From Thermanaeromonas toyohensis ToBE (GTDB lineage: Bacteria; Bacillota; DSM-521; Neomoorellales; Neomoorellaceae): a stretch of DNA of 64,000 bases. The stretch spans positions 248,001 through 312,000 of the forward strand of contig NZ_LT838272.1 of the NCBI RefSeq assembly GCF_900176005.1, in the 5' to 3' direction. Under the pieces are notes generated by a model. That model had not been told where the DNA came from. It saw only the letters and a program-made list of their open reading frames with translations, and made no database searches. Below, one piece after another: positions 1-64,000 of the stretch; within the stretch, counting starts at the first letter, position 1, and every line of letters starts with the position of its first letter. The position numbers and the translations under genes are program-made.

Positions 1-1
1 T

Positions 2-745
2 CTAGATACTTTAATCCAAGCTTATCGCCTAGCGGAGGATGAACGGGTGAGACTCCCGGTAATGGTGCATTATGAAAGCTATATTCAGTCCCATACCCGC
101 GAAGTAGTGGAGGTTCCGGCTGCAGAAGATGTAGATAAATTTTTACCTTTATACCGCCGGCCGGCTCTAGATGTTAATAACCCGCAAGCAGTAAATGTAG
201 TCACCGGGCCCGACTTGTATATGGACTATAAGTACCAGCAGGATAAGGCCCTACAGGATGCTGCGGGAGTGCTTCGTGAGCTAGATCTTGCTTATGCTGA
301 ATTAACTGGCCGGAGCTGGGGGGGAACGTTAAAGGGTTACCAGTTGGAAGGTGCACTGCATATCTTCGTTACCATGGGATCGCTAGCCAGCACATGCCGC
401 GAAGCGGTAGATGTTCTACGGGGAGAGGGTTTACCAGTGGGGCTGTTAAAGGTACGGGCCTTCCGCCCCTTCCCCAGGGAGGAAGTGCGGTTCCTTTTAA
501 GGGAGGCTCGCTCGGTAACGGTTTTGGATAAAAACATTGTTTACGGTTCGGGAGGAGCCTTGGCTAGGGAGGTGCGGGCTTCTCTGTACGGGCTAGCCCC
601 AGGACCTTCTGTCTATAGTTACATTGCCGGTCTCGGTGGCCGGGATGTAACTTTAGAAGATGTAATCCGCATCTACAAGAGAGTAGAGGAAAAAGTTAAA
701 GCCAACCAGGAACCTGTATCCTACGAGTGGTATGGAATAGAGTAA
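2..745 (+). CDS. 2-oxoacid:ferredoxin oxidoreductase alpha subunit, C-terminal part (5' cut by window)
   Basis: Oxidative decarboxylation of a 2-oxoacid (pyruvate or relative) to acyl-CoA with ferredoxin reduction; this chain carries the pyrimidine-binding and C-terminal domains. The frame is open from base 2 (LDTLIQAYRLAED), before the first possible start GTG at 47, so the gene begins outside the window. The stretch PVMVHYESYIQSHTREVVEV and the end SYIAGLGGRDVTLEDVIRIY are the usual PorA-like C-terminal landmarks. It sits 16 bp before the beta-subunit gene, so the two are one operon. The substrate cannot be fixed from this half; pyruvate is only the commonest case. Family assignment is firm, substrate is not. 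Confidence 0.88.
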   Translation, partial: LDTLIQAYRLAEDERVRLPVMVHYESYIQSHTREVVEVPAAEDVDKFLPLYRRPALDVNNPQAVNVVTGPDLYMDYKYQQDKALQDAAGVLRELDLAYAELTGRSWGGTLKGYQLEGALHIFVTMGSLASTCREAVDVLRGEGLPVGLLKVRAFRPFPREEVRFLLREARSVTVLDKNIVYGSGGALAREVRASLYGLAPGPSVYSYIAGLGGRDVTLEDVIRIYKRVEEKVKANQEPVSYEWYGIE

Positions 746-761
746 CAGGAGGTAGCTTAAA

Positions 762-1610
762 GTGGATTTATTTACAGGGGGACATATGGGTTGCCGCGGA
801 TGCGGGGCGGCTATTGCTGTGCGCCAGGCTATGGAGGCCCTGGGTCCGCGTACTATTATTGTGATACCCGCCTCTTGTATGGCCACTATAGGGGGGTCAG
901 GGTTAAAGACCGCCTGGCGTATCCCCTTCTACCATTCCCTTTTTGAGTGCGCTCCAGCGGTGGCTTCTGGTATCCGGGCGGCTTTAGAGGTGCAGGGAAT
1001 AAAGGGGGTAAACGTGGTTTCTTGGGCGGGAGATGCCGGGACGGCGGACATCGGATTTCAATCCTTAACTGGTGCTGCTGAACGGGAGGAGGATATAATA
1101 CACGTCTGCTACGATAACGAAAGTTATATGAATACTGGCGGCCAGGCAGGGGGGACTACACCCTTTAGGGCTTGGACTCCTGATACGCCTTCCGGCAAGA
1201 CGACACGGCATAAGGATATGCTGGCCATCATGGCTGCCCACCGGCCAGCCTATCTAGCTACGGCTTCTATCGCCTATCCGCAAGATTTCATAGACAAACT
1301 CAAACGGGCTAAAGAAATCAAAGGTTTCCGTTATATTCACGTCCTGGCTCCCTGCTACCGTGGCTGGGGAATAAAGGAAGAGGAGACGGTAGAAATGGCT
1401 AGGCTAGCGGTGGAATGCGGTCTCTGGGAACTATACGAAATTAGGGCGGGGGAGCGACGGGTCACCGTAATCCCGGAGCGCCGGGTACCAGTGCGGGAAT
1501 ACCTCCTCAGGCAGCAACGCTTCCGTACTCTTAGTGAAGAGGATTTAGCTTTCTTCCAGGTAGAGGCAGGCTTTTTAACCAACTTGTCAGGAGGGGAAGG
1601 TGCTCTTTAA
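762..1610 (+). CDS. 2-oxoacid:ferredoxin oxidoreductase beta subunit
   Basis: Thiamine-diphosphate-binding subunit, 282 aa, the usual size for PorB-like chains. GTG start with AGGAGGT about 8 bases upstream. The cysteines of the proximal [4Fe-4S] cluster are visible at C11, C14 (CRGCG), C39 (PASC) and in LAPCYRGW near residue 198. The ThDP/Mg motif is GDAGTADIG followed by YDNESYMNTGGQ; GDG is altered to GDA, which occurs in this family. Translationally close to the alpha gene and followed after 79 bp by a short gamma-like gene. No separate ferredoxin-like delta subunit is seen downstream; it may lie upstream of the window. Substrate (pyruvate, 2-oxoglutarate or branched 2-oxoacid) undecided. 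Confidence 0.9.
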   Translation: MDLFTGGHMGCRGCGAAIAVRQAMEALGPRTIIVIPASCMATIGGSGLKTAWRIPFYHSLFECAPAVASGIRAALEVQGIKGVNVVSWAGDAGTADIGFQSLTGAAEREEDIIHVCYDNESYMNTGGQAGGTTPFRAWTPDTPSGKTTRHKDMLAIMAAHRPAYLATASIAYPQDFIDKLKRAKEIKGFRYIHVLAPCYRGWGIKEEETVEMARLAVECGLWELYEIRAGERRVTVIPERRVPVREYLLRQQRFRTLSEEDLAFFQVEAGFLTNLSGGEGAL

Positions 1611-1689
1611 CCTCCATCCCTATAGTTGCAAAAGTCTACCTCAAAGTTAGTGGATAACACCGGAGGCTCTTTTTAAGGGAGGCAGGAGG

Positions 1690-2118
1690 ATGATAGAAAT
1701 ACGTTTTCACGGCCGTTATGGCCAGCCAGTTACACCTTGGGCCATGGCCATAGCGGAGAAGGCCTTAAAACAGGGATATTATGTTCAGGTGTTTGAAAAC
1801 TTCGGTGCTTTCCGTCCGGGAGCGCCCTTGCATACTACGGTTAGAATCAGCGATACTTTCATTTACACTCGTTCCTCGAATAAGACTACACCCGATATAG
1901 TAGTGGTGCTGGATAACAGCCTTTTTAACGTTGTCGATGTTACCCAGGGGCTTAAAAAAGGAGGAGTAGTAATAGCTGCTGGGCTGTCCCAAGAAGTAGC
2001 CGGGATGGGGGGTTATAGATTCCTTTCGTTAGAATTACCTCCCGGTGCAGAGCTTAAAGAGCGCGAGGCGAGTTTATGGCAGGCTTTAGCCGGACTGTTA
2101 ACTTGTAACATGTGGTGA
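1690..2118 (+). CDS. Degenerate/short 2-oxoacid oxidoreductase gamma-like subunit
   Basis: 142 aa against about 180 in ordinary gamma subunits. The N-terminus MIEIRFHGR and the middle FGAFRPGAPLHTTVRISD match the gamma fold (usual FGxERRGAPV). The hallmark GGQG after the first strand reads YGQP (residues 10-13), and the C-terminal third that normally holds the NTAMLG segment is missing. ATG start behind GGGAGGCAGGAGG. The end overlaps the longest reading of the next gene by 7 bp. It may be a structural gamma remnant in a specialised complex, or a decaying gene; the uninterrupted frame and good ribosome site favour expression. Family assignment is by pattern, function inferred. Confidence 0.7.
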   Translation: MIEIRFHGRYGQPVTPWAMAIAEKALKQGYYVQVFENFGAFRPGAPLHTTVRISDTFIYTRSSNKTTPDIVVVLDNSLFNVVDVTQGLKKGGVVIAAGLSQEVAGMGGYRFLSLELPPGAELKEREASLWQALAGLLTCNMW

Positions 2119-2129
2119 GGCTTCAGGCT

Positions 2130-3308
2130 ATGCATTTCATCCACCGTATATTAGCTGTAGCTGCTGGCCGGGAAAAGGTAGAAAGCGGCGAAGTTATTAA
2201 GGTACCAGTAGATCTAGCTTTGGGGCATGACGGGACAGCGGAGAAGGTGCTCACCCATTGGCCTCCGGGTGGTAAGGTAAGCATCCCCCAAAAGACTGTG
2301 TTTACTTTAGATCATCTTTTACCGGCCCCTACTGTAGAAGCGCGGGAGTTGCACAGGCGTCTTCTAGAGTTTGGACGGGAACAAAATATATATGTATTAG
2401 CCCGAGGTGAAGGAGTTCTTCATCAGGTAGTAGCGGAACAATTTACTCCCCGGCGGGGATGGATAATAGCCGGTGCTGATGGCCATGTAGCTACGTCCGG
2501 GGCTTTTGGCGCCTTAGCCTTTACCGTTAAACCCGAAGAATTAGTAGAAGTGCTTTTAACCGGTAACCTGTTAGTACGGGTACCTCCGGTATATACGGTA
2601 GAAGTTGGGGGCCGCCTGCCAGCGGGGGTAACAGCACGGGATTTAGCCCTAGAAGTATTGAGGAATTTAGACCGCGAAAGAATCCAAGGGGCGGCTTTGG
2701 TCTTTCAAGGAGAAGGGGTGTGGACTTTAAGTACCGCTAGCCAGATGGCTTTATGTAACCTTATAGGGGAAACAGGTGCAACGACGGGGTTAGTGATACC
2801 ACCAGAAGAAGTAGAGGTGGGAAGGGAGCCTGAACTGAAGGTAGAGGTGAGCAACCTTAAGCCCCTAGTAGCTTGCCCACCTTCCCCTTTTAACGTACGG
2901 CCCTTGGAAGAACTCGAGGGGTTGCCCATTAGCCAGGGGGTAGTAGGTGGGTGCTCCAGTGGACGGCTGGAAGATATAAGGGAATTGCTCTTAGGACTTG
3001 CTGGACATACAGTGCATAAGAATGTAACCCTTCTAGTTACTCCGGCTTCTCGGGAGATTTTAACTACTATGGAAAGGGAGGGTTTGACCCAAATTTTACG
3101 GGAGCAAGGTGCCCTAATACTTCCACCGGGTTGCGGACCGTGTCCGGGTAAGCATTTAGGGCTTTTAGCTCCAGGAGATCGGGTTTTGGCTGCTACAGTA
3201 CGGAATACTCCTGGTCGTATGGGTGCTAGTACGGCAGAGATCTACTTGGCTTCTCCCCGGGCGGTAGGAGCAGCGGCTGCCGTAGGGTACCTCGTTAGTC
3301 CAGGGTAG
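2130..3308 (+). CDS. Aconitase / isopropylmalate dehydratase large-subunit family protein, divergent
   Basis: About 392 aa, length of LeuC/HacA-type large subunits lacking the swivelling domain. Start chosen at ATG 2130 because MHFIHRILAVAAG aligns with family N-termini and GGTGAGG lies upstream; ATG 2112 is an alternative that overlaps the gamma gene. Fe-S ligand cysteines are kept: one in VVGGCSSGR and two in GCGPCPGKHLG. The substrate loop usually reading GADSHT is GADGHV, so the conserved Ser is lost, and FTLDH keeps the His. No LeuD-like small subunit follows. It could be a homoaconitase-like isomerase, a hydro-lyase for another hydroxy-diacid, or inactive. Linked to the oxidoreductase upstream and a dicarboxylate carrier downstream. 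Confidence 0.82.
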   Translation: MHFIHRILAVAAGREKVESGEVIKVPVDLALGHDGTAEKVLTHWPPGGKVSIPQKTVFTLDHLLPAPTVEARELHRRLLEFGREQNIYVLARGEGVLHQVVAEQFTPRRGWIIAGADGHVATSGAFGALAFTVKPEELVEVLLTGNLLVRVPPVYTVEVGGRLPAGVTARDLALEVLRNLDRERIQGAALVFQGEGVWTLSTASQMALCNLIGETGATTGLVIPPEEVEVGREPELKVEVSNLKPLVACPPSPFNVRPLEELEGLPISQGVVGGCSSGRLEDIRELLLGLAGHTVHKNVTLLVTPASREILTTMEREGLTQILREQGALILPPGCGPCPGKHLGLLAPGDRVLAATVRNTPGRMGASTAEIYLASPRAVGAAAAVGYLVSPG

Positions 3309-3553
3309 CAAAAGATTAGCTTATTGTGCCTACAGGGTATGAGCTCTGGTGAAAGGGTTCATCGGTCCAGGGGGTAAAAGGCTTAACCTGTTCAAGGGTT
3401 CATCCCAATAGTGAAGGTAAGGTTAAAGCAAGGAGGTGAGGAGGGGAATTTTAGAGAGAAGGGGGTTTTACGGTTTAATAGGTTGCTTGGTTTTTAAAGT
3501 AAATTTTTTAAGGTAAATTTTAATCTAAACATTAAGGAGGGACTTTATAGAGG
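3309..3553 (+). other. Long leader/intergenic region before the carrier gene
   Basis: 245 bp without a gene. It holds two copies of AAGGGTTCATC (near 3353 and 3394), an imperfect long dyad GCTTAACCT / AGGTTAAAGC around the second copy, and, nearer the gene, a direct repeat AARGTAAATTTT at about 3496 and 3510. No known riboswitch class was recognised. It may be a regulated 5' leader of the MatC-like carrier. Confidence 0.35.
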
Positions 3554-4822
3554 ATGTCGGTGCCTGTAATTTCTTTGTTAGCCCTGATTTTTGTAATTGT
3601 TATTAGCTGTATTTTTCCTCTGAATATCGGCGCCATGTCCCTGGGATTATCCCTTCTTGTGGGGCATTATCTAGGTGGTGTTAAAATAGCCGAGATAATC
3701 AAAGGGTACCCCACGAATATATTCTTGATGCTAGCTGGTACTACGTATTTATTCGCCTTAGCCCAGGTGAATGGTACTTTAGAAAAAATTGTTAAGTACG
3801 CTATAAAGGGTGTACGGGGTAATGTAGCTATCCTTCCCATTATCTTTTTCTTCCTCGCCTTTGCCCTTTCCTCCATGGGCCCAGGCCAAATAACCATTGC
3901 TGCCTTGATGGCACCCATGGCCATGCTTTTGGCGGAGGAAGTAGGTATCAGCCCCTTGCTTATGGCCATTGTAGTGGGAAACGGTGGGCAGGCTGGCGCT
4001 ATGTCGCCTATCGCTCCGGCGGGGGTTATAACGGCAGGGTTAACTAGCAAGATGGGCCTTTCTGGAGTAAGCGGTGTCTTGTGGCTAAACCAGCTCCTGG
4101 GGCACTTTATTGTATCTGTGTTAGCTTACATCATTTATGGAGGGCTAAAACTATGGAAGGCTAAAGATACCGGCGAGCGGCAGGTCCTGGCTAACTTAGA
4201 GATCGAGCCCTTTACCCGCAACCAGTGGATAACCTTCATAGCCATTTTAGTGTTCGTTATAGGCGCCCTCTTCTTTAAGATGGATGTAGGACTGGGCGGC
4301 TTCCTTATCGGTACTATCCTCGCTCTATTTAAGATAGCTGATGAAGGTAAAGCCATTAAGCAAATGCCCTGGGGTACCATCTTATTTGTATGCGGCGTTA
4401 CGGTGCTTATCGAGCTGATGAAGAATATCGGTGGTATGGATCTTTTTGCCGGAATTATAGCTAGTGTTTCCACACCCTTCACCCTTACCTTAGTCACGGG
4501 TTTCCTGGCTGCGCTGATCTCTGCTTACGCTAGCACTATAGGTGTTATTTTACCAGCTTTCATCCCTATGGCTCCCATGTTGCTACAGAAGGTCGGGGCC
4601 CCTTCTACAGAGCTCATACCCTTGCTCTCTACTATTGTGGTTTGCGGCTTCCTTACCGATCTTAGCCCCCTTTCTACCACTGGCGCTATCTTTTACGCCA
4701 ATGCGGGCGAGAAGACCAACAAGCAAAAGCTCTTCCGGGATATGCTTATCTGGGGCTTATCCATGTCAGTAGTGGGAGCGGTGATAAGCTGGCTAGCCTT
4801 TACAGTCTTGCGGTTGCCGTAA
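3554..4822 (+). CDS. MatC-like dicarboxylate/anion carrier (12-TM membrane protein)
   Basis: 422 aa, strongly hydrophobic, roughly 11-12 transmembrane segments. The N-terminal half has the look of the dicarboxylate carrier MatC N-domain (SLC13/ion transporter superfamily): LNIGAMSLGLSLLVG, LMLAGTTYLFALAQVNG, then a GNGGQAGAMSPIAPAGV loop and a matching SAYASTIGVILPAFIPM loop in the second half, the paired re-entrant loops of such carriers. ATG start behind AAGGAGGGAC. It ends in a strong terminator. With an aconitase-type hydratase and a 2-oxoacid oxidoreductase upstream, uptake of a di- or tricarboxylate feeding that pathway is a reasonable inference; the actual substrate is not shown by sequence. 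Confidence 0.8.
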   Translation: MSVPVISLLALIFVIVISCIFPLNIGAMSLGLSLLVGHYLGGVKIAEIIKGYPTNIFLMLAGTTYLFALAQVNGTLEKIVKYAIKGVRGNVAILPIIFFFLAFALSSMGPGQITIAALMAPMAMLLAEEVGISPLLMAIVVGNGGQAGAMSPIAPAGVITAGLTSKMGLSGVSGVLWLNQLLGHFIVSVLAYIIYGGLKLWKAKDTGERQVLANLEIEPFTRNQWITFIAILVFVIGALFFKMDVGLGGFLIGTILALFKIADEGKAIKQMPWGTILFVCGVTVLIELMKNIGGMDLFAGIIASVSTPFTLTLVTGFLAALISAYASTIGVILPAFIPMAPMLLQKVGAPSTELIPLLSTIVVCGFLTDLSPLSTTGAIFYANAGEKTNKQKLFRDMLIWGLSMSVVGAVISWLAFTVLRLP

Positions 4823-4885
4823 AAAGTTAAAGATGCGCCGGGGAAAAAGAAAACTGGCTTGGGCAAACTTAAAGGTAGTAGTCTG

Positions 4886-4917
4886 CGCTGTGGAGAGAAT
4901 TCCACAGCGTTTTTTTA
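4886..4917 (+). terminator. Rho-independent terminator after the carrier gene
   Basis: Perfect 9-bp stem CGCTGTGGA / TCCACAGCG with loop GAGAAT, followed directly by seven T. The T run is only on the + side, so it ends the transcript coming from the left. Confidence 0.92.
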
Positions 4918-4919
4918 AT

Positions 4920-5393
4920 TTATTTTCCCCTGGTCTCAAAACGGAGCACTATCCGTGGCCGCTTAAGATTCGCCTTAGGTTCGGAGGGCGTTCCTGAGGG
5001 AATATAAAGAGAATGAGAACAGGAAGGGTCAATTTTCGGAGGTAACGCCTGGGGAGAAATTGGGCTTCCCGTAGGTGGTGCTGGAGGTGCTTCCGGGAGA
5101 GGAGGTATTTTTGGCGGTCTAGGTGGGGCAGGTGGATATAGAGGTAGCGGCTGAGTTCCGGGAAGAGGAGGGCGCTCAGGCGGATGCCTCGGGGCATGTA
5201 CTATGGTTAGGCTGTTTAGTATCATCTCTTCCTCACACCTTAGCTTCCCTTCCCGGTAAGTCCGTCGGCGGATCTCTGCCCGGGGGATATATGCAGAAAC
5301 CTCATGGGGCCAAGGGAGGCTAAATTTTCTTGTCATCTTCATCACTACGTGGCCTATTCTAATCTTTATTTCATCATAGGTAAAATGGCCCAT
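4920..5393 (-). CDS. Hypothetical proline-rich protein
   Basis: Not recognised. 157 aa, ATG start with GGGGGAG five bases upstream on the minus strand. Residues 1-65 are basic/mixed and could fold; residues about 68-125 are a proline-rich tract (repeats such as PPAPPRPPKIPPLPEAPPAPP cut into PP-x-x units), and the end is basic. No signal peptide or membrane segment. It fills the only sizeable gap between the carrier terminator and the divergently transcribed FAD dehydrogenase. Low-complexity composition means it could be a fortuitous frame; the good ribosome site and absence of any competing gene favour a real one. A surface or spore-coat role would be speculation. Confidence 0.45.
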   Translation of the reverse strand: MGHFTYDEIKIRIGHVVMKMTRKFSLPWPHEVSAYIPRAEIRRRTYREGKLRCEEEMILNSLTIVHAPRHPPERPPLPGTQPLPLYPPAPPRPPKIPPLPEAPPAPPTGSPISPQALPPKIDPSCSHSLYIPSGTPSEPKANLKRPRIVLRFETRGK

Positions 5394-5448
5394 TTTTCTC
5401 CCCCTTATTTATTGTATGCTTATTTAACTTAAGCTTCCCCCTAAAGCC

Positions 5449-5477
5449 TTGATCACTCCCTGGCCTTCTGTTACAAT
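5449..5477 (+). promoter_or_regulatory. Promoter for the FAD dehydrogenase-purA unit
   Basis: TTGATC, 17-bp spacer, TACAAT, about 75 bp ahead of the GTG start at 5555. Good sigma-A-type match, position sensible. Confidence 0.5.
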
Positions 5478-5554
5478 ATACCTGGCTTAAGGGCTGCTCC
5501 ATGTGTGAGAGGGGCTATTTTTTTGCCCTTAAGTTTCCCGAAGGAGGGGAAGAA

Positions 5555-6955
5555 GTGACCCAAAAGTATGATGTTATAGTTGTGGGTGCCGGGCCTGCCG
5601 GTATATTCGCGGCATTGGAGATGGTAAGATATGGGAGCGGCCTGAAAGTGCTAGTCCTGGAGAAAGGCCATGACTTGGAGCGGCGGCATTGCCCGTCTAA
5701 AGAGGGGGGGGTAGCCTGCCGCCATTGTTCACCCTGTTCTATGGTCTCCGGGTGGGGTGGTGCAGGAGCCTTCAGCGACGGTAAGCTTACCCTATCCCCT
5801 GAAGTGGGCGGCTGGCTAAGTGAGTATATACCGGAAAGGGAAGTAGAGTGTCTTATTGACTATGTAGATGGTATCTACCGTTCCTTTGGGGCACCGGAGA
5901 AAGTGTACGGTGGGCCGGAAGATGAGCGGATCGCTGAAATACAGAGGAAGGCAATACTTGCTGATCTTAAGCTCATTCCAGCTCCCATACGCCATCTGGG
6001 TACTGGGCGCACCCAGGAGATCCTCAAGGCCATGAAAGATTATCTCCTGGAAAAAGGGGTGGAAATAAGAACTGAGGAACCGGTAGAAGAGATCCTTATT
6101 ACCGAAGGCAGACGCATAAGAGGTGTGGTTACTAGGGCCGGTGAGGAGATAACGGCCCGTTATGTTGTACTTGCGCCAGGTCGACAGGGAGCGGATTGGC
6201 TGAGGAAGGTGGCTAACCGGTTAGGATTGGAACTGGCTGTCAATCCCGTGGATGTAGGTGTCAGGGTGGAAGTTCCGGCTGTGGTTATGGAACATCTAAC
6301 TGATGTCATTTATGAATCGAAATTTATCTTTTATTCCCGAAAATTTGATGACCGTGTACGTACCTTTTGTATGAATCCCCATGGTGAGGTGGTATTAGAA
6401 AACAACGAAGGGCTGGTGACAGTTAACGGCCACTCCTATGCTGACAAAAAAACCGATAACACTAACTTCGCTCTTCTAGTAAGTAAAACTTTCACTGAGC
6501 CCTTTAAAGAGCCCATCGCTTACGGCCGCTATATAGCCGGGCTGGCTAACCTCTTGGGAGGAGGGGTATTGGTACAGCGGTTAGGGGATCTCCTCTCTGG
6601 TCGGCGCACTACCCATGACCGCTTAAGCAAGGGGTTGGTAACTCCTACCCTCAAAGAAGCTACCCCGGGAGATCTCTCCTTGGTCTTTCCTTATCGTCAT
6701 TTGACTGCTATAGTAGAAATGCTGGAAGCCATGGACAAAATAGCTCCAGGAGTTTATTCTCGCCATACCCTTTTATATGGGGTTGAGGTCAAGTTTTACT
6801 CCTCGCGCCTTAAATTGAACTCCAACCTCATGACAGAGGTAGAAGGATTGTATGCTATAGGCGATGGGGCAGGGGTGACGCGGGGTTTGGCCCAGGCTTC
6901 CGCGGCCGGGGTGATAGCTGCGCGGGACATTTTGGCTAGGGAAGGCAAGGGCTAA
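5555..6955 (+). CDS. FAD-dependent dehydrogenase (COG2509-like)
   Basis: About 466 aa flavoprotein with an N-terminal dinucleotide fold (VVGAGPAGIFAALEM) and a C-terminal FAD segment YAIGDGAGVTRGLAQASAAG. The signature of this uncharacterised family is visible: a Cys-rich GVACRHCSPCSMVSGWGG followed by GAFSDGKLTLSPEVGG. GTG 5555 is chosen over ATG 5501 because AAGGAGGGG lies just upstream and the protein then begins at the first beta strand (TQKYDVIVVGAG). It precedes purA by 27 bp and probably shares its transcript. Physiological substrate unknown; related proteins are annotated as NAD(FAD)-utilising dehydrogenases. The cysteines could bind metal or act in redox, which is not demonstrated here. 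Confidence 0.85.
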   Translation: MTQKYDVIVVGAGPAGIFAALEMVRYGSGLKVLVLEKGHDLERRHCPSKEGGVACRHCSPCSMVSGWGGAGAFSDGKLTLSPEVGGWLSEYIPEREVECLIDYVDGIYRSFGAPEKVYGGPEDERIAEIQRKAILADLKLIPAPIRHLGTGRTQEILKAMKDYLLEKGVEIRTEEPVEEILITEGRRIRGVVTRAGEEITARYVVLAPGRQGADWLRKVANRLGLELAVNPVDVGVRVEVPAVVMEHLTDVIYESKFIFYSRKFDDRVRTFCMNPHGEVVLENNEGLVTVNGHSYADKKTDNTNFALLVSKTFTEPFKEPIAYGRYIAGLANLLGGGVLVQRLGDLLSGRRTTHDRLSKGLVTPTLKEATPGDLSLVFPYRHLTAIVEMLEAMDKIAPGVYSRHTLLYGVEVKFYSSRLKLNSNLMTEVEGLYAIGDGAGVTRGLAQASAAGVIAARDILAREGKG

Positions 6956-6982
6956 GGTAAATTTAAAAAGGCGGTGAAATTT

Positions 6983-8278
6983 ATGCCAGCAGTGGTTCTT
7001 GTTGGCGCCCAGTGGGGTGACGAGGGTAAGGGAAAGATTACCGATTATCTAGCCGAAAAGGCCGACCTGGTGGTACGCTACCAGGGGGGGAGCAATGCCG
7101 GGCATACCGTGAAGGTAGGAGAGGAGGAGTTTAAACTACACCTAGTACCTTCTGGGATCCTTTATCCAGGAAAAATCTGCATCATTGGGAACGGCGTAGT
7201 AGTGGATCCCCAAGTATTGGTGGCCGAACTAGAAGGCCTTGAGCGCCGCGGCATTGATACCTCTGGCTTACGCTTAAGTTACCGTGCCCATGTAATTTTA
7301 CCTTATCATAAAAGATTAGACGAGGTGGAGGAAGAGCGGCGTGGAGCTGGGCGCCTGGGTACTACCCGGCGGGGTATAGGGCCAGCTTATGTAGATAAGG
7401 CAGCTCGTATGGGTATCCGAGTCATCGATCTTTTGGATCCAGAAGAATTTCGGGAAAAGCTGGCCTTTAATCTTAAGGAAAAAAATGAGCTTTTTATCAA
7501 GGTTTACGGCTGTTCCCCTTATTCCCTAGAGGAAATCCTGGAAGAATACTTAGGGTATGCGGAACGTCTGCGGCCCTTGGTGGCTGATACGGGGCGTTTA
7601 ATAAACCAGGCCTTACGGGAAGGTAAGAAAGTGCTTTTTGAAGGTGCCCAGGGGACGCTCCTAGATCTAGACCAAGGCACTTACCCCTATGTTACTTCCT
7701 CCTATCCTGTGGCTGGTGGTGCTTGTATAGGAGCAGGGGTGGGGCCTAAAGCTATAGATGCTGTTATAGGAGTGGTCAAGGCTTATACTACCCGGGTGGG
7801 GGAGGGGCCCTTCCCTTCAGAGGCTAAAGATAATGCTAGCGAATACTTACGCCGACGGGGAGCAGAATATGGGACTACCACTGGACGGCCCAGGAGATGT
7901 GGGTGGTTGGATACTGTTATCTTGCGCCATGCTGTAGAAGTTAATGGTCTTACTGGGATAGCTTTGACCAAACTAGATGTACTTACTGGCTTAGATGTGG
8001 TGCGGATTTGTACAGGTTACCAGTATGGAGGCGAGGTATTATACGATTTCCCGGCCAGTCTTAAAGTCTTGCAAAAGTGTGAGCCTATTTACGAAGAACT
8101 TCCGGGATGGCAAGAAGATATAACCCAAGCGCATACCCTGGAAGAGCTTCCTCCTGCCTGCCGGGCTTATATTAGACGGGTGGAGGAATTAGTAGGAGTA
8201 CCGATAAAGCTTATAGCTGTAGGGCCCCGGCGTGATCAGACTATAGCGGTTACTAATATTTTTGGCCAGGAAGGTTAG
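6983..8278 (+). CDS. purA: Adenylosuccinate synthetase
   Basis: GTP-dependent joining of IMP and aspartate to adenylosuccinate, first committed step to AMP. 431 aa, the normal bacterial length. Hallmarks: [11 protein letters not shown] at residues 8-18 (catalytic Asp13), GSNAGHTV with the catalytic His, [12 protein letters not shown], and [13 protein letters not shown] near residue 300. ATG 6983 is chosen behind AAAGGCGGTG; a GTG at 6974 would add three residues. Cytoplasmic housekeeping enzyme. Followed by a clear terminator, so the FAD dehydrogenase-purA pair is a closed unit. Confidence 0.98.
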
Positions 8279-8318
8279 AAACAAATTGAGCTTAAAATCT
8301 CTCAAGGTGGTATTAGGG

Positions 8319-8348
8319 AATCCCGGAGGGCTACGGGATTCTTTTTTT
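8319..8348 (+). terminator. Rho-independent terminator after purA
   Basis: Stem AATCCCG / CGGGATT with 8-nt loop, then C and seven T. Confidence 0.9.
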
Positions 8349-8361
8349 GGAATTTATACAA

Positions 8362-8390
8362 TTGCATTGGGCAAGATAGAAGGATATAAT
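8362..8390 (+). promoter_or_regulatory. Promoter of the lactate-utilisation operon
   Basis: TTGCAT, 17-bp spacer, perfect TATAAT at 8385-8390. It lies between the purA terminator and lutC, 43 bp ahead of the TTG start. Confidence 0.75.
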
Positions 8391-8402
8391 TAAATCATCA
8401 GG

Positions 8403-8413
8403 TGGTCAGGCCA
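8403..8413 (+). promoter_or_regulatory. Candidate FadR/GntR-type operator
   Basis: TGGTCAGGCCA sits just downstream of the -10 box, over the expected transcript start. It nearly fits the TNGTNNNACNA pattern known for FadR-subfamily GntR regulators (one base off, GC in place of AC). The operon encodes such a regulator three genes downstream, so autoregulation is plausible but unproven. Confidence 0.45.
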
Positions 8414-8432
8414 ACACAAAGGGGGGCGGGCC

Positions 8433-9017
8433 TTGGTAAGGCAAGAGTTAGTGGATACCTTTTGCCGGCAGGCGGAAGCTATGGGTGCTACTACCTTAAG
8501 GGTAGCGGATACCCAGGAAATGATAAAGCAAATTTTAGAGTTTTTACAACCCCGGGGTAAAAGGGTGGCTATCGCTATCTCGCCCTTTCTAGAAGAGATA
8601 AACCTGGGAGCTATCCTAAAAGAGGCCGGTTTTGAGGTGGAGACTGGGGGGCAAGGCTTTGCCAGAGAAGCAGATACTGGGATGGTGGAATTCGACTTAG
8701 GAATAGCCGAGACAGGAACCCTAGTCCATGATGCTACTGATCTCTGTAAACGGTTAGCCTCCATGCTCCCACTCAATTGTATAGCAGTGCTTTCGGCTAA
8801 GCGAATTGTTCCCGATATGGCCCAAGCCTTGGATTTTTACTTGGAACATGGGCCGTGGCCTGGTTACTTAGCTTTCGTGACAGGGCCCAGCCGTACTGCC
8901 GATATTGAACGGAGCCTGACCATCGGTGTTCACGGGCCGGAAAATCTTTTAATAGTGATACTGGAAGGTAAAGCTTCTAAGGAAGGTGGGGGGAACAATG
9001 CCGGAGGCTCCGTTTAA
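8433..9017 (+). CDS. lutC: LutC/YkgG-type lactate-utilisation protein (LUD domain)
   Basis: 194 aa, a single LUD domain. Landmarks are MVEFDLGIAETGTLVHDAT and the C-terminal GPSRTADIERSLTIGVHGP, standard in LutC/YkgG. TTG start behind a purine-rich AAAGGGGGGCGGG. In Bacillus the LutABC complex oxidises L-lactate to pyruvate in the cytoplasm, LutC being a small accessory subunit. The gene overlaps the start of the fused lutB-lutA gene by 20 bp, indicating translational coupling. It is the first gene after a strong promoter. Assignment to lactate (rather than another hydroxyacid) rests on the family and the neighbours. Confidence 0.9.
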   Translation: MVRQELVDTFCRQAEAMGATTLRVADTQEMIKQILEFLQPRGKRVAIAISPFLEEINLGAILKEAGFEVETGGQGFAREADTGMVEFDLGIAETGTLVHDATDLCKRLASMLPLNCIAVLSAKRIVPDMAQALDFYLEHGPWPGYLAFVTGPSRTADIERSLTIGVHGPENLLIVILEGKASKEGGGNNAGGSV

Positions 9018-11154
9018 AGTAAGAGTCAAGCAGGCTCTTCTTAACCCTAGTTTAAGGGGTGCCCTGGAACGCTTTGCAGAAGCTTATGTGTTAGCACGCG
9101 AGCAGGTGTTTGCTGGTCGGGACTTTGAGGGGTTAAGGTCGAAGATAGCCACCCTCAAATCCACAGCAGCCCTTCATTTAGAGGAGCTAGGAGAGGAATT
9201 CGCCCGGCAGGTTACCTCCCGTGGCGGTAAGGTATTTTTCGCTAAGGATGCGGCTTCGGCGCGAGAATATATATTGAAGGTGGTTAAGGAGCACGGAATT
9301 ACTCAGGTAGTGAAATCTAAATCCTTTGCTACAGAAGAGATACAATTAAACGAGTACTTAGCCCGCCATGGTATCGTTTGCTATGAAACGGATCTAGCTG
9401 AGTGGATCCTTCAACTCATGCCAGGCGAACGCCCGTCCCACATGGTAATGCCGGCTATCCATTTGCCTAAGGAAGAAGTAGCCCGGGTTTTTAGCCGTCA
9501 CTTAGGTCGACCGGTGGAACCAGATATTAAAACTATGGTGCGCATTGCCCGGGAGGAACTCCGGGATAAATTTTTGACAGCTGGGTTGGGCATAAGCGGT
9601 GCCAACATAGCGGTAGCGGAAACAGGTACCCTTATTCTTCTGACCAATGAAGGAAACGCTCGCCTGGCTACCACTCTCCCTCCTGTACACATTGCAGTAG
9701 TAGGTTATGAAAAACTTGTGCCGCGGATGAAGGATGTAATTCCTATTCTGGAGGCCCTACCTAGAAGCGGCACCGCGCAACCCATAACGAGTTATGTTAC
9801 CATGATCACTGGACCGGTACCAGTCGAAGGCTCTGGAGAGGGTGCCCTTAAAGAGTTACATGTGGTTTTGTTAGACAATGGCCGGCTTAAGATGGCTAGG
9901 GACCCCGTCTTCCGGGAAGCCCTCCAGTGTATACGGTGTGCGGCCTGTACCAATGTTTGTCCTGTGTTTCAGCTCGTGAGCGGCCAGGTATATGGTTTTG
10001 TTTATTCCGGTGGTATAGGAAGCATCTTAACAGCTTTTTTCCATTCCCTTGCCCAAGCAGCGGAACCCCAAAGTCTTTGTATCGGTTGCAGGCGGTGTAC
10101 TGAGGTATGCCCGGCCAAAATTAACATCCCTGATTTAGTGTTGGAGCTACGGAAAAGGATAGCAAGGGAACAGGGCTTACCTTTTTCTTACCGCCTGGCC
10201 TTGCGTGGTGTTGTAGCCAGGCCTAAACTCATGCGGGGTTTCCTCACTTTAGGGAAAGAGCTACAGCGGCCGATCACTGGTGGTCACCCTTACATTCGAA
10301 ACTTACCCAGACCTTTTAAGGTTTGGACCGAAGGAAGGAGCCTACCAGCCCTAAACCTTCGTCCCTTGCGTGAGCGTATAAAGGATTTAGAACAGCCCCC
10401 TATACATCCGCATTTTAGAGCAGCCTTTTATGCTGGCTGTGTTATCGACTTTATCTATCCTGAGATCGGGGAAGCGGTCTTTAAAGTATTGCAGGGGGCA
10501 GGAGTTGAGGTAAGCTTTCCTGTAGACCAGGCCTGCTGTGGAATTCCCGCTATCTATGCCGGGGACGTGGAGACAGCTTTAAGACTTGCCCGCTGGAATA
10601 TTGCTGCCTTAGAGGAAGCTTCTGCAGACGTAGTGATCACAGCCTGTCCCACCTGTGCTGTGGCTTTGAAATATAAATTTCCTCATCTTCTTTCTGCTGA
10701 TCCGGGCTGGTATGAACGGGCTTTGGCCCTAGCGGCGAGGGTTAAGGACTTTAACGAAGTCGTGCAAGAGATGGAAATAGCTTTCCCTTTGTCCTCTCAA
10801 GGGAAAAAGGTAAAGGTTACTTATCACGATTCCTGCCATTATAAGCGCCATCTGGGATTAGCTCAGGTAGCCCGGGAGGTTTTAAGACGTCACCAAGGAC
10901 TAGAACTGGTAGAGATGGAGGAGAGCGATCGCTGTTGCGGATTCGGGGGTTCGTATACCCTTAAATATCCAGAAATAAGCCATGCTTTGCTAGAACGCAA
11001 GCTTCAACGGATTTTAGAAAGCGGGGCTAGCATAGTGGTTGCTGATTGCCCAGGTTGTCTAGTACAGCTCCGTGGAGGCCTGGATAAGGCTTCTAGGCCT
11101 ATCCAAGCCAAACATACAGCCGAAATTTTAGTAGCTGGGCAGGATCTATGGTGA
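8998..11154 (+). CDS. LutB-LutA fusion: LUD/dicluster ferredoxin/CCG-domain lactate-oxidising iron-sulfur protein
   Basis: 718 aa. Domains in order: LUD domain (about 60-300, with VAETGTLILLTNEGNARL); two [4Fe-4S] motifs CIRCAACTNVCPVF (about 311) and CIGCRRCTEVCP (about 361); then two cysteine-rich CCG domains (AGCV...QACCGIP near 480-515 and HDSCHYKRH...DRCCGFGGSY near 610-645, closing CPGC). In Bacillus LutB and LutA are separate; here the LutA part is joined to the C-terminus of LutB. ATG 8998 follows AAGGTGGGGGG and lies inside the end of lutC. Likely lactate dehydrogenase delivering electrons to quinone, flavodoxin or ferredoxin; acceptor unknown. Confidence 0.9.
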   Translation: MPEAPFKVRVKQALLNPSLRGALERFAEAYVLAREQVFAGRDFEGLRSKIATLKSTAALHLEELGEEFARQVTSRGGKVFFAKDAASAREYILKVVKEHGITQVVKSKSFATEEIQLNEYLARHGIVCYETDLAEWILQLMPGERPSHMVMPAIHLPKEEVARVFSRHLGRPVEPDIKTMVRIAREELRDKFLTAGLGISGANIAVAETGTLILLTNEGNARLATTLPPVHIAVVGYEKLVPRMKDVIPILEALPRSGTAQPITSYVTMITGPVPVEGSGEGALKELHVVLLDNGRLKMARDPVFREALQCIRCAACTNVCPVFQLVSGQVYGFVYSGGIGSILTAFFHSLAQAAEPQSLCIGCRRCTEVCPAKINIPDLVLELRKRIAREQGLPFSYRLALRGVVARPKLMRGFLTLGKELQRPITGGHPYIRNLPRPFKVWTEGRSLPALNLRPLRERIKDLEQPPIHPHFRAAFYAGCVIDFIYPEIGEAVFKVLQGAGVEVSFPVDQACCGIPAIYAGDVETALRLARWNIAALEEASADVVITACPTCAVALKYKFPHLLSADPGWYERALALAARVKDFNEVVQEMEIAFPLSSQGKKVKVTYHDSCHYKRHLGLAQVAREVLRRHQGLELVEMEESDRCCGFGGSYTLKYPEISHALLERKLQRILESGASIVVADCPGCLVQLRGGLDKASRPIQAKHTAEILVAGQDLW

Positions 11155-11204
11155 AAAAGCGCGAATACATGATTAAGAAGCCGGGGCCAGGGGGTGAGGC
11201 GAGC

Positions 11205-11906
11205 TTGAAGCTTAGACCTATTAGGACCCGGAAGATCTATGAAGAGATAGTAAATCAAATTAAGGAACTTATCGGAGAGGGGAATTTAAAACCGGGCGAC
11301 CGATTGCCTTCAGAACGTGAATTGGCTGAACGTCTACATGTGAGCCGGGCGTCGGTACGTGAGGCTTTAAGCGCCCTGGCCGCTATGGGAGTCATCACCA
11401 TCCGGCCAGGGGAAGGGACTTTCGTCCAGGCGGTAAAAAATGGGGCCATAGTAGAACCTTTAGCTATAGCCCTCCTTCTGGACCGGCAAGCCACGCTGGA
11501 TTTGTTGGAAGCCAGGGAGATCTTGGAAACTGAGACGGCAGCTTTAGCTGCACGGCGAGCCTGCCCGGAAGAAATAGAGAGGCTAGAGGAGCTCATAAAA
11601 GAGATGGAGACTGAGCTAGAAGAGGGGCGCCTGGGAGAAGAGACGGATGTACGTTTTCATCTTGCCATAGCAGAAGCAGCCCGCAACAATGTTTTGTGCC
11701 GCTTGATGTATACTGTTTCCGACACCATACGCCAGGTATTGCGGAGTAGCCGCCAGCGGCTTTACCAGACTCCTGGAAATGCAGAAAAATTATACACCCA
11801 GCATAAAGCTATTTATCAAGCCATAGCCTCGCGCGATGTGAGGGGAGCCCGCCGCGCTATGGCCGAGCATCTTAAATTTGTGGCCCGGGAGCTTAAAAAG
11901 GAGTAA
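11205..11906 (+). CDS. GntR-family (FadR subfamily) transcriptional regulator
   Basis: About 233 aa. Winged helix-turn-helix at about 10-75 (GDRLPSERELAERLHVSRAS, REALSALAAMGVI) and an all-helical FCD ligand domain at about 90-230 with the metal-type residues E-R-D-H spread along LLDLLEAREILE, DVRFHLAIAEAARN and HKAIYQAI. TTG 11205 is preferred because GGGGGTGAGG is just upstream and MKLRPIRTRKIYEEI is a normal N-terminus; ATG 11148 would overlap the preceding gene by 7 bp. By position it probably senses lactate or a related hydroxyacid and represses the lut promoter. The operator at 8403 is the candidate target. Confidence 0.88.
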   Translation: MKLRPIRTRKIYEEIVNQIKELIGEGNLKPGDRLPSERELAERLHVSRASVREALSALAAMGVITIRPGEGTFVQAVKNGAIVEPLAIALLLDRQATLDLLEAREILETETAALAARRACPEEIERLEELIKEMETELEEGRLGEETDVRFHLAIAEAARNNVLCRLMYTVSDTIRQVLRSSRQRLYQTPGNAEKLYTQHKAIYQAIASRDVRGARRAMAEHLKFVARELKKE

Positions 11907-11913
11907 ATTTAAG

Positions 11914-12801
11914 ATGGGAGACCTAATCCATATAGATCTTTTTGGGGATAGCCTTTTCTGGGAAAGGATGTGGCAAGAGGCTAGGGCGAAGAGCCTCTAT
12001 GGTCGACGGCGTCCCGGTAGAGACCGGGAGGAATACTGGAACCGCCGGGCAGCAAGCTTTGCTAGCCATTCCCAAAGTAGGGAAGCCCAGCAGCGCGTAG
12101 CTAATGTTCTGCATTTTTTAGGACATCACGATGGCCTAGATCGAGAGGCAGAAGTGCTAGATATAGGATGCGGCCCTGGGGCCTATGCCTTGGTCTTGGC
12201 TCGTAGGGTAAAACGGGTGGTGGCCCTGGATCCTTCCCCGGAAATGCTTTCTATTCTAAAGAGCCGGATGCAAGCGGAAGGCTTAAGCAACATTGAGCCC
12301 GTCCAGCTTACCTGGGAGGAAGTAGATTTAGATCGCTTGGGTTGGCGGAGGCGTTTCCAGGTAGTCCTGGCCCTTATGAGCCCAGGGGTCCATGACCCAG
12401 CTACTTTAAGGAAAATGATAGAGGCTTGCCATGGGGTATGCCTTCTGGGGGGGCACGTCCGGCAAGAGGAAGAGGCTCGCCGGGTCCTTTGGCATAAGCT
12501 TATAGGGGGTGAGATGCCTCCTGTTCCTCCAGAGGTCTTCTATATTTTTCATCTTCTTTATTCTTGGGGTTATCTTCCTTCCTTGCAGTTGGAACGACGG
12601 CCTATCTTAAGGGAAATAGAGGTAGAAGAGGCTATACAAGAGCTAGAGAATTTCTTTTACCCATATATAGAGCTTAACCATACTTCCCGTAAAGTTATTG
12701 TAGATTATGTACTTTCCCATGCTGTTGAAGGTAGGTATATTCAAAAGAGAGAATTTATAGCAGCCTACCTATGTTGGAACGTTAATGAGGTAAGGGAATA
12801 A
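11914..12801 (+). CDS. Class I SAM-dependent methyltransferase
   Basis: 295 aa. SAM motif I is VLDIGCGPGAYAL (about 80-92) followed by VVALDPSPEML (motif II with acidic Asp). The N-terminal 60 residues contain the YWNRRAASFA start often seen in small-molecule methyltransferases. ATG 11914 follows AAAAAGGAG; it starts 7 bp after the regulator's stop, so it is cotranscribed with the lut genes. Substrate unknown. The last 60 residues are an extra mostly helical tail. No direct link to lactate oxidation can be seen. Confidence 0.8.
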   Translation: MGDLIHIDLFGDSLFWERMWQEARAKSLYGRRRPGRDREEYWNRRAASFASHSQSREAQQRVANVLHFLGHHDGLDREAEVLDIGCGPGAYALVLARRVKRVVALDPSPEMLSILKSRMQAEGLSNIEPVQLTWEEVDLDRLGWRRRFQVVLALMSPGVHDPATLRKMIEACHGVCLLGGHVRQEEEARRVLWHKLIGGEMPPVPPEVFYIFHLLYSWGYLPSLQLERRPILREIEVEEAIQELENFFYPYIELNHTSRKVIVDYVLSHAVEGRYIQKREFIAAYLCWNVNEVRE

Positions 12802-12871
12802 AAATAAGGGAGTAAATAATAAGAGCGTCAAAGCAAGGAAAGGCTTTTAAGCGAGGAGGTTTGTAATTCAA

Positions 12872-13261
12872 ATGAGCGAGAAAAAGGTTATTAGCACCTC
12901 CCAGGCCCCGAAAGCCATAGGCCCTTACTCCCAGGCCATCCGGGTGGGTAATTTTATTTTTACTTCTGGACAGATACCCCTCGATCCGGCTACAGGAGAG
13001 ATTGTGCCTGGCGGTGCTAAAGAACAAACACGGCAGGTCTTAGAAAATTTAAAGGCTATACTTGCTGCGGCTGGAGCTACCTTACAGGATGTAGTTAAAA
13101 CTACCCTTTACATTAAGGATATGGCCGATTTTAAGGCTATTAATGAAGTGTACGCCCAGTACTTTCCCGAAAATCCTCCAGCCCGGTCGTGCATAGAAGC
13201 CGCCCGGCTACCGCGGGATGTGTTAGTAGAAATTGAAGCAGTAGCGGTAGTAGGCGAATAA
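12872..13261 (+). CDS. ridA: RidA family enamine/imine deaminase
   Basis: Hydrolyses reactive 2-aminoacrylate/imine intermediates released by PLP enzymes. 129 aa, full length. Conserved features: [11 protein letters not shown] (with the usual IGPYSQA), [10 protein letters not shown], and [23 protein letters not shown] carrying the substrate-binding Arg and Glu. ATG behind GCGAGGAGG. Lies between the methyltransferase and the hydroxyacid dehydrogenase, all on one strand; housekeeping role likely. Confidence 0.95.
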
Positions 13262-13406
13262 GAGGGCCCCTTGGGATATCATTTCCCCAGCCAATAGAAG
13301 GGCTCCGGCGCTAAAGATAACCCCACCTCCTGCCCATTTCACTCTGCAGCCTTTCTCTTGCCAGACCCTTTCTCCAGCCCCGGCAGAGACAAAGGGGTGA
13401 AGGTAA

Positions 13407-14429
13407 ATGGACCTACAGGAGGTACGTGAAAAAGCGCGAGAGGTTCTTAAAGGTATCTGCAGGGTATGTGTCGTATGTGATGGCCGGAATTGCCCCACCG
13501 GGGTACCGGGAATAGGAGGTGCAGGTACTGGCGAAGGTTTCCGTCGGAATATAGCTTCCTTGGCCAGATGGAAATTAAACTTACGGGTTTTACACCCCAG
13601 GAAAATTCAGGATACCACCTTTGAGCTTTTTGGCCATAAACTATCTTTTCCTATATTAGGAGGAGCCATAGCAGGAGCTAAAGTAAATTTTGGTGGACGG
13701 CTAGATGAAAGGGAAATAGCTCGAGCCCTGGTTTTAGGAGCCAAGGCTGCGGGAACGGTGGCGTTAACAGGCGATGGTCCGGATCCAGAAGTTTTTGCTG
13801 CTGGTTTGGCTGCCATTAGGGAAGCCGACGGCTGGGGTATCCCAGTTATCAAGCCCAGGTCTAATAAGGAAATTATAAAACGCATTCGAGAGGCGGAAAA
13901 GACAGGTGCTCTAGCCGTGGCTATTGATGTGGATGCGGCAGGTCTGTTCAATATGACGAGGGTTGGCCAGGTGGTGGAACCCAAAACAGCGGAAGATATT
14001 ATAGAGATTGCTCGTTCCACTTCTCTACCCCTAATTTTAAAAGGTATCATGACTGTGGCCGATGCCAAGGTGGCTTTGGCTAGTGGCGCGGTAGGTATAG
14101 TGGTATCCAATCATGGAGGCCGGGCTTTAGATCATACCCTGGGGACAGCGGATGTATTACCGGGTATAGCTGCCGCTGTCAAGGGGAGGCTCATGGTTTT
14201 GGTTGATGGGGGCATTCGTTCAGGGGTAGATGTGCTTAAAATGCTCGCTTTAGGGGCGGACGCAGTGCTGGTAGGGCGACCTTTATTTATTGCTGCCTGT
14301 GGAGGAGGACCTCAAGGAGTTAAGATGCAGTTGGAAGCCTTAGCTCAAGAGTTAACGGTAGCTATGCGCCTTACAGGGTGTGGAGCATTGCAAGATATTT
14401 CTTCTGAAGTTATATGTAATGTTATGTAA
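13407..14429 (+). CDS. FMN-dependent alpha-hydroxy-acid dehydrogenase with N-terminal Cys cluster
   Basis: 340 aa of the glycolate oxidase/lactate dehydrogenase fold. FMN and catalytic landmarks: a Lys in LILKGIM, SNHGGRALD with the catalytic His and Arg (about 233-238), and VDGGIRSGVDVLKMLALGAD plus VLVGRP for phosphate binding. The N-terminus has cysteines at 18, 21, 24 and 29 (CRVCVVCDGRNC), typical of clostridial members and suggestive of a metal or Fe-S site. It probably oxidises L-lactate or another 2-hydroxyacid to the 2-oxoacid, complementing the lut genes nearby. ATG start behind AAAGGGGTGAAGG. Substrate not provable from sequence; type 2 isopentenyl isomerases share the fold but lack this HGGR pattern. 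Confidence 0.85.
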   Translation: MDLQEVREKAREVLKGICRVCVVCDGRNCPTGVPGIGGAGTGEGFRRNIASLARWKLNLRVLHPRKIQDTTFELFGHKLSFPILGGAIAGAKVNFGGRLDEREIARALVLGAKAAGTVALTGDGPDPEVFAAGLAAIREADGWGIPVIKPRSNKEIIKRIREAEKTGALAVAIDVDAAGLFNMTRVGQVVEPKTAEDIIEIARSTSLPLILKGIMTVADAKVALASGAVGIVVSNHGGRALDHTLGTADVLPGIAAAVKGRLMVLVDGGIRSGVDVLKMLALGADAVLVGRPLFIAACGGGPQGVKMQLEALAQELTVAMRLTGCGALQDISSEVICNVM

Positions 14430-14627
14430 GAACTTGTAGGGCTTTATTATTTGAAAAACCTAAGAGAAGCTCTTTTTGCGTCCTGGTAAAATAGTACTTG
14501 TGGAGACCAACTTATTACGTGTGGAGGAGAAGCGGAGGGAAAGCGTAGAAGCTCCTTAGAGGCCTGATTAAATGTAGTTTAACTAGGGCTCGAACTTAAA
14601 AAAACAAAAAATGGAAAGTCTAGAGCC

Positions 14628-14636
14628 TCCGGACTC
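14628..14636. repeat. Left target-site duplication of the ISL3 element
   Basis: TCCGGACTC, repeated at 16030-16038 on the other side of the element. It is preceded by TAGAGCC, which resembles the element's right end, so the original target already looked like an IS end or was a preferred palindromic site. Confidence 0.8.
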
Positions 14637-16029
14637 GGCTCTATGTCAATAGTTGTGGGATCAGATTTTGGGGGCAACATCCTAGGAAGATTTTTTTGAT
14701 GAAATGAATGCGATTTCTGAAGCCGAAACTTAAGCGTTTAAGCATTTTGCTTAAGGTATTTTTACCTTCTATATAGCCATTAGTGTACCGGCGACCTTGC
14801 TGGGTATATCTTACCAGGTTTAATATTTCTGACCTCCAAGACTTGATAGTACGGGCCCATATCCGTCCCTCTGCATTTTCAGCGCATTCTGCATTTATAA
14901 ACCAACGGCTCAAAGCAGCTTTTGCCTCTTCTACCCGGTCCATCCTTAGAATTTGCCTTAAGTCTTCCTTTAGCTGGTATAATTCATAGAGGGACGGGTA
15001 TTTATCTTTAATTTTTTCTAATGCCTCTTGCTGTCTGGGAGTAAGTCTCTCTTTAGCTTTAATCAGAGGAAACCGGGGTATCTTCTCTTTGCTCGCTTCT
15101 TGCTCTATCCTTCTTGCCTCATCTAAACGACGGTTAGCATCCTGGATCACATGAAAAGGGTCTACTATTATCTTGGCTGAAGGAAATATTGCTTTGATTA
15201 ACTTACGCCAAGAGTCTTTCATGTCAATTACTACCGCCTCTACTTTGACCCCAGCTTTCTTGAGCTCTTCTAGGTAAGCCTTTATAGTTGCCGTTCTCAC
15301 ATCCTCTAAAATAGTCAAAGGCCTCTTGTCCGGTTCCAACCTCCCTACCATGCATACAAAATCGTTCCCAGTAAAGGATAGCTCATCTAAGGTTAACACT
15401 ATAGGTTCTTGAGTATCATCAAAAGGAAGATTAGGCTGGACATACTTGTCCACTAATCTTATAACCCTAGTGGGGGTAAGGTTTAACATTTGAGCCGCAT
15501 AAGTAAAGCTCATCCTCTGGGCATAATAAACTACTGTCTGCACCCCTAATTTTGTAAATCTGGCCCAGGGGCTGGTACCCGGAGGACGAAGGGTATAAGT
15601 CTTGCCACAACGGTAACACTTATACCGTACGGGAACCCACAATAGAATGACCCATCTACTGTATAAGAAGGCATGGCGAATTCTTCTTTCTTTCGGCTTC
15701 TGGTTCTCCTTTAAGAAGCCATGCCTGTGTAATTTGCCTTCGTTGCATACAGGGCATACCTCTGGAGGGTCTACGGTTACCTTTAACACAATATCTCCTG
15801 GGTCTTGGGGTTCTTCTAAAATGGGCTGTAGTATTTTCTCAAAATTCTCTTGCTCTTCGAGGGTGAACGTGCTAATCTTGTGCATGGGGGCACTCCTCTC
15901 TTGAAAGGGTTTTGGATTGCTAATATTCATTTGGATGTCGCCCCCGTCCTTTTCCTCCTACAACCAAAATCTACCTTCCCACTCGCTTAATTCCATCTAC
16001 CCCTATCCCACACTTTTTATTATAGAGCC
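14637..16029. mobile_element. ISL3-family insertion sequence, complete
   Basis: About 1.39 kb. The ends match as inverted repeats: left GGCTCTAT-N10-GTGGGAT, right (complement) GGCTCTAT-N10-GTGGGAT with identical spacing. Both flanks carry the direct repeat TCCGGACTC (14628-14636 and 16030-16038), read as an 8-9 bp target duplication; ISL3 elements usually make 8 bp. It encodes one intact transposase on the minus strand. Intact frame, repeats and duplication suggest a recent, possibly still mobile copy. Confidence 0.9.
14641..15885 (-). CDS. ISL3-family transposase
   Basis: 414 aa from ATG 15885 (AGAGGAGTG six bases upstream); an upstream ATG at 15930 would add 15 residues. Order: N-terminal zinc ribbon (CPVCNEGKLHRHG ... 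YKCYRCGKTY), helix-turn-helix (MSFTYAAQMLNLTPTRVIRL), and a DDE nuclease domain with Asp in VLTLDELSF, Asp in IVDPFHVIQDAN and Glu in NGYIEGKN. The stop codon lies inside the left terminal repeat. Catalyses excision and insertion of the surrounding element. A short odd insert, INAECAENAEG, sits in the variable region before the last helix. Confidence 0.93.
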   Translation of the reverse strand: MHKISTFTLEEQENFEKILQPILEEPQDPGDIVLKVTVDPPEVCPVCNEGKLHRHGFLKENQKPKERRIRHAFLYSRWVILLWVPVRYKCYRCGKTYTLRPPGTSPWARFTKLGVQTVVYYAQRMSFTYAAQMLNLTPTRVIRLVDKYVQPNLPFDDTQEPIVLTLDELSFTGNDFVCMVGRLEPDKRPLTILEDVRTATIKAYLEELKKAGVKVEAVVIDMKDSWRKLIKAIFPSAKIIVDPFHVIQDANRRLDEARRIEQEASKEKIPRFPLIKAKERLTPRQQEALEKIKDKYPSLYELYQLKEDLRQILRMDRVEEAKAALSRWFINAECAENAEGRIWARTIKSWRSEILNLVRYTQQGRRYTNGYIEGKNTLSKMLKRLSFGFRNRIHFIKKIFLGCCPQNLIPQLLT

Positions 16030-16038
16030 TCCGGACTC
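16030..16038. repeat. Right target-site duplication of the ISL3 element
   Basis: TCCGGACTC, immediately followed by the TTGACA box of the tRNA-Gly promoter. Confidence 0.8.
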
Positions 16039-16067
16039 TTGACAAAGGCTTATTGAACTACTAAAAT
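16039..16067 (+). promoter_or_regulatory. Promoter of tRNA-Gly
   Basis: TTGACA, 17-bp spacer, TAAAAT, ending 13 bp before the tRNA. The -35 box abuts the IS target duplication, so upstream (UP-element) sequence has been replaced by IS DNA while the core promoter is intact. Confidence 0.75.
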
Positions 16068-16080
16068 AGAAAATGCACGG

Positions 16081-16155
16081 GCGGAAGTAGCTCAGGGGTA
16101 GAGCATCGGCTTCCCAAGCCGAGGGTCGCGGGTTCGAATCCCGTTTTCCGCTCCA
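16081..16155 (+). tRNA. tRNA-Gly (anticodon CCC)
   Basis: 75 nt including an encoded CCA. Acceptor GCGGAAG / TTTCCGC (one G-U), D-arm with AGCTCAGGGGTAGAGC, anticodon stem TCGGC / GCCGA around loop TTCCCAA giving CCC, T-arm GCGGGTTCGAATCCCGT, discriminator U as in bacterial tRNA-Gly. Reads GGG codons. A proper promoter lies in front and a terminator 30 bp behind. Confidence 0.97.
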
Positions 16156-16184
16156 GCCTTGAAAAAACTAGCCTCCAACGGGCT

Positions 16185-16231
16185 AACCCTCCCAAAAAAG
16201 TCCGTAGTTCTGGGGAGGGTTTTATTATTAT
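16185..16231 (+). terminator. Rho-independent terminator after tRNA-Gly
   Basis: Perfect stem AACCCTCCC / GGGAGGGTT (16185-16193, 16213-16221), 19-nt loop, then TTATTATTA. Confidence 0.8.
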
Positions 16232-16334
16232 AAAAACGCCTTTTATTTTGCCCTGTAAGCCCACGAAAAAGGCCGGGGGAATCTGTACTCCCGGCCATTT
16301 TGCACCGCTTGCAGGGCCTTGCAGAAGGCGGTTT

Positions 16335-16592
16335 TTACTGGCTATCCTGTGGAGCATGTATGTTACCGAAGGGCCTGACGGGCACCTGAATAAACTTCTC
16401 CCCTGGGACAGCAGCCGCCCGCACAATTCTGTCCATCTTTAAAGCCACTTCGCTGTCAAAATATCTCTCTCCACATTGCTGGCACACATGAGCGGGTACG
16501 CCCTCGATAATTACCAGACGGCCTTTCCACCACCTCTCTACGTTAACCTTCTCCAGAACTGTTAGTCCGCCACAGGCTAAACATTCGCTCAC
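16335..16592 (-). CDS. YgiT-type zinc-finger protein (MqsA-like antitoxin N-domain)
   Basis: 85 aa. Two CxxC pairs (C4/C7 in CLACGG and C37/C40 in CQQCGERY) form the zinc site of the YgiT/MqsA N-domain; the middle [13 protein letters not shown] is the family signature. The middle stretch [12 protein letters not shown] fits, but the end ([16 protein letters not shown]) looks non-native and may be a truncated or shifted C-terminus. GTG start overlaps the stop of the decayed DUF4258 gene upstream (GTGA), with GAGGAGG before it. In intact loci the DUF4258 toxin and this protein form a two-gene unit; here the partner is broken, so this is an orphan. Confidence 0.75.
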
Positions 16593-16780
16593 TGCATTCG
16601 CCTCCTCGTCCTTTCATCAATCCATTTGGGCTCTTCGGGATAGTACGGTCAAAACCGCATACCACATGCAGAGGTTTTCCATCCGGTGTCCTGCCCAGCA
16701 CCAGGCAGCTCGCCCCGCGCGGATCTTCCGGGTATTCCTCAATGACCTCAAAACCGTTATTATAAGCAGCGTACCCGAAG
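16589..16780 (-). pseudogene. Decayed DUF4258-type toxin gene
   Basis: Below normal ORF length and broken. One frame encodes [20 protein letters not shown] followed by [16 protein letters not shown], the core of DUF4258 (RelE/HigB-like toxin fold). After an apparent small deletion the reading shifts to [18 protein letters not shown]-stop, the normal DUF4258 ending. The N-terminal part with the start is gone; just upstream a different frame gives [16 protein letters not shown], itself DUF4258-like, so the region looks rearranged. Stop overlaps the GTG of the YgiT-type gene, the classical operon layout. Confidence 0.65.
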
Positions 16781-16891
16781 GGTCAAAAGCGTAAACTGCA
16801 TGATTACGTGGAATTTCATGTTGCGCTCCTCTTCGTTAGCTGTTAAAATCGCTGTGGGTTTAAGGCCACAAGCCCTGCGAGCCACGCCCGC

Positions 16892-16987
16892 TTAGCGGCC
16901 TTGCTCTTCGTCGGGCATATAGGCGAGCAGATCACCAGGCTGGCAATTGAGGAATCTACAATGGCTGTTTAGCTCTTTGATACAATT
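16892..16987 (-). pseudogene. C-terminal remnant of an XRE/Cro-type HTH regulator
   Basis: An open fragment of about 31 codons ending LNCQPGDLLAYMPDEEQGR-stop, the characteristic tail of small XRE-family regulators (LNCQPGDLLEYxPDEE). No start or helix-turn-helix portion remains. Lies in the same decayed interval as the toxin-antitoxin remnants. Confidence 0.5.
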
Positions 16988-17061
16988 TTACCACAAATAT
17001 GTGGAAACACAGGGGGTCTCGGGTACCCCAGGCAGAGGAAACCTTAGGTGGGGGAATCCTG

Positions 17062-17589
17062 ATGTTATCTTTATTTACCGGGTACTTATTGATTTTTCTA
17101 GCTAGGGTAACAGATGTAACCCTGGCCACCTTGCGGGTACTTTTTGTGGTTCGCGGGAAACGCTTTTACGCTGCTGGCCTAGGGTTTATAGAGGTAATAA
17201 TCTGGGTGGCCAGCTTAAAATTTGTCATGGAGCACCTTACGGATCCTATAAGCGTTATTTTTTATGCTTTAGGTTTTGCCACTGGGAATATTGTAGGAAG
17301 CTATATTGAAGAAAAGGTGGCTTTAGGGCAGGTGTCCGTACAGATCATAACTTTACATAAGCCTCTGGAACTAGTCCAACACTTAAGGGATGCGGGCTAC
17401 GGGGTTACAGTCACCCAAGGGTATGGGAAGGAAGGGATACACCCTATCTTGCACTTAAGTCTTCCTCGCCGGCGCTTAGCAGAGCTCCAAGAGTTTTTAG
17501 GACATTGGGATGCCCAAGCCTTTGTGGTAGTCCAAGAGATAAAAAATATGTGCGGGGGCTTTTATGGATGCCGGAAAAATGGGAAATGA
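17062..17589 (+). CDS. UPF0316/DUF2179 family membrane protein
   Basis: 175 aa. ATG 17062 is preferred (GGTGGGGG upstream, protein then starts with the first membrane helix); ATG 16999 would add a charged 21-residue leader. Three transmembrane helices in the first 95 residues (LFTGYLLIFLARVTDVTLAT, VIIWVASLKFVME, VIFYALGFATGNIVGSYIEE), then a soluble DUF2179 domain of about 75 residues. Family is common in Firmicutes, function unknown. Followed after 51 bp by the nuclease gene. Confidence 0.85.
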   Translation: MLSLFTGYLLIFLARVTDVTLATLRVLFVVRGKRFYAAGLGFIEVIIWVASLKFVMEHLTDPISVIFYALGFATGNIVGSYIEEKVALGQVSVQIITLHKPLELVQHLRDAGYGVTVTQGYGKEGIHPILHLSLPRRRLAELQEFLGHWDAQAFVVVQEIKNMCGGFYGCRKNGK

Positions 17590-17640
17590 AGGAAAGCATC
17601 AGAAGGCTTCTCGAAGAAAAAGGAGAGGAGAAAAGATACG

Positions 17641-18177
17641 ATGAACATAAAAAGAAGGCTTAAGGGTAAAAGTATAATTCCGTGGCTTTTCTTGACCTTT
17701 CTAACCCTGCTGGCCTATAACTTATTTCCTCGTGATCGCGGAATAGCAGGTCTCTTGCTAGAGGGCAAAGTCCACCAAGTTATAGACGGCGATACCATTA
17801 TGGTAATTCTAGCTGATGGCCGGGAAGAGAAAGTGCGCTTTATCGGTGTTAATACCCCAGAAATTAGTGGCCAAGTCCAACCTTATGGGTTGGAGGCGAA
17901 AGCCTATACAAAGAAGCGTCTGGATGGTCGGCGTATTTACCTTGAATTGGATACAGCCGAGCGGGATAAATACGGTCGCCTGCTCGCCTATGTCTGGCTG
18001 GAACGGCCCCAAAATAAATCACTGCCTGAGATACGCGCTAAAATGTTCAATGCAGAGCTGTTACTGGAAGGCTATGCCCAGGTTATGACTGTCCCTCCTA
18101 ATGTTAAGTACGCTGAAATCTTTAAACAATTAGAAAAGGAGGCCCGTAACGCGAGAAAGGGGTTGTGGGGTTTATAA
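17641..18177 (+). CDS. Thermonuclease (staphylococcal-nuclease) family protein, exported or membrane-anchored
   Basis: 178 aa. Residues 1-30 have a basic start and a hydrophobic core (SIIPWLFLTFLTLLAYNLF), a signal peptide or anchor without an obvious cleavage site. The SNase domain spans about 40-178: VIDGDTIMV (Asp metal ligands), VRFIGVNTPE with the catalytic Arg and the NTPE motif, TAERDKYGRLLAYVW with the second Arg. Ca-dependent DNA/RNA hydrolysis outside the membrane, perhaps nutrient scavenging. Starts behind GGAGAGGAGAAAAG. Confidence 0.9.
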   Translation: MNIKRRLKGKSIIPWLFLTFLTLLAYNLFPRDRGIAGLLLEGKVHQVIDGDTIMVILADGREEKVRFIGVNTPEISGQVQPYGLEAKAYTKKRLDGRRIYLELDTAERDKYGRLLAYVWLERPQNKSLPEIRAKMFNAELLLEGYAQVMTVPPNVKYAEIFKQLEKEARNARKGLWGL

Positions 18178-18232
18178 GGCCATCTTGGGAACAATAAATA
18201 TAAAAACGCCTAAAGTGATGGAGGTACCCGGG

Positions 18233-19810
18233 GTGGCCGAAGGTCATCACATAGAGTCTGCCCTTTTTGTTATATTTGGTGCCACAGGGGATCTGGCTCG
18301 GCGCAAGCTTTTTCCTGCCCTTTATAACCTTTCAGCAGAAGGCATTTTACCTTCCGGAGTAGCCATAGTAGGAGTGGGGCGTCGCCCCTTTGATTTGGCT
18401 TACTTTCGAGAAAAATTTATCCTACCTGCTCTTCTGGATAATTCCCGCTTGGCAGGAAATTTACTTCATAATTTTTCTTCTTTTGCCCAGCGTTGCTATT
18501 ATTTTTCCCTAGACCTGCGGGATTCTTCGCGCTACAGGGAGCTTAAAAATTTTTTGGACCAGCTGGACTGGGAATGGGGGGTCCAAGGGAATCGTGTTTT
18601 CTACTTGGCTTTAGCGCCAGAACTCTTCGGTCCTGTAGTGGCCAATCTTAAGGAACAGGGGTTCCTCGACAAAGGACCTCGTAGCTGGAAAAGGGTTTTG
18701 GTGGAGAAACCCTTTGGTTGGGACTTAGATTCAGCCCGGGCTTTAAACCGGGAGCTGACCCAAGCTTTTCCGGAAGAAGATATTTACCGTATCGACCATT
18801 ATTTAGGTAAAGAGATGATCCAGAACATTATGGTCATAAGGTTTGCCAATGCCTTTTTCGAGCCGGTATGGAATAACAAATATATCGATCACATTCAAAT
18901 TACTTCCAGCGAAAAAATAGGGGTAGGGGAGCGCGCAGCTTATTACGATAGGGCTGGGGCTTTAAGGGATATGTTACAGAATCATATGCTCCAACTTGTA
19001 GCCCTTATAGCCATGGAACCTCCGGTTGGATTAGATGCGCAGGCCATCCGCCTGGAAAAGGCCAAGGTCTTCCGTTCCTTGCAACCTTTTACGAGAGAAA
19101 GGATCCTTCAAGACATAGTCCGGGGCCAATACGGGCCCGGCTATATTGACGGAGAACCCGTCCCAGGATACCGGGAAGAAGCTGGAATCCCTGCCGATTC
19201 CGTCACCGAAACTTTTTTGGCCGTGAAGCTTTTTGTAAACACCTTTCGCTGGGCCGGGGTGCCTTTTTACCTGCGGACCGGTAAACGCCTTCCGGCCAAA
19301 GTAACAGAAATTATAATCCAGTTTAAGCCCCTACCAGAAATTCTCTATTTTAAGGAATACGGTGAGCTCTTGCCCAATGTCTTAGTTATTCGCGTGCAAC
19401 CCCTAGAAGGTATTTTTGTGCAGCTTAATGCCAAGCGGCCGGGTACAAATAACTATATCGTGCCCATAAGATTAGATTTTTGTCAGAACTGCGGGGTAGG
19501 TACCAACTCTCCCGAGGCTTATGAACGTCTACTCTATGATGCTTTGCGTGGGGACGCCACTCTTTTTACTGGATGGGAGGAGGTGGAGTATGCATGGAAA
19601 TTTGTGGATCCTATAGCCCAGGCTTGGGCGACTATCCCTGTGCACTTCCCCAATTATGCTGCCGGGGAATGGGGCCCGCCCGAAGCTCGGGTTCTTATAG
19701 AGCGGGACGGGCGGCGCTGGTGGGAAAGCCCCGCGTATATGATGTATCCTGGCCCATTTACCCAGGTATGCCAGTATATAAAGGGGAGCCGAGCCGGCAA
19801 CCCCGGTTAG
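18233..19810 (+). CDS. zwf: Glucose-6-phosphate 1-dehydrogenase, C-terminally extended
   Basis: Oxidises glucose-6-phosphate to 6-phosphogluconolactone with NAD(P). GTG 18233 is chosen (GATGGAGGT upstream); TTG 18185 and ATG 18218 are alternatives. Nucleotide motif IFGATGDLARRKLFPALYNL and the active-site RIDHYLGKE are intact, as is the Lys in VEKPFGWDL. Normal G6PDH ends soon after GPPEAR..ERDGRRWW; here about 24 residues of unrelated sequence follow (to KGSRAGNPG), encoded by bases that also encode the N-terminus of the next gene in another frame. So the stop was probably lost by a small indel or mutation. Catalytic parts look complete. Confidence 0.95.
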   Translation: MAEGHHIESALFVIFGATGDLARRKLFPALYNLSAEGILPSGVAIVGVGRRPFDLAYFREKFILPALLDNSRLAGNLLHNFSSFAQRCYYFSLDLRDSSRYRELKNFLDQLDWEWGVQGNRVFYLALAPELFGPVVANLKEQGFLDKGPRSWKRVLVEKPFGWDLDSARALNRELTQAFPEEDIYRIDHYLGKEMIQNIMVIRFANAFFEPVWNNKYIDHIQITSSEKIGVGERAAYYDRAGALRDMLQNHMLQLVALIAMEPPVGLDAQAIRLEKAKVFRSLQPFTRERILQDIVRGQYGPGYIDGEPVPGYREEAGIPADSVTETFLAVKLFVNTFRWAGVPFYLRTGKRLPAKVTEIIIQFKPLPEILYFKEYGELLPNVLVIRVQPLEGIFVQLNAKRPGTNNYIVPIRLDFCQNCGVGTNSPEAYERLLYDALRGDATLFTGWEEVEYAWKFVDPIAQAWATIPVHFPNYAAGEWGPPEARVLIERDGRRWWESPAYMMYPGPFTQVCQYIKGSRAGNPG

Positions 19811-20361
19811 AAATAATTAGGGATTACCCGTCTGGTGCTAGGGAGACTCGCCTTATCTTGCCTAGCCACACAGGTACCCACCTGGATGCCCCGGCGCATT
19901 TTCTTCCAGGGGGTAAGACCATAGAGCAGGTAGACCTTAACTTATTACTGGGGAAATGCCAGGTGGCGGACTTAACTGGTATAGAAGAGAAAATAGAAGC
20001 AGAGAACCTCTGGAGTTTAGATATCAAAGCAGGGGAGTTTCTCCTTTTTAAAACCCGCAATTCCTACCAGGACGTTTTTGACCCTTGTTTTGTTTACCTA
20101 AGCGAATCTGCCGCTCGGTATTTAGTAGAAAGAAAGGTACGAGGGATAGGATGGGATGCTCTAGGTATTGAACGCGCTCAACCTGAGCACCCTAGCCACA
20201 AGATACTTCTGGAACAAGGCATTGTTATTCTGGAAGGATTACGGCTTAAGGAAGTAGAACCTGGAGAATACGGTTTGGTAGCTTTGCCCTTGCCAGTATG
20301 GGGGGCTGAGGCAGCGCCTGTCAGGGTAGTTCTTTTGGAGGGATGTATAGTTCTATCTTAA
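19720..20361 (+). CDS. Cyclase family protein (kynurenine formamidase-like, metal-dependent hydrolase)
   Basis: About 213 aa. The family signature SHTGTHLDAPAHFLPGGKTI (HxGTHxDxPxH metal ligands) is at about 45-60, and the N-terminus VYDVSWPIYPGMPVYKGEP is standard. To include it the start must be near GTG 19720, which lies 91 bp inside zwf; a longer reading to 19573 gives only Cys-rich nonsense. Ribosome site is weak, so translation may be coupled to zwf. Hydrolyses an amide or lactone; kynurenine formamide is only one family substrate. 25 bp from a convergent ABC permease. Confidence 0.85.
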   Translation: MGKPRVYDVSWPIYPGMPVYKGEPSRQPRLEIIRDYPSGARETRLILPSHTGTHLDAPAHFLPGGKTIEQVDLNLLLGKCQVADLTGIEEKIEAENLWSLDIKAGEFLLFKTRNSYQDVFDPCFVYLSESAARYLVERKVRGIGWDALGIERAQPEHPSHKILLEQGIVILEGLRLKEVEPGEYGLVALPLPVWGAEAAPVRVVLLEGCIVLS

Positions 20362-20366
20362 GCTCC

Positions 20367-21227
20367 TTATTCTTGGCGGCTAAAGGACCAGGTTCCCCAG
20401 GCTCCTAAGGCCAAAACCAGGAGGATTAAAATTAACAGGTCAGTTTTTAGATCGTAGCGCACTAGAAAGGCCAGAATCCGGGGATCAGCATTACGGTAGA
20501 CCAAAAGCCGCAAGGCATCTACACCATAGGTTAAGGGGTCCAGGCGCATGAGGAAGGCCATCCAGACAGGGACGCTTTGTATAGGGAACATAGCTCCGCT
20601 TAAAAAATAGAGGGGCATAATCAAGAAGTTCATGATCATCTGGAAGCCTTCCATAGTTTCCATGTAACTGGCGATGGCTATGCCAAAGGAAGTGAGGGCC
20701 AGGGAAATTAAAAAGAGGGTAGCTAGAAGTTGGACGACGGCAGTAAAATTAAGCGAGACCTGGGCCAGGGGGGCCAGAAGAAGAAGGATGGTAGCTTGAA
20801 CCATGGCCATTGTGCTTCCCCCTAAGGCTTTACCGATGGCTGTGGCCCAGCGGGGAACCGGGGCTACCAATACTTCCTTTAGAAACCCGAATTCCCTATC
20901 CCAAATAATGGAGATACCAGAGAAGATGGAAGTAAACAGCACGGACATAGCGAGGATCCCTGGGTACATGAACTGCAGGTAACTAATATTTAATCCTGGA
21001 GGTGCCCCCCGGAAACCCATGGCGGAAGAAATACCTTGTCCCACAATAAGAAAGTAGATCAGAGGTTGTCCCAACATTCCGATGATACGGCTACGCTCTC
21101 TTAATAAGCGCAAGATATCCCGGTACCAAATGGTGTAGATAGCACGTAAAGCAGCGGGCATAAGAGTAAAATTTATTACCTCCCCATTTCTAAATATCTT
21201 GCTCTGGATAAGAGCGTACCTTATCAA
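20367..21227 (-). CDS. ABC-2 type transporter permease
   Basis: About 286 aa from TTG 21227; the natural start may be nearer ATG 21161 (MPAALRAIYTIWYRDILRLL), as no good ribosome site fits the longer form. Six hydrophobic segments; the central FLKEVLVAPVPRWATAIGKALGGST with its preceding FSGISIIWDREFG is the ABC-2/DrrB signature, and FLSGAMFPIQSVPVWM is the usual loop before the last helices. Partner of the ATPase just upstream (20 bp). Likely an exporter of drugs or lipids in the DrrAB class; cargo unknown. Confidence 0.88.
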   Translation of the reverse strand: MIRYALIQSKIFRNGEVINFTLMPAALRAIYTIWYRDILRLLRERSRIIGMLGQPLIYFLIVGQGISSAMGFRGAPPGLNISYLQFMYPGILAMSVLFTSIFSGISIIWDREFGFLKEVLVAPVPRWATAIGKALGGSTMAMVQATILLLLAPLAQVSLNFTAVVQLLATLFLISLALTSFGIAIASYMETMEGFQMIMNFLIMPLYFLSGAMFPIQSVPVWMAFLMRLDPLTYGVDALRLLVYRNADPRILAFLVRYDLKTDLLILILLVLALGAWGTWSFSRQE

Positions 21228-21247
21228 GTTAAACGGCTAAGAAGCCT

Positions 21248-22228
21248 TTATCGCCGTACTGGCCTACGGTGAGAGCTTAACCGCATACGTTCCACTGCTG
21301 AAGCTTCTTCTTCGCGGATAGCGCGCCCGGTGAGCTTCAAAAATACGTCATCCAGGGTAGGGCGCCGGAGGTGGATACTTTTGATTTGACCTCCCAGGTC
21401 ACCTGCCAACCGGGGAATAAAGCTGGCCCCATCGCTCACTTCTACTCGTAATCCTTCCGGGCTATGCTGGACTTTAAGGTTATATTTGTGCGTAATAAGA
21501 GGTGCGAGATCCACCCCATCCAAAGGAACCACTGTCAATATATCTCCGCCTACCCAGCGTTTCAAATTGTCCGGAGTATCTAGAGCCTGGATGCGACCGT
21601 AATCAATAATAGCAATTCTATCGCAGTTTTCAGCTTCATCCATGTAGTGGGTGGTCATAAAAATAGTAAGGCCCTTTTCCTCTCGTAGTTTCCGGAGGTG
21701 TTCCCAAATGGCTGTACGGGTTTGGGGATCCAGACCCAAAGTGGGCTCATCTAGGAAAAGCACCCGGGGATAGTGGAGTAAGCCCCGCGCGATTTCCAGT
21801 CGGCGGCGCATACCTCCTGAGAAAGTGCGTACAGTATCCCTTTGTCTTTCCGCCAGCCCCACCATTTCCAGTACTTCCTGCATCCGCTTTTTTAATACCG
21901 GCCGGGGTAGGCCATAAAGGAGGCCGTGGAGGTAAAGGTTCTGGGCGGCTGTCAAACGGTCATCCAGGGAGCTATCTTGAAAGACTATTCCCAGGGAACG
22001 CCTGACCGCATCAGGTTCGCGTAAGATATCGTATCCCGCTAGGCGAGCTTGACCGCTGGTTGGTCGCAGCAAGGTACATAAAATTCTTATGGTGGTGGAT
22101 TTACCTGCGCCATTAGGCCCTAAGAAACCGAAGATCTCTCCTTCTTCTACTACAAAGGATATCCCATCTACTGCTATCACCTGACCGAAGACCTTTCTTA
22201 AGTTTTCCACTTCAATGATGGGTGTCAT
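21248..22228 (-). CDS. ABC transporter ATP-binding protein (DrrA type)
   Basis: 326 aa. Walker A GPNGAGKST, Q-loop GIVFQDSSLDDRLTA, signature FSGGMRRRLEIARGL, Walker B VLFLDEPTLGLD and switch His in MTTHYMDEAE are all intact. The C-terminal 90 residues include the DrrA-type domain ending PTLDDVFLKLTGRAIREEE. ATG at 22228 behind GGAGGGGACACC on the minus strand. Powers the adjacent ABC-2 permease; daunorubicin-resistance-like annotation describes the family, not the substrate. Confidence 0.93.
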   Translation of the reverse strand: MTPIIEVENLRKVFGQVIAVDGISFVVEEGEIFGFLGPNGAGKSTTIRILCTLLRPTSGQARLAGYDILREPDAVRRSLGIVFQDSSLDDRLTAAQNLYLHGLLYGLPRPVLKKRMQEVLEMVGLAERQRDTVRTFSGGMRRRLEIARGLLHYPRVLFLDEPTLGLDPQTRTAIWEHLRKLREEKGLTIFMTTHYMDEAENCDRIAIIDYGRIQALDTPDNLKRWVGGDILTVVPLDGVDLAPLITHKYNLKVQHSPEGLRVEVSDGASFIPRLAGDLGGQIKSIHLRRPTLDDVFLKLTGRAIREEEASAVERMRLSSHRRPVRR

Positions 22229-22276
22229 GGTGTCCCCTCCAAACTTATTACCATTATAGCTCTACTACCTTAAGGG

Positions 22277-22313
22277 GGACAATAAAAAATAATACCCCCG
22301 GAAACTCCGGGGG
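22277..22313 (-). terminator. Rho-independent terminator of the small ORF
   Basis: Stem TCCGGGGG... pairs perfectly with CCCCCGGA (8 bp, loop of 3) and on the minus strand runs into TATTATTTTTTATTG. Confidence 0.85.
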
Positions 22314-22376
22314 CACGAAGCTTTTTGGGTTTGCGCTGAAGGGTCACCCCTCGCCTGGCTCTGGCGAGTCAAGAAC

Positions 22377-22457
22377 TTAGTTGTCACCAAAGAAGAGCAG
22401 GACAAGGATCAGGAAGAGAATGAAGGCAAACCGATTATCGAAAAGAAGGTTAGCCAT
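22377..22457 (-). CDS. Small membrane microprotein, YjcZ-like (26 aa)
   Basis: Too short for routine gene finding. ATG 22457 with GAAAGGAGTGAAATTAA in front, followed by 26 codons encoding MANLLFDNRFAF, then a hydrophobic ILFLILVLLFF and GDN before TAA. One transmembrane helix. Size, DNRFAFILFLILVLLFF composition and short acidic end resemble the YjcZ-type sporulation proteins of Firmicutes. Own terminator 60 bp downstream, so it is a monocistronic unit. Function unknown; forespore or coat membrane location is a family-based guess. Confidence 0.75.
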   Translation of the reverse strand: MANLLFDNRFAFILFLILVLLFFGDN

Positions 22458-22596
22458 TTAATTTCACTCCTTTCGGGTCTTTTCATTACCATAATATGCT
22501 GGCTCTTTGGAAGGGTGATGAAGAATATGGGGGCGCCAAAGTAAGCTTAAAGGGTTAAACCTGCCACCAGGGAAACAAGCCTGTATAAAAACAAGA

Positions 22597-22618
22597 GGGA
22601 GGGGTTTAATCCCCTCCC
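22597..22618 (-). terminator. Terminator of the UxaA-type operon
   Basis: Stem GGGAGGGG / CCCCTCCC with loop TTTAAT. T runs flank both sides (TTTTT on + and CTTGTTTTT on -), so it can act in both directions; it sits 26 bp after the dehydratase stop. Confidence 0.8.
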
Positions 22619-22643
22619 TTTTTACCATAGGGCTTAACCTAGA

Positions 22644-23804
22644 TTATGCACTGCGGTAGAGTTTGGTAAGGACGAACTCTTTATGGCCCAAGGCTTCAGC
22701 TTTGGTGAAACGGCCGTTCAGGGTGCGGAAGAATTCTTCTAGGATTTTACTTCCTGCTTCTTCAAGGTTCATTTCTCGGCGTAAGATGCCGCTTAAGTCT
22801 ACATCTATATGCTCGCTCATGGTGGAAACAGTGATCGGGTTGGCCGAGATCTTTATAACAGGAATAATGGGATGGCCTACGATGTTACCTTGGCCGGTGG
22901 TAAAGAAATGGAGAACCGAGCCGCCAGCAGCAAAGAGGGTAATAGCTTCCGCTGCAGCAGAAGAGGTCTCCATATACCATAACCCCTTACCCTGGGGAGC
23001 TTCTGCAGGTTGAAGTACACCTTGGATGAGGGAGCGCTTACCTATTTTTTGGATGTTGCCCAGAGCTTTTTCTTCAATGGTGGTCAGGCCCCCGGCTATG
23101 TTGCCTTCGGTAGGTTGGGAACCTATGAGGTCTACACCCTGGGATATAATAAATTCGTTATAAGAGGTAAAACTCCGCATGAATTGTTCCCTGATTTCCG
23201 GGGTGGCGCAGCGCTCGGCTACCAGGTGTTCACCTCCTGTAAGTTCAGAGGTTTCCCCAAAGAGGACCGTGGCGCCCATATCCACCAGCCGGTCCACAGC
23301 GTTCCCCAAGGCCGGGTTTGAAGCCAGCCCGGAGGTGGTATCGGATTCCCCACACTTGATGCTCACTACTAGCTCTGAAACATCGCATTCTTCTTTCTTA
23401 AGTTCGGTAGCGTATTGTACATATTCCACAGCCTTACGAGCAGCCATTTCTATAACCTTAAGATCTCCATAACGCTCAATGGCAAAACCGGTTACGGGTT
23501 TTTGAGTTGCTGCGATCCCTTCTACTACGCGGTTGGTCCACTTAGGTTCTATCCCTATAACTATACAGGCGGCTACATTAGGATTGGATCCGGTCCCTAT
23601 CAAAGTGCGGAAGAAGAGCTCCAGGTCTTCTCCAAATTGCAACCGGCCATAAGGATGGGGGAGGGCTATGGTTCCTTCTACTATTTTAGCTACTCCTTCG
23701 GCAGCAGCATTAGAAAGATCATCCAAAGGGAGAATTACTACATGGTTCCGGATACCTACTCGGCCGTTCTCCCTACGGTAGCCTAAAAATTTAGTTTCTG
23801 GCAT
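22644..23804 (-). CDS. UxaA-family dehydratase/lyase, large catalytic subunit
   Basis: About 386 aa. ATG 23804 follows GCGAGGTGG; a longer reading to 23840 overlaps the small subunit. Family features: [26 protein letters not shown] at the start (shown in part), then the His/Cys metal-type residues in [31 protein letters not shown], and [19 protein letters not shown] near the end. The group covers altronate dehydratase, galactarate dehydratase and (2R)-sulfolactate sulfo-lyase; the separate small subunit gene (SuyA/SuyB arrangement) leaves altronate and sulfolactate both possible. Iron-dependent removal of water or sulfite from a hydroxyacid. Controlled by the palindromic operator upstream. 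Confidence 0.85.
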
Positions 23805-23808
23805 ATCT

Positions 23809-24087
23809 TTACCACCTCGCGGTTTTAAGGTTATGCACATGCACGTGTTCGCCCCGGGCTATTGTATCTGTTGCCCGGCCAATAGGTTGACCATATTTGA
23901 TCACCATTTCACCTTTAGCTATGTCCTGGAGGGCGATCTTGTGGCCGAGCGGAATGTTACTTTTAGCTTGGAGTTCAATGATGCTATCATCCTCCATGAC
24001 CCAGCCAGTTACCCTTTCGCCAGCTTGGATATCCGCTACGGCTACGCCTACGGTATCCGCCTTGGCGTGTACAAAAAACTTTTCCAC
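23809..24087 (-). CDS. UxaA-family dehydratase small subunit (SAF domain)
   Basis: 92 aa, a single SAF domain: [20 protein letters not shown], then [22 protein letters not shown], standard for the N-terminal part of altronate dehydratase or the alpha subunit of sulfolactate sulfo-lyase. Stops 4 bp before the large subunit's ATG, so the two are translated together. Transcribed from a promoter with TTGACA and TACAAT boxes overlapped by a dyad operator. Confidence 0.88.
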
Positions 24088-24123
24088 TGTGTAAAGTTCC
24101 CCCTCTCCCAGGTATATGAGGTC

Positions 24124-24138
24124 AGTGGTAATACCACT
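24124..24138 (-). promoter_or_regulatory. Palindromic operator at the UxaA-operon start site
   Basis: AGTGGTA-A-TACCACT, a perfect 15-bp dyad of the TGGTnnnACCA class bound by FadR/UxuR-type GntR regulators. It overlaps the expected transcript start, a repressing position. Confidence 0.65.
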
Positions 24139-24141
24139 TCT

Positions 24142-24171
24142 ATTGTAGGACTAGCTAAGCTTACCTGTCAA
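24142..24171 (-). promoter_or_regulatory. Promoter of the UxaA-type operon
   Basis: On the minus strand TTGACA (24171-24166), 18-bp spacer, TACAAT (24147-24142), about 60 bp before the small-subunit ATG. Confidence 0.7.
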
Positions 24172-24252
24172 GGTACAATGCGAAAAGATGGGGAAATTGT
24201 TGCCTGGCCTAAAGAAGAGATCTTTTTCATATGGATTTAAGGCGGGGGGAAA

Positions 24253-24957
24253 ATGGGCATGCCAAGTAGAGTAATTAGGCTTAGCTTGTGGGTCGGGTTG
24301 GGGGTAGTAGCTTTAGGTATGTTTATCACTATGCGTATGGCTTGGCAGGGGTACCGGGAACGCAAAGCGGTTCAGGCCCTTTCCTGGGCTCTGGCCAACC
24401 AGGTGGTGGTAGTGGATCCTGGGCATGGTGGGATCGATGCCGGTGCCCGGGGGCCGGGAGGCACGTTGGAGGCAGATATAGTATTAGCTATAAGCCAAAA
24501 CTTGGCGGGGTTTTTAAGGCAAGGTGGGGCCCGGGTTTTCCTTACCCGCCAGGATGCCCAGGCCCCGGAGGGGGAAAGCGGGGATGATCTGGTAGAGAGG
24601 GTGCGGCTGGCCCAGAAGGTGGGAGCGGACGTTTTTATATCAGTTCATGCCAATGCTTTTAATGACCGGGAGTACGGGGCTCAGGTGTTTTTTAACCCCG
24701 GCTCTAAGGAAGGAGAAAGGCTGGCGGTGGCTATCCAGGAGGAGATCCGCCGGTTATTAAAAAATACCGAGCGAGAAGCTTTAGGTTTAGATGCTTTTGT
24801 GCTCCGCAACCTCAATATTCCGGCGGTAATTGTGGAGGTGGGTTTCCTTACTAATCCACAGGAAGAGAAACTTTTAAGGAACCCAGATTACCAGCGTAGA
24901 ATGGCCTTCGCCATTTATTTAGGGATCGCGAAGTATTTAGCCGAGAGAAAACGGTAA
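24253..24957 (+). CDS. cwlD: N-acetylmuramoyl-L-alanine amidase, CwlD-like
   Basis: 234 aa. Residues 8-30 form one membrane anchor; the Amidase_3 domain spans about 50-232. Zinc ligands are visible: H58 in VVDPGHGGIDAG, E73 in GTLEADIVL, His in ISVHANAF (about 132), and catalytic Glu in IVEVGFLTN (about 197). CwlD acts in the forespore to make muramic-delta-lactam of spore cortex peptidoglycan, so it marks a spore former. Length and anchor fit CwlD better than vegetative amidases, which carry extra wall-binding domains. ATG start behind GGCGGGGGGAAA. Confidence 0.9.
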   Translation: MGMPSRVIRLSLWVGLGVVALGMFITMRMAWQGYRERKAVQALSWALANQVVVVDPGHGGIDAGARGPGGTLEADIVLAISQNLAGFLRQGGARVFLTRQDAQAPEGESGDDLVERVRLAQKVGADVFISVHANAFNDREYGAQVFFNPGSKEGERLAVAIQEEIRRLLKNTEREALGLDAFVLRNLNIPAVIVEVGFLTNPQEEKLLRNPDYQRRMAFAIYLGIAKYLAERKR

Positions 24958-25050
24958 CTACTAAATTCATGCTCTATGTGGTAAAGTATACCTAAAGAAA
25001 GGATTACATTAAAACTTAAGCGGTAGGTCATATTAAAAGGGGTGGTAGAT

Positions 25051-26439
25051 GTGGGCAGATTGCTGGAAGTGGTTTTCTTACCTCACCCGCCTATTATGGT
25101 ACCGGAGGTGGGGGGAGAGGAACTGGCTAAAATTGCTTCCACTGTAGCTTCTACTAGGGAGCTAGCCCGCGAGGTAGCCCGGCTAGGCCCAGAGGTGATC
25201 ATCATTATATCCCCCCATGGCCCGGTTTTCCGGGAAGCTGTAGGTTTGTGGGCTACGCGCAAGTTACAAGGGGACTTATCTTCCTTCCGTGCTCCTAGAG
25301 TTAAGTTTCAGTACGCGTTGGACCTAGAATTAACCCGGGATATTGCAGCCGCGGCCAGCCAAGGAGGAGTCCCGGTTGTTTTGTTAGATGAAGAGAGCAG
25401 CAAGCGTTATGGCCTTATTCCAGAGTTGGATCACGGGATGATGGTGCCCCTTTACTTTCTACGGGAGGCGGGGGTGGAGGTACCCTTGGTAGCCATGGGC
25501 ATGGCCTTTATGGAACGGGAGAAACTATATGCTTTCGGGGCAGTCCTCGCCCGGGCAGTTAAGGCCAGCTCCCGCCGGGCCGTGCTCGTAGCCAGCGGCG
25601 ATCTATCCCACCGCCTGATCCCGGGCGCACCGGCCGGCTACGATCCCCAGGGAGAAATTTTTGATCGCCGGGTAAAGGAATTGCTTTCGAGCTTAGATGT
25701 GGCTGGGCTTTTGGCCTTACCAGAAGATCTAGCTGAACGAGCTGGGGAATGCGGACTCCGCTCCTTTATTATGGGCTTAGGAGCTTTGGACGGATACCGG
25801 GTAGAGGGTGAGGTTCTTTCTTATGAAGGACCCTTTGGCGTGGGGTACTTAGTGGCTAGGTTCTTGCCTAGAGAGGAAGACCCCCAGCGTAGTTTGCTCA
25901 AAAAAGAAGAGCTAAAACCCGGGGTTTCCGAACTGCCTTTTCCGGTGCGCCTGGCTAAGGAAAGCCTAGAGCATTACTTGCATACCGGACGTATTTTACC
26001 TGTTCCTAAGGATCTGCCACCAGATATGGCACGCCGCGCTGGGGTGTTTGTATCTATAAAAAAATTTGGCCAGCTCCGGGGATGTATAGGAACCGTCAGC
26101 CCTACTCGTTCTAATATTGCCGAAGAGATTATTTACAATGCTTTGAGCGCTGGGCTGGAAGATCCCCGTTTTCCGCCAGTCAAGGTTGAAGAACTACCCT
26201 ATCTTGAATATTCGGTCGACGTGCTGGAGGAACCGGAGCCTGTAAATAGTCTAGAAGAGCTTAATCCGCGGGTGTATGGAGTGATCGTCTCTAGCGGCCT
26301 TAAGAAAGGTTTGCTTTTGCCTGATCTAGAGGGGATAGATACAGCGGAAGAGCAGGTGGCTATTGCCAAACGTAAAGCAGGTATAGGGCCTGACGAACCT
26401 TGCCGTCTCGAACGCTTCCGGGTTACTCGGTATCGCTAG
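25051..26439 (+). CDS. MEMO-like/AMMECR1 fusion protein of the AmmeMemoRadiSam system
   Basis: About 462 aa in two domains: residues 1-270 resemble class III extradiol dioxygenase/MEMO (VVFLPHPPIMVPEVG, IIISPHGPVF, LDHGMMVPLYFL, VLVASGDLSHRL supply the His/Asp metal site), and 300-462 are AMMECR1 (VFVSIKKFGQLRGCIGTVSP, GLEDPRFPPV, EEQVAIAKRKAGI). GTG 25051 is preferred behind AAAAGGGGTGG; GTG 25042 is an alternative. The two proteins are often separate; here they are one chain, followed by the radical SAM member. All three are widely conserved together and the reaction of the system is not established to my knowledge. Confidence 0.92.
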   Translation: MGRLLEVVFLPHPPIMVPEVGGEELAKIASTVASTRELAREVARLGPEVIIIISPHGPVFREAVGLWATRKLQGDLSSFRAPRVKFQYALDLELTRDIAAAASQGGVPVVLLDEESSKRYGLIPELDHGMMVPLYFLREAGVEVPLVAMGMAFMEREKLYAFGAVLARAVKASSRRAVLVASGDLSHRLIPGAPAGYDPQGEIFDRRVKELLSSLDVAGLLALPEDLAERAGECGLRSFIMGLGALDGYRVEGEVLSYEGPFGVGYLVARFLPREEDPQRSLLKKEELKPGVSELPFPVRLAKESLEHYLHTGRILPVPKDLPPDMARRAGVFVSIKKFGQLRGCIGTVSPTRSNIAEEIIYNALSAGLEDPRFPPVKVEELPYLEYSVDVLEEPEPVNSLEELNPRVYGVIVSSGLKKGLLLPDLEGIDTAEEQVAIAKRKAGIGPDEPCRLERFRVTRYR

Positions 26440-26604
26440 AGAACCTTGGCCTAAAGGACGTTGGTATTTTCGACTTCCGGAGCCTGGTGAGCTATGCCAG
26501 ATGGTAAGTAATACCAGAGATCAGAGATGCATGAAATAAACGAGGGAGAGCGTTTTTGGGCAGACAATGAAAGGGGGAAGTTAATTAAGCAAGGAGGAAA
26601 CGGG

Positions 26605-27597
26605 ATGCGGGAAGCCAAGTATTATGTTAAGTTAGAGGAGGATAAGGTAGAGTGCCGCCTTTGCCCCCATACTTGCCGGCTAGGTCCTGGGCGTCGGGGG
26701 ATCTGCCGTGTACGGGAAAACCGGGAAGGAAGGCTTTTTACCCGCAACTATGGTCTTTGTTCCTCCCTAGCCTTGGACCCTATCGAAAAAAAGCCCTTAT
26801 ATCACTTTTACCCCGGGCACTTTATTCTTTCAGCAGGGACAGTAGGGTGCAACTTTGGCTGCGAGTTTTGCCAGAACTGGGAGATAGCCCACGGTGAACC
26901 GGAAGTAGTAGAGATTACCCCCGGGTATCTAGTGGAGGAAGCTAAACGCTTAAAGAGTGTGGGTCTGGCCTATACTTACTCTGAACCCATCGTATGGTTT
27001 GAATTTGTATTGGATACCGCCCGGATGGCGCGGGAGGCGGGGCTAAAGAATGTCTTAGTTACCAACGGTTTTATCCGACCAGAGCCTTTGAAAGAGCTTT
27101 TACCTGTTATCGATGCTTTAAACATCGATGTGAAGGGGTTCAGTAGAGAGTTTTATCGCCATATAGTCCACGGGGATTACCAGCCGGTGCTACGTACAGC
27201 AGTACAGGCTAAGGAAGCCGGATGCCACGTGGAGATTACTACTTTACTGGTCACCGGTTTAAATGATAAATTGGATGAGCTGGAAGAACTGGTAAAATGG
27301 ATACTGGCGGAGCTGGGGAAGGATACACCCCTTCATTTTTCCCGTTATTTTCCCCGCTATAAATTAAAACAGCCCCCTACTCCCCTAGAGACTATGCAGC
27401 GCGCCTGGGAGATGGCCTGCCGTTACCTTAATTATGTTTATTTAGGCAATGTGGAAGCCCCTCAAGCCAATAATACTTACTGTCCCCAGTGCGGGAATCT
27501 AGTGATAAGGCGGCAGGGTTATAGGGTTTCTTTTCCGGGCCTTGTAACTCCCGGCTACTGCCGCCAGTGCGGTAGTCAAATCGCCATTATAATGTAA
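26605..27597 (+). CDS. amrS: AmmeMemoRadiSam system radical SAM enzyme (AmrS type)
   Basis: About 330 aa. ATG 26605 is chosen (GCAAGGAGGAAACGGG upstream); the longer reading adds 26 hydrophilic residues. Radical SAM cluster motif CNFGCEFCQN at 82-91; an N-terminal Cys group CRLCPHTC..GICRVR (C17, C20, C24, C34) and a C-terminal zinc-ribbon-like pair CPQCGN/CRQCGS. The start resembles pyruvate formate-lyase activases, but the C-terminus and the neighbour place it with AmrS. Cytoplasmic, anaerobic chemistry; substrate presumably the adjacent MEMO/AMMECR1 protein or its ligand (inference). Confidence 0.92.
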   Translation: MREAKYYVKLEEDKVECRLCPHTCRLGPGRRGICRVRENREGRLFTRNYGLCSSLALDPIEKKPLYHFYPGHFILSAGTVGCNFGCEFCQNWEIAHGEPEVVEITPGYLVEEAKRLKSVGLAYTYSEPIVWFEFVLDTARMAREAGLKNVLVTNGFIRPEPLKELLPVIDALNIDVKGFSREFYRHIVHGDYQPVLRTAVQAKEAGCHVEITTLLVTGLNDKLDELEELVKWILAELGKDTPLHFSRYFPRYKLKQPPTPLETMQRAWEMACRYLNYVYLGNVEAPQANNTYCPQCGNLVIRRQGYRVSFPGLVTPGYCRQCGSQIAIIM

Positions 27598-27699
27598 ACT
27601 TACTACAGAGCTTACTGCCTTATTAATAAACTCGTCATCTTAAGTCTAAAAGTCGTAAAATCCTAATTCTAAAGGTCTAAATCTAAATTAGCTCTAAAT

Positions 27700-27867
27700 C
27701 TAGATTATGCTATCTCGCTTCTCTACCCGACTAAAGTCTTGTGATCTGTGCTGCTTCTTGTTCTTGTAAGGGCAGAGGGCTGGGCCACCCGTAAGTAACA
27801 CTTTATCCAGTTCGCACTGGCCGTCCCGGCCAAAGGTGCATGGGCAATCGCAGATTACGAAAGGCAT
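27700..27867 (-). CDS. Small cysteine-rich protein (55 aa)
   Basis: Not in any family I can name. ATG 27867 with AAAGGAGAGGGGG upstream. Cysteines at 6, 8, 10, 18 and 32 (VICDCPC, GQCELD, ALCPYK) make a likely Zn or Fe binding knot; the tail is basic. The first 36 residues have the size and spacing of DUF1540-like Cys-rich spore-former proteins, but without a clear match. Opposite strand to both neighbours, in a gap of 324 bp otherwise containing only an AT-rich degenerate TCTAAAT repeat (27660-27705). Confidence 0.6.
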   Translation of the reverse strand: MPFVICDCPCTFGRDGQCELDKVLLTGGPALCPYKNKKQHRSQDFSRVEKRDSII

Positions 27868-27921
27868 AATTTAATTTCCCCCTCTCCTTTATTTTTCCCT
27901 GGGACATGGGAGAGATAAGCT

Positions 27922-29121
27922 ATGTCTTTAAATTTGAGCACCCTTAAAAAACGGATAAGTAACGCTGTAGAAACTTATAAGAATGAGATCATCCAGTTGG
28001 CGGAAGAAATCTTTGATCACCCAGAGGTGGGACAGCAGGAATTCTTCGCCTCCCGCCTTTTGACCCAGACCTTAGCTAAATATGGGTTTGAGGTGCTTTA
28101 TCCTTTACCTAAACTCCCTACCGGTTTCCAGGCTGTCCTAAAGTGCCCTAGCCCAGGCCCTCGGGTGGCTTTACTTGCTGAGTATGATGCCCTTCCCGAG
28201 CTGGGCCATGCTTGTGGCCACAACCTTATTGGGGCGGCAGTTGTAGGTGCGGGCCTAGCCTTGGCCGCTGTAAAAGAAGAGTTAAGGGGTGAGGTTTTAA
28301 TCTTTGGGACTCCTGCGGAGGAGAGCAACGGAGGGAAGGTGGTACTGGTAGAAGAAGGGGCCTTTCAGGGGGTGGATGCAGCCCTGATTTTTCATCCTGG
28401 GGATGCTAATATTATGGAAGTGTCTTCTCTAGCCTTGGAAGCCTTAGAATTTATTTTTGAGGGTCGGGCGGCCCATGCTTCTTCCAGTCCAGAAGAGGGG
28501 ATCAATGCTCTGGAGGCCCTTATTCAATTTTTTAACAATATAAATAGCCTCCGTCCCTACCTCAAAGGGCAAACCCATATCAACGGGATCATTACAGAGG
28601 GAGGCGTAACCCCTAATATAATCCCCGAGCGGGCCGTAGCCCGCTTTTATATCCGGGCTGAAAACCATAAGGCCCTAAAGGAAGTCCTCCAGCGGGTAGA
28701 AAATTGTGCCCGCGGGGCAGCCCTGGCTACAGGATGTAGCGTTGCTTGGCGCAACTATGAATTTTCCTATGATGCTATGGTTACTAATAAAGCTTTGGCC
28801 GGTGCCTTTAAGGAGAATCTGCGGGCCCTGGGGGTAACAGAGTTTGGCCCTCCTCGCCGTAGCAGGGGTTCCCTGGATATGGGCAACGTTAGCCGGGTAG
28901 TACCTGCTATACATCCTTATCTGGCTTTAGGGAGCGGGAGGCTTATACCTCACACCCGGGAGTTTGCCCGCGCGGCCCGTGGAGAAGCCGGAAGGAACTT
29001 GGTGATGCTCGCGGCTAAAGCCCTAGCTTGGACAGCAGCAGATGTGCTCCTAGATGGAGAACTCTTAACCCGTATACAAGAGGAGTTTAGCCTGGGGCTG
29101 TTAAAGGAAGGGGGCCCCTGA
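27922..29121 (+). CDS. M20-family metallopeptidase/amidohydrolase
   Basis: 399 aa, M20D/AbgB-like carboxypeptidase or aminoacylase. Metal sites: LAEYDALPELGHACGHN (bridging Asp/His/Cys), catalytic Glu pair in GTPAEESNGG, a His in IFHPGD and late His in AIHPYLALG. The lid/dimerisation insert is about residues 175-295 (AAHASSSPEEGINALEA). No signal peptide, so cytoplasmic. ATG behind GGGAGAGATAAGCT. Likely hydrolyses N-acyl amino acids or p-aminobenzoyl-glutamate-type amides; substrate undetermined. Its stop overlaps the next start by one base. Confidence 0.9.
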   Translation: MSLNLSTLKKRISNAVETYKNEIIQLAEEIFDHPEVGQQEFFASRLLTQTLAKYGFEVLYPLPKLPTGFQAVLKCPSPGPRVALLAEYDALPELGHACGHNLIGAAVVGAGLALAAVKEELRGEVLIFGTPAEESNGGKVVLVEEGAFQGVDAALIFHPGDANIMEVSSLALEALEFIFEGRAAHASSSPEEGINALEALIQFFNNINSLRPYLKGQTHINGIITEGGVTPNIIPERAVARFYIRAENHKALKEVLQRVENCARGAALATGCSVAWRNYEFSYDAMVTNKALAGAFKENLRALGVTEFGPPRRSRGSLDMGNVSRVVPAIHPYLALGSGRLIPHTREFARAARGEAGRNLVMLAAKALAWTAADVLLDGELLTRIQEEFSLGLLKEGGP

Positions 29122-30575
29122 TGTATAGCGCGGCCTTTAACGAAGGGTGGAGGCAGAGGCTAGGACCAGAATATGAAGATTTTATCCAGGCCTTGAAAAA
29201 AAGGACGGGGCAAGGTTTACGGGTAAATACCCTTAAGCTAAAGCCAGAGGAGTTCTTACGGATAAGTCCCTTCCCGTTAAAGGAGGTACCCTGGTGCCCG
29301 GAAGGTTGGGTAATCTTGGAAGGAGAAGAAAGGGCTGGCCGGCATCCCTTCCACGCAGCGGGCCTGTACTATCTTCAAGATCCTTCAACCATGGCGGCTG
29401 CCGGGCTTCTAAATCCCCAGCCCGGCGAGTGGGTACTGGATTTGTGCGCAGCACCCGGGGGGAAGGCCAGCCACTTGGCGGCTAGGATGGAGAATAAGGG
29501 AGTGTTAGTGGCCAATGAGGTGAACCCCCGGCGGGCCAGTGTGCTGGCCTTTAATCTCGAACGGTTGGGGGTAACCAATGCCATAATTTTAAATGAAAGA
29601 CCGGAAACCTTGGCTGCCAGGTGGGCAGGTCTCTTTGACCGGGTACTGGTGGATGCCCCATGTTCAGGAGAGGCGATCTTGGCCCGGGATCCAGGGGCTT
29701 TTCGAGCCTGGAGCAGAAGTCTTTTGCAAAGATTCGCCCGGCGCCAGCTTAACCTTTTACACCAAGCTGCTTGCCTAGTAAGGCCGGGTGGGTGGCTCCT
29801 TTATGCTACCTGCACTTTCTCCCCCGAAGAGAATGAAGGAGTAATAGCCCGTTTTTTAAAGGCTCGGCCCGATTTTGTCTTGGTAGACCCTCCCCGCCAT
29901 CCCCTTTTTGCACCCGGCCGGCCGGACTGGATAGAGGGGGGAGACCCGAGCTTGAGGTGGGCGGTGCGCTTGTGGCCCCATCTAGGCCCTGGGCACGGCC
30001 ATTTCTATGCTTTGCTTAAGCGCCAGGGTGAAGGATACTTAGACCGCCCCCGAAATCGATCTCATATTTCGCCTGAAGCAGAACGGCTATACGAAGAATT
30101 TTGCCGGGAAAATTTAAAGGAGATCCCGGCCACCGAAGGTCTTCTAGAGGAGGGTGGTCGTATCTACCAAGTACCTTTACCGCCTGAAATGTGGCGGGGA
30201 CTTAAAGTGGTACGGCCTGGATGGTGGCTGGGGCGGGTGTACAAAGGCTGCTTTCAGCCGGACCATGCCTTAGCTTTAGGGATAAAGGCTGAGAAGGCTT
30301 TGCGGGTACGGGATCTGTCCTTAGATAGCGCAGAACTCAAGGCTTATCTCCGGGGTGAATTTTTAGAGGAAGCCCCAGCGGATAGGCTAGCGGGGCAGTC
30401 ACTTTACAAGGGGAGACTTTATAGGAGTAAATACCAGAGTGAAACTTTAGAGGGAAATAAAGGGAAAGAATGGGTATTGGTAACAGTTGAAGGATTCCCT
30501 CTGGGATGGGCCCGGGCCGGGGGCGGTGGGCTAAAAAGCCTTTACCCGCGTCACTTCCGGGCCGCCTGGGGATAA
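29121..30575 (+). CDS. RsmF/NOP2-family RNA cytosine-C5 methyltransferase
   Basis: 484 aa. SAM motif DLCAAPGGKASHLAARM (about 111-127), VDAPCSGEAI with the helper Cys (about 180) and YATCTFSPEENE with the catalytic Cys (about 232) are the two-cysteine RNA m5C signature. N-terminal 80 residues form the RNA-recognition part (GLRVNTLKL). The C-terminal 170 residues match the RsmF extension with PUA-like ending GWARAGGGGLKSLYP. Methylates 16S rRNA (YebU/RsmF type) in the ribosome, probable target only by family. Confidence 0.9.
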   Translation: MYSAAFNEGWRQRLGPEYEDFIQALKKRTGQGLRVNTLKLKPEEFLRISPFPLKEVPWCPEGWVILEGEERAGRHPFHAAGLYYLQDPSTMAAAGLLNPQPGEWVLDLCAAPGGKASHLAARMENKGVLVANEVNPRRASVLAFNLERLGVTNAIILNERPETLAARWAGLFDRVLVDAPCSGEAILARDPGAFRAWSRSLLQRFARRQLNLLHQAACLVRPGGWLLYATCTFSPEENEGVIARFLKARPDFVLVDPPRHPLFAPGRPDWIEGGDPSLRWAVRLWPHLGPGHGHFYALLKRQGEGYLDRPRNRSHISPEAERLYEEFCRENLKEIPATEGLLEEGGRIYQVPLPPEMWRGLKVVRPGWWLGRVYKGCFQPDHALALGIKAEKALRVRDLSLDSAELKAYLRGEFLEEAPADRLAGQSLYKGRLYRSKYQSETLEGNKGKEWVLVTVEGFPLGWARAGGGGLKSLYPRHFRAAWG

Positions 30576-30644
30576 CTTTGGATTTACTAGCAGGCTGCCG
30601 GGGGATAACTTTAGGATACCTCTCCTAAAGGAGGGCACGAGGAC

Positions 30645-31625
30645 ATGAAAAGGTATTATGTTTTATTAGTGTTGGCCAGCTTCATAGGCTTGGCCTTTAT
30701 TTTTTTCTGGCTTGTCCTTTTCCCCCTTCCTTCTGCTCGAACGCCTTATGAAGCACGAGCCTTAGCAGTGTGGTCTGCATCCGGAGAGGAAATAGTTCAA
30801 ATGCTTAAGAAGATTATAGAGGGGGAAGCAGGCGGGATTGAAGTTTTTAAAACCCAAGGTGACTTGGCTCCATTACCTGGCCAGGAGGTAGTAATAGGAG
30901 TGAATCTTTCCAAAGATCGAGGGGTTCTAGGTCTTTTTTCCTCAGCTTCCTACTCACCCCAACTTCTAGCTTACCTGGCCATCCTGCCCATGGAGGAGAT
31001 TAAGATATTGAAGTTAGAACCTGGTCGGGAAGGGGTCCTGGTCCGGGAAGTCCTGGATGAAAGGTTCGGGGCTTATTTTTATACCTCTTTCTATGCCCTT
31101 TATCTTTACCAGGAAGGCGCTTGGCAAGAGGTGTGGCGTAAGGTCATAAAGAACGACGAACGGTGGCCAAAAAAGTGGGTAGGCCGGGGGGAGGGGTGGG
31201 AAGGTATTAAAGATAAAGTAGATGTGGAATTTAGCTGGGAAGGAGGCCGTCTCATGGCTCGGACCCAAGAATCTAGGGTTTTCTGGGAAGGGCCACGTCC
31301 AGATGCCCCGGCTACCTACACCAGAGAAAGGGCTCTAGCCCGGGTATATAGATGGGAGCCGAGTTGGGGAGCCTTGGTCCTGGCTCAAGGAAAAATAAAG
31401 AGGCTCACAGCCCTAAAAGGGCAAGAAGGCAACCGGTATATAGAGAGAGGCCAGCTTAAGCCCGGCGAAAAGGTGGCTATCCTGGATGAGGAGGAGGCTT
31501 GGGGTTGGGTACCCCACGTGGGGGAGGCCTCCCAACTTTATCGTGTGAAGACGGCAGCCGGCCATGTAGGTTATGTCTCTAAGGAAGATGTGGAAATATA
31601 TGAGAATTTTTTAGGACCCAGGTAA
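30645..31625 (+). CDS. Hypothetical membrane-anchored protein with C-terminal SH3-like domain
   Basis: 326 aa. Residues 5-30 are one strong transmembrane helix (VLLVLASFIGLAFIFFWLVL), so the rest is probably extracytoplasmic. The middle (40-240) is not recognised; the last 70 residues (ALKGQEGNRYIERGQLKPGE ... VGYVSKEDVEIYENF) look like a bacterial SH3 (SH3b) fold. ATG behind CCTAAAGGAGG. Stands alone between the RNA methyltransferase and the arginine operon. Wall-associated sensor or anchor is only a guess. Confidence 0.7.
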   Translation: MKRYYVLLVLASFIGLAFIFFWLVLFPLPSARTPYEARALAVWSASGEEIVQMLKKIIEGEAGGIEVFKTQGDLAPLPGQEVVIGVNLSKDRGVLGLFSSASYSPQLLAYLAILPMEEIKILKLEPGREGVLVREVLDERFGAYFYTSFYALYLYQEGAWQEVWRKVIKNDERWPKKWVGRGEGWEGIKDKVDVEFSWEGGRLMARTQESRVFWEGPRPDAPATYTRERALARVYRWEPSWGALVLAQGKIKRLTALKGQEGNRYIERGQLKPGEKVAILDEEEAWGWVPHVGEASQLYRVKTAAGHVGYVSKEDVEIYENFLGPR

Positions 31626-31634
31626 AAATTTTTC

Positions 31635-31650
31635 TTGCATTTTTATGCAA
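31635..31650 (+). promoter_or_regulatory. ARG-box-like operator (ArgR/AhrC)
   Basis: TTGCATTTTTATGCAA, a perfect 6-bp dyad around TTTT, close to the ARG box pattern TGAATnnnnATTCA with TGCAT arms. It covers the -35 of the arg promoter, a repressing position. The dyad and its place are seen; binding by ArgR is inferred. Confidence 0.7.
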
Positions 31651-31664
31651 ACTAGGCGTATAAT
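31635..31664 (+). promoter_or_regulatory. Promoter of the arginine operon
   Basis: -35 TTGCAT (31635-31640), 18-bp spacer, perfect -10 TATAAT (31659-31664), about 35 bp ahead of argC. The -10 sits in a second palindrome GTATAATTATAC. Confidence 0.75.
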
Positions 31665-31698
31665 TATACAGCAACCTTCCACCTCGAGGTGTTTTAAT

Positions 31699-32739
31699 AT
31701 GGTTAAAGTAGGTATTATAGGAGCTACAGGTTATACAGGGGCGGAACTGGTGCGGCTAGCTTCTCGTCACCCCCGGGTGGAACTGGTGGCCCTCACCTCC
31801 CAAACCTTCTCTGGGCAAGAAATGGCCCGGGTCTACCCTTCCCTTTATGGGTTTTGTTCCCATACTTGCAAGAATTTTTCCCCGGAGGAGGTGCTTTCCC
31901 AGGCAGAGGTAGTTTTTCTGGCCCTGCCCCATGGCCACGCCGTACCCATAGCCGAAGAGGCCCTCCGCCGGGGGGTCCGGGTTATCGACTTGGGGGCTGA
32001 CTTACGCTTTCGGGACGTACGGGTTTATGAAGAGTGGTACGGGATTAAGCATCCTAACCCTGAATTGGCTGCCCGGGCGGTTTACGGGCTACCCGAGATA
32101 CACCGGGAGGAGATCGCTTCTGCCCAGGTGGTGGCCAATCCAGGATGCTATCCTACTAGTGTGATTTTAGCCCTGGCACCCCTTATCAAGGGAGGTTATG
32201 GGGAATTAGAGAGCATCGTTATCGATGCCAAGTCCGGTGTCTCAGGTGCTGGGAGGAAAACAGAGATAGCTTACCTTTTTACCGAATGTAACGAAAACCT
32301 GCACCCTTACGGTGTAGCCCGGCATCGCCACACCCCGGAGATCGAGCAAGAGTTGAGCTTAATTGCTGGGCAAGAAGTGAGGGTTTCCTTTACCCCGCAT
32401 TTGGTCCCTATTACCCGGGGAATCCTCAGTACTATTTATGTAAACCTTAAGGTACAAGTTTCGGAGGAAGAGCTCCGCCAGGTGTACGAGGAGTTCTACC
32501 GGGAAGCCCCCTTTGTAAAACTTCTGCCCCCAGGTCTTTGGCCGCATACCCGTTGGGTTTATGGTAGCAACTTCTGCCATATTAATTTTACTTTAGACCG
32601 GCGCACAGGGCGGCTGATTTTGGCCTCTGCCATCGATAATTTGACTAAAGGAGCCTCTGGCCAGGCCCTCCAAAATCTTAATCTTATGTTCGGGTGGCCT
32701 GAAGCCTTGGGCCTTGATTATCCTGGCCTTTCCCCTTAA
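31699..32739 (+). CDS. argC: N-acetyl-gamma-glutamyl-phosphate reductase
   Basis: 346 aa; NADPH-dependent reduction of acetylglutamyl phosphate to the semialdehyde, third step of arginine synthesis. ATG 31699 (CGAGGTG upstream, [20 protein letters not shown]) is chosen over ATG 31645. GATGYTG is the nucleotide-binding loop, VANPGCYPT holds the catalytic Cys, and [10 protein letters not shown] the catalytic His. First gene of argCJBDFGH, directly behind an ARG-box promoter. Confidence 0.97.
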
Positions 32740-32780
32740 AGCTTTTGGTAAAAATTTTCCTTAGGAGGGGATTTACCTTA

Positions 32781-34001
32781 ATGGAATGGGAGATTATACC
32801 CGGCGGGGTAACTGCTCCCCGGGGTTTCCGGGCGGCAGGTGTTTACGCTGGGTTAAAAAAGGCTAACCGCGGTAAAAAGGATTTAGCCTTAATTGTAAGC
32901 GATACCTTAGCAGCAGCGGCTGCGGTGTATACTACCAATAAAGTACAGGCTGCTCCTTTAAAGGTTACCCGCGAGCATTTGGCTTCCGGCTGGGCACGGG
33001 CCATTGTGGTGAACAGCGGGAATGCCAATGCTTGTACTGGAGAACAGGGCTTGAAGGATGCCCGGAGAATGGCGGAGATAACTGCGGAAGCCCTGGGCTG
33101 TCGCCCGCAAGAAGTAGTGGTAGCTTCTACAGGTGTTATAGGTGTACCCCTTCCCATGGATAAAATCGAAGCCGGCATCCGCCAAGCAGCCCAAGAATTA
33201 TCCAAAGAGGGGAGCCGGGCGGCAGCGGAGGCTATCCTTACCACTGACCTGCGAGTAAAAGAGATCGCCTTGCGCTTTAGTATCAGAGGTCGGCCGGTGG
33301 TGATAGGGGGCATAGCCAAGGGCTCCGGCATGATCCATCCCAACCTAGCTACTATGCTCGCTTTTTTTACTACCGATGCGAGTCTTGACCCAGAACAGTT
33401 GCAGAAGGCTTTAAGTTTAGCTGTGGACAATACCTTTAACCTTATTACGGTAGATGGCGATACCAGCACCAATGATATGGTAGTAGCCTTGGCCAACGGC
33501 CAGTCCGGGGTTGGACCTACCAGCGAAGAAGAATATAAGTTATTTACTTCAGTCTTGGAGTATGCCTGTCGGTACCTGGCCCGGCTTATCGCCCGGGATG
33601 GAGAGGGAGCCACCCGACTTATTGAGGTAGAAGTACGAGGTGCCCACACCTTTATGGATGCCCGTAAGATAGCCCGAGCTATAGCCAGCTCTAATCTAGT
33701 AAAAAGCGCCGTCTTCGGTGCTGATGCCAACTGGGGACGTATTTTATGCGCTGCAGGCTACGCAGGTGCTGAGCTAGACCCAGAACGGGTGGATATTTTT
33801 ATTGAAAGCGCTGCCGGTCGCGAGCAGCTAGCAGCAAGGGGACAAATGGTTCCCTTTGATGAAGCCAAAGCCAGCGCCATACTTGCGGCTGAAGAGATAA
33901 GGATTATTGTAGACCTTAATCTGGGGATGGCTACAGCCGTAGCTTATGGCTGTGACCTGACTTACGATTATGTTAAAATTAACGCTTCTTACCGAACCTA
34001 G
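32781..34001 (+). CDS. argJ: Glutamate N-acetyltransferase / amino-acid acetyltransferase (bifunctional)
   Basis: 406 aa. Recycles the acetyl group from acetylornithine to glutamate and, when bifunctional, also makes acetylglutamate from acetyl-CoA. The self-cleavage site is [13 protein letters not shown], with nucleophile Thr at about residue 191 that becomes the N-terminus of the beta chain. ATG 32781 follows AGGAGGGG. Other landmarks [12 protein letters not shown] and [17 protein letters not shown]. No separate argA/argE-type gene in this operon, consistent with the cyclic pathway. Confidence 0.97.
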
Positions 34002-34083
34002 AGGAGGAAGGACTTATAGAAGCAGGAAGACGGGGGTAAAGAGTTCAAAGGGAATAGAGGTGAGGGAGAGGAGGGGATCCGAT

Positions 34084-34944
34084 TTGGAGCTTTCTGCTTT
34101 AGAAAAAACAAGTATCCTCATTGAAGCTTTACCTTATATCCGCGAGTTTTACGGGAAGACGGTAGTCATAAAATATGGTGGCCATGCCATGCAGAGCTGC
34201 GAACTTAAAAGGGCTGTGATGCAGGATGTGGTCCTCATGCACCTGGTGGGCATGCGGCCGGTGTTAGTGCACGGCGGGGGGCCGGAGATAACCCAGATGA
34301 TGGAAAGGTTGGGGAAAAAGCCGGAGTTTATACAAGGACAACGGGTGACTGATGCGGAAACTATGGAAATTGTAGAGATGGTCTTGGTAGGTAAGATCAA
34401 TAAAGAAATCGTGGCGGAGATAAACCGTCTGGGAGGCAGGGCTGTGGGTTTATGTGGTAAGGACGGGATGCTTATTGAAGCTGAAAAGCAGAGCGGGGAT
34501 GTGGAGCTGGGGTTTGTAGGCCAGGTACGTAGGATAAATCCGGGTATTATAGAAACCCTTATAGCAGAGGGCTATATACCTGTAGTGGCTCCTATAGGGG
34601 TAGGACCAGAGGGTGAAAGCTATAACATAAATGCTGATTATGTGGCTGGGGAACTAGCCGCTGCTCTAAAGGCCCATAAACTAGTGCTCCTTACAGACGT
34701 AGAGGGAATATTAGCCGATAAAAAGGATCCCTCTTCCCTCCTTTCGGCGGTAGAGGTAACTAGAGTACCTGAGCTCATTGAGGCAGGGATAATCTCAGGG
34801 GGTATGATCCCCAAAGTACAGTGCTGCATTCGGGCCTTGGAAGGTGGTGTGGCCCGTACCCATATCATTGATGGCCGGGTACCCCACTCTATTTTGCTGG
34901 AGATTTTCACCGACAAAGGTATCGGCACTATGGTGGTTCCTTAA
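34084..34944 (+). CDS. argB: Acetylglutamate kinase
   Basis: About 286 aa. TTG 34084 is chosen: GAGAGGAGGGG upstream and the natural N-terminus [19 protein letters not shown]; the longer reading to 33970 overlaps argJ and adds a basic non-family leader. Amino-acid kinase motifs: [30 protein letters not shown] and the C-terminal [13 protein letters not shown]. In this family an arginine-sensing site often sits near the N-terminus (helix ahead of IKYGG); feedback inhibition is likely but not readable here. Confidence 0.96.
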
Positions 34945-34950
34945 AAGGGG

Positions 34951-34970
34951 CTAGGTGCTCCAACACCTAG
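34951..34970 (+). other. Intercistronic hairpin between argB and argD
   Basis: CTAGGTG / CACCTAG, perfect 7-bp stem, loop CTCCAA, without a T run. It may modulate mRNA processing or the relative expression of argB and argD; not a terminator. Confidence 0.5.
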
Positions 34971-35044
34971 AACGAAATGGGCGGCCAACACGTCTTGGTG
35001 GTTACTAGGGTCTAAATTATATAGGCCTAGAACGGAGGGGTTAT

Positions 35045-36241
35045 ATGACTAACGCTGAAATCATTGATCTAGGTAGCCAATATGTGATGCATACCTATAA
35101 CCGTTATCCAATAGCCCTGGTACGCGGGCAAGGAACTAAAGTTTGGGATGCGGAGGGTCGTGAGTATTTAGATTTTGTTGCCGGGCTGGCAGTTAATTCC
35201 TTAGGCCATTGCCATCCCCGGGTGGTAGAGGCCATCCGGGAGCAGGCAGGAAGAATTCTGCACTGCTCCAACCTCTATTGGATAGCCCCCCAGGTGGAGC
35301 TGGCCAGAATCTTGGTGGAGCATTCTGGGCTAGGCAAGGCTTTTTTTTGTAATAGCGGGGCCGAGGCCGTGGAGGCAGCTATAAAGCTGGCTAGGAAATA
35401 TGCCAAGGTGCATAAAGGCGAAAACTGTTTCGAGATAATTACCATGCACCGTTCTTTTCACGGCCGTACTTTAGGGGCACTAGCGGCCACCGCCCAGGAG
35501 AAATTCCACCGGGGTTTTGAGCCTTTGCCACCCGGCTTCCGGTATGTTCCCTTTAACAATTTGGAAGCTTTAAAGGAGGCTATCACCCCGGAGACTTGCG
35601 CTGTAATGCTGGAGCCGGTTCAAGGTGAAGGGGGGGTTTATCCGGCAGATAAGGAATACCTGCGGGCGGTAAGGGAATTATGCGACGAAAAGGGTATATT
35701 ACTTATCTTCGATGAGATCCAGTGTGGATTAGGCCGTACCGGCTACCTTTTCGCTTACCAGTATTATGGGGTGTACCCAGACATATTAACCTTAGCCAAG
35801 GCCCTGGCCGGGGGTGTTCCCATCGGTGCCATGCTGGCTAAGGAGGAGGTAGCCCAAGCCTTTAGCCCAGGAGACCACGCTTCTACCTTCGGAGGCAACC
35901 CCTTGGCCGCTGCTTGTGGGGTAGCAGCCTTCCGTACTCTACTTGAGGAGGGGTTAGTGGAGAACGCTAGGAAACAGGGGGCGTATTTAATAGAGCGCTT
36001 GCGCGCCCTGGCTACTGAATTTCCTAAAGTGTTGGATGTGCGCGGGCGAGGCCTTCTGGTGGGCCTGGAAATTGACGGCCCAGCTGATGAAATAGCTCTA
36101 GCTTGTCTTAAGGAGGGCCTTCTTATTAATGCTGTCCACGGCCGGATCTTGCGTTTTCTGCCCCCGCTTTCCGTAAAACAAGAAGAGATCGATAAAGCCC
36201 TGGAGATCCTCCGGAAAGCCCTAAAGGAATGCTTAGGGTAA
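35045..36241 (+). CDS. argD: Acetylornithine aminotransferase
   Basis: 398 aa class III PLP transaminase converting acetylglutamate semialdehyde to acetylornithine (may also serve lysine synthesis). Signatures: FCNSGAEAVEAAIKLARKYA, EPVQGEGGVYPADKEYL, LIFDEIQCGLGRTG (Asp that binds the pyridine N) and LAKALAGGVPIGAM with the PLP Lys; HASTFGGNPLAAA closes the phosphate site. ATG with GGAGGGG upstream. 100 bp after argB. Confidence 0.97.
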   Translation: MTNAEIIDLGSQYVMHTYNRYPIALVRGQGTKVWDAEGREYLDFVAGLAVNSLGHCHPRVVEAIREQAGRILHCSNLYWIAPQVELARILVEHSGLGKAFFCNSGAEAVEAAIKLARKYAKVHKGENCFEIITMHRSFHGRTLGALAATAQEKFHRGFEPLPPGFRYVPFNNLEALKEAITPETCAVMLEPVQGEGGVYPADKEYLRAVRELCDEKGILLIFDEIQCGLGRTGYLFAYQYYGVYPDILTLAKALAGGVPIGAMLAKEEVAQAFSPGDHASTFGGNPLAAACGVAAFRTLLEEGLVENARKQGAYLIERLRALATEFPKVLDVRGRGLLVGLEIDGPADEIALACLKEGLLINAVHGRILRFLPPLSVKQEEIDKALEILRKALKECLG

Positions 36242-36387
36242 ATTCTTCTGGGAAAGCTAGCCTTTTGCGAACAAAGGCCAAGGCTTTGGGCGTGATTTGA
36301 TAAAGAAGGCTTAAGCTTTTTTCCCTTGCTTGATCTGGAAGGGAAAAGTAAAATAGATTAAAAATGTAAGGAAAGGAGAGTAACAGG

Positions 36388-37329
36388 TTGAAGGAACAGG
36401 CCCCCTCCCTTAAAGGTCGCGATTTCATTTGCTTAAAGCATTTTACCACCCAAGAGATCTATTACCTCCTAGATTTAGCTATTGATCTTAAACTTAAGCA
36501 GAAGCGCCGGGAACCCCATCCTTTACTAGCGGGGAAAACCCTGGCCATGATTTTTACGAAACCTTCCACCCGCACCCGGGTTTCCTTTGAAGTAGCTATG
36601 TACCAGCTCGGCGGGCAGGCCCTTTACCTTAGCAAGAATGAACTGCAGCTGGGCCGGGGAGAGACCATCGCTGACACTGCCCGGGTCCTTTCCCGCTATG
36701 TAGATGGTATTTTAATCCGCACTTATGCCCATGAGGAAGTGGAAGAGCTAGCCCGGTACGCTACAGTACCGGTCATAAATGGATTAACCGATTTCCTCCA
36801 CCCTACCCAGGTCCTGGCTGACCTTTTGACCATCCGCGAATGGAAGGGGAAGCTTAGAGGCCTTAACCTGACCTATATCGGGGATGGGAACAACGTAGCC
36901 CATTCCCTTATGTACGGCGGTGCCCGGGTGGGCTTAAATATTACCATCGCCTGCCCCGCGGGATATGAGCCGCTACCCCAGGTGGTAGAAGAGGCCAGAC
37001 GCATAGCTGCTAATAACGGGAGCCATATTACGGTGACCAACGACCCTAAGGAAGCTGCTGTTGGAGCAGACATCTTGTATACCGATGTGTGGGCCAGCAT
37101 GGGACAGGAAGCAGAGGCAGAGAAGCGCCGGCAGGCCTTTAAAGGGTTCCAACTCAACAGTGATCTCCTTAAGATCGCTCGACCGGACGCCATGGTTTTG
37201 CATTGCCTCCCTGCCCACCGGGGGGAAGAGATAACAGATGAAGTAATCGATGGGCCCCAATCTGCGGTTTGGGATGAGGCAGAAAACAGGTTACATGCCC
37301 ATAAGGCGATTCTGGCTGCTTTGCTTTAG
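36388..37329 (+). CDS. argF: Ornithine carbamoyltransferase
   Basis: 313 aa; forms citrulline from ornithine and carbamoyl phosphate. STRTR carbamoyl-phosphate loop at about residue 60, FLHPTQVLAD and HCLPAHRGEEI (about 271) ornithine-site motifs. TTG start behind AAAGGAGAG. Order argF after argD is standard for this operon. Confidence 0.97.
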   Translation: MKEQAPSLKGRDFICLKHFTTQEIYYLLDLAIDLKLKQKRREPHPLLAGKTLAMIFTKPSTRTRVSFEVAMYQLGGQALYLSKNELQLGRGETIADTARVLSRYVDGILIRTYAHEEVEELARYATVPVINGLTDFLHPTQVLADLLTIREWKGKLRGLNLTYIGDGNNVAHSLMYGGARVGLNITIACPAGYEPLPQVVEEARRIAANNGSHITVTNDPKEAAVGADILYTDVWASMGQEAEAEKRRQAFKGFQLNSDLLKIARPDAMVLHCLPAHRGEEITDEVIDGPQSAVWDEAENRLHAHKAILAALL

Positions 37330-37397
37330 TTTAGCTACAAGCATTTCCAGTTGGTGGCTTTCTTTTTAAGTCTTTTATTTAAGGAGGCTTTTTGTTC

Positions 37398-38627
37398 ATG
37401 CCTGAGAAGGTAGTGCTGGCTTATTCCGGCGGTTTGGATACTTCTATAATAATTCCTTGGCTCAAAGAGACTTATGGGTATGAGGTTATCGCGGTGACTG
37501 TAGATTTAGGTCAGGGCGAGGAACTGGCTCCCCTGGAAGAAAAGGCCTTAAAAAGCGGGGCCAGCAAGATATATATCCTAGATAAAAAACGGGAATTTGT
37601 GGAAGATTTTATCTGGCCCACCCTTAAGGCAGGAGCCATTTATGAGGGTAAATACCTGCTGGGAACCTCCTTCGCCCGGCCCCTTATTGCCAAGTGCCTG
37701 GTGGAGATCGCGGAAAAGGAAGGGGCCACCGCTGTGGCCCACGGGGCTACGGGAAAGGGTAATGATCAGGTGCGCTTCGAACTTAGCGTTAAGGCCTTAA
37801 ATCCGGAGCTTAAGGTCATTGCACCCTGGCGCTTATGGTCCATCCGCTCCCGGGAAGAGGCCATTGACTATGCAGCAGCGCGGGGGATACCGGTGCCGGT
37901 AGGGAAGGATCGGCCCTACAGTATGGACCGGAATCTCTGGCATTTAAGCCATGAAGGGGCCGACCTGGAAGACCCCTGGAACGAGCCTAAAGAAGATCTC
38001 TATCAAATCATTACCCCGCCGGAGAAGGCGCCAGACAAGCCCACCTATATTACCCTCGATTTTGAGAAGGGAGTACCAGTAGCTGTGGATGGAGAGCGCC
38101 TAGATCCTGTGGCCCTGGTGGAAAGGGTAAATGAGGTGGCGGCAGCCAACGGGGTAGGTATTGTAGATATGGTCGAAAACCGGCTGGTGGGTTTAAAATC
38201 CCGGGGGGTTTATGAGTGCCCGGGAGGGACGGTGCTGTATATAGCCCACCGAGAGCTGGAACATCTCACCCTTGATCGCCAGACCATGCATTTTAAAGAA
38301 ATAGTGTCCTCAAAGTATGCCGAACTGGTCTATGACGGCAATTGGTATTCGCCCTTGAAGAAGGCCCTGGACGCCTTTGTAGACAGTACCCAGGAGACAG
38401 TCACCGGCACTGTCCGGCTAAAGCTCTATAAAGGAAATTGTACTCCTGCTGGTGTGCGCTCGCCCTACTCCCTGTACAGTGAAGAGCTGGTTACTTTCGG
38501 TGCCGGCAGAGATTATGACCATAAGGATGCTACGGGCTTTATTAACCTCTTCGGCTTGCCTTTAAAGGTGCGCGCCCAGATGGAAATAAGGACAGGTTTA
38601 AGGGGGAAGAGGGATCAGTGGGAATGA
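37398..38627 (+). CDS. argG: Argininosuccinate synthase
   Basis: 409 aa. ATG 37398 (AAGGAGG 10 bases upstream) gives [20 protein letters not shown], the N-type ATP-pyrophosphatase loop [21 protein letters not shown] and [14 protein letters not shown] are further signatures. Condenses citrulline with aspartate using ATP. Ends 10 bp inside argH. Confidence 0.98.
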
Positions 38628-40015
38628 AACTATGGGGTGGGCGTTTCCGTAAAGATACGGCTAAAATAGTGGAGGAATTTCATTCCTCCCTTTCTTTTGA
38701 TCACCGGCTTTACCGTCAGGATATCCAGGGCTCCATAGCCCATGCCCGCATGCTGGCTGCTGTGGGCCTTCTTACCGTGGATGAGGCTCAAGAGATCATA
38801 GAGGGCCTTAAGGGGATTTTAAAGGATATCGAAGCTGGCCGGCTTTCCTTCGAAGGTGCCGAGGATATTCATACCTACATTGAAAAAGTCTTGACGCAGA
38901 GGATAGGGGAAGCGGGGAAAAAATTACATACCGCCCGTAGCCGTAACGATCAGGTAGCCTTGGACCTGCGCCTTTTCCTTAAGGAGGAAATCCCGGAAAT
39001 CTCTTACCTCTTGCACCGGCTACAAGAGGTACTGGTTAATCTTGCCCAAGAACACCTTAACACTATCATGCCCGGGTATACCCACTTACAGAGGGCGCAG
39101 CCTGTAACCTTGGCTCACCATTTCCTGGCCTACTTTGAGATGCTAGAGAGGGACCAGGGCAGGCTAATGGACTGCTTGAAGCGCCTGGATGTTTCGCCTT
39201 TAGGCTCCGGTGCCCTAGCCGGAACTACCTTACCCATAGATCGGGAAATGGTGGCCCGGGAGCTAGGCTTTAAAGAGATCGCAGCCAACTCTTTAGATGC
39301 TGTGGGAGACCGGGATTTCGCTATAGAGTTCCTGGCTGCGGCTAGTCTCCTTATGATGCATTTGAGCCGCTTGGCCGAAGAAATCATCCTCTGGTCCACC
39401 GAAGAATTTGGGTTTTTAGAGCTGGATGATGCCTACACCACCGGTTCCAGTATGATGCCCCAGAAGAAGAATCCAGATGTAGCAGAACTTGTGCGGGGTA
39501 AAACCGGTCGGGTATACGGGCACCTGGTGGGGCTTTTAACAGTGCTTAAAGGATTGCCCTTAGCCTATAACAAAGATTTACAGGAAGATAAGGAAGGCGT
39601 ATTCGATACAGTGGATACTTTGAAGGGTTGCCTGGCTGCCTTGACTCCTCTCCTGGCCACGGCTAAATTTAAAACCCAACGGATGCGGGCGGCGGCGGAG
39701 GGCGGCTTCAGCAACGCTACCGATGTGGCAGAATACTTGGTGCGTAAAGGAGTCCCCTTCCGCGAGGCCCATTCTATAGTGGGGGCGCTGGTCCTTCGAT
39801 GTCTTGAGCGGGGCTGCCGCTTGCAGGATCTGAGCTTGGAAGAGTTTAAAGCCTTTTCCCCCCTTTTTAGTGAAGATATTTATGAGCAGCTCTCGGTAGA
39901 GGCCTGCCTTGCCCGGCGAAATCTACCGGGTGGTCCGGCACCCCAGGCTGTAAAGAAAGCCCTGGAGCGGGCCCAGGGTTTGCTCGCCCAGCGAGCTGGC
40001 TTTTTTAAGCTATAG
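38618..40015 (+). CDS. argH: Argininosuccinate lyase
   Basis: 465 aa; splits argininosuccinate into arginine and fumarate. Fumarase/aspartase-superfamily blocks: [35 protein letters not shown] and the catalytic-serine loop [22 protein letters not shown] 38618 overlaps the end of argG; ATG 38624 is an alternative. Last arg gene, only 19 bp before the dehydratase subunit. Confidence 0.98.
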
Positions 40016-40034
40016 AAAGGGTTGGCGGATAGAA

Positions 40035-41090
40035 ATGAAACCGGGACAGGAAAATAATAAGCAAGAGAATTTGCTAGGCTGGTTTTGCAGCTATACCCCG
40101 GTAGAGATTATCCGGGCCCTGGGGTTTAAGCCCTACCGTATCTTACCCCCTTTGGGTAGGGCTCCGCAGGCTGATGGTTTTTTTGTGGGTAACCTCTGCC
40201 CTTATGTAAAAGTTTGTCTTGAGAGCGCCCTGGCTGGCAGGTTACCGGGTCTTTTAGGGGTGCTTCTGGTCCCTTCCTGCAATGCCATGATCCATTTAAG
40301 TAACCTGTGGCGAGACTTAAAACTTCCTGGGCCGGTTTGGATACTAGATGTACCCCGGAGCTATAATTCTTTAGCTGTAGAGTATTTCAGCCGGCGGCTA
40401 AAGGAAGTTGCTTATGAGGTAGCCGCTTTTTACGGTCGGCACCTCCGGGAAGAGGATTTATGGGAAACTATTGAGGAAGAAAGGCGGCACAAAGAGCTTT
40501 TTAAGATGTTGCTTGAAGAAAGGGCAGCGGGGAGGATATTCTTAAGGGGTACACAAGTTCTAAATCTTTTAGAAGATGGGCTAAAAGGAGGAGAAATTTC
40601 GTTCGATAAGGGGAAAATGGCTGCTGTACCGGTGGGCAGGCCCCGGTTATTATTGATAGGGAGCCTTTTGCCTGCGCCTCTCCTGGAGATAATAGAGCAG
40701 GCAGGGGCCATAAGTAGTTTAGAGGACGCGTGTACCGGATGGCGCTTCCTACCTGGAGAGGCACCGCGGGTCACTTCTCCTTATACCTATTTGGCCCATT
40801 TGTATTTAAGCAAGCCGCCCTGCCCGCGGATGGTGGCTGATAAGGGTCGAAGGCGGAAATACTTACAAGACTTACTTTCCCGTTACCGGATCGACGGGGC
40901 CATATATCACGTTATGAAATTCTGCGATGCCGGGCTTATGGACTGGGTTTTGGTTAAGGAAGAACTGGAGATGAGAGGCATACCGGTGCTACGGGTGGAA
41001 GGAGATTATACTGGCGGAAGCCGCGGTCAATGGAGTACCCGCGTGGAAGCCTTTCTGGAAAGATTAAGAAGGCAGGTGGATAAAGATTGA
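40035..41090 (+). CDS. 2-hydroxyacyl-CoA dehydratase family protein, subunit with Cys set (HgdB-like)
   Basis: 351 aa. Family landmarks: FCSYTPVEIIRALGFKPYRI with Cys18, NLCPYVKVC (C55, C61), VLLVPSCNAM (C82), later DACTGW and KFCDAGLMDW. Such subunits hold a [4Fe-4S] cluster and receive an electron from an ATP-driven activase to dehydrate 2-hydroxyacyl-CoA via ketyl radicals. ATG start; ribosome site weak (AAAGGGTTGGCGGATAG). Overlaps its partner by 4 bp. Substrate unknown; aryllactyl-CoA would fit the neighbours, while double-cubane reductases are an alternative, as are BcrB/C-type benzoyl-CoA reductase chains. Confidence 0.82.
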   Translation: MKPGQENNKQENLLGWFCSYTPVEIIRALGFKPYRILPPLGRAPQADGFFVGNLCPYVKVCLESALAGRLPGLLGVLLVPSCNAMIHLSNLWRDLKLPGPVWILDVPRSYNSLAVEYFSRRLKEVAYEVAAFYGRHLREEDLWETIEEERRHKELFKMLLEERAAGRIFLRGTQVLNLLEDGLKGGEISFDKGKMAAVPVGRPRLLLIGSLLPAPLLEIIEQAGAISSLEDACTGWRFLPGEAPRVTSPYTYLAHLYLSKPPCPRMVADKGRRRKYLQDLLSRYRIDGAIYHVMKFCDAGLMDWVLVKEELEMRGIPVLRVEGDYTGGSRGQWSTRVEAFLERLRRQVDKD

Positions 41091-42370
41091 AAGAATTATA
41101 TAAAAGTTTGCGCTCGGCCCTGGCCGTACCCCTGCGGCGTAGGGCTTTTTCTCCTTGGGTAATCAATTTGGTAAAACGTCTTGTAGCGATCTCTCCCCAC
41201 GCCTTTCCCTGGCGGGCTACCCATCTTATGGTCCTTAAAGCTTTAGATCAGGTTGCGGCAGCTTACCTTCGAAAGCGACCCGTAGTATGGCATAATGTCT
41301 TTTTTCCTACCGAAATCCTCTACGGCTTAAAGGTTATTCCTTTTGCGCCAGAAGCAGCCTCTGCCTTGGCTGTGGGTTTAGGCTTAGCTTCCGAAGCCTT
41401 CCAGGTGGGGAGTACCCATTGGGTGGGTACCGATATTTGTTCCTTCCATAGGCTGGCTATAGGCCTTGACCTGGCAGGTTATTTTCCGGCCCCCGATGCT
41501 GTAGTATGTACTTCCCACCTCTGCGATATAGCTCCCCACTCCCTGGCCTGGAGCTCAGCCCGGCATGGTAAGCCTTTTTATCTTCTTGATGTTCCCTTGA
41601 GGAAAGGCCCAGGGGAAGCCAGTTTTATAGCCCGGCAATTGAAGTGTATCTTTTTTTCCCTGGCCCGGGACCTGGGGGTGTCTCCTGATATAGAGGCTTT
41701 GGTGAAGGCCATGGAGAAGTCTAATGAGGCAAGAAGACTCCTTCTTAAGGTTAAAGAGATCCGCCGAGAGCCGCCGGCTGTTATTCGAGGAGAAGAAGCC
41801 CATGGTTTCTTGTATCTTATGTTAACTAGTTGGGGGGCGAGTCTCGCTAAAGAAGTATATCAGGAATGGTTAGAGGAGCTTAAAGCCCGGCGGCAGGAAA
41901 GGAGATGGGCTATTCCCCAAGAGAGATTTCGCCTTCTGTGGCTCCATTTAAGGCCTTACTATCCCACAGAAATTTTTAAGATTCTTGAGGAGGAAGGTGG
42001 AGCTGTAGTCGTTTTTGAAGAAATGCATCATGTTTACTGGGAAGAGCTGGACACTAGACGTCCCTTTTATAGCCTAGCCCTTAAAGTATTGGGGCATCAA
42101 GGCTTAGGTTTTCTGGACAGGCGTATTAAGGTGATTTTAGATATGGTGCGAGAATTTAAAGCCCAAGGGGTGATCCATTTTGCCCACTGGGGATGCCGTC
42201 AAAGTACAGCAGGGATACGCGTATTACAGGAGGCTCTCCGGCGAGAAGGAGTAGCCTTCCTTAACCTTGATGGAGATTGTGTAGACCGAGAAAAGTATGC
42301 TGGGGGTAGCGTACGTACCCGGTTAGAGGCTTTTTTAGAACTTTTGGCTACTGGGAAGGTTTTACATTAG
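41087..42370 (+). CDS. 2-hydroxyacyl-CoA dehydratase family protein, second subunit
   Basis: 427 aa, COG1775-like. The first landmark is altered: FFPTEILYGLKVIPFAPEAA lacks the Cys normally ahead of P-x-E-I. Cysteines remain at TDICSFHRL, VVCTSHLCDIAP, HWGCRQSTAG and DGDCVDRE. The TTG start overlaps the previous stop (ATTGA), so the two make a heterodimer. It probably binds the second cluster or only the substrate. Pair plus adjacent activase form a complete component D/A set. Confidence 0.78.
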   Translation: MKELYKSLRSALAVPLRRRAFSPWVINLVKRLVAISPHAFPWRATHLMVLKALDQVAAAYLRKRPVVWHNVFFPTEILYGLKVIPFAPEAASALAVGLGLASEAFQVGSTHWVGTDICSFHRLAIGLDLAGYFPAPDAVVCTSHLCDIAPHSLAWSSARHGKPFYLLDVPLRKGPGEASFIARQLKCIFFSLARDLGVSPDIEALVKAMEKSNEARRLLLKVKEIRREPPAVIRGEEAHGFLYLMLTSWGASLAKEVYQEWLEELKARRQERRWAIPQERFRLLWLHLRPYYPTEIFKILEEEGGAVVVFEEMHHVYWEELDTRRPFYSLALKVLGHQGLGFLDRRIKVILDMVREFKAQGVIHFAHWGCRQSTAGIRVLQEALRREGVAFLNLDGDCVDREKYAGGSVRTRLEAFLELLATGKVLH

Positions 42371-42391
42371 AACAGAGGAGGCGAGAAGACT

Positions 42392-43165
42392 GTGGTAATT
42401 ACGGCAGGATTGGATCTAGGCTCCTTATCCACTAAAGCAGCTATTGTCGCTGGAGGAGAATTATTATCTTTTTGTATACTACCTACCGGCCGAGGTGGGC
42501 CAAGGGTAGCGGAAAGGGCTCTGGAGGAAGCCTTAAGCCGAGCTGGCGTTAGGCGGCAGGATTTGAGAGGTATTGTGGCCACAGGTTACGGAAGGATAAG
42601 TGTACCCTTCGCCGACCGCCGGGTTACAGAGATAACCTGTCATGCCCGCGGAGCCTGGCACCTGTTCCCTGAGGTGGCTACGGTTATCGATATAGGAGGG
42701 CAAGACAGCAAAGTTATCCGGGTAGGCCCTGGGGGAAAGGTTTTAGATTTTGAGATGAATGAAAAGTGCGCGGCAGGAACCGGCCGGTTTTTAGAGGTTA
42801 TGGCCCGGGCCCTGGAAGTTGATTTAGAGAAAATGGGGGAGCTAGCTTTAAAGGCCCGCCAGGCAGCCCCGATAAGCAGTACTTGTACTGTTTTTGCAGA
42901 ATCGGAAGTGGTATCCCTCTTGGCAGAGGGAAGGCCTTTGGAAGAGATCCTTAAAGGATTGCATTATGCCGTAGCAGAGAGGGTAGCGGCCATGGCCCAG
43001 CGGCTGGGTTGGGAGAATCCTGTGGTCATGAGCGGGGGGGTAGCTAAAAATAGGGGGGTAGTAAAGAGCCTGGAAGAGAAATTAGGTGCTTATTTTTATA
43101 TACCGTCAGAACCTCAGATACTAGGAGCTTTAGGAGCGGCTTTACTGGCAGCCGAAGAAAACTAG
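42392..43165 (+). CDS. Acyl-CoA dehydratase activase (BadF/BadG/BcrA/BcrD ATPase)
   Basis: 257 aa, one ASKHA fold. LDLGSLSTKAAIV phosphate loop, IDIGGQDSKVI, then EKCAAGTGRFLEVMARALE with the bridging Cys and STCTVFAESEVVSLLAEG with the second Cys, which in the homodimer clasp one [4Fe-4S]. ATP hydrolysis drives electron transfer to the dehydratase pair upstream. GTG start behind AGAGGAGGCGAGAAG. Confidence 0.93.
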   Translation: MVITAGLDLGSLSTKAAIVAGGELLSFCILPTGRGGPRVAERALEEALSRAGVRRQDLRGIVATGYGRISVPFADRRVTEITCHARGAWHLFPEVATVIDIGGQDSKVIRVGPGGKVLDFEMNEKCAAGTGRFLEVMARALEVDLEKMGELALKARQAAPISSTCTVFAESEVVSLLAEGRPLEEILKGLHYAVAERVAAMAQRLGWENPVVMSGGVAKNRGVVKSLEEKLGAYFYIPSEPQILGALGAALLAAEEN

Positions 43166-43258
43166 AAGCTATAGGAAAACTAAAAGCTTTAGCAGGATTT
43201 CCTTAAAATTTGTGGAATATGTTTGCGTATCATTTTAAGGACGGGAGGACGGTAGTCA

Positions 43259-44776
43259 ATGAAAATTTTTATTTTACTCCTCTACTTTATCGTAATGCTA
43301 GCCATCGGCCTGGCGAGCCATCGGCGCTCGCGGGATGTCGGTGGCTTTTTCTTGGGCCACCGTAGCATAGGACCTTGGATCTCCGCTTTCGCCTATGGCA
43401 CCACCTATTTTTCTGCTGTTATTTTTATAGGGTATGCAGGTAAAGTGGGTTGGGGGTTTGGCCTATCTAGCCTATGGATCGCCTTGGGCAACGCCTTGAT
43501 TGGTAGCTTCCTGGCCTGGAAGTTCCTGGCTAGGCCCACACGGGTTATGACGGCGCGGCTTAATGCCTTGACTTTACCGGAGTTCCTAGCCGCCCGTTAT
43601 GATAGCCCTGCCTTAAAGACAGCATCCGCTTTGCTTATCTTTATATTTTTAGTTCCCTATTCTGCCTCTGTGTACTTGGGGTTGAGTTATCTTTTTGAAC
43701 AGGTTTTCCACTTGGATTTTAACTTGGCCTTGATGCTTATGGCTGGCCTTACGGCTATATACCTGGTTTTGGGCGGTTACATAGCTGTAACTTGGACCGA
43801 CTTCATCCAGGGCCTAGTGATGTTAGGTGGGGTATCCCTACTCGTTTACTATGTAGTTACTGCCCCTCCTATAGGAGGCCTTGTCCAGGGGATAAAAGCT
43901 TTAAAAGATATCCACCCGCAATTGGTTTCTCCCCTAGGGCCTAATTGGGTGAGCCTGCTTTCCCTGGTTGTTTTAACGAGCTTAGGGCCCTGGGGACTAC
44001 CCCAGATGCTCCAGAAATTTTATGCTATAAAGGATGAAAAAGCCATCCGGCCTGCTACTATAGTATCTACCCTTTTTGCCCTGATAATCGCTGGAGGGGC
44101 CTATTTCACAGGCTCTTTTGGACGTCTATTTTTCAATAACCAGATGCCTTTACTAAACGGCAGACCTAATCCCGATCTTATCATGCCTCTAATTATTGAG
44201 CGCTTTTTACCCCCTGGCATCGGGATAGTGATATTGTTGTTAGTCCTAGCAGCTTCCATGTCTACTTTGTCTTCCCTGGTTTTGGTGAGCAGTTCGGCGG
44301 TGGCTATAGATCTTCTACAGGGAGCTTGGCCTAAGATTTCTAAACGGACAGTGCTTTTGTGCTTGCGCTTTTTTTGCGTTTTGTTTATAGTTCTCTCGGT
44401 ATATATCGCTTTAAAGCCTACTATTATACTGGTCCTCATGTCCCTTTCCTGGGGTACGGTGGCCGGTGGGTTCCTAGCTCCTTACCTTTACGGCCTGTAT
44501 TGGCGCAGGACTACTAAAGCTGGAGCTTGGGCTGGGTTTATCACCGGGGTGGCCCTTTCCTTAGGCTTATCCTTCTATTACCGGTTAGACAGTACTATAA
44601 TTCCTACTATTGGGTCCCTGGCCATGCTCCTTCCCTTGGCCGTGGTACCTGTGGTGAGCTTGTTCACCCCTGCTTTCTCTCCTGAACACCTAAAACATGT
44701 GTTCGGCGAGGAATCTCCTGGATTGTTAAGGGATTTACGGGGTTGGACGCGAGAAACCGAACGAGTCACTGGATAA
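43259..44776 (+). CDS. Sodium:solute symporter (SSS family)
   Basis: 505 aa, about 13 transmembrane segments. SSS features: FFLGHRSIGPWISAFAYGTTYFSAVIFIGY, then LPEFLAARYDS and YLVLGGYIAVTWTDFIQGLVM (both sections shown in part). Sodium-coupled uptake of an organic solute; among relatives are proline and monocarboxylate carriers. Lies between the activase and a CoA ligase, so it probably imports the acid that this module activates. ATG behind GGACGGGAGGACGG. Confidence 0.87.
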   Translation: MKIFILLLYFIVMLAIGLASHRRSRDVGGFFLGHRSIGPWISAFAYGTTYFSAVIFIGYAGKVGWGFGLSSLWIALGNALIGSFLAWKFLARPTRVMTARLNALTLPEFLAARYDSPALKTASALLIFIFLVPYSASVYLGLSYLFEQVFHLDFNLALMLMAGLTAIYLVLGGYIAVTWTDFIQGLVMLGGVSLLVYYVVTAPPIGGLVQGIKALKDIHPQLVSPLGPNWVSLLSLVVLTSLGPWGLPQMLQKFYAIKDEKAIRPATIVSTLFALIIAGGAYFTGSFGRLFFNNQMPLLNGRPNPDLIMPLIIERFLPPGIGIVILLLVLAASMSTLSSLVLVSSSAVAIDLLQGAWPKISKRTVLLCLRFFCVLFIVLSVYIALKPTIILVLMSLSWGTVAGGFLAPYLYGLYWRRTTKAGAWAGFITGVALSLGLSFYYRLDSTIIPTIGSLAMLLPLAVVPVVSLFTPAFSPEHLKHVFGEESPGLLRDLRGWTRETERVTG

Positions 44777-44823
44777 AAGTTTGCTGGAGGTTGTAGTCTA
44801 GGATGGAAAAACAAGGAGACTGT

Positions 44824-46128
44824 ATGATTTGGGACCCGGTTAATGAGTGCCGGCCGCGGAAAGAAATAGAAGCTTTACAATTAGAAAGGCTAAAGAATAT
44901 TGTTGAGTATGTATATGAACGGGTGCCTTTTTATCGCCAGGCCCTTAACGAGCGTGGGCTACGTCCCCGGGATATTAGGAGTCTTGAGGATATCCGGATT
45001 CTTCCCTTCACTACCAAAGAAGATTTCCGTAAGAATTACCCCTTTGGGCTTTTTGCAGTACCTTTGAAAGAAGTAGTACGCCTCCACGCTTCTTCGGGGA
45101 CCACTGGGAAACCTGTTGTGGTGGGGTATACTCGGCGGGATATGGAGATCTGGACAGAAGTGGTGGCCCGCTTGGTAACAGCAGCTGGGGTCACATCTGG
45201 GGATGTGGCTCAAGTGGTCTTTAGTTACGGTCTTTTTACTGGAGGCTTTGGGCTCCATTATGGTCTCGAGCGGGTAGGAGCTACGGTGGTCCCGGCGGCT
45301 GCTGGCAATTCTAAGCGGCATATTATGCTTATGCAAGATTTTGGGACCACAGTGTTGGTGGGTACGCCTTCTTATGCCCTGCACCTGGCGGAGGTGGCTG
45401 AGGAGATGGGAGTAGATCCTAGGGCCCTTCCAGTGCGGTTAGGGCTCTTTGGAGGGGAAGCCTCTAGCCGGGAGATGTTAAAGGAGATCGAACGGCGCTG
45501 GGGTATGCTAGCTACGGATAATTATGGCCTTTCGGAAGTGATGGGCCCCGGTGTCTCTGGGGAGTGCCGGTATCAGGATGGTCAACACATAGCTGAGGAT
45601 CATTTCCTTGTGGAGATCATAGATCCTTCCACAGGAGAACCTTGCCCGCCAGGAGTGCCCGGGGAAGTGGTGATCACTACTTTAACTAAAGAGGCCGTAC
45701 CTGTACTCCGGTATCGCACAAGGGATATTTCCTCCCTTAACTATGAACCTTGCCCCTGCGGCCGTACTACTGCCCGCCTGGCCAAGATAACAGGGCGTAC
45801 TGATGATATGCTTATTATCCGTGGGGTTAATGTCTTTCCCTCCCAGGTGGAGAGCGTGCTTATGGAAATAGAAGAGGTGGCTCCCCATTACCAGTTAGTG
45901 GTCTCCCGCCGGGGTTATTTGGACGAGCTCGAGGTACGGGTGGAAGTAGATGAGCGTTTCTTTACTGGGCGCTTTAGCGACCTGGAGAAGCTAGAGGAAA
46001 AGGTAGCCGACCGGCTTAAGACGGTGCTACAGCTTAAAGCCCGGGTCCGCTTAGTAGAACCCCGTTCCATTGCCCGTAGTGAGGGTAAGGCCCAGCGCAT
46101 CATCGATCTTAGACCCAAGCAGGCATAA
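44824..46128 (+). CDS. paaK: Phenylacetate-CoA ligase-type adenylating enzyme
   Basis: 434 aa. AMP-loop [14 protein letters not shown], a Y-G-L-S-E motif in [12 protein letters not shown], and the hinge-region [20 protein letters not shown] are PaaK-like. ATG 44824 behind AACAAGGAGACTG. Makes arylacetyl-CoA from arylacetate and ATP, or in the reverse sense yields ATP from arylacetyl-CoA. With IorAB beside it, aromatic amino acid fermentation to arylacetates is the likely setting (inference). A terminator follows. Confidence 0.93.
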
Positions 46129-46241
46129 ATAATAGGTATAAATTAAAGTAAAAGTAGCTTAAAGGGAAGTCCTAGTATGCTTTATAACATTTAAGCTTAG
46201 CGTAAGCCCAGCGGGCTATTAGCGTGGTGGCTTCTGCCGGG

Positions 46242-46296
46242 GGAGGGCCTCTTGTCTTACCTTGCTTGGGGTAAGATAGAGGTCTCTTCGTTTTTT
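46242..46296 (+). terminator. Terminator in the paaK-iorA gap
   Basis: Long stem: CCTCTTGTCTTACC pairs with GGTAAGATAGAGG (one bulge) and extends through GAG / CTC, then TTTTTT at 46291. It lies about 115 bp after paaK and 145 bp before iorA. The 312-bp gap also has an AGCCC/GGGCT stem; no T-box or named riboswitch was recognised, so it may be a plain terminator or an attenuator for iorA. Confidence 0.75.
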
Positions 46297-46440
46297 CTTG
46301 CTCACATGGGAAGACAGGGAGGGAATTGTACTTCTAATGGCGAATTAACTGTACCTGGCAGAACAGAGTCCTTAAAGCTTTATAGAGCACGGCCTTTTTG
46401 CTATTACAGGAAAAAGATTAAGGAGTGAAGTTTTAAGATC

Positions 46441-48219
46441 ATGCGCGAAGTCATGCTAGGCAATCACGCTGTAGCTCGGGGGGCTTGGGAAGCTGGGGTG
46501 CGGGTGGCGGCTGCTTACCCGGGTACCCCGAGCACCGAAATTATCGAAGCCTTAGCCCAATATCCAGAAGTATACGCTGAATGGTCGGTTAATGAAAAGG
46601 TGGCTTTGGAGGTAGCGGCCGGGGCAGCCATCGCTGGGGCCAGGGCCCTGGCGGCCATGAAGCATGTAGGCGTAAATGTTGCTTCTGATCCTCTGATGAC
46701 CCTGGCTTATACAGGGATAAATGCCGGATTGGTGCTAGTTTCCGCTGATGATCCTAATCTTTATAGTTCCCAGAACGAACAGGACAACCGGATATACGCC
46801 CGGTTTGCCCAAATACCTTGCCTGGAGCCAGCGGACAGCCAAGAAGCTAAGGAGATGACCAAGCTAGCTTTTGCCTTAAGCGAAGCCTTTGATACTCCTG
46901 TTATGCTTCGCCTGACCACGCGGATAGCCCATTCTCAAAGCTTGGTAGAGCTAGGGGAACGAGAAGAAGTTCCCCTCAAAGAATATTCTAAGAAACCTTC
47001 GAAATATGTGATGTTGCCAGCCTTCGGGCGGGAGCGGCATAAAGCGGTAGAAGAAAGAAGGGCTAAACTTTTGGCCTATGCCGAGATCACCCCTTTAAAC
47101 AGGGTGGAATGGGGAGATCGGCGGGTAGGTGTTATTACCTCAGGGATTTCTTATCAATACGTAAAGGAAGCCCTACCGGGGGTTTCTGTCCTTAAATTAG
47201 GCTTAACTTATCCCTTACCCAAGAACCTTATTCGTCAATTTGTAGCGGCGGTAGATATGTGCTTGATAGTGGAAGAGCTGGAACCCTTTCTGGAGGAACA
47301 GATCTCTTCATGGGGATTGCCGGTACAGGGTAAGGAGTTTTTGCCCCGTATTGGAGAATTCAACCCTCGCCTGGTGGCTGAAAGTATAGGGCCTAAGGTG
47401 GCCGAGATAAACCCTTCCTTGGTCAATGATATTTTGTTGCGCGACAATTCTTCCCCTATAAGTTTTGCTCTTCCTGGACGGCCGCCCGTTATGTGCCCTG
47501 GATGTCCCCATCGTGGGGTGTTCTACATCTTGCGCAAGTTAAAGCTTACCGTAGCAGGGGATATTGGCTGCTACACCCTGGGGGCCTCTCCTCCCTTAAA
47601 CGCCATGGATACCTGTATCTGCATGGGAGCTAGCCTGGGGGTGGCCTTGGGGATGGAAAAGGCCCGCGGGCAGGACTTTGCCCGGAGGCTTGTGGCTGTA
47701 ATAGGGGATTCTACTTTCTTACATGCGGGTATGACAGGCCTTCTAGACATGGTTTACAACCAGGGTACAAGTACTGTTATCATCCTGGACAATGGTACTA
47801 CGGCCATGACCGGGCACCAGGACCATCCCGGCACGGGGTACACCGCTTCTCAGGCACCGACTACCAAAATTGAGCTAGAGCAGGTAGTGAGGGGTCTTGG
47901 AGTTAAGCGAGTACAGGTGGTGGATCCCTATGATCTGGCCCGTACCAGGGAAGTTATAAGTACTGAGGTGGCTACCTCGGAACCCTCTGTGATTATTGCA
48001 CGGCGTCTTTGTGCTCTGCTGGCCAAGGGAACCGGTAAATACCGGGTAGTGGGTATGTATTGCCGCTCTTGCCAGTGTTGTTTAGATTTGGGCTGCCCCG
48101 CCCTCACTTTTAACGGCGAAGAGGCGGTAATCGATGAAATACAGTGTACAGGCTGCGGCCTCTGTGCCCAGGTGTGCCCGGCAGAGGCTATTGAAAAGGT
48201 AGGTGAGAAAGATGCATGA
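46441..48219 (+). CDS. iorA: Indolepyruvate:ferredoxin oxidoreductase alpha subunit
   Basis: 592 aa. ThDP enzyme converting arylpyruvates from transaminated Trp, Tyr and Phe into arylacetyl-CoA with reduced ferredoxin. PGTPSTEIIEALA at the start; the ThDP site GDSTFLHAGMTGLLDMVYNQ follows CPGCPHRGVFY; the C-terminus carries two Fe-S motifs (CRSCQCCLDLGCP and CTGCGLCAQVCPAEAI). ATG 46441 may be replaced by ATG 46453. Coupled to iorB by an 8-bp overlap. Confidence 0.96.
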   Translation: MREVMLGNHAVARGAWEAGVRVAAAYPGTPSTEIIEALAQYPEVYAEWSVNEKVALEVAAGAAIAGARALAAMKHVGVNVASDPLMTLAYTGINAGLVLVSADDPNLYSSQNEQDNRIYARFAQIPCLEPADSQEAKEMTKLAFALSEAFDTPVMLRLTTRIAHSQSLVELGEREEVPLKEYSKKPSKYVMLPAFGRERHKAVEERRAKLLAYAEITPLNRVEWGDRRVGVITSGISYQYVKEALPGVSVLKLGLTYPLPKNLIRQFVAAVDMCLIVEELEPFLEEQISSWGLPVQGKEFLPRIGEFNPRLVAESIGPKVAEINPSLVNDILLRDNSSPISFALPGRPPVMCPGCPHRGVFYILRKLKLTVAGDIGCYTLGASPPLNAMDTCICMGASLGVALGMEKARGQDFARRLVAVIGDSTFLHAGMTGLLDMVYNQGTSTVIILDNGTTAMTGHQDHPGTGYTASQAPTTKIELEQVVRGLGVKRVQVVDPYDLARTREVISTEVATSEPSVIIARRLCALLAKGTGKYRVVGMYCRSCQCCLDLGCPALTFNGEEAVIDEIQCTGCGLCAQVCPAEAIEKVGEKDA

Positions 48220-48796
48220 GCAGGTTACCAGCATTATTTTAACTGGTGTAGGGGGGCAAGGGACGGTTCTGGCAGGCCGTATCCTTTCTCGGGCTGCCGC
48301 GAGTTTAGGGAAAGAAGTTAAAGTGGCGGATCTCCACGGCATGGCCCAGCGGGGCGGCAGTGTAATAACCCATGTTCGATTCGGCCCCAAGGTTTATTCC
48401 CCAGTGATAGCATCAGGTACGGCTGATTACTTAGTAGCCTTTGAGAAATTGGAAGCCTGCCGGTGTTTACCCTTTCTTAAGCCTGAAGGGGTACTGATTG
48501 TTAATAACCAGGAAATTCCCCCACTTCCGGTTCTAATTGGTGCTGCTAGTTATCCTCGGCAGCTTCTAGAAATATTAGATATGTACGTAGAAAAGCTAGT
48601 GATTGTGGATGCTTTAAAGAAGGCGAAGGAAGCAGGTACCGTCAAAGCAGTAAATATGGTCCTCTTGGGAGTCCTGGCTCGCCATCTATCCATCCCTAAG
48701 GAGTGCTGGGAAGAAGCTATTCTTACCTCTGTAAAACCTGAATTCCAGGAGGTTAACCTTAGAGCCTTCTCATTAGGATGGGAGACTGAGAGCTAA
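48212..48796 (+). CDS. iorB: Indolepyruvate:ferredoxin oxidoreductase beta subunit
   Basis: 194 aa gamma-type domain: LTGVGGQGTVLAGRILSRAA (intact GGQG, unlike the degenerate chain at 1690), HGMAQRGGSVITHVRFGP, and AVNMVLLGVLARHL near the end. ATG 48212 is chosen behind AAGGTAGGTGAG; GTG 48203 is possible. Completes the IorAB heterodimer. Confidence 0.95.
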   Translation: MHEQVTSIILTGVGGQGTVLAGRILSRAAASLGKEVKVADLHGMAQRGGSVITHVRFGPKVYSPVIASGTADYLVAFEKLEACRCLPFLKPEGVLIVNNQEIPPLPVLIGAASYPRQLLEILDMYVEKLVIVDALKKAKEAGTVKAVNMVLLGVLARHLSIPKECWEEAILTSVKPEFQEVNLRAFSLGWETES

Positions 48797-48805
48797 GGGG
48801 GAACT

Positions 48806-49645
48806 TTGGGGGTGCCGGGAGGGATAGGAGAGCCCGAGCTTAAACCCAGACCTCCTATTAAGTGGGCAGGAGGAAAGACACAGCTTATCTCTCAGTTTAA
48901 ACCCTTGTTTCCTAAGGTTAAATATCACCTTTATGTGGAACCCTTTGTAGGGGGAGGGGCGGTCTTTTTCCACCTCCTCCCCATTAGGGCTATACTTATG
49001 GACAGCAACGAAGAGCTGATAAATTTCTACCTCGTAGTTCGGGATAGTTTGGAAGACCTCCTAAAAGATTTAAAAAGGCACCAAAACACTCCGGAGTATT
49101 ATTACCGTATCCGCGCCTTGGACCCTGAAAATTTATCCCCTGTGGAACGGGCCTCTAGGTTTTTATACCTTAATAAAACAGCCTACAATGGATTATGGAG
49201 GGTAAATAGTCAAGGGAGGCACAATGTTCCCTTTGGACGCTATAAGAATCCCAAGATAGTAGATGAGATAAACTTACGTCGGGTAAGTTTAGCTTTAAAG
49301 AGGGCAGAGATTTTTTGTAGCGACTTTAGCTTAAGCCTAGAATATGCTTCCCCTGGGGTCTTTATCTACCTTGACCCGCCTTACTATCCCCTATCCGAAA
49401 CCGCCAACTTTACGGGATACACCCCGGCTGCTTTCGGCGTGGAGGATCAGTTGCGTTTGGCCGCTGTGTTCAAAGAGCTCGACCGGAAGGGATGTTTAGT
49501 AATGCTTAGCAATTCTGACACACCCTTTATCCGGCAACTTTATGCTGGTTATGATATCCGGACAGTTGTGGCCCGGAGGGCTATAAACTGCCGTGGGGAC
49601 AGGCGGGGCCCGGTAGTGGAGCTTGTAATCAGAAATTACTGGTGA
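48806..49645 (+). CDS. Dam-type DNA adenine-N6 methyltransferase, solitary
   Basis: 279 aa, D12 class. Motifs: IKWAGGKTQLI near the start, VEPFVGGGAVFFHL (SAM binding), DPPYYPLS catalytic DPPY, with LNKTAYNGLWRVNSQG typical of Dam relatives. TTG 48806 or GTG 48812 follow AAGGGGGAAC. No endonuclease lies next to it, so it is an orphan methylase (regulatory, mismatch or phage origin) or part of a system whose partner is elsewhere. Recognition sequence, often GATC in this family, cannot be read. 10 bp after iorB, same strand. Confidence 0.9.
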   Translation: MGVPGGIGEPELKPRPPIKWAGGKTQLISQFKPLFPKVKYHLYVEPFVGGGAVFFHLLPIRAILMDSNEELINFYLVVRDSLEDLLKDLKRHQNTPEYYYRIRALDPENLSPVERASRFLYLNKTAYNGLWRVNSQGRHNVPFGRYKNPKIVDEINLRRVSLALKRAEIFCSDFSLSLEYASPGVFIYLDPPYYPLSETANFTGYTPAAFGVEDQLRLAAVFKELDRKGCLVMLSNSDTPFIRQLYAGYDIRTVVARRAINCRGDRRGPVVELVIRNYW

Positions 49646-49778
49646 AAGCTTTTACCATTCTTTCAGTCCCAACTTATCTTTTAACACGCTGCACTCCAGA
49701 TAATATTCCCATCGCTTTCCAAGGTTTGAAATAGAGTACCCTTAGAAGTAGAATTACGCTCGCCCTAAAGTTTTTGTT

Positions 49779-49803
49779 CCCTCTTTAAGAGGGGCTCTTT
49801 TTT
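49779..49803 (+). terminator. Probable terminator after the methylase
   Basis: CCCTC-TTTAA-GAGGG stem-loop then GCTCTTTTTT. Stem is short, T run good. The rest of the 324-bp gap before the corrinoid gene is AT-rich. Confidence 0.55.
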
Positions 49804-49877
49804 ACCCTAGTAGCCTGCTTTTTCCTTTTTATCTTGATCTGGTAAAGCAAGATCGAGAGCTATAAATATAACTAAAT

Positions 49878-49928
49878 GTTATAAGAAATATAACAGGAGT
49901 TTGAGATAGGATAGAGAATAATATTCTC
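49878..49928 (+). promoter_or_regulatory. Two inverted repeats ahead of the corrinoid operon
   Basis: GTTATA-AGAAA-TATAAC (49878-49894) and GAGAAT-AAT-ATTCTC (49914-49928), 42-92 bp before the ATG. Likely regulator sites for the methyltransferase operon; no cognate regulator is beside it on the same transcript. Confidence 0.45.
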
Positions 49929-49969
49929 CTGCAAAAAGGTTTTATGCTAGTCTGGAGGGGGACAAGGTT

Positions 49970-50629
49970 ATGAGAAGTAAAAAAGAAATTTTACAAGACT
50001 TGAAGAATGCAGTTGTGGAGCTGGATGAAGAGAAAGCTATACAAGTGGCTAGGGAAGCTATAGCAGCCCATATTGATGCTTACGAAGCAATAATGGAAGG
50101 CCTAGTGGCCGGAATGGATGTTGTTGGGGATAAATACGAGAAGGGAGAATATTTTATTCCGGAAGTGTTGCTAGCTTCCGATGCTATGAATGCAGCTCTT
50201 TCAATACTTAAACCCTACCTCCCCAAAGAACATACTAATCCTTATAAGGTAGTTATTGGTGTGGTTCAAGGAGATACGCATGATATTGGCAAAAATATAG
50301 TGAAGATAATGCTGGAGGCAGGCGGGTTTCAGGTTATTGACCTTGGGCGTGATGTACCACTGGAGTGTTTTATCGAAAAGGCAGAGGAGACGGGGGCTCA
50401 TATTATAGCCATGTCTACTTTGATGAGTACTACTATGGATGGCATGAAAGAAGTTATTGACATGTTAAAAAAGCAGGGAAAGAGGCACAAATACAAAGTA
50501 ATGGTTGGTGGGGGGGCTATTTCTCAAGCCTTTGCTAATGCCATTGGGGCAGATGGATATGCACCTGACGCTAATGCAGCCGTAAGAAAAGCAAAAGAAC
50601 TGATGGAGGGTTATAGCTATGACCTCTAA
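49970..50629 (+). CDS. Corrinoid (B12-binding) methyl-carrier protein, MtaC/MtbC type
   Basis: 219 aa. N-terminal helical cap (1-88) and a Rossmann B12 domain with the base-off motif GDTHDIGKN (D102, H104 Co ligand, G107), MSTLMSTTMDG and VGGGAISQAFA. Accepts a methyl group from a substrate-specific enzyme on cob(I)alamin and passes it on. ATG behind CTGGAGGGGGAC. Overlaps the first methyltransferase by 11 bp. AT-richer than the neighbours, so the trio may be acquired. Confidence 0.93.
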   Translation: MRSKKEILQDLKNAVVELDEEKAIQVAREAIAAHIDAYEAIMEGLVAGMDVVGDKYEKGEYFIPEVLLASDAMNAALSILKPYLPKEHTNPYKVVIGVVQGDTHDIGKNIVKIMLEAGGFQVIDLGRDVPLECFIEKAEETGAHIIAMSTLMSTTMDGMKEVIDMLKKQGKRHKYKVMVGGGAISQAFANAIGADGYAPDANAAVRKAKELMEGYSYDL

Positions 50630-51665
50630 GGAAAGAATTTTGGCTCTTTTACAAGGCCGACCTGTAGATCATATTCCTTGTGTGCCTTTAGTAATGAACC
50701 ATGCGGCACGGGTATTGGGAGTTAAAGTTTCTGAGTTCAATAGCAATCCTCGAGTAATGACCAAGGCCCACCTGGCAAGTTGGGAAAAATATGGTTATGA
50801 TATGATTTTAATTTTTACTACTACAGCTACGATAGCTGAAGCCATGGGAACTACCCTCTATTTTCCAGAGGATGATGTACCTTATGTACATGTTCCAGCT
50901 GTTCAATCTCCAGAGGATATTAAGAAAGTAAAAATAATTGAGCCCCAAAAGGATGGTCGAATACCCGTCTATTTAGAGGCTGCTGAACTTTGCCTTAGAG
51001 AAGTAAAAAATCAAGTTCCCGTGGGGGTTATTTTTGCCGGACCTTTTACAACTGCTGCCCATCTTAGAGGTACAGAAGTTTTTGTTAAAGAAACTTACAA
51101 GAATCCCCAATTAGTTAAAGCTCTATTAGAAATAGCTAGGGAGAGCATAAATATTATGCTGGAGGCTATATTGCACATAGGGGCTGTACCAGTATTAGTA
51201 GAACCCGTTGCTAGCGGTAGCCTCATAAGTCCCAATATGTTTAGCAAATACGTTTTCCCTTATGTACAGCAATTGGTAGACCGGGCTCATGAGCTAGGGT
51301 CTCCCATTTGTTTACATATTTGCGGGAATGCCAATCCCATTTTAGACCTAATGGCGGATACAGGGGCTGATATTTTGAGTTTAGATTATCTTGTTGACTT
51401 GGAGGAGGCGAAGGTACGAGTAGGGTCTAAGGCTTGTTTGATGGGCAATATAGCCCCAGCAGACATTTTACTTCGGGGTAGCCCAGATAGGGTTGTGCTA
51501 GAAACTAAAAAAGTTATAGCCAAAGCTTCTGATAATCCGAAAGGGTTGATTGTCGCTTCGGGATGTGAAGTACCTTTAAATACACCTGCTGCCAACTTAA
51601 AGACAATGGTAGATACAGTACGTATGTGGGGTAATATTAAATGCGGGGTAAGGGAAGATGGATAG
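50619..51665 (+). CDS. UroD-family (MtaA/CmuA-type) corrinoid methyltransferase 1
   Basis: 348 aa. TIM-barrel zinc enzyme of the uroporphyrinogen-decarboxylase superfamily: LHICGNANPILDLM supplies His and Cys, ASGCEVPLNTP the second Cys (HxC...C zinc site), SLDYLVDLEEAK before it. Lacks the decarboxylase N-terminal signature, so it is a methyl transferase that either methylates the corrinoid protein or demethylates it to a thiol or tetrahydrofolate. Overlaps both neighbours (11 bp and 8 bp), one operon. Substrate unknown. Confidence 0.9.
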   Translation: MTSKERILALLQGRPVDHIPCVPLVMNHAARVLGVKVSEFNSNPRVMTKAHLASWEKYGYDMILIFTTTATIAEAMGTTLYFPEDDVPYVHVPAVQSPEDIKKVKIIEPQKDGRIPVYLEAAELCLREVKNQVPVGVIFAGPFTTAAHLRGTEVFVKETYKNPQLVKALLEIARESINIMLEAILHIGAVPVLVEPVASGSLISPNMFSKYVFPYVQQLVDRAHELGSPICLHICGNANPILDLMADTGADILSLDYLVDLEEAKVRVGSKACLMGNIAPADILLRGSPDRVVLETKKVIAKASDNPKGLIVASGCEVPLNTPAANLKTMVDTVRMWGNIKCGVREDG

Positions 51666-52680
51666 CCGCGAGAGGTTGTATAAGGCCATGGCGAGGGAGG
51701 AGATTGATCGGCCTCCGGTAATTTGTCCGGGAGGAATGATGAGTGCAGCCACTACGGAAACTTTAAATAGGGTAGGAATTCGATGTCATACGGATCCCGT
51801 GGCTATGGCTAAACTAGCCGAACTAATCCATGTCTTTTCTGGTTTTGAGAATATAGGAGTTCCTTTTTGTATGACAGCGGAGGCCGAAGCTTTCGGTTGC
51901 CAGGTCGATTTAGGGAGTTCTGAGGTAGAGCCGAGGATAAAAAAATATTTAGACATTAAGCCCAGAGATATTATAGATAAACCTTTGCCTCGACCCGAGG
52001 ATTCTGGACGTTTACCGGTAATTTTAGAAGCAATAGCTATATTAAAAAAAGCATATCGTGATATACCAATAATAGGAAATATCATCGGCCCCTTTAGCTT
52101 GGTTACTTCTGTCTTTGATCCTTTGTTAATCTTTCGCATGGTATATAAAAATTCTAGAGAGCTTTTAGAGGTTCTAGATTATATAACTACATTTTTGCTT
52201 AATTTTGCTTGTACACAGGTACGAAAAGGAGCAGATATCATTACTATTGCTGATCCTGCTGCTACTGGAGAGATTCTTGGGCTAAAGAATTTTGAGGTGT
52301 TTGTAAAACCGTTTCTTAGGAAAATAATCCAGAGTTTAACAGACCTTAGGGTACCAGTTATTTTGCACATTTGTGGTGATGCAAGAAGATTAATACGAGA
52401 ATTAGTTCATCTTCAGGCTTCAGTTTTAAGCTTTGATGCTTCTGTGAATTTAAGAATGATAAAGGCAACCTATCCCGAACAAGTAATTATGGGAAACGTT
52501 TCTACCCTATTATTGCACCGGGGTAGTCGTGAAGGTATAAGAAAAGTTGTAAAGCATTTATTGCGCGCCAACGTAGATATAATTTCACCCGCCTGCGGTA
52601 TAAGTTTGAGGACGCCGGTCGAAAACCTACGTGTTTTGACTGAAAGCATCAAGTATCACAGACGGATCACAACCAGCTAA
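51658..52680 (+). CDS. UroD-family corrinoid methyltransferase 2
   Basis: 340 aa, same fold as the preceding gene but clearly diverged. Zinc-site residues in ILHICGDARRLI and PACGISLRTP; N-terminus DSRERLYKAMAREEIDRPPVICPGG is the usual opening. With methyltransferase 1 and the corrinoid protein it could form a complete methyl-transfer chain: one enzyme from substrate to corrinoid, the other from corrinoid to acceptor. No reductive activase (RamA-like) is beside them. Ends 75 bp before the LacI gene. Confidence 0.88.
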   Translation: MDSRERLYKAMAREEIDRPPVICPGGMMSAATTETLNRVGIRCHTDPVAMAKLAELIHVFSGFENIGVPFCMTAEAEAFGCQVDLGSSEVEPRIKKYLDIKPRDIIDKPLPRPEDSGRLPVILEAIAILKKAYRDIPIIGNIIGPFSLVTSVFDPLLIFRMVYKNSRELLEVLDYITTFLLNFACTQVRKGADIITIADPAATGEILGLKNFEVFVKPFLRKIIQSLTDLRVPVILHICGDARRLIRELVHLQASVLSFDASVNLRMIKATYPEQVIMGNVSTLLLHRGSREGIRKVVKHLLRANVDIISPACGISLRTPVENLRVLTESIKYHRRITTS

Positions 52681-52688
52681 AAAAGGTG

Positions 52689-52717
52689 TTGACAGGTTCG
52701 CTACAGCGTGATAAACT
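52689..52717 (+). promoter_or_regulatory. Promoter of the LacI-family gene
   Basis: TTGACA, exactly 17 bp, TAAACT (52712-52717), expected start near 52724, 38 bp ahead of the lacI-type ATG. Confidence 0.8.
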
Positions 52718-52729
52718 GTAGGCAAGAGA

Positions 52730-52739
52730 AAAACGTTTT
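52730..52739 (+). promoter_or_regulatory. LacI-type operator overlapping the transcript start
   Basis: AAAACGTTTT, a perfect palindrome with central CG as in LacI/PurR/CcpA-type sites, extended imperfectly to GAAAAACGTTTTCC. Its place suggests autoregulation by the gene behind it. Confidence 0.65.
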
Positions 52740-52754
52740 CCTCAGGAGTGAAGT

Positions 52755-53744
52755 ATGGTTACTATAAAAGATGTAGCTCGGCGAGCTGGAGTTTCCGTAA
52801 CCACAGTATCACGCGTCTTAAACAACACCCCTCACCCTGTAAGCCCAGAGACGAGGCAGAAGGTATTGGAGGCAGTAGCCGAGCTAGGGTTCTGCCCTAA
52901 TGCTGCGGCACGTAGCCTTCAACTCCATGAGACGAGAACCATAGGGCTTATGTTACCTGATGTAGCCAACCCTTACTATTCGGGTATCGTACGCGGTATC
53001 GAGGATGTGGCCCACGAGGAGGGTTATACCATCGTCCTCTGCAATACAGATCGTTCCCGGGAGCGAACCCTTAAGTACCTCCGTGTATTGCGAGAAAAAA
53101 GGGTAGATGGTGTAATCTTTATGGGTGGGGGTATAGCAGAAGATGCTAAGGAGGACCGTTTTTTCCAGCAAGAAGATATTCCTACGGTAGTCATAGGTCG
53201 CCATTCCGGGGCCTTCCCTTCTGTGCAGATCGATAATGCCGAAGCAGCCCGGCAAGCGGTGATGCATTTGCTTACCCGGGGATATCGATATATCGGTTGT
53301 ATTGCTGGCCCTTCTTCTTCCACCACTGTCCAGGATCGCTTGGCTGGATACCGCCGAGCCTTAGTGGAAAACGGGCTGGAGTATGAACCTTCGTGGGTAG
53401 TCCACGCCGACTTTACCCCTGCCGGGGGGTACCGGGCAGCCCAGGAGCTTTTAGAACGTCAACCTCGACCGACAGCCCTTTTAGTGCATAACGATCTTAT
53501 GGCTGTAGGGGCTATAAAGGCTCTAGCTGATAGAGGATTGGTAATACCCCGGGATGTGGCTGTAATAGGTTTCGACGATATCCCTTTGGCGTCTTATGTT
53601 ACACCTGGGTTAACCACAGTTAGGATACCCGTATATGAGCTGGGCGCTACTGCCATGCGCCTTTTGCGGGACTTACTGGTTGGTCAACCTGTCCCTGAGG
53701 TAACTATACTACCTGTAGACTTAGTGGTGAGAGGATCTACCTAA
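52755..53744 (+). CDS. LacI-family transcriptional regulator
   Basis: 329 aa. HTH and hinge: [20 protein letters not shown], then NAAARSL (hinge Leu-type). Periplasmic-binding-like effector domain 60-329 ([49 protein letters not shown]). ATG behind TCAGGAGTGAAG. Own promoter and operator upstream. By position it controls the creatininase-to-transporter cluster; its ligand would be the substrate or product of that pathway. Confidence 0.95.
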
Positions 53745-53755
53745 AAAAATTTACC

Positions 53756-53820
53756 TGCTTAAGCAACCCAATATTGATTGTGCTTATTAGCTTCGAATAT
53801 GGGGAGCCGCGGCTATTCCC
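53756..53820 (+). promoter_or_regulatory. Regulatory region ahead of the catabolic cluster
   Basis: Contains two perfect 10-bp palindromes, TGCTTAAGCA (53756-53765) and AGCCGCGGCT (53805-53814, inside GGG...CCC), and a further half-site TGCTTA at 53781. Neither equals the operator at the regulator's own promoter, so which protein binds here is open. Confidence 0.45.
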
Positions 53821-53854
53821 TTATAAACCAAATAATTTTTGGAGGTTTTAGGAG

Positions 53855-54706
53855 ATGGCTAAGAGATACAATTTACTAGAATGTTCTTATGTTGAAGCCC
53901 AAGAATGGTTTAAAGAGACAGATGTAGTTTTAGTACCTGTGGGCAGTTGTGAAAAACACGGTGCTCATGTACCTCTAGGTACAGACAGTTTTACTACCAT
54001 TTCTGTAACTGAACGGGCGGCTAAGCTAGCTAATGTTCCCTATACACCTCTTCTACCCTTCGGATATTCCCCCCATCATATGGGCGAGGTAGGGGAAGGC
54101 TGCGGTACCATAACTTTGGCTGCAGAGACCTTCCGCCGCGTCCTCTACGATATCGCCCGCAGCCTTATATATCACGGTGCTAATAAAATTATCTATGTTT
54201 CTCACCATGGTTCTAACACCAAGCCCATAGATGAACTCTTACGTAGGATCCGGTACCAGACGGGAGCTTTTGTGGCTTGGTATAAGACACCGACAGAGAG
54301 GGAGTGTGAAGTAGTTAAAGGGATAATTGAGGGCCCACCCGAGGAGACGCCTGGTTGGCATGCGGGAGAGATGGAAACGTCCCAAGTATTGGCTTATGAT
54401 GAGAGCCTGGTAGATATGAGCCGGGCGGTTCGGGATACTGCCCACGCTCCTCGCTGGATGGGGCCGGAGTTTTCCAAAATAGATGGTACAGCTACGGTAA
54501 AATTCCGGGGTTCGGAAAACATTATTGTACCTATGGAGCATCATGAGTATTGTGACACTGCCACTATCGGTAATCCCTTCCGGGGAAGCAAAGAGAAAGG
54601 TTTAAAGCTCTTTGAAAAAGAAGCGGAACACCTAGCGGCCTTTATCAATGAGGTAAAGAAGTTCCCCTTCCAGGTTAGGAACCGCGATTTTCCTGAAAGG
54701 GCGTAA
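53855..54706 (+). CDS. Creatininase-family amidohydrolase
   Basis: 283 aa. Metal ligands in VPVGSCEKHGAHVPLGTD (E33, H35, H38, D44), VSHHGSN, and PGWHAGEMETSQVLAYDE. Metal-dependent hydrolysis of a cyclic amide, formamide or lactone; true creatininase is only one member. ATG behind TTTTGGAGGTTTTAGGAG. First gene of the cluster, separated from the aldolase by a strong hairpin. Role proposed: opening the ring of an imported lactone or amide. Confidence 0.88.
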   Translation: MAKRYNLLECSYVEAQEWFKETDVVLVPVGSCEKHGAHVPLGTDSFTTISVTERAAKLANVPYTPLLPFGYSPHHMGEVGEGCGTITLAAETFRRVLYDIARSLIYHGANKIIYVSHHGSNTKPIDELLRRIRYQTGAFVAWYKTPTERECEVVKGIIEGPPEETPGWHAGEMETSQVLAYDESLVDMSRAVRDTAHAPRWMGPEFSKIDGTATVKFRGSENIIVPMEHHEYCDTATIGNPFRGSKEKGLKLFEKEAEHLAAFINEVKKFPFQVRNRDFPERA

Positions 54707-54720
54707 GTCCCCAAATGTTA

Positions 54721-54766
54721 CTTCCCCGGGCGCAAGCTGGCTGTTTGCCAGATGCGTCCGGGGGAG
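54721..54766 (+). other. Strong intercistronic stem-loop
   Basis: CTTCCCCGGGCGCA (54721-54734) pairs with TGCGTCCGGGGGAG (54753-54766) through G-U and one mismatch, with an inner CTGGC/GCCAG stem. No T run, so more likely an mRNA-stabilising or processing element between the first two genes. Confidence 0.65.
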
Positions 54767-54797
54767 AAACCTCCTATAGGGAGAAGGTGCGAGGAAA

Positions 54798-55412
54798 TTG
54801 TCTTGGCCGGCTAAACTTAAGGAGCTAAAAGATGAGCTTATAGAGGTAACGCGAAAGCTTTACGATAGGGGCCTTTCTTCAGGTACTAGCGGTAACACCA
54901 GTGCAAGGCTTCCCGGGATGCCAGATAAGGTATTGATTAAAGCTAGCGGGCGTTCCTTTGGTGAGGTAGGAGAAAAGGACTTCCTAGTAGTAAATTTAGA
55001 TGGAGAGGTACTGGAAGGGGAAGGAAAACCTTCTAAAGAGATAAGGTTTCATCTGGGAATTTACCGGGTGCGGCCAGAAGTTAATGCTGTAATCCATGGT
55101 CATTCCCCGTATGCTACAGCTTATGTCACGGCTTTCGGTGGGCTACCGGTAGTCACGGCGGCAGCTGAGATGGGTCTGCGGCGGGTGGCTGTGGTAGATT
55201 TTGCACCACCTGGTTCGGAAGAGTTGGCGCACCTTGTCATAGAAACCTTCCGGGATCCGGAAGTTAAGGCGGCAGTTCTGACCCGACATGGTTTTGTGAC
55301 GGTGGGAGAGAATATCCGGAAGGCTTATTACCTGGCAGATGTGTTGGAAGACAATGCTAAGGTAGCCTGCCTTCTCCAGAGTTTGAAGGGCTTGGCGGCT
55401 GGGGACTTTTAA
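54798..55412 (+). CDS. Class II aldolase/adducin family protein
   Basis: 204 aa. Zinc site: NAVIHGHSPYATAY (two His) and AVLTRHGFVTVG (third His); substrate part GLSSGTSGNTSAR and IKASGRSFGE. A Glu in AAEMGLRR may be the catalytic acid. TTG 54798 behind GCGAGGAAA. Cleaves or decarboxylates a sugar-acid phosphate or related C-C bond (fuculose-1-P aldolase or OtnC-type). No dedicated kinase such as DUF1537 is adjacent, so the Tm-1-like protein two genes on may supply a phosphoryl step (inference). Confidence 0.9.
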   Translation: MSWPAKLKELKDELIEVTRKLYDRGLSSGTSGNTSARLPGMPDKVLIKASGRSFGEVGEKDFLVVNLDGEVLEGEGKPSKEIRFHLGIYRVRPEVNAVIHGHSPYATAYVTAFGGLPVVTAAAEMGLRRVAVVDFAPPGSEELAHLVIETFRDPEVKAAVLTRHGFVTVGENIRKAYYLADVLEDNAKVACLLQSLKGLAAGDF

Positions 55413-55432
55413 AAGCTTTACTGTAAACAAAG

Positions 55433-56383
55433 GTGAACTTCAGGCAATTGAGGGGGCGTTTTAAGTTGGAGGGCTCTATTTACCGTTACATGAAGGTGGG
55501 CATTGTCCATTTTAAAGCTTTCCCAGAGACGGTGCAGGGGACCGGGCCTATCTTAGAGACTTTGCGCCGGATAGCGGAAGACGATTTCTTTACTGCCGTA
55601 GAGGTAGGTTGGATACGGGACGTGAAGGTGCGGCTGGAGGCTGCTCACATGCTAAAGGTATCCCACTTGGAGGTATGTTATGCCACCCAGCCGGCCATGT
55701 TTAGCCAAAAACTAAACCTTAACTCCCTGGATCCTCAGGAGAGGAAAAAGGCTATCAAGCAGGTCTTCAATTGCCTTAAGGAAGCCCTTGACCTAGGAGC
55801 TACGGCGGTGCGGATACCTGCAGGCAAGGATCCTGGGCCAGAGAAGCGGGAGGAAGCCAAAAAGCTTTTAGTAGATTCCTTGGCCCAGATCTGCGAGTAT
55901 GCCCGGGAGATGGGTGATCCTTTTATTACCTTGAAAATCTTCGACCGGGATATCGACAAAGAATCCTTAATAGGGCCCTTCCGGGATGCCCTGGATATAG
56001 CCCGGCAGCTTAAGCCCCAATATCCTAAGTTCGGACTTCTAGCTGATCTTTCGCATTTTCCTCTACTTAAGGAAAAGCCAGAAGAAGCTTTGCCGCTGGT
56101 GAAAGATTATCTTTTAGCCTTCCATATCGGCAACTGTGTAATGAAGGATCGTCGTCATCCCTTATATGGCGATTTGCAGCCTCGTTTTGGTGTAGAGGAT
56201 GGTGAAATAGATGTAGCTGAAGTAGCAGCCTACTTCCGGCTGCTGGTGGATATGGGATTAGTAGGTCCGGAGAAGAGGCCGGTTTTGAGCGCTGAGGTGC
56301 GTCCACTGTTGCCAGGGGAGACCTCAGAGCTTATCTTAGCTAATGCCAAGCGCGTAATCAGGGAAGCCTGGGCCCTGGCCTGA
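55433..56383 (+). CDS. Sugar isomerase/epimerase-like TIM-barrel protein
   Basis: 316 aa, weakly similar to xylose-isomerase-like AP-endonuclease-2 folds: a Glu in AVEVGW and ATAVRIPAGKDPG, FITLKIFDRDIDKES with acidic residues, GLLADLSHFPLL (Asp/His) and AFHIGNCVMKD (His) are the usual metal positions. GTG 55433 has a poor ribosome site; ATG 55490 (MKVGIVHFKAF) is the better N-terminus by homology but its AGGAGG-like GGAGGG lies 15 bases away. Substrate unknown. Confidence 0.7.
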   Translation: MNFRQLRGRFKLEGSIYRYMKVGIVHFKAFPETVQGTGPILETLRRIAEDDFFTAVEVGWIRDVKVRLEAAHMLKVSHLEVCYATQPAMFSQKLNLNSLDPQERKKAIKQVFNCLKEALDLGATAVRIPAGKDPGPEKREEAKKLLVDSLAQICEYAREMGDPFITLKIFDRDIDKESLIGPFRDALDIARQLKPQYPKFGLLADLSHFPLLKEKPEEALPLVKDYLLAFHIGNCVMKDRRHPLYGDLQPRFGVEDGEIDVAEVAAYFRLLVDMGLVGPEKRPVLSAEVRPLLPGETSELILANAKRVIREAWALA

Positions 56384-56463
56384 GGCTAGGTAACCTTGTT
56401 TGTGTAGCGGCCAAAATTTTTGCTCAACACAATGATTAGCAGCTTTTTCGGGAGGAACTTCCT

Positions 56464-57702
56464 GTGCCCCTTCCAGCTATAGCTATAATTGCTACAGTAG
56501 ACACTAAGGAAGCAGAGACTCGCTTTTTACAAGAATTTGTTAGGTCCCATGGGTTTGCTGCCCCGGTATTGGATGTTAGCACCTATGCTCCCCATGGCTT
56601 CCAGGCAGACTACCCCCGGGAAGTTATAAGTCGGCTGGCCGGGGTGGAGTTCAGCGAGCTTAAAAGTTTGCGACGGGATGCCATGATGGAGACCATGGGC
56701 CGGGGAGCGGCCAAGGTACTGCAAGAACTTTATGAACGGGGTGAACTAAAGGGAGTATTAGGTATCGGGGGTAACCAGGGGACGGCTATAGCTTCCATAG
56801 CTATGCGTTCTCTACCCTTCGGGGTTCCCAAGGTTATTGTTTCTACCGTGGCTTCGGGGAATGTAAGACCCTATGTTCAGTATAAAGACATAATGATGCT
56901 TTTTTCAGTAGCTGACCTCCTAGGGGGGCCTAACACGGTAAGCCGTTCTATCTTGACTAATGCTGCGGCAGCTGTGATAGGTATGGCGCAGCATGGGTCA
57001 GGCCTTAAACGGGGGAACAGGCCGGTTATCGCGGTTACCGCCTTTGGTAACACTAATGCAGCAGTTACCCGGGCCAGGGAATGGCTAGAGAATAAAGGAT
57101 ATGAAGTTATTGCCTTTCACGCTTCTGGAGCCTGTGGTTCAGCCATGGAGGAACTTATTGAGGAGGGCTGGATAGAGGGAGTATTGGATCTTACTCCCCA
57201 TGAACTAGTGGGGGAGATCTTCGGGGATGACATCTATGCTCCCTTACGTCCCCGGTTGGAGGCGGCGGGGAAAAGAGGGATTCCCCAGGTGGTGGTACCA
57301 GGTGGGTTGGATTATTTCTGCTTCGGTCCTCCAGATACTATTCCCCCCCGCTACCGGGGAAGGCCCACCCACTATCATAATCCCTATAATACCAATGTAA
57401 GGGCTACTGCCGATGAACTAGCGAAGGTAGGCCAGGTGCTGGCGGAAAAGCTAAATGCTTCCTGCGGCCCGGTGGTGGTACTCATCCCTTTACATGGTTG
57501 GTCTGAAAATGGCCGGGAGGGAGGGCCATTACACGATCCTAAAGCTGATAAAGCTTTGGTAGAGGCCCTGGAGGTACATTTGAAGCCGGAAATACGCTTA
57601 ATTAAGGTGGAAGCCCATATCAATGATGCTACCTTTGCTGAGCTGGCCGCTAGCACCTTACATGAGATGATAAGGATAAAGATGGGAGCTGGAAATTCTT
57701 AG
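56464..57702 (+). CDS. Tm-1-like ATP-binding domain protein (UPF0261)
   Basis: 412 aa, full family length with two Rossmann-like halves. IIATVDTKEAETRFLQEFV opening, VLGIGGNQGTAIASIAM and VSTVASGNVRPYVQYKD in the first half, VVPGGLDYFCFGPPD in the second. GTG behind TCGGGAGGAAC. The family binds ATP (plant Tm-1 blocks viral replication), but the bacterial reaction is not established. Within this cluster a kinase or ligase step on the sugar-acid intermediate is an attractive guess. Confidence 0.9.
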   Translation: MPLPAIAIIATVDTKEAETRFLQEFVRSHGFAAPVLDVSTYAPHGFQADYPREVISRLAGVEFSELKSLRRDAMMETMGRGAAKVLQELYERGELKGVLGIGGNQGTAIASIAMRSLPFGVPKVIVSTVASGNVRPYVQYKDIMMLFSVADLLGGPNTVSRSILTNAAAAVIGMAQHGSGLKRGNRPVIAVTAFGNTNAAVTRAREWLENKGYEVIAFHASGACGSAMEELIEEGWIEGVLDLTPHELVGEIFGDDIYAPLRPRLEAAGKRGIPQVVVPGGLDYFCFGPPDTIPPRYRGRPTHYHNPYNTNVRATADELAKVGQVLAEKLNASCGPVVVLIPLHGWSENGREGGPLHDPKADKALVEALEVHLKPEIRLIKVEAHINDATFAELAASTLHEMIRIKMGAGNS

Positions 57703-57745
57703 GATAAAAGTTGGAATTTTTAAGAAGAAAGGGGTCAAGAAAATT

Positions 57746-58822
57746 ATGGAATTTACTATTCCCGAAAAAATGAAGGCCTTAGTCTTATTTGGACCTAACG
57801 ATGTCCGGCTAGTAGAGAAGCCTGTCCCTAAACCTGGACCGGGGGAGGTTCTAGTAAGGGTAGCGGCATGTGGTATTTGCGGAACCGATGTCAAAATTAT
57901 TACTAAAGGTATGCCTAAGATGCCCCCCTATGGAGAATTTACCTTCGGCCATGAGTGGGCCGGCACAGTGGTAGCTGTAGGGGAGACAGTGGACGAATTT
58001 AAAGTGGGCGACCGGGTGGCCATCGAAGCCCATAAGGGTTGCGGACGTTGCGAAAATTGCATTGATGGAAAGTATACCGCTTGCTTGAACTACGGCCGGC
58101 TGGATAAGGGTCATCGGGCTGCCGGGATGACGGTAGATGGGGGGTTTGCTGAATACGCTGTCCACCATGTAAATTCTGTATATAAGATCCCCGATAACAT
58201 TTCCTTTAACGAAGCGACTTATGTGACTACAGCGGGCTGCGCCCTCTACGCCATAGATAAAAGCGGAGGCTATATTGCGGGAGATACGATAGTAGTCATC
58301 GGCCCCGGTCCCATCGGGCTTTCCGTAGTCCAGTGCGCTAAAGCTTTAGGAGCAGAAAAGATAATCCTGGTCGGCACGCGCGAGGATCGCTTAAATAAGG
58401 GCCGCCTGTTGGGAGCCACCTATACCATTAACGTGCGGGAGGAACCCGCACCCTTAGACAAGATTTTAGCCTTGACTAATGGTAAGGGTGCAGAAAGAGT
58501 CTTTGAATGTGCGGGAACCTCCGACAGTTTCGAGCTAGCTATTAAGTCAGCTAAGAAGGGCGGAGTGGTAGTACTGGTATCTTTCTATAAAGAGCCAGTC
58601 ACCGCCAATTTAGACTATGTGGTCCTTAACCAGATAAGCCTTCTTACCGTACGTGGCGAGGGTAATCGTAATTGCCAGCGGGCTCTCTCCCTTATGGCCC
58701 AGGGGAAAATTGATGCTAAGCCTATTATGACCCATGCTTTCCCCCTGGAGGAGTTCCATACAGCTCTGGATTACTTTGTAAACCGTAAAGACGGGGCTAT
58801 GAAGGTGGTGGTGAATCCTTAA
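57746..58822 (+). CDS. Zinc-dependent medium-chain alcohol/polyol dehydrogenase
   Basis: 358 aa. Catalytic zinc residues C42 (CGICGTDVK) and H69-E70 (GHEW); structural zinc cysteines C99, C102, C105, C113 (GCGRCENCIDGKYTAC). Cofactor fold VVIGPGPIGLSVVQCAKALG. Probably oxidises a hydroxyl of the pathway substrate with NAD. ATG behind GAAAGGGGTCAAG. The next gene follows after 52 bp. Confidence 0.93.
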   Translation: MEFTIPEKMKALVLFGPNDVRLVEKPVPKPGPGEVLVRVAACGICGTDVKIITKGMPKMPPYGEFTFGHEWAGTVVAVGETVDEFKVGDRVAIEAHKGCGRCENCIDGKYTACLNYGRLDKGHRAAGMTVDGGFAEYAVHHVNSVYKIPDNISFNEATYVTTAGCALYAIDKSGGYIAGDTIVVIGPGPIGLSVVQCAKALGAEKIILVGTREDRLNKGRLLGATYTINVREEPAPLDKILALTNGKGAERVFECAGTSDSFELAIKSAKKGGVVVLVSFYKEPVTANLDYVVLNQISLLTVRGEGNRNCQRALSLMAQGKIDAKPIMTHAFPLEEFHTALDYFVNRKDGAMKVVVNP

Positions 58823-58874
58823 AAAAACCATTTTGAGATTTTGAACTTATGATTATTTTAAGAAGGAGGTCTGG

Positions 58875-59891
58875 ATGCAAATTATGGTTAAAAGAATTTT
58901 AGGTATAATAATGGCCAGTATGCTACTAGCGGGCTTAAGTTTTATAGTAGGAGGTTGTGGGGGGAAACAGGGTTCCCCTGGCGGGCAGGCTAAGGAACAA
59001 AAAATAGAGTTCCCTACTAAACCCATTGAAATGACTGTTCTTTTTGGACCGGGCAGTGGAGCTGATCTTTTGGCTCGTAAAGTGGCAGAGCTGGCTGGTA
59101 AAGAGCTAGGACAGCCTATTGCTGTAGTTAACCGGACTGGTGCTGGTGGGGCTGTAGGATATAGCTATGTAAAGGAACAGAAACCGGATGGTTATTCAAT
59201 TGTGTGGAATTCTAACTCTATTAATACTGCCTATCATGCTGGTAACATGAATTTCAACTATACCGCCTTCAGCGGGGTGGCCGAACTCACTACCGAACCC
59301 GTGAGTCTCGCTGTTAAAGCCGATGCACCTTGGAAGGATATAAACGAATTTATAGAGTATGCCAAGAAAAATCCTGGCAAAATTAGGATTGGTAATTCAG
59401 GTAAAGGTAGCTTCACCCACTTGGTAGCTGTAGCGTTAGAAAATAAGACAGGTGCTAAATTTACTCATGTACCCTTTGGACAGGGTTTAGCTGTATCTAG
59501 CCTATTAGGAGGTCAGATTGAGGCTAGCTCCCAGTTACCGGCAGAGATTATGTCTCAAGTAAAGGCCGGTCAGGTAAGGATTTTGGCTATTACAGGAGAA
59601 GAAAGGCTTAAGATTTTACCTGATGTACCAACGTTCAAAGAAAAAGGCATCCCCCTTACCCTTTCCCTGTGGCGTGGTATTGCAGTACCTGCTGGTACAC
59701 CCGAACCGGTAATCAAGAAACTGGAGGAAGCCTTTAAGAAAGTAGCCGAGAACCCTGAGTTCAAGAAATTTGCCGAAGAAATGGGCGCTAATATCGAATT
59801 TCGCGGGGCTAAAGAGTTTGACCGGTTTATTGCCGAGCAGGATAAGGAACTGGCGGCATTGATGGAGCAGATCGGCATGAAGAAGCAGTAG
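58875..59891 (+). CDS. tctC: Tripartite tricarboxylate transporter substrate-binding lipoprotein (TctC type)
   Basis: 338 aa. Signal peptide with lipobox IVGGC (Cys28), then the TctC/Bug fold: TVLFGPGSGADLLARKVAEL, VVNRTGAGGAVGYSYVKEQK and VPTFKEKG. Anchored on the outer face of the membrane in a Gram-positive. Bug-type proteins bind carboxylates such as citrate, glutarate or sugar acids. ATG behind GAAGGAGGTCTGG. Separated from tctB by a strong hairpin. Confidence 0.93.
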   Translation: MQIMVKRILGIIMASMLLAGLSFIVGGCGGKQGSPGGQAKEQKIEFPTKPIEMTVLFGPGSGADLLARKVAELAGKELGQPIAVVNRTGAGGAVGYSYVKEQKPDGYSIVWNSNSINTAYHAGNMNFNYTAFSGVAELTTEPVSLAVKADAPWKDINEFIEYAKKNPGKIRIGNSGKGSFTHLVAVALENKTGAKFTHVPFGQGLAVSSLLGGQIEASSQLPAEIMSQVKAGQVRILAITGEERLKILPDVPTFKEKGIPLTLSLWRGIAVPAGTPEPVIKKLEEAFKKVAENPEFKKFAEEMGANIEFRGAKEFDRFIAEQDKELAALMEQIGMKKQ

Positions 59892-59910
59892 TATTTTTTG
59901 AATGATAATT

Positions 59911-59939
59911 GGGGGACACCTTACTTAAGGGTGTCCCCC
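59911..59939 (+). other. Intercistronic stem-loop between tctC and tctB
   Basis: Perfect 10-bp stem GGGGGACACC / GGTGTCCCCC, loop TTACTTAAG, no T run. Likely protects the binding-protein part of the transcript so that it is made in excess over the permease, as known for other binding-protein operons. Confidence 0.75.
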
Positions 59940-59966
59940 TCAAGATAACTTGGGGGAGTTGATAGA

Positions 59967-60431
59967 TTGGGTAAGGGAGTAGCGAGCAGCCTAGTAATAG
60001 CAGGTATTGGAATATTCTTTCTGATATATTCTTTTCAATACGATTTAGGGACCCTAGATTCCCCGGGAGAGGCCGTTTTCCCCTTGCTTGTAGCCATAGC
60101 GGTTGTAGCGATGGCAGGCTGGTTATTGTTGGCTAATATATTAACTTATAGAGTCCAAAGGCAAGGTGGAGAAAGAAATAGTAAAGGTATTAATTGGGGT
60201 AGCGAACGAAAAATAGTGGCCCTTGTGGTGTTAAATATTCTTGTGCTTTGGGGTATGGAATTTTTAGGTTTTTTTACTAGTAGCTTTATTTTAGTCTGCC
60301 TATGCTGCAAATTATTGGGGGTTAGAGAATGGAGTAAAGCTATAGGAATAGCGTTGGGCGCTGTTTTAGGAGCTTACCTAATTTTTGCCTTCTGGCTACA
60401 GGTTTCGTTTCCTAGAGGTCTTTTCATCTAA
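59967..60431 (+). CDS. tctB: Tripartite tricarboxylate transporter small permease (TctB type)
   Basis: 154 aa, four transmembrane helices. SIGNATURE: opening VIAGIGIFFLIYSFQYDLG followed by SPGEAVFPLLVAIAVVAMAGW. TTG start behind CTTGGGGGAG. Small, poorly conserved partner of TctA. Context makes the assignment secure. Confidence 0.88.
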   Translation: MGKGVASSLVIAGIGIFFLIYSFQYDLGTLDSPGEAVFPLLVAIAVVAMAGWLLLANILTYRVQRQGGERNSKGINWGSERKIVALVVLNILVLWGMEFLGFFTSSFILVCLCCKLLGVREWSKAIGIALGAVLGAYLIFAFWLQVSFPRGLFI

Positions 60432-60448
60432 GGAGGTCCTGTTTAATT

Positions 60449-61930
60449 ATGTCCCTTCTTTCTGCCTTAGAAATAGCCCTTACTCCTTATAACCTCTTTG
60501 CTTGCTTTATAGGAGTAGTAGTAGGAACATTGACAGGAGTTTTACCGGGCTTGGGCCCTGCTGCAGCTATGGCTCTGCTTTTACCTTTAACTGTAAAGAT
60601 GGGACCTACAGCAGGTTTGATCATGCTAGCAGGAATCTATTATGGGGCTATGTACGGTGGTTCCACTACCTCTATTCTGGTCAATGTACCAGGAGAGCCG
60701 GCCAGTGTAGTTACTTGTATAGAAGGCTACAAGATGGCTAGAAAAGGAAGGGCCGGTGCAGCCTTAGCTGTCAGTGCTATAGGTTCCTTTATAGCTGGAA
60801 CCCTGGGGATAATCTTATTGCAGCTCTTCGCTCCCCCTCTGGCTAAAGCAGCCCTAGCCTTTGGGCCGGCTGAATTTTTTGCCTTAACTGTAGTAGGTAT
60901 TATTTTGCTTTCCAATCTTTCAGGCAAAGGTGGTATAAAAGCATTCTTGATGATAGCCTTGGGACTTTTGCTTTCTACTGTGGGACTGGATCCCTTGGGC
61001 GGGGTGAACAGGTTTACCTTTAACCAGGCTTTGGCAGGTACTGGCTTAAGTTTTATTGCCCTAGCTGCGGGTTTATTTGGAGTGGGCGAAATTTTATGGT
61101 TAGCCAGCCAGCCAGAAGAAAAGACGGAACTTGTCACTAAGGTACGCTTACGAGATCTTTATCCTACTAGGGAGGAAATAAAGAGGTCTCTACCTCCTAT
61201 ACTTCGAGGGAGTTTCCTTGGATTTTTAATCGGCCTTATTCCAGGCCCAAGTGCGACCATTGCCTCTTTTGCTTCTTATAGCTTAGAAAAAAGCATTTCT
61301 AAGCATAAAGAGGAGTTCGGTAACGGGGCCATCGAAGGCGTGGCTGGCCCGGAATCGGCTAACAATGCTGCCTGCGCGGGAGCCATGGTACCTTTGCTTT
61401 CCCTTGGAATACCTTTTTCCCCTGCCATTGCTGTTCTTTTAAGTGGTATGCTCTTGGTGGGAGTTACACCTGGCCCCCTTTTCTTGCGTGATCATCCCAC
61501 CGCTTTCTGGGGAGTAATTGGCAGCATGTATATTGGTAATATAATGTTGTTAATTTTAAACTTACCACTGGTAGGAATATGGGCCAGCATCACTCGTATT
61601 CCTTCCAAATACTTGATGCCTATCGTGTTACTATTCTGCATTGTGGGGGCCTATGCTGACAACAACAATATATTTGATGTATGGGTAATGCTTGGGGCTG
61701 GAGTAGTGGGATATTTGATGCGGAAATATGAATACGATCCTGCTCCCCTCCTCATCGGCTTGGTAATGGGGCCCATAATGGAGCGTTCTTTGCGCCAGGC
61801 CTTAATTATGGGCCGGGGAAATCCCATGATCTTTGTGTCCTCACCCCTTTCCCTCGTTATGTATGGGATAGCTTTGGCTATCGTTATTTTCATGCTAGTT
61901 AAAAAGCCCAGGGTTATAAGTGCAGATTGA
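60449..61930 (+). CDS. tctA: Tripartite tricarboxylate transporter large permease (TctA type)
   Basis: 493 aa, about 12 membrane segments. TctA signatures: GVLPGLGPAAAMALLLPLT, YYGAMYGGSTTSILVNVPGE, and the repeated second-half loop LIPGPSATIASFASYSLEKS. ATG behind TAAGGAGGTCC. Uses the sodium or proton gradient with TctB and TctC for high-affinity carboxylate uptake. Its end overlaps the next gene by 11 bp. Confidence 0.95.
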   Translation: MSLLSALEIALTPYNLFACFIGVVVGTLTGVLPGLGPAAAMALLLPLTVKMGPTAGLIMLAGIYYGAMYGGSTTSILVNVPGEPASVVTCIEGYKMARKGRAGAALAVSAIGSFIAGTLGIILLQLFAPPLAKAALAFGPAEFFALTVVGIILLSNLSGKGGIKAFLMIALGLLLSTVGLDPLGGVNRFTFNQALAGTGLSFIALAAGLFGVGEILWLASQPEEKTELVTKVRLRDLYPTREEIKRSLPPILRGSFLGFLIGLIPGPSATIASFASYSLEKSISKHKEEFGNGAIEGVAGPESANNAACAGAMVPLLSLGIPFSPAIAVLLSGMLLVGVTPGPLFLRDHPTAFWGVIGSMYIGNIMLLILNLPLVGIWASITRIPSKYLMPIVLLFCIVGAYADNNNIFDVWVMLGAGVVGYLMRKYEYDPAPLLIGLVMGPIMERSLRQALIMGRGNPMIFVSSPLSLVMYGIALAIVIFMLVKKPRVISAD

Positions 61931-63251
61931 TATAGTGAGCTTGATGGGGAGGCAGGATACTTTGCAGGGAAAATCAGGCCTTTGGCTTTACGCCCTCCAG
62001 TGGGTTGTTTTTCACCTAGGAGTCATTATTTCAGTTCCCGTCATCGCGGGGAGCGCCCTGGGAATGAGTGCTTGGGAAATAGCTAGATTAAGTCAAATAA
62101 CCTTTTTTCTAACCGGCTTGGCTAGTTTAATTCAGGTCAAGTTTGGCCACGGAGTATTGTTAGTGGAAGGGCCGGCAGCTCCTTGGTGGGCTGCCTATAT
62201 ACTTTTGGCTAGTATGGCGGCCGGGACGGGTAAGTCTCTGGTACAGGTCCGGACTAACATCGAAGGGGCCATGATCGTTGTGGGGGTTATTCTGGCTATA
62301 ATGGCATGGGCCAGGCTAATCACCAGGTGGCGGTCCCTTTTTACACCACGCATTACAGGAGTACTCCTTACAGTATTAGGATTACAGATTGGGGGCGTAG
62401 GGGTTAAAGGTATTATTAGTGGGGGAATAAAGCTTTTTGGTATTGGCCTCTTGGTTCTGATAATGGTGGTTTATCTCACCCTGAACGGTAGAGGGATGTT
62501 AAAGCAAGGGGCCATTGTAGTAGGTGTTGCCTTTGGGTGGGTATTGAGCTTAGTAACCGGCTCCTCATCCTTCCCCAGGATAAAAGATGTGGGCTTGATT
62601 TCGTTGCCCTCTCTTTTCCCTTGGGGTAGGCCTACCTTTGATTTTGGAACCCTATTTTCCTTAAGTTTACTGGGTATATTGCTGATACCTAATGTAATAG
62701 GTAGTATTTCAGCCTGGGAAGCCGCTACAGGCGATAGATTGTCCGCCAATAAATATGACAGGGGGCTAGCAGCCAGTGGGGTGGTTAATATAATGAGCGG
62801 ACTCGGGGGCGGAGTGGGAACTATTCCCTTTGCTATTTCTGCTGGACTTATTTCCGTTACGGGGAACGCATCTTCCCCACCTTTTATACTGGCCTGCCTA
62901 ATGTTTATTGCTATGGGATTATTTCCCCCTTTAGGGAGGCTTATTGGGAGCATTCCCCAACCGGTAGTTGCTGCAGTATTGCTGGTATCAGGCAGTTCCC
63001 TAGCGGTGATTGGGCTAAAGGATATGTTACGGGAGGAAATTGCCATAAGGGAAAGCTATATAATAGGCTTAAGCCTCCTTTTAGGGATAGGAGTAATGCT
63101 TTTACCTTCGTCATATTGGGCAAAGGTGCCTGCTTGGGCCGCAGGGGCTTTGAGCAATGGTGTCATTGTGGGGACGTTAACCAGTATCTTGCTAGAACAC
63201 GTAATCCTTAGGAGAAAACGCCAGCACCAATTAACCCAGAAGAAAGGTTAG
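61920..63251 (+). CDS. NCS2-type nucleobase/xanthine permease family
   Basis: 443 aa, about 12-14 membrane segments. The family traits are QWVVFHLGVIISVPVIAGSA at the start, VEGPAAPWWAAYIL, a long central GVGGxTT-like region degenerated to SGLGGGVGTIPFAISAG, and SSLAVIGLKDM. GTG 61920 overlaps the tctA stop; GTG 61935 or ATG 61944 are possible starts. Nucleobase uptake fits the family, but as last gene of a carboxylate cluster it may carry another anion. Its stop overlaps the convergent DUF72 stop. Confidence 0.8.
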   Translation: MQIDIVSLMGRQDTLQGKSGLWLYALQWVVFHLGVIISVPVIAGSALGMSAWEIARLSQITFFLTGLASLIQVKFGHGVLLVEGPAAPWWAAYILLASMAAGTGKSLVQVRTNIEGAMIVVGVILAIMAWARLITRWRSLFTPRITGVLLTVLGLQIGGVGVKGIISGGIKLFGIGLLVLIMVVYLTLNGRGMLKQGAIVVGVAFGWVLSLVTGSSSFPRIKDVGLISLPSLFPWGRPTFDFGTLFSLSLLGILLIPNVIGSISAWEAATGDRLSANKYDRGLAASGVVNIMSGLGGGVGTIPFAISAGLISVTGNASSPPFILACLMFIAMGLFPPLGRLIGSIPQPVVAAVLLVSGSSLAVIGLKDMLREEIAIRESYIIGLSLLLGIGVMLLPSSYWAKVPAWAAGALSNGVIVGTLTSILLEHVILRRKRQHQLTQKKG

Positions 63252-63985
63252 GCTAGTAGATCTAATAGATCCCTAGCATTGGCGAGGGCATATCCTTGGG
63301 CGTCATTATTAAAGTAAGCATAGACGTCCAGGTTCTGTTCTAGCCAATGCTTTATTTTTTTAGCCCATTCCTTCAGCTCTTCTCGGGTGTAAGAGGAAGC
63401 GTACAGCTTCTGGCTTCCGTGGAAGCGTATGTATACAAAGCTTGCTGTAATTTCCTCAACCTTAGGCCAGCGAGGGCTGTCCGCCAGACAGAGGGCACAC
63501 CCCGCTAAAGATAAAAGGGAGTAAACTTGAGGAGAGAACCAGGTTGCATGGCGGAATTCAAAGGAGTGACGTACTTGACTAGCCAGGGGGTGAGCTTGAA
63601 GGGCGGCGATAAAATCCGCTAGTAGCTTTGTGTCTGCTTTAAGGCCAGGAGGTAACTGCCACAAGATGATCCCTAGTTTATGCTGCAAGTGGGATACATG
63701 ATGAAAGAATTTTTCAAGCTCAGTTTCCGTTTCTTTAAGGCGCTTGTAATGGGTTATCTGGCGGTGGCCCTTTAAAGCGAAGGTAAAATCTTCTGGAGTT
63801 TGTTCGTACCAGTTACCAAAGGTGGTGGGCCGGGGTAGGCGGTAAAAAGTTACGTTGAGCTCAACAGTAGGAAAATAGGAGGCATAAAATTTAAGCCAAT
63901 CTTTGCTTGGCAGTTCTAGAGGATAAAACCGGCCCCGCCAATGGGGATAGTTAAATCCGCTGGTTCCAAGGAAAAGCTTGGCCAC
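63248..63985 (-). CDS. DUF72 family protein (YecE-like)
   Basis: 245 aa TIM-barrel fold; family opening KLFLGTSGFNYPHWRGRFYP, TFYRLP, FALKGHRQITH, LWQLPP, FEFRHATWF and AYFNNDAQGYALANA. GTG start near the window edge with GGGAGGATTCCAGG before it. Function of DUF72 is unknown; related to phosphate-binding barrels. Transcribed against the cluster; the stops overlap by 3 bp. Probably unrelated to the neighbours. Confidence 0.93.
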   Translation of the reverse strand: MAKLFLGTSGFNYPHWRGRFYPLELPSKDWLKFYASYFPTVELNVTFYRLPRPTTFGNWYEQTPEDFTFALKGHRQITHYKRLKETETELEKFFHHVSHLQHKLGIILWQLPPGLKADTKLLADFIAALQAHPLASQVRHSFEFRHATWFSPQVYSLLSLAGCALCLADSPRWPKVEEITASFVYIRFHGSQKLYASSYTREELKEWAKKIKHWLEQNLDVYAYFNNDAQGYALANARDLLDLLA

Positions 63986-64000
63986 CCTGGAATCCTCCCT

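Follow-up and report, generated by a model that had tools for sequence, protein, structure and literature searches.

The gene pair studied here, in a window of 64,000 nucleotides (the whole stretch of Thermanaeromonas toyohensis ToBE DNA analysed), is real but ordinary: judged from its sequence, it represents the AmmeMemoRadiSam system, already known, in a LigB-type form with two genes. Across the genomes compared, the LigB-type domain, AMMECR1 and the radical SAM enzyme probably form one enzyme unit, with LigB in the place that Memo holds in archaea and Thermotoga. We regard them as one functional unit because AMMECR1, the radical SAM enzyme and the metal-site residues are jointly absent from an Actinomycetota lineage that has only the LigB domain. 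In other Actinomycetota LigB-AMMECR1 sits between the genes of MiaB and MiaA, and for this reason we tentatively propose a role at tRNA adenosine 37.

The LigB-AMMECR1 fusion is encoded by one uninterrupted frame on the forward strand, 465 aa from GTG 25042, with GTG 25051, where the sequence-only reading had begun the gene, as an in-frame alternative start (Table 1). The protein scores above the Pfam gathering score for LigB, PF02900 (156.4 vs 26.3 bits), and above the NCBIfam cut-off of TIGR04335, AmmeMemoSam_A (131.8 vs 99 bits), but stays below that of TIGR04336, the Memo-type protein B (22.1 vs 26 bits). The Pfam Memo model PF01875 gave zero matches, both in the fusion protein and in the whole 3.33 Mb genome, and the only LigB match in that genome lies at the fusion gene. 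The sequence-only reading had placed MEMO-like and AMMECR1 domains on a single chain. The fusion with AMMECR1 is real, but the N-terminal half is LigB-type: a MEMO identity is ruled out by Pfam, NCBIfam and the structure ranking described below. Memo and LigB share a fold, and the label MEMO-like holds at superfamily level only.

Table 1. Positions of the features discussed, in window coordinates (residues of the radical SAM protein are numbered in the 356-residue frame).
Feature	Position	Strand	Evidence
CwlD-like amidase; co-directional upstream neighbour, lineage context, no membership of the system claimed	24253..24957	+	PF01520, E 3.8e-47
LigB-AMMECR1 fusion gene	25042..26439	+	ORF, Pfam, NCBIfam; 80/80 relatives at fetched loci fused
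LigB / class III extradiol dioxygenase-like domain (residues 11-271)	25072..25854	+	PF02900, E 1e-45; nearest structure TK2203
Codons of E236-C237: putative third metal-ligand position (dioxygenase Glu) and invariant Cys	25747..25752	+	144-row alignment
AMMECR1 domain (residues 302-464), LRGCIG motif, Cys348 invariant	25945..26433	+	PF01871, E 8e-46; 1vaj, Z 21.4
AmmeMemoRadiSam radical SAM enzyme	26605..27597 (longest frame from 26527, 356 residues)	+	TIGR04337
N-terminal Cys set C43/C46/C50/C60, possible second cluster or Zn site	26653..26706	+	63/63 aligned sequences
CxxxCxxC of the radical SAM cluster, C108/C112/C115	26848..26871	+	63/63 aligned sequences

That a radical SAM enzyme follows the fusion, as had been read from the sequence, is confirmed: the downstream gene exceeds the NCBIfam cut-off of TIGR04337, AmmeMemoSam_rS (342.2 vs 220 bits), and matches PF04055 (radical SAM) with E 1.4e-24. 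Its start is likely ATG 26605 and not 26527, because AAGGAGG precedes the former, almost no relative aligns with the 26 extra residues of the longer frame, and the model has a pLDDT below 50 over residues 1-24. In addition to the Cys sets of Table 1, 49 of the 63 aligned sequences have C319 and C322. The structure model of this protein has a pLDDT of 91.1; its nearest solved fold is pyruvate formate-lyase activase (3cb8, E 1.1e-15, TM 0.79 by target), and the NCBIfam runners-up are PFLA-type models. Gene set and adjacency are thus those of AmmeMemoRadiSam (TIGR04335/TIGR04336/TIGR04337), with the cut-offs of the A and rS models passed; the modelled protein B of that system, however, is of the Memo type, and a fused LigB-type domain is found here instead.

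An AlphaFold2 model of the fusion, built from 31 sequences, has a mean pLDDT of 93.5. The only low-confidence stretch is the hinge at residues 291-296, and with a pTM of 0.66 the placement of the two domains relative to each other is uncertain. The N-terminal half is closest to TK2203 (5hee; Z 33.9, rmsd 2.3, 258 aligned residues), a protein of Thermococcus kodakarensis. TK2203 is 22-23% identical to it; unlike the fusion, it consists of a single domain in a chain of 262 residues and has no AMMECR1. In a pairwise alignment its sequence also lacks the ECG motif that the fusion has. Next come the aminophenol dioxygenases (Z about 29), DesB and LigB (26-27) and, further down, iron-bound MEMO1 (7kq8, Z 19.7), and Foldseek ranked them in the same order. 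The nearest structures of known reaction are aminophenol and catechol-type dioxygenases, at Z 25-29. With these class III extradiol dioxygenases (LigAB, DesB, aminophenol 1,6-dioxygenase) the N-terminal half shares the fold and the His/His/Glu positions at 15-20% identity; it differs from them in an extra invariant Cys beside the Glu and in its fixed AMMECR1 and radical SAM partners. The C-terminal half matches the AMMECR1 proteins PH0010 (1vaj, Z 21.4), MM0484 (1zq7, 19.2) and ST0229 (1wsc, 15.8), which have the same domain and LRGCIG region but, unlike the fusion, are free-standing archaeal proteins.

The residues of the presumed active site are strongly conserved. Among 81 aligned fusions, H15 and H59 are present in 80, E236 in 79, and D187, H190, C237 and G238 in all 81; on the AMMECR1 side, Cys348 is found in 81/81 and LRGCIG is invariant. 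H131 is conserved along with H190 and with both His and the Glu of the ligand positions. A larger alignment of 144 AMMECR1-partnered rows, six of which are repeats of genomes fetched two or three times, has C237 in 144, E236 in 142, and H15 and H59 in 143 each (one gap in each column), and by these alignments AMMECR1 always goes together with an intact putative metal site. H15, H59 and E236 are likely metal ligands, given the dioxygenase alignment and the ligands named for relatives in PMC11081632. The excerpt available of that paper gives H49, H81 and C244 as the iron ligands of MEMO1, with Cys in place of Glu. MEMO1/Memo (PF01875) has the superfamily fold in common with the fusion, but the fusion keeps the Glu ligand position, and its Glu236 adjoins the invariant Cys237. 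The Cys-Gly in this third-ligand region recalls C244 of MEMO1, with which Cys237 would match.

A scan of named genomes yielded 80 loci, in Bacillota, Actinomycetota (mainly Coriobacteriia), Acidobacteria and Armatimonadetes records. The architecture is fused in 80/80, so that chance is excluded as the origin of the fusion. In 62 of these loci the fetched flank contains a radical SAM frame of more than 220 residues, and in three (L012, L050, L051) only a short piece of one. The 15 genomes without a visible radical SAM neighbour were searched in full, together with two controls. The enzyme was found above the cut-off elsewhere in 13 of the 15; the L068 genome has it as two sub-cut-off pieces, and the whole-genome search of L065, a 1.2 Mb metagenome assembly, found none.

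Co-occurrence was then counted in 299 genomes of the phylum Bacillota, with overlaps read by eye from the lists and cross-checked against the tallies. AMMECR1 is present in 228 and the radical SAM enzyme in 230 (E <= 1e-30; 219 above the cut-off), with 224 having both. LigB, present in 241, accompanies AMMECR1 in 227 of the 228. The sole genome with AMMECR1 and no LigB match, G164, has an internal deletion that breaks the LigB half, while AMMECR1 and the radical SAM gene read through. Six genomes (G100, G256, G280, G304, G327, G329) have the radical SAM enzyme without AMMECR1, and four (G089, G239, G260, G305) have AMMECR1 without the radical SAM enzyme at E <= 1e-30. We therefore reject the radical SAM enzyme as an obligatory partner, since these 4/299 genomes keep AMMECR1 and LigB alone. 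Cooperation of the three activities, which had been suggested on the strength of the fusion, is supported by this co-occurrence, by the joint absence in the side lineage and by the existence of fused and adjacent split forms, though a strict dependence of the three on one another does not hold in the four genomes just named.

The split form is exemplified by L106, where LigB (275 aa), AMMECR1 (172 aa) and radical SAM genes follow one another, and by 13 of the 30 best Actinomycetota loci (of 107 matched genomes), in which LigB and AMMECR1 are separate adjacent genes. On a tree of the LigB domain the state changes between fused and split at least three times (shuffled mean 13.5). The two-gene fused form is usual among Bacillota and also frequent in Actinomycetota and Acidobacteria, and the reduction to two genes by fusion, which the sequence-only reading had singled out, is not special to this locus. 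A viral search returned one AMMECR1-only match.

We also asked how Memo is distributed relative to the fusion. The Memo model was run against 50 of the 80 fusion genomes and gave six matches, all on frames of 465-578 aa. By their length these are read as the fusion itself, and a separate Memo was found in 0/50. In the 299 phylum genomes there was a Memo match in 46, and in about 20 of these genomes the match lies on a frame of its own and scores better. A strict mutual exclusion of Memo and fusion was rejected, as most of the approximately 20 genomes with separate Memo also have AMMECR1. Twelve of these Memo genes were fetched (L092-L103); most have a hydrophobic leader at the start, and their neighbours are different. 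They look secreted and appear to be another Memo clade. The Bacillota Memo set has LDSP at the position where the Cys is expected. The protein B slot in Bacillota belongs to LigB. All control genomes with a radical SAM enzyme above the cut-off (Thermotoga maritima and three archaea) carry Memo, and in the control archaea Memo, AMMECR1 and the radical SAM enzyme are all present.

The surroundings of the unit differ between lineages. Relatives of the window's locus have cwlD, a LysE-type exporter gene and argC-argJ as neighbours. A cwlD homologue is present in 23 loci including the window; the exporter gene lies upstream and co-oriented in 22, in 20 of them without an intervening gene; and argC is found downstream in 14 of 77 database loci and in the window, six times directly behind the radical SAM gene. 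All eight Acidobacteria loci have a divergent geranylgeranyl-reductase-like gene and gyrB nearby. Among the neighbours that recur at the 80 loci of the scan, no aromatic-degradation genes were recognised. RsmF and an M20 peptidase were considered as parts of the system and rejected, with homologues in 2 and 8 of 78 gene sets, respectively, and a UxaA-like neighbour was likewise rejected.

In the first scan 5/5 Coriobacteriia fusions had miaB on one side and miaA on the other, with all three genes on one strand (miaB and miaA being named by similarity and characteristic starts, not by family search), while neither miaA nor miaB was seen in the fetched flanks of 75 non-Coriobacteriia loci. A sample of the class Coriobacteriia had AMMECR1 in 86 of 119 genomes; among the best 30 of the 86, miaB precedes and miaA follows in 25, and the radical SAM gene lies beside the fusion in the other five. 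A profile of the LigB half matched 107 of 246 Actinomycetota genomes, and in 29 of the best 30 LigB-AMMECR1 adjoins miaB and/or miaA (both in 20, miaB only in five, miaA only in four, with some flanks ending early). Taken together, 54 of 60 sampled Actinomycetota loci are mia-adjacent (the best-scoring 30 and 30, with three genomes counted twice). The radical SAM enzyme is encoded elsewhere in these genomes, above the cut-off in 48 of 51; G455 has none, and in G513 and G672 it is below the cut-off. On the LigB tree the mia and radical SAM contexts form separate blocks with eight changes of context (shuffled mean 60), and the five Coriobacteriia loci with an adjacent radical SAM gene group with the Bacillota type. 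The mia linkage thus goes back to few events and may be an inherited gene order.

Fifteen LigB-only regions were picked by hand from the weaker rows of the Actinomycetota LigB-profile search. All 15 keep the mia slot: miaB and miaA flank 14, and one meets a contig end. H190 and E236 are lost in 15/15, H59 in 14, C237 in 13 and H15 in 12 (gaps counted as losses). No AMMECR1 was found in the fetched flanks of the 15 regions, and no radical SAM enzyme above the cut-off in the 10 genomes searched. Two loci with AMMECR1 bear on the same point: in L065, whose genome had no radical SAM match, Gln occupies the E236 position, whereas L117 (genome G455) keeps the site residues although it too is without the radical SAM enzyme. 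Rv2728c may be the mycobacterial LigB relic. A literature search on this gene turned up, in the excerpt available, mention in a gene list only.

What the unit acts on is a matter of several competing proposals. Our best explanation as a whole, substrate included, is a tentative one: the unit would modify the prenylated A37 of tRNA (i6A/ms2i6A) or the immediate precursor of this nucleoside. In this scheme AMMECR1 would bind the substrate. A 5'-deoxyadenosyl-radical step at an unactivated carbon would be initiated by the radical SAM enzyme, whose fold is nearest to pyruvate formate-lyase activase, and the reaction would then be finished at the metal site of the LigB-type domain. O2 would not necessarily be used, as many carriers belong to anaerobe groups. 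The fuller version of this proposal is more doubtful. It holds that the unit is a tRNA-A37 hypermodification system that alters the isopentenyl or methylthio group installed by MiaA and MiaB, an anaerobe counterpart of the O2-dependent hydroxylase MiaE, and that AMMECR1, the radical SAM enzyme and the active site disappeared in one Actinomycetota branch, so that what stands between miaB and miaA there is an inactive LigB relic. Two observations speak against a tRNA substrate. The mia context is confined to Actinomycetota, where it arose in few events, and other neighbours are found elsewhere; and archaea carry the Memo form, yet MiaA is not known from them. MiaE, the enzyme known to hydroxylate ms2i6A, requires O2, according to the excerpt of PMC7680852 available, which leaves room for a putative O2-independent route.

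The same few events on the tree are also what would be expected if the mia order were simply inherited and the unit served the synthesis or breakdown of a small molecule, perhaps derived from an amino acid, that has nothing to do with tRNA; the LysE-type exporter upstream and argC downstream in the window's relatives would fit such a role. We consider this possible, with some reserve: the exporter and argC neighbours are lineage-bound too, and the mia embedding, kept in 54 of the 60 sampled loci, outlasts the decay of the metal site. The likeness of the radical SAM enzyme to the PFL-activating enzyme 3cb8, with PFLA-type models next in NCBIfam, raises another idea, namely that it is an activase which gives the LigB-AMMECR1 protein a radical or modifies it permanently (e.g. 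near E236-C237-G238 or LRGCIG), the modified protein then acting on its own substrate. The invariance of C237, G238 and LRGCIG agrees with this, but the same fold is common to many radical SAM enzymes with small substrates, the additional Cys sets (C43-C60; C319/C322) do not point specifically to a protein substrate, and LigB and AMMECR1 occur without the radical SAM enzyme in four of the phylum genomes. Human MEMO1 and AMMECR1 likewise exist without it; we hold an activase role to be rather doubtful.

Two further proposals concern the LigB half itself. It could be a non-catalytic or metal-handling scaffold, like MEMO1, which, in the excerpt available of PMC11081632, binds iron and has no dioxygenase activity on the substrates tested. 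The LigB-only relatives of Actinomycetota, which hold their slot without the site, would agree with such a role. It is unlikely nonetheless, because carriers as diverse as these have kept D187, H190 and the site residues almost without exception, which is more than a scaffold would need. Alternatively, the conserved two His and Glu ligand positions together with H131 and H190, and the aminophenol and catechol-type enzymes as the closest structures of known reaction, would fit an ordinary O2-dependent ring-cleaving extradiol dioxygenase. That reading seems highly improbable to us, since its fixed partner is of an oxygen-sensitive enzyme type and is found in anaerobe groups, an invariant Cys237 stands next to the Glu, and aromatic-degradation genes were not recognised among the recurrent neighbours at the 80 loci. 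Our preferred reading, an enzyme unit acting at A37 of tRNA, keeps its tentative standing beside these proposals.

AMMECR1 and MEMO1 are conserved up to humans. The PCAD-Memo superfamily survey by Burroughs et al. (J Biol Chem, 2019) reportedly covers the associations of Memo, AMMECR1 and radical SAM proteins, and is said to suggest a role of Memo in modifying nucleotide bases and isoprenoids; CDD also catalogues the fusion architecture. The excerpt available of PMC7159879 mentions "recently-described Memo-Ammecr1 systems", citing Burroughs et al. 2019. Our literature search found no paper joining AMMECR1 with an extradiol dioxygenase or with MiaB, nor one joining miaA or miaB with an extradiol dioxygenase, and the earlier statement that the system has no settled reaction agrees with the literature as far as searched.

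The locus in the window is thus one more ordinary copy of the system. Actinomycetota, in contrast, offer a natural experiment, in which the unit is flanked by two genes whose tRNA pathway is fully defined, and in which a side lineage retains an inactive-looking LigB relic with its partners absent. In this way the wider comparison provides a tentative but testable substrate hypothesis.

Upstream of the LigB-AMMECR1 fusion gene and in the same direction lies a gene for a LysE-family exporter in 22 loci (e.g., L018, L025, L035, and L045), 20 of which have no gene between the two. Arginine genes lie on the other side: argC directly follows the radical-SAM gene in L026, L027, L036, L045, L047, and L049, and in the window argC, argJ, argB-like, and argD-like genes lie downstream of the pair. 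The window also carries two adjacent frames that, judged by sequence alone, resemble a single UxaA-type altronate dehydratase split in two.

Coordinates of features in the window and in related genomes.
Feature	Sequence	Positions	Strand
UxaA-like frames	window	22644-24087	minus
arg genes	window	31645-36241	
Two-piece radical-SAM match	G027:C134	7025-9373	
Broken LigB half	L104 (G164:C1:2236000-2244000)	~3595-4550	minus

In all eight Acidobacteria loci (L061, L066, L068, L074-L077, and L081) a gene for a geranylgeranyl-reductase-like FAD oxidoreductase is divergent from the fusion, and gyrB is nearby. The radical-SAM gene of these genomes is located elsewhere in each, in that of L068 as sub-cut-off pieces only. 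In Coriobacteriia with a mia-embedded LigB-AMMECR1 gene, the radical-SAM genes (L083, L086, and L088) adjoin a gene whose product, judged by its sequence, resembles an iron-only hydrogenase large-subunit protein. The two-piece radical-SAM match of genome G027 lies within a single open frame of 816 residues, and the long stretch that separates the pieces may be an intein or another kind of insertion.

The Memo proteins of Bacillota (L092-L103) mostly have a hydrophobic leader; near the end they carry LDSP at the place of the metal Cys region of MEMO1; the gene for a large conserved protein adjoins many of their genes.

In L104 an internal deletion and a frame change break the LigB half, while AMMECR1 and the radical-SAM gene are intact and the G164 assembly is one contig. 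L104 is a natural LigB loss.
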